6,554 bases of DNA from Erysipelotrichaceae bacterium (GTDB lineage: Bacteria > Bacillota_I > Bacilli_A > Erysipelotrichales > Erysipelotrichaceae). Made by a program: the position numbers and the translations under genes. Positions 1-6,554 of the stretch are shown here, piece by piece. The stretch covers positions 1-6,554 of the forward strand of contig DMBB01000315.1 of NCBI GenBank assembly GCA_003446295.1, given 5' to 3'. Below the pieces are notes generated by a model, which had not been told where the DNA came from, searched no databases, and saw only the letters and a program-made list of their open reading frames with translations. The stretch's first letter is position 1. Each line of letters begins with the position of its first letter.

Positions 1-686
1 ATGACCTTGTTCTTGACATAGCCGTCCTTGTATACGGCACCGCAAATTGCGATCGCAATGTCGTGCGGGCCGATCCACGGTGCAGGTTTGCCTGTCATAT
101 AGATGGCAATGACGCCGGGATAAGCGTTGTCCCATGTATCTCCCAGGATCTGCTTGTCAAGTTCGCCGCCGCCTTCACCGACAGCCATTGTACCCAGGGC
201 ACCGTATCTTGTGTGTGAGTCGGAACCGAGGATCATCTTGCCGCAGCCTGCGGACATTTCTCTCATGTACTGGTGGATGACTGCTACATGCGGAGGAACG
301 AAGATTCCGCCGTATTTCTTGGCAGCTGTCAGACCGAACATATGGTCGTCTTCATTGATCGTACCGCCGACTGCATTGAGTGAATTATGGCAGCATGTCA
401 GTGTGTACGGGATCGGGAATGTGTCCATTCCGGAAGCTCTCGCTGTCTGGATGATACCGACATATGTGATATCGTGTGATGTCAGTTCATCGAATTTGAT
501 GCTCAGGTGATCCATTGTTTCATTCTGATTGTGTGCTTTCAGAATGCTGTAGGCGATGGTGCCTTTTCTGGCTTCTTCTTTGTCTGCTTTGATTCCGCAG
601 AGCTGTTCGACCTTGCCGGCTTCACTTTCCGGAACGATCTCATTGCCTTTTACCAGATAAATTCCTTCATCGTATAACTTGATCAT
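1..686 (-). CDS. Aconitase-superfamily hydratase (YbhJ-like), N-terminal part
   Basis: This is the first 228 codons of a gene that runs off the left edge. It starts at ATG 686-684 behind a strong AGGAGGAG site (690-697), spacing about 3-5 nt. The translation begins [20 protein letters not shown]. It carries aconitase-family landmarks: an HQ pair in AVIHQY (about residues 135-140), the GSDSHT signature (154-159) and a glycine-rich [11 protein letters not shown] stretch (165-175). It also has a following [21 protein letters not shown] segment, matching the order in aconitase domain 1. Family members are [4Fe-4S] enzymes that dehydrate and rehydrate hydroxy-acids in the cytoplasm. The residues that would bind the cluster lie outside the window. 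The sequence resembles the uncharacterised aconitase-like YbhJ/'hydratase' group more than citrate-cycle AcnA/AcnB, so the substrate is unknown. It follows a LysR gene on the same strand but has its own upstream signals. Superfamily call is firm; the exact enzyme is not. Confidence 0.88.
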
Positions 687-717
687 ATTCTCCTCCTGAT
701 CTCCTTTTGACAACTAT

Positions 718-746
718 AATGTAATCCCTTTCATTCATAGATACAA
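718..746 (-). promoter_or_regulatory. Candidate promoter of the aconitase-like hydratase gene
   Basis: Reading the minus strand, TTGTAT (746-741) and TACATT (723-718) are separated by 17 nt. That would put the transcription start near 711, about 25 nt before the ATG. The -10 matches consensus at 4 of 6 positions and the -35 at 3 of 6. This is a weak promoter of the kind that usually needs an activator, which fits the LysR-type dyad just upstream. Confidence 0.4.
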
Positions 747-754
747 ATACATGT

Positions 755-775
755 ATTTTATGTTATGCATAAAAT
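755..775. promoter_or_regulatory. Candidate LysR-type operator (dyad with T-N11-A)
   Basis: An 8-bp inverted repeat, ATTTTATG and CATAAAAT, is separated by 5 nt and centred at 765. It contains the LysR-family T-N11-A pattern (T759, A771). A perfect palindrome, AAATACATGTATTT, lies next to it at 745-758 and overlaps the candidate -35 box. With a start near 711 the two sites centre around -54 and -41. This resembles the recognition-site plus activation-site arrangement of LysR-regulated promoters. The LysR protein encoded at 827-1756 is the obvious candidate to bind here. The dyads are seen directly; their role is inferred. Confidence 0.5.
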
Positions 776-796
776 TTTTCTATGACCTGCAGGATC

Positions 797-822
797 AAAA
801 AAAGACAGGCAGCAGCCTGTCT
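797..822 (-). terminator. Intrinsic terminator of the LysR gene
   Basis: The stem AGACAGGC/GCCTGTCT has 8 perfect pairs around a 4-nt loop. On the minus strand it is followed by a run of seven T (A-run 797-803 on plus). It lies 4 nt past the LysR stop codon. It isolates the LysR transcript from the downstream hydratase gene. Confidence 0.93.
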
Positions 823-826
823 GAGA

Positions 827-1756
827 TCAGTGATTTTTGTCAAATTCTTCCTTTAATAAATCGATCAGAAAGCGTGCGGAACGGCTGAGATATGCGCCTT
901 TGCGGTAGACAGCACGCACATCCCACATGTCCTCAGAGCCGGTGTATCTGTAGCAGGGGATCTCGCCTGTACCGCCCAGAGGAATGACGGCACGCTCGGA
1001 GATGATCGTTGCCCCGAGTCCTTCTTTTGCCAGCTGTACGGCAGTGATGCCGGAAGTGACGATCGTTGTGTCCTCGGGACTGATCCCTGCTTCCTGCAGG
1101 ATGCGTTCCGCATATCTGCGGATATACTGTCCGTCCGTCATCAGGATGAAGGGGACATTCCGCATTCTGCGCAGATCGACCTTTGGCAGCTGATGTTCAT
1201 TGCCTTTTTCCAGGATCATGTCTTTTGTGATCAGATCTCGTCCGGCAACCAGATACAGGTGTTCACGGCAGATCAGCTCCGTGTCAAAGTGTTCAGGCAG
1301 GTCTCCCGGATCGCCCGGCAGGATGGCGATATCGATATTGCCGCTCTCCAGGTCACGTATGATCTGAACGGAACGTGTCTCTTTCAGCCTGAGATTGACC
1401 TTGGGGAAGGAACGGCGGAACTTTTCCAGTACCCTCGGCAGCATGTATCCTGCACGTTCGGTCGGGATGCCCAGATCGATCTCACCGGCTTCCTCATTGA
1501 GAATATCTTCGAATTCTTTCCGGAGGTTGTCATTGATCTCAAGGATCTGTCTGGCTGATTCGATATACCGCTTCCCGGCATATGTCAGTGTGACAGGTGA
1601 ATGGGAACGGTCAAACAGCCTGACGCCGAGATCTTCTTCCACCTTGGATATGACATAGCTCAGGGATGGCTGTGAGATATACAGTTTTTTGGCTGCGGCA
1701 GTCACGCTTCCGCATTCCGCCACCGCGATCATATATTTCAGTTCTTTAAAGTCCAT
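827..1756 (-). CDS. LysR-family transcriptional regulator
   Basis: A full-length 309-residue LysR-type regulator, the normal length for the family. The N-terminal winged helix-turn-helix spans about residues 3-62, with the recognition region SVTAAAKKLYISQPSLSYVI (17-36) and the typical VRLFDR turn (45-50). A linker helix follows (about 63-90), then the periplasmic-binding-protein-like effector domain (about 91-300), which senses a small molecule. The start is ATG 1756-1754, with AGGAG six bases upstream. It has its own extended -10 promoter and its own terminator, so it is monocistronic. Its position just upstream of the aconitase-like gene, with a LysR-type dyad in front of that gene, suggests it controls the hydratase; LysR control of aconitase genes is known, for example CcpC in Bacillus. 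The effector cannot be read from sequence. Confidence 0.95.
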   Translation of the reverse strand: MDFKELKYMIAVAECGSVTAAAKKLYISQPSLSYVISKVEEDLGVRLFDRSHSPVTLTYAGKRYIESARQILEINDNLRKEFEDILNEEAGEIDLGIPTERAGYMLPRVLEKFRRSFPKVNLRLKETRSVQIIRDLESGNIDIAILPGDPGDLPEHFDTELICREHLYLVAGRDLITKDMILEKGNEHQLPKVDLRRMRNVPFILMTDGQYIRRYAERILQEAGISPEDTTIVTSGITAVQLAKEGLGATIISERAVIPLGGTGEIPCYRYTGSEDMWDVRAVYRKGAYLSRSARFLIDLLKEEFDKNH

Positions 1757-1780
1757 GACGTTCTCCTGTATTTACTCAGA

Positions 1781-1789
1781 ATTATAGCA
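1781..1789 (-). promoter_or_regulatory. Extended -10 promoter of the LysR gene
   Basis: On the minus strand, TGCTATAAT is a perfect extended -10 element (TGn plus TATAAT at 1786-1781). It lies 24 nt before the LysR ATG and would start transcription near 1774, leaving a short leader with the AGGAG site. No good -35 box is visible 16-18 nt upstream, which extended -10 promoters tolerate. An imperfect dyad with TGCC/GGCA arms (1790-1807) sits where the -35 would be and could be an autoregulatory site, but this is weak. Confidence 0.7.
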
Positions 1790-1854
1790 TTGCCTGCGGT
1801 TTCCGGCATATCCGCAAAGCCAATGCACGGACATTTACAGAATCAGTCATACAG

Positions 1855-1881
1855 AAAAAAACGATGAAGAAGATCATCGTT
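1855..1881 (-). terminator. Intrinsic terminator of the apbE-rhodanese-gntR unit
   Basis: The stem AACGATGA/TCATCGTT has 8 perfect pairs around a 6-nt loop. On the minus strand it is followed by seven T (A-run 1855-1861 on plus). It lies 11 nt after the GntR stop codon and marks the end of the minus-strand operon. Confidence 0.92.
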
Positions 1882-1892
1882 CTGCTGTTTCG

Positions 1893-2561
1893 TTATTCGA
1901 TATCAGAGGCTTTGGGGATCGCCAGCAGGGTGACGCGCAATGACTCGGATATGTGGTATGACATGATCGTAGACAGAGCATCCTGGTCGCCGGACAGGAT
2001 CGCTTCGATCATCTGCAGATGCTCATTGTGCGAGCATTCCATACGCCGGGGATCCTGCAGGGAAATACTGCGGAACCGCTGGCACAGGGTGCCGTTGCGC
2101 CGGTAGAAATGAATGAGCAGCTCATTATCACTGAGTTCTGCGATCTGATTATGAAAACGGGTCGAGACCTGAAGATAGCGGGCGGAATCCTTTGAATTGT
2201 AGGCTTCAATGAATTCTTCCCGGATATTCCGGAACCATTCTTTCTCCTGTTCACCCAGATTTTTGAAGCCGTAATGGATACTTCCGTTCTGTACGAGCGC
2301 TTCCACCTGGTACATATTCCGGACATCTTTTTCCGTAAAGATGCGGACCGCAACGCCCTTGTTTGCCTCTCCTGATACCAGACCGTCTGCTTCAAGCAGA
2401 CGGATCGCTTCTCTGACCGGCGAGCGGCTGATGTTCAGTTCGCTGCAGATCTGCTGTTCTGAAAGGTGGGTGCCTCCCGGATAATACCCGCTGAGGATGC
2501 GTTCTTTCAGAATCTCATAAACCTGTTCACGGATCGTTCCCTGGATCTTGATATTTGTCAT
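1893..2561 (-). CDS. GntR-family regulator, FadR/FCD subfamily
   Basis: A 222-residue regulator of the GntR family. Residues about 8-74 are the winged helix-turn-helix, including LSEQQICSELNISRSPVREA (33-52) and a wing GEANKGVAVR. Residues about 80-212 form an all-helical FCD ligand domain. FCD domains usually bind a metal through Asp-x3-His plus two later His. His137, His181 and His203 are present here, but the Asp position four residues before His137 is Ser133. Ligands of this subfamily are commonly small organic acids; the ligand here is unknown. The gene starts 18 nt after the stop of the rhodanese-like gene and is followed by a terminator, so it is probably the last gene of that operon. 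Its ribosome site is weak (GGGAAG about 9 nt upstream). The perfect palindrome at 4497-4518 is its most likely operator, which would make it autoregulatory. Confidence 0.93.
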   Translation of the reverse strand: MTNIKIQGTIREQVYEILKERILSGYYPGGTHLSEQQICSELNISRSPVREAIRLLEADGLVSGEANKGVAVRIFTEKDVRNMYQVEALVQNGSIHYGFKNLGEQEKEWFRNIREEFIEAYNSKDSARYLQVSTRFHNQIAELSDNELLIHFYRRNGTLCQRFRSISLQDPRRMECSHNEHLQMIEAILSGDQDALSTIMSYHISESLRVTLLAIPKASDIE

Positions 2562-2579
2562 AGCATTTACTTCCCGTGA

Positions 2580-3257
2580 TTATTCTAATATATGCATATC
2601 TCCCCAGTCAAAAGACAATGACGCACGGAAAGCCTGTATCGGCTCAATATAATGCCTGTGGTCTTTCAGATCCCTGTAAGCAGCAGTATCTCCGATCCCG
2701 TTGGTGAATGTGCCGGCATTGTATAGCCTTGCCGGATCATAGCCGTACTGGATGAGCAGGTTGATCATATAAGCTGCTTCGACCCCGGCTGTCGACATGA
2801 AGACAATGTCCTGATCCTGCGGAAAGATCTCGTTCAGGATCGTTTCGCTTTCTTCATAATTCGGAAAGAATGTACCGACTCCGCCGAGATATGTCTCCTT
2901 GTTTTCGGTATCTTTCTGCATGGTAAACAGGACATTCTCCTGTTTCTGCCAGGATACGATCACATCGTAGAAGGGCAGGTTCACAAAACCGGCGATCCCG
3001 CCTTCGGAATATACCTGGTCGGCTGAACGCAGATCAAAATAACGGACACCTTCCAGAAACAGATAATCATCGATATTCAGAGCGCTGAGCGGCGAATCGG
3101 CAGCGACGGCTGATTCCGGGACAGGCTTCACAGGCAGTTCTGTGATCGGAACAACTGAAGGTTCCGGGACGGGTGTTTCAGCGGACTGCTGCGGTTGGGC
3201 AGGCGCACTGCATCCGGTCAGGATGAGCATGCATATCATCAGGATCATATGTTTCAT
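2580..3257 (-). CDS. Rhodanese-fold lipoprotein with degenerate active site
   Basis: A 225-residue secreted lipoprotein. The signal peptide ends in lipobox LTGC with Cys16, followed by a Pro/Glu-rich tether (about 20-55). Residues about 60-190 match the rhodanese layout: FDLR (74-77), GGIAGFVNLPF (86-96), IVFM then the active-site loop (151-160), and a C-terminal GYDPARLYN segment (172-180). The loop reads STAGVE (155-160) where active rhodaneses have CxxGxR. The catalytic Cys is therefore Ser155 and the anion-binding Arg is Glu160, so sulfurtransferase activity is not expected. It is a clear paralogue of the rhodanese lipoprotein at 5600-6295: shared YEES, FP.D..I.FM, MN.L, GYD and YN blocks in the same order. 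Its ATG overlaps the apbE stop by 4 nt (ATGA), indicating translational coupling, with AGAGGT (3264-3269) as ribosome site. A binding or scaffold role is my inference. Confidence 0.85.
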   Translation of the reverse strand: MKHMILMICMLILTGCSAPAQPQQSAETPVPEPSVVPITELPVKPVPESAVAADSPLSALNIDDYLFLEGVRYFDLRSADQVYSEGGIAGFVNLPFYDVIVSWQKQENVLFTMQKDTENKETYLGGVGTFFPNYEESETILNEIFPQDQDIVFMSTAGVEAAYMINLLIQYGYDPARLYNAGTFTNGIGDTAAYRDLKDHRHYIEPIQAFRASLSFDWGDMHILE

Positions 3258-4450
3258 GGCAGTACCTCTGTTTGAATGATATTTTCTGACACAGATGCTT
3301 CGATGATCTGTGTTCTGAATGATTCGGAAGTATACAGGATGCCCTGTTCTTCGGCTGTCTGAACAAACCAGGACCAGGAGATATCCGTATCGAAATAGTC
3401 TGAAACGGTTCTGATCAGTTCCAGACGCTCTTCATTCGTTGAACAGTTGAAGAGTGCTGTTGTCAGAACATCCGCTGCCAGACCGCCCCGGTCAGTCATG
3501 ACCGTGTTGGTCCGGATGTAATTGTTCGGGTATCCGGTGTCCGGATCCAGGATATGATGTCTGATCACACTGTTATCACCCTTCAGAATGAAATAACTGC
3601 TGTCATCACCGCTGGTTGACACCAGGCCGGTGCTGTTGATGGCAAAGTCATAAAGCGTATAGACTCTCGCATAAGGGTTGCGTGCACCGACATGCCAGGT
3701 ACGGGGCTGATCGTCCGGCGCGTAGGCAGCGATCGAACTGGAGCCTGCATTCAGCAGGAACGGCCTGCCGTACTGCTTCAGTTCATCATAGATCTTCTCG
3801 GAAGCGTATCCTTTGGCCAGTGCGCCTGCATCAATGACAGGGGAGGAACTGCATGACTCGTACGGCATCAGGGTCACTGTCTGTTCTTCATCATCGAAGA
3901 TCAGCACATTGTCAAGATCCTGCGGCTTTACGACACAGCCCAGCGCTTCATTGATCAGAGCGGGATCGGGATCTTCCTGTTCGATGGGGAAGGGGCTGAA
4001 CAGGTCAGCCCAGACATCATACAGGCGTCCGACCGTCAGATTGTATTTCCCGTTCGTCAGGATCGTCAGGTCTCTTCCTGCCCGAAGCGCTTCGTACAGT
4101 TCTGCTTCAACATGGACGGGAGTACCCACGGAATGGTTGATCGTATAAATGCCGGCAATGCCTTCTTCTTCATATGAATGATACCGGTCGAAGAGCTTGC
4201 TGAGATGCTGGACCTTTTCATTGAATACGGGATACAGGAGATCCATATCTTCCTGACTGAGTGTTTCAAGCTTTACAGTCGTATGAAAAACAGGGATGAT
4301 CTCATCTCCGGACTCAATGGCTTCCGCAAACGCATAGACAGGCTGCATGGCAGGAGTCTCTTCGGGAACAGGGGTCTCTTCCGAAAAGGGAGTCTGTCCG
4401 CCCGTACATGAAGCCAGCAGAAAAGCAAGAATAACAAAAAATCGTTTCAT
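3254..4450 (-). CDS. apbE: FAD:protein FMN transferase lipoprotein (ApbE family)
   Basis: A 398-residue ApbE-type flavin transferase anchored outside the membrane. ApbE takes FAD and Mg2+ and attaches FMN by a phosphoester bond to a Thr in exported target proteins. The signal peptide ends in lipobox LASC (Cys15), then a Pro/Glu-rich tether. Family motifs appear in order: IDAGALAKGYA (206-216), LLNAGSSSI (232-240), HHILDPDTGYP (298-308) and AADVLTTALF (325-334), whose Asp and Thr match the Mg2+ site. The usual NxGG segment is NAGSSS here, a variation worth noting. The start is fixed by the signal peptide, yet no Shine-Dalgarno sequence precedes it. The FMN_bind lipoprotein encoded divergently at 4565 is the natural substrate. 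First gene of the minus-strand unit, coupled to the next by an ATGA overlap. Confidence 0.95.
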   Translation of the reverse strand: MKRFFVILAFLLASCTGGQTPFSEETPVPEETPAMQPVYAFAEAIESGDEIIPVFHTTVKLETLSQEDMDLLYPVFNEKVQHLSKLFDRYHSYEEEGIAGIYTINHSVGTPVHVEAELYEALRAGRDLTILTNGKYNLTVGRLYDVWADLFSPFPIEQEDPDPALINEALGCVVKPQDLDNVLIFDDEEQTVTLMPYESCSSSPVIDAGALAKGYASEKIYDELKQYGRPFLLNAGSSSIAAYAPDDQPRTWHVGARNPYARVYTLYDFAINSTGLVSTSGDDSSYFILKGDNSVIRHHILDPDTGYPNNYIRTNTVMTDRGGLAADVLTTALFNCSTNEERLELIRTVSDYFDTDISWSWFVQTAEEQGILYTSESFRTQIIEASVSENIIQTEVLP

Positions 4451-4458
4451 ATTAGTAT

Positions 4459-4467
4459 TCTATAACA
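4459..4467 (-). promoter_or_regulatory. Candidate extended -10 promoter of apbE, possibly leaderless
   Basis: On the minus strand, TGTTATAGA (TGn plus TATAGA at 4464-4459) ends only 8 nt before the apbE ATG. The start point would fall within about 2 nt of the ATG. A TTGTCA box at 4477-4472 is not at a usable distance from it. Its 17-nt partner TAATAT (4454-4449) overlaps the start codon itself. Another TATAAT lies at 4543-4538 on this strand without a clear -35. The assignment is tentative. Confidence 0.35.
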
Positions 4468-4496
4468 AATCTGACAAAAAGCATGCCATTGTGGAA

Positions 4497-4518
4497 TGTA
4501 GATTGTATACAATCTACA
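4497..4518. promoter_or_regulatory. Perfect 22-bp palindrome, likely GntR operator
   Basis: Each half reads TGTAGATTGTA towards the centre (4507/4508), with no mismatch. The core ATTGTATACAAT has the GT...AC dyad character typical of FadR/FCD-type GntR sites. It overlaps the -35 region of the plus-strand lipoprotein promoter, so bound protein would block it. It also lies about 45-66 nt upstream of the candidate apbE start. The GntR regulator encoded at 1893-2561, in the apbE operon, is the best candidate to bind it and control both divergent units. The palindrome is directly visible; the binding partner is inferred. Confidence 0.82.
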
Positions 4519-4533
4519 GGAATCGGATATAAT
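4506..4533 (+). promoter_or_regulatory. Promoter of the FMN_bind lipoprotein-rhodanese unit
   Basis: A perfect TATAAT -10 box lies at 4528-4533. The best -35 is TATACA (4506-4511, 4 of 6 matches, 16-nt spacer) inside the palindrome. TTGTAT (4503-4508, 19-nt spacer) is an alternative. Transcription would start near 4540, giving a leader of about 25 nt before the ATG at 4565. The overlap of the -35 with the operator suggests repression. Confidence 0.7.
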
Positions 4534-4564
4534 GTTGATTATAAATAGAAAGTGAGTTTTTGAA

Positions 4565-5584
4565 ATGATCAAGAAAAGAATGACAGCATGTCTGCTTGCA
4601 GTGCTGTTAGCAGGATGCTCTGCCGGTTCAGGCGGAGATCAGGCGGCAGCACCCGCCGGAGTCACAGGTGATTTTTCGGGAACCGCCAAAGGTAACGGGG
4701 GAGATGTAACGATCACTCTGACATTCAAGGATGGCGACCTGACGGGAGTTACTGGCGTCGGCGAAAAAGAAACACAGGGACTCGGCGACAAAGCGATCGA
4801 AACGATGACTCAGGCAATGACTGAGAAGAAATCGATTGATGTTGATTCAGTATCCGGTGCAACGATCACGTCCACAGCAGTGAAAAAGGCAGCCAATGCG
4901 GCTCTGCTGGAAGCAGGCGTTGATCCCACAGCGTTCGGCGGCACAGCTCCGAAAGAAAATACAGGCGGATGTGTGTTTGATGTGAATTCCGTAAACGAAT
5001 GGCTCAACACTTCTGCTGACCTTGGTGAAGGTACGATGGGAAATGCTGTAGCAGTCATCCCGATCAACCATGTCAATGGTCCGCGTGAAGAGACACAGTT
5101 CTACGCATTTGTAAACTTCAAGTATAAAGCAAGAAACTACATTAAATACCAGGTTACATATCTGTCCTGCACATGCCGCAGTGCTGATGTGAACTACTGG
5201 ATGACAGCATATGTTGAACTGACGCTTCCGAAGTCCAAGGACATCAATGATTCCGAAGTCAGATTCCTTTCATTCGACAGGGACTCCCAGGATCATTACA
5301 CAGCTGGCTTCTGGGGTGACTCCAACCCGACACCTGCAGGCGCAACGTATGAAATGTTCAAGGAAGAATACATCCCTTACTTCATCGATAAGAATTACGG
5401 CTATATCCAGACGCTGAGCTTTGTTGAAGACATCGACGCGGCTGAATACGCTGCCGGTGAAGGCCGTGAAGGCTACACACTGGATACACTGTCCGGTTCC
5501 AGTGTTTCTACAAATAACATTATCCGTATGCTGAACGCACTGTTCAAATATCATGCGGAGGATGCATATTTTACAGCTGAATAA
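4565..5584 (+). CDS. FMN_bind-domain lipoprotein with unrecognised C-terminal half
   Basis: A 339-residue lipoprotein with basic start MIKKRM and lipobox LAGC (Cys18). A short Gly/Ala-rich tether follows. Residues about 34-117 form an FMN_bind domain: GTAKGNGGDVTITLTFKDG (39-57), ETQGLGDKA (69-77), and the flavinylation motif DSVSGATITS (94-103). By analogy with NqrC/RnfG, ApbE would attach FMN to Thr102. Residues about 136-339 match no family I can name. They contain Cys136, a CTC pair (Cys202, Cys204), many aromatic residues, and a final DTLSGSSVST segment (307-316) that resembles a degenerate second flavinylation motif. The likely role is a surface-tethered flavin electron carrier. Ribosome site is weak (GTGAG, 8 nt spacing). 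The rhodanese lipoprotein gene follows 15 nt downstream. The FMN_bind call is firm; partners are unknown. Confidence 0.9.
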   Translation: MIKKRMTACLLAVLLAGCSAGSGGDQAAAPAGVTGDFSGTAKGNGGDVTITLTFKDGDLTGVTGVGEKETQGLGDKAIETMTQAMTEKKSIDVDSVSGATITSTAVKKAANAALLEAGVDPTAFGGTAPKENTGGCVFDVNSVNEWLNTSADLGEGTMGNAVAVIPINHVNGPREETQFYAFVNFKYKARNYIKYQVTYLSCTCRSADVNYWMTAYVELTLPKSKDINDSEVRFLSFDRDSQDHYTAGFWGDSNPTPAGATYEMFKEEYIPYFIDKNYGYIQTLSFVEDIDAAEYAAGEGREGYTLDTLSGSSVSTNNIIRMLNALFKYHAEDAYFTAE

Positions 5585-5599
5585 ACAGGAGGAAAGAAA

Positions 5600-6295
5600 A
5601 TGAAAAAGTTTATGACAGCGGCATTCGCCACACTTCTGCTGGTCGGATGCTCATCAGCACCTGCCGAGACTTCCTGCCCGGAATGCCCGGTCTGCGAAAC
5701 ACCGGCAGCAGTTGAACCTGCACCTGCGGAGGCTGCAGAGGCAGCTCTTCCGGCTCCCCGTGACACAACAAAGACTTACAAGCCTGACGAGAAATCCGAT
5801 CCGGTTGCCTGCACGGATGATACATTCCTGCCCGGCTGCTCTGCGATCAATAATGAAAACCTTCTTGACTATCTGAACCGTGACGATGTTCTTTACATCG
5901 ACCTCCGTGATTTCGGTGACTATGCGAAGAAGCATTTCAGAAACTTTGAATGCATCCCTTACTTTGCGCTGATCTACAGCAAAGAAGGCGGCGAAGGCAT
6001 CACACAGCTCTACAGCGGCGACACAACAGATCCTGTTGCTACATATGAAGAAAGTGATGAACTGCTCGAAGTATTCTTCCCGAAAGACAAGACGATCTTC
6101 CTGATGTGCCAGAGCGGCGGCCGCGTTGCACAGTGCATGAATATCCTGAAGGCAAAGGGATATGATATGTCCAAGATCTACAACATCACAGGTATGGGCA
6201 ACTTCACAGATCCGATGTATGCGGATATCACAGTTGACATGGCTGAGATCGGACTCGAGGCTGCTTATACATTCGAAGGCCTGACCAGAAACTGA
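5600..6295 (+). CDS. Rhodanese-fold lipoprotein with intact active-site loop
   Basis: A 231-residue lipoprotein: lipobox LVGC (Cys17), then an unusual CPECPVC cluster (Cys26, 29, 32), then an Ala/Pro/Glu-rich tether to about residue 55. The rhodanese-like domain spans about 84-205. It has YIDLRD (99-104), a His112 region equal to the usual GHIPGA turn, and the loop CQSGGR (170-175), which fits CxxGxR with catalytic Cys170 and Arg175. Such domains carry sulfane sulfur as a Cys persulfide or act on related thiol or oxyanion substrates. Compared with simple rhodaneses there is an insertion of about 30 residues before YEES (149-152). The paralogue at 2580-3257 shares it. A strong AGGAGG (5587-5592) sits 7 nt before the ATG. 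Second gene of the plus-strand unit; a terminator follows. Substrate and acceptor are not known. Confidence 0.9.
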   Translation: MKKFMTAAFATLLLVGCSSAPAETSCPECPVCETPAAVEPAPAEAAEAALPAPRDTTKTYKPDEKSDPVACTDDTFLPGCSAINNENLLDYLNRDDVLYIDLRDFGDYAKKHFRNFECIPYFALIYSKEGGEGITQLYSGDTTDPVATYEESDELLEVFFPKDKTIFLMCQSGGRVAQCMNILKAKGYDMSKIYNITGMGNFTDPMYADITVDMAEIGLEAAYTFEGLTRN

Positions 6296-6303
6296 TCGGA
6301 CAT

Positions 6304-6324
6304 TCTGCTGTACGTTTCAGCAGA
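6304..6324 (+). other. Small RNA hairpin in the 3' untranslated region
   Basis: The arms TCTGCTG and CAGCAGA form 7 perfect pairs around a 7-nt loop, 9 nt after the rhodanese stop codon. There is no T-run after it, so it is not a terminator by itself. It might stabilise the 3' end of the message. Chance formation is possible. Confidence 0.35.
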
Positions 6325-6342
6325 GTTATTGAATCGTACGAT

Positions 6343-6381
6343 AATGCCGGACGTTCATAAATGAGATGCGCCGGCATTTTT
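6343..6381 (+). terminator. Intrinsic terminator of the FMN_bind-rhodanese unit
   Basis: The stem AATGCCGG/CCGGCATT has 8 perfect pairs (6343-6350, 6371-6378) and a 20-nt loop that can itself fold a little. Five T follow at 6377-6381. The loop is longer than in the two minus-strand terminators, but the position right after the operon supports the call. Confidence 0.8.
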
Positions 6382-6382
6382 A

Positions 6383-6404
6383 TGTGCTGTGCATGCGCAG
6401 CACA
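6383..6404. promoter_or_regulatory. Near-perfect 22-bp dyad upstream of the GH1 gene
   Basis: The arms TGTGCTG and CAGCACA flank a GCATGC core. Only one symmetric pair (T6390/G6397) breaks the symmetry, and it would be a G-U pair in RNA. The dyad lies 2 nt past the terminator T-run and about 50-70 nt before the candidate promoter of the GH1 gene. It could be an operator or activator site for that gene. No T-run follows, so it is not a terminator. Confidence 0.45.
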
Positions 6405-6452
6405 GTATGTTGATCTGCGTATATCCTTTCTGTGTGCAGTGAGGTTTTCGTA

Positions 6453-6458
6453 TACAAT
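6453..6458 (+). promoter_or_regulatory. Weak candidate -10 box of the GH1 gene
   Basis: TACAAT matches the -10 consensus at 5 of 6 positions. No convincing -35 box lies 16-18 nt upstream. Transcription would start near 6465, right at the AAGGAG ribosome site (6465-6470), which is 11 nt before the ATG. Low certainty. Confidence 0.3.
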
Positions 6459-6481
6459 GGTGTCAAGGAGAATATAAAGTT

Positions 6482-6554
6482 ATGGAATTTCCGGATCATT
6501 TTTTATGGGGCGCATCATCTTCTGCATTCCAGATCGAAGGCGCATGGAATGAAG
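6482..6554 (+). CDS. GH1 beta-glucosidase / 6-phospho-beta-glucosidase, N-terminal end
   Basis: Only the first 24 codons are in the window. They begin MEFPDHFLWGASSSAFQIEG and match the N-terminal signature of glycoside hydrolase family 1 (F-x-WG-x-A-[ST]-x3-Q-x-EG). In this signature the Gln helps bind the glycone. These enzymes hydrolyse beta-glucosides or their 6-phosphates in the cytoplasm; the phospho-specificity residues lie beyond the edge. AAGGAG (6465-6470) precedes the ATG at a somewhat long 11 nt. The gene is separated from the lipoprotein unit by a terminator and is probably unrelated to it. Confidence 0.85.
   Translation, partial: MEFPDHFLWGASSSAFQIEGAWNE

Follow-up and report, generated by a model that had tools for sequence, protein, structure and literature searches.

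A flavin-carrier domain, FMN_C, and a Cys-bearing rhodanese, RhoB, are inherited together, encoded side by side and, in other phyla, fused into one protein, as shown by comparison of sequences. Both are encoded in a five-gene cluster in a 6,554-nucleotide stretch of a contig from a gut member of the Erysipelotrichaceae (the window, at its full length). We consider it possible, at slightly below an even chance, that the products of the cluster form a redox unit of flavin and rhodanese outside the cytosol, with persulfide chemistry.

The five-gene locus and its regulator

The original prediction placed five genes around one operator: those for ApbE, for an FMN_bind protein, for two proteins of rhodanese fold and for a GntR regulator. 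This layout was borne out, with a perfect 22-bp palindrome between the two arms. The features are as follows.

1893-2561, minus strand: GntR-FCD regulator (Pfam FCD 72.0 bits, GntR 61.0 bits)
2580-3257, minus strand: RhoA, rhodanese-fold lipoprotein without catalytic Cys (Pfam Rhodanese 16.9 bits)
3254-4450, minus strand: ApbE, predicted FAD:protein FMN transferase lipoprotein (PF02424, 131.4 bits)
4497-4518, no strand: perfect 22-bp palindrome, probable GntR operator
4565-5584, plus strand: two-domain FMN lipoprotein (Pfam FMN_bind PF04205, 67.8 bits)
4844-4864, plus strand: N-terminal flavinylation motif DSVSGAT, residues 94-100
4967-5581, plus strand: FMN_C, divergent FMN_bind-type domain
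5168-5176, plus strand: CTC motif, Cys202/Cys204
5483-5503, plus strand: C-terminal flavinylation-type motif DTLSGSS, residues 307-313, predicted acceptor Ser313
5600-6295, plus strand: RhoB, rhodanese lipoprotein, C-x4-R loop CQSGGR with Cys170 (PF00581, 31.7 bits)

ApbE, RhoA and GntR form one minus-strand unit with the GntR gene last, and the ApbE and RhoA genes overlap by 4 bases. All four non-regulator proteins (ApbE, RhoA, the FMN protein and RhoB) carry a lipobox, as judged by eye. No further sulfur genes were seen in the window, and Pfam detected no transmembrane electron-transfer protein in its cluster. The ApbE assignment was well above the cut-off of 25.6 bits; solved relatives were TM1553 (E 1e-17) and 7esa (E 4e-12), and the HHILDPxTGYP segment of the window protein aligned with TM1553.

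The palindrome was the sole match in the window even with 3 mismatches allowed, none of 200 shuffled controls contained such a palindrome, and it overlaps a -35-like hexamer of the FMN-RhoB unit. Across the 11 loci compared, GntR adjoined the module in L001-L004 only. The palindrome core ATTGTATACAAT was kept in each of these four GntR-bearing loci; none of the six intergenic regions from loci without GntR (L005, L006 and L008-L011) contained it. The palindrome is thus co-inherited with the GntR/FCD regulator and is probably its operator. The shared operator of the original prediction is therefore present in the window but local, occurring in 4 of the 10 relatives with a readable intergenic region; outside the window, regulator and operator core were seen in its four closest loci alone, and they are a local addition to the module. 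In Solobacterium-type genomes, a GntR repressor bound at the palindrome would control both arms.

The flavin carrier and the two rhodanese-fold proteins

The FMN protein consists of an N-terminal FMN_bind domain (residues ~33-117; 67.8 bits against a cut-off of 22) and a C-terminal FMN_C domain (residues ~135-339), which falls under the Pfam cut-off both here and in many relatives. It thereby contains a substrate-type flavinylation motif in an FMN_bind fold. Since the N-terminal motif spans residues 94-100, the acceptor there is Thr100 and not Thr102 as first proposed. A second, C-terminal motif (residues 307-313) predicts FMN attachment at Ser313. In a structural model of the window protein, better than that of a fusion protein described below, RnfG aligned to the N-terminal domain and not to FMN_C.

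All 120 listed FMN_C matches (of 508; the 120 represent only 59 distinct cores) had both a CxC and a flavinylation-type motif. Between the window and L008, FMN_C was the slowest-changing part (75% identity, compared with 63% for RhoB, 49% for RhoA and 34% for ApbE). The FMN proteins of Holdemania and L011 lack the N-terminal FMN_bind domain and their clusters nevertheless encode ApbE, which leaves FMN_C as the sole candidate acceptor there. The predicted FMN_bind lipoprotein with a flavinylation motif was thus confirmed for the window, but its classical, recognised N-terminal domain is optional; the conserved core of the module is FMN_C, with its CxC and its own motif.

The two predicted rhodanese-fold lipoproteins fared differently. 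RhoB exceeded the PF00581 cut-off (31.7 against 22.2 bits) and has the C-x4-R active loop, whose length is that of the sulfurtransferase type. This loop was found in all 120 listed homologues of 276 (119 by pattern, and P0169, with CQVGGR, by eye), and RhoB is accordingly a predicted, Cys-bearing rhodanese sulfurtransferase. RhoA fell under the same cut-off at 16.9 bits, and its loop, STAGVE, places Ser155 where RhoB has Cys170 in the alignment. It thus lacks both marks of a rhodanese sulfurtransferase, a PF00581 score above cut-off and the catalytic Cys. The 17 Erysipelotrichaceae RhoA copies whose loops were extracted all had (S/A)T(A/G)GVE without Cys. Judged from its sequence, RhoA is catalytically dead, and it may serve as a binding or scaffolding partner.

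Co-inheritance, adjacency and fusion

We searched 145 family genomes for the module. Strong RhoB was found in 21 and strong FMN_C in 20, with an overlap of 20, and strong RhoA in 18, all within the FMN_C set. The Fisher p values were 1.2e-23 (RhoB/FMN_C) and 4.6e-21 (RhoA/FMN_C), uncorrected for kinship and with the "strong" cut set after the scores were seen. RhoB adjoined FMN_C in 20 of the 21 strong-RhoB genomes, the 21st lying at a contig end, and named Holdemania strains were among the carriers. The coupling of ApbE/FMN and rhodanese lipoproteins put forward in the original prediction is therefore real and conserved, and the outcome named there as refuting it did not occur. As a cluster member, ApbE was less constant: it was present in 12 of the 21 strong-RhoB genomes, and contig ends cut the cluster in 3 of the other 9.

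The RhoB search matched 32 genomes at E<=0.001, and the 11 weaker ones were excluded from the 21. G071 (E 3e-28) had an open fragment of 76-97 aa with no FMN_C within 14 kb; G025, G068, G100, G121 and G139 had ORFs of 361-398 aa with 34-40% identity and no FMN_C in 3.4-kb loci; G029, G035, G041, G081 and G087 matched at E 4e-5 or worse. The FMN_C search matched 26 genomes, 6 being excluded (E about 1e-4, N-terminal part of the query only). The RhoA search matched 28; the 10 that ranked under the 18, at E 4e-13 or worse, were matches to RhoB or other rhodaneses, or weak.

The cluster ApbE was a second copy in 11 genomes. No ApbE was found anywhere in G106 and G141 (2 of the 20 module genomes) or in the distant G354, in assemblies that may be incomplete, and the flavinylation motif was intact in all three. 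At the genome level, neither ApbE (18/20 module genomes versus 97/125 others, p 0.25) nor Rnf-type proteins (19/20 versus 99/125, p 0.12) were significantly associated with the module among the 145 genomes. Of 23 module genomes, 22 encoded an RnfD-type protein at another site, and 99 of the 125 genomes that lack FMN_C encoded one as well; G106, possibly incomplete, gave no RnfD-type match.

Some proteins of Clostridia and Synergistales are natural fusions of FMN_C and RhoB. Among the 120 fusion-search matches listed (of 422), the CxxGxR loop was present in 120, CxC in 118 and a flavinylation-type motif in 119, of which 115 read canonical GAT. P0325, P0334, P0343 and P0351 have the order FMN_C-RhoB-RhoB. 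A fusion model was of middling confidence (pLDDT 76.3, pTM 0.55), with RnfG as the last match listed.

A wider search with the FMN protein matched 46 of 392 genomes, 14 over the C-terminal domain and 32 over the FMN_bind part only; paralogues can be missed in FMN_bind-rich genomes because only 5 candidates were scored there. In five distant genomes (L123, L124 and L127-L129), a Rho-FMN_C-ApbE operon, containing the only ApbE found in them, divergently adjoins another cluster. Pfam identified hydrogenase-like, RnfC-like and RnfD proteins in that of L123; L128 was read, and L124, L127 and L129 were likened to L123 by ORF sizes. Only in these five were membrane electron-transfer (Rnf-type) genes adjacent to the module. 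Their rhodanese loop has a displaced Cys (xDGCxR), and the sole rhodanese seen in L122 is RhoA-like (SQSGVE), so the canonical rhodanese Cys is not universal.

Proposed chemistry, alternatives and known systems

The original prediction had a surface flavin carrier exchanging electrons with sulfur or thiols. We infer the same, an idea strengthened by the CxC, the C-x4-R loop and the fusions. In the proposed mechanism, ApbE would attach FMN at Ser313 in the FMN_C domain and, where the accessory domain is present, at Thr100 too. RhoB Cys170 would take up, as a persulfide, sulfane sulfur that polysulfide, thiosulfate or a low-molecular persulfide supplies outside the cell, the CxC pair would accept or reduce this persulfide, and covalent FMN would re-reduce the CxC with release of sulfide. 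The membrane would supply electrons to FMN, perhaps via an Rnf-type complex. The reductive direction is a guess. Points that weigh against the mechanism are the lack of other sulfur genes in the window, the Cys-less RhoA, the displaced or missing Cys of the distant loci, the module genomes that gave no ApbE, the RhoB fragment of G071 without FMN_C nearby, the middling confidence of the fusion model and the non-significant association with Rnf-type proteins and ApbE. More tentatively, and with confidence well short of even, FMN_C-RhoB may represent a persulfide/polysulfide reductase of a new class, extracytosolic and dependent on ApbE, in which covalent flavin and CxC reduce rhodanese-held sulfane sulfur, in Bacillota of gut and rumen, in Synergistota and perhaps in Treponema.

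The same cysteines could instead form a thiol-disulfide relay, in which flavin, the CxC and the RhoB Cys exchange electrons with disulfides or oxidised thiols of surface proteins without transfer of a sulfur atom. The CxC in all 120 listed FMN_C proteins (of 508) fits such a relay, as do further Cys residues ahead of the rhodanese domain, conserved in many RhoB proteins; some known flavinylation clusters are also linked to DsbD and to proteins of thioredoxin type, and a CXC motif is mentioned for them (PMC8238504). The partner, however, has a rhodanese rather than a thioredoxin fold and a C-x4-R loop, Treponema P0230 lacks the extra Cys residues, and we regard the relay as unlikely. Hardly more probable is that the rhodanese folds serve for binding or as a scaffold and that FMN_C reduces an unrelated acceptor (an organic compound, a metal or an oxidised cofactor), as other flavinylated reductases do. 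The Cys-less RhoA copies, the displaced or missing Cys of the distant loci and the position of FMN_C as the most conserved part would agree with a scaffold, but loss of the C-x4-R loop would be expected in a neutral scaffold, so its retention in 120/120 listed RhoB homologues and 120/120 listed fusion-search matches counts against one. Characterised extracytosolic systems do transfer electrons through proteins flavinylated by ApbE (PMC8238504), and the cluster might be an ordinary electron-carrier operon of the FmnB/PplA type with incidental rhodanese neighbours; this is highly improbable, being largely contradicted by the near-perfect co-occurrence and adjacency of RhoB and FMN_C and by their natural fusions.

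The flavin-rhodanese unit shares ApbE, D-x-x-x-G-(A/S)-(T/S) motifs, lipoproteins and FMN_bind-type carrier domains with known ApbE-flavinylated extracytosolic systems (FMN_bind proteins, RnfG/NqrC). Unlike them, its carrier core is divergent, has a CxC and is paired or fused with a rhodanese, and the window cluster has no membrane electron-transfer protein. CoAPR, CoADR-RHD and Npsr are cytosolic and use FAD and pyridine nucleotide; the module differs from all three in its FMN_bind fold, ApbE and secretion. Neither the window proteins nor fusions P0241, P0257, P0304, P0325 and P0343 gave a Pfam match to an FAD pyridine-nucleotide disulfide reductase domain. Wolinella Sud, which acts with Psr, is a periplasmic polysulfide-sulfur transferase rhodanese thought to pass sulfur to the reductase. 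The rhodanese is extracytosolic in both cases, but the reductase is a molybdoenzyme there and a flavoprotein here. E. faecalis CoAPR, which uses FAD and pyridine nucleotide, is described with FAD, C42 and a rhodanese C508 persulfidated in cells (PMC9405070). The CxC and the rhodanese Cys are both conserved among the listed FMN_C and RhoB proteins. By analogy, the unit may work like a CoA-persulfide reductase (flavin, nearby Cys and rhodanese Cys), but at the outer face of the membrane and with covalent FMN of the ApbE type. FMN-bind2 is a larger FMN_bind variant with insertions at beta1/beta2 and beta3/alpha1 and an Erysipelotrichaceae example (Huang et al. 2024, PMC11334425). The carrier here may be a comparable larger variant; the main text of that paper describes no CxC/rhodanese pairing and contains neither "rhodanese" nor "cysteine" (0 occurrences).

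No description of a flavinylation-rhodanese pairing was found in the literature searched. The findings extend protein flavinylation to a rhodanese partner and define FMN_C as a conserved flavin domain missed by the Pfam cut-off, in a module directly testable in named Holdemania strains. The recurrence of the pairing in many anaerobes, with its parts sometimes in one protein, points to an undescribed electron route to or from extracellular sulfur. If the sulfur reading is true, gut anaerobes would gain flavin-only reduction of extracellular sulfane sulfur, relevant to gut hydrogen sulfide, and if the reductase class is real, its carriers could use extracellular sulfane sulfur as an electron sink that needs neither molybdenum nor haem.

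Gene layout and probable operator of the flavin-rhodanese module

Annotation of the window bore out the original prediction of five genes (ApbE, FMN lipoprotein, RhoA, RhoB, and GntR-FCD) around one palindrome. RhoA is a rhodanese-fold lipoprotein without the catalytic Cys, and RhoB carries Cys170 in the loop CQSGGR. FMN_C, the C-terminal divergent FMN_bind-type domain of the FMN lipoprotein, contains CxC (C202/C204) and a flavinylation-type motif.

Features of the window
3-713, minus strand: truncated aconitase-like hydratase, cut by the window edge (best NCBIfam match PRK11413, 416.9 bits)
827-1756, minus strand: LysR regulator, flanking the module
2561-1893, minus strand: GntR-FCD regulator
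3257-2580, minus strand: RhoA, with a 4-base overlap with ApbE
4450-3254, minus strand: ApbE
4497-4518: perfect 22-bp palindrome between the minus-strand and plus-strand arms
4565-5584, plus strand: FMN lipoprotein
5600-6295, plus strand: RhoB
6482-6554, plus strand: beginning of a GH1 glycosidase gene that runs past the end of the window (PF00232, 35.8 bits over 24 residues)

Searching genome contigs with the FMN protein yielded 11 loci, 10 of which held all four structural genes, with L007 beginning within the FMN gene. The closest relatives were the Solobacterium MAGs L001 (dairy cattle) and L002, whose FMN protein was 98% identical; among the 11 loci compared, only these two showed clear matches to the hydratase and LysR flanks beside the module. 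The 12-bp palindrome core ATTGTATACAAT was present in the window and in L001-L004, all with a GntR gene (49-81% identical across L001-L004), and the spacers of L003 and L004 were otherwise diverged. The intergenic regions of L005, L006, and L008-L011 lacked the core, and no GntR match was found beside the module in these loci. Since the core occurred only where GntR adjoined the module, regulator and operator were co-inherited and local.

Conservation within the family

Because the 11-locus set had been selected via the FMN gene, a reverse search was made with RhoB against 145 genomes from the family of Holdemania filiformis (G008). RhoB matched at E≤0.001 in 32 genomes and strongly (E 2e-62 or better) in 21. 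An FMN_C coding stretch directly adjoined RhoB in 20 of these 21, the exception (G143) starting at a contig end; the pairing of the FMN protein with RhoB is thus conserved in relatives. Separate searches of the 145 genomes found FMN_C strong in 20, every one within the 21 strong-RhoB genomes, and RhoA strong in 18, every one within the 20.

ApbE was located inside the cluster in 12/21 strong-RhoB genomes, a count in which G078 is divided over two contigs and contig ends interrupt G019, G045, and G143. The cluster ApbE was an additional copy in 11 of the 12 and the sole ApbE in G012. Its Pfam-model scores (E 2e-39 to 9e-35) can be set beside those of the same genome's other ApbE (E 2e-63 or better).

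The usual order is divergent, whereas L116 (G097) carried all genes on one strand (FMN_C, RhoB, another ORF, ApbE, RhoA). At L119:8841-9650 the FMN_C search match was split by an insertion, with CTC and the motif (GAS) retained. Genomes G001-G010 were rich in FMN_bind proteins, each with 6 to 42 matches, and many of these lay in ORFs of ~590-860 aa.

Distant loci and natural fusions

A search of 392 genomes of the phylum detected FMN_C at 33-50% identity in G464, G265, G191, G354, G268, G198, G173, and G243, the last with two copies, giving nine distant loci overall. A rhodanese gene was beside FMN_C in eight of them. The ninth, L130 (5591-6568), was an FMN_C paralogue that had a flavinylation-type motif but lacked both CxC and a neighbouring rhodanese gene, and this single case hints that CxC and rhodanese go together. 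Five loci (L123, L124, L127, L128, and L129) had the order Rho-FMN_C-ApbE, divergent from a neighbouring cluster, and their operon ApbE was the sole ApbE found in those genomes. By Pfam, the divergent cluster of L123 encoded NADH_4Fe-4S, hydrogenase-like, RnfC_N, and RnfD-type proteins; that of L128 read like it, and those of L124, L127, and L129 were judged alike from ORF sizes. The rhodanese loop was xDGCxR in these five, with Cys shifted three positions, CAGGTR in L125 and L126, and SQSGVE in L122. Since eight distant loci placed a rhodanese with differing loops beside FMN_C, a rhodanese fold is the partner in these loci, but the canonical Cys is not universal.

Natural fusions were examined with protein P0233 as query, which retrieved 422 proteins. 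Among the 120 listed, in which motifs were read, the CxxGxR rhodanese loop was present in all 120, CxC in 118 (P0229 and P0210 begin after or within it), and the flavinylation-type motif in 119, P0233 itself being without that stretch. Source names of these listed matches included Clostridia, Clostridiales, Synergistales, and Synergistaceae. Four proteins (P0325, P0334, P0343, and P0351) had the order FMN_C-RhoB-RhoB. Treponema sp. HNW also has a RhoB that stands alone (P0230). Co-inheritance, adjacency, fusion, motifs, and family membership were established for the module.

Proposed sulfur chemistry

In the proposed mechanism, FMN would be attached at both predicted flavinylation sites (Thr100 and Ser313), Cys170 of RhoB would carry a persulfide, and CxC with FMN would reduce it, the electrons coming from a membrane donor and the reaction running in the reductive direction. 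The closest functioning parallel is CoA-persulfide reductase, described in PMC9405070 as a flavoenzyme needing two Cys (C42 and rhodanese C508), with C508 persulfidated in E. faecalis cells. Against the sulfur mechanism, however, the canonical Cys is missing from RhoA and several distant rhodaneses. G106 (L117), G141 (L121), and G354 (L125) also weigh against it, having no ApbE match genome-wide despite FMN_C, a rhodanese, and an intact flavinylation-type motif; incomplete assembly or alternative flavin loading is possible there. Moreover, Rnf-type proteins are widespread in the family (118/145 genomes), and their enrichment in module genomes was not significant (19/20 versus 99/125, p 0.12).

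No report pairing flavinylation or covalent flavin with rhodanese was found in the open-licence literature, and searches on rhodanese, lipoprotein, FMN-binding, and Erysipelotrichaceae returned only papers that were, by title, on other matters. FMN-binding, rhodanese, and extracellular electron transfer together matched one genome paper (PMC3306737), and ApbE and a rhodanese-like domain both occur in a paper on Fur in Riemerella (PMC5609570). Rhodanese had zero occurrences in the main text of the flavinylation surveys PMC8238504 and PMC11334425, whose supplements might list the cluster unnamed. The flavin-rhodanese module is real and conserved and, as far as the open-licence searches go, undescribed; the sulfur chemistry originally proposed is its leading, though unproved, reading.
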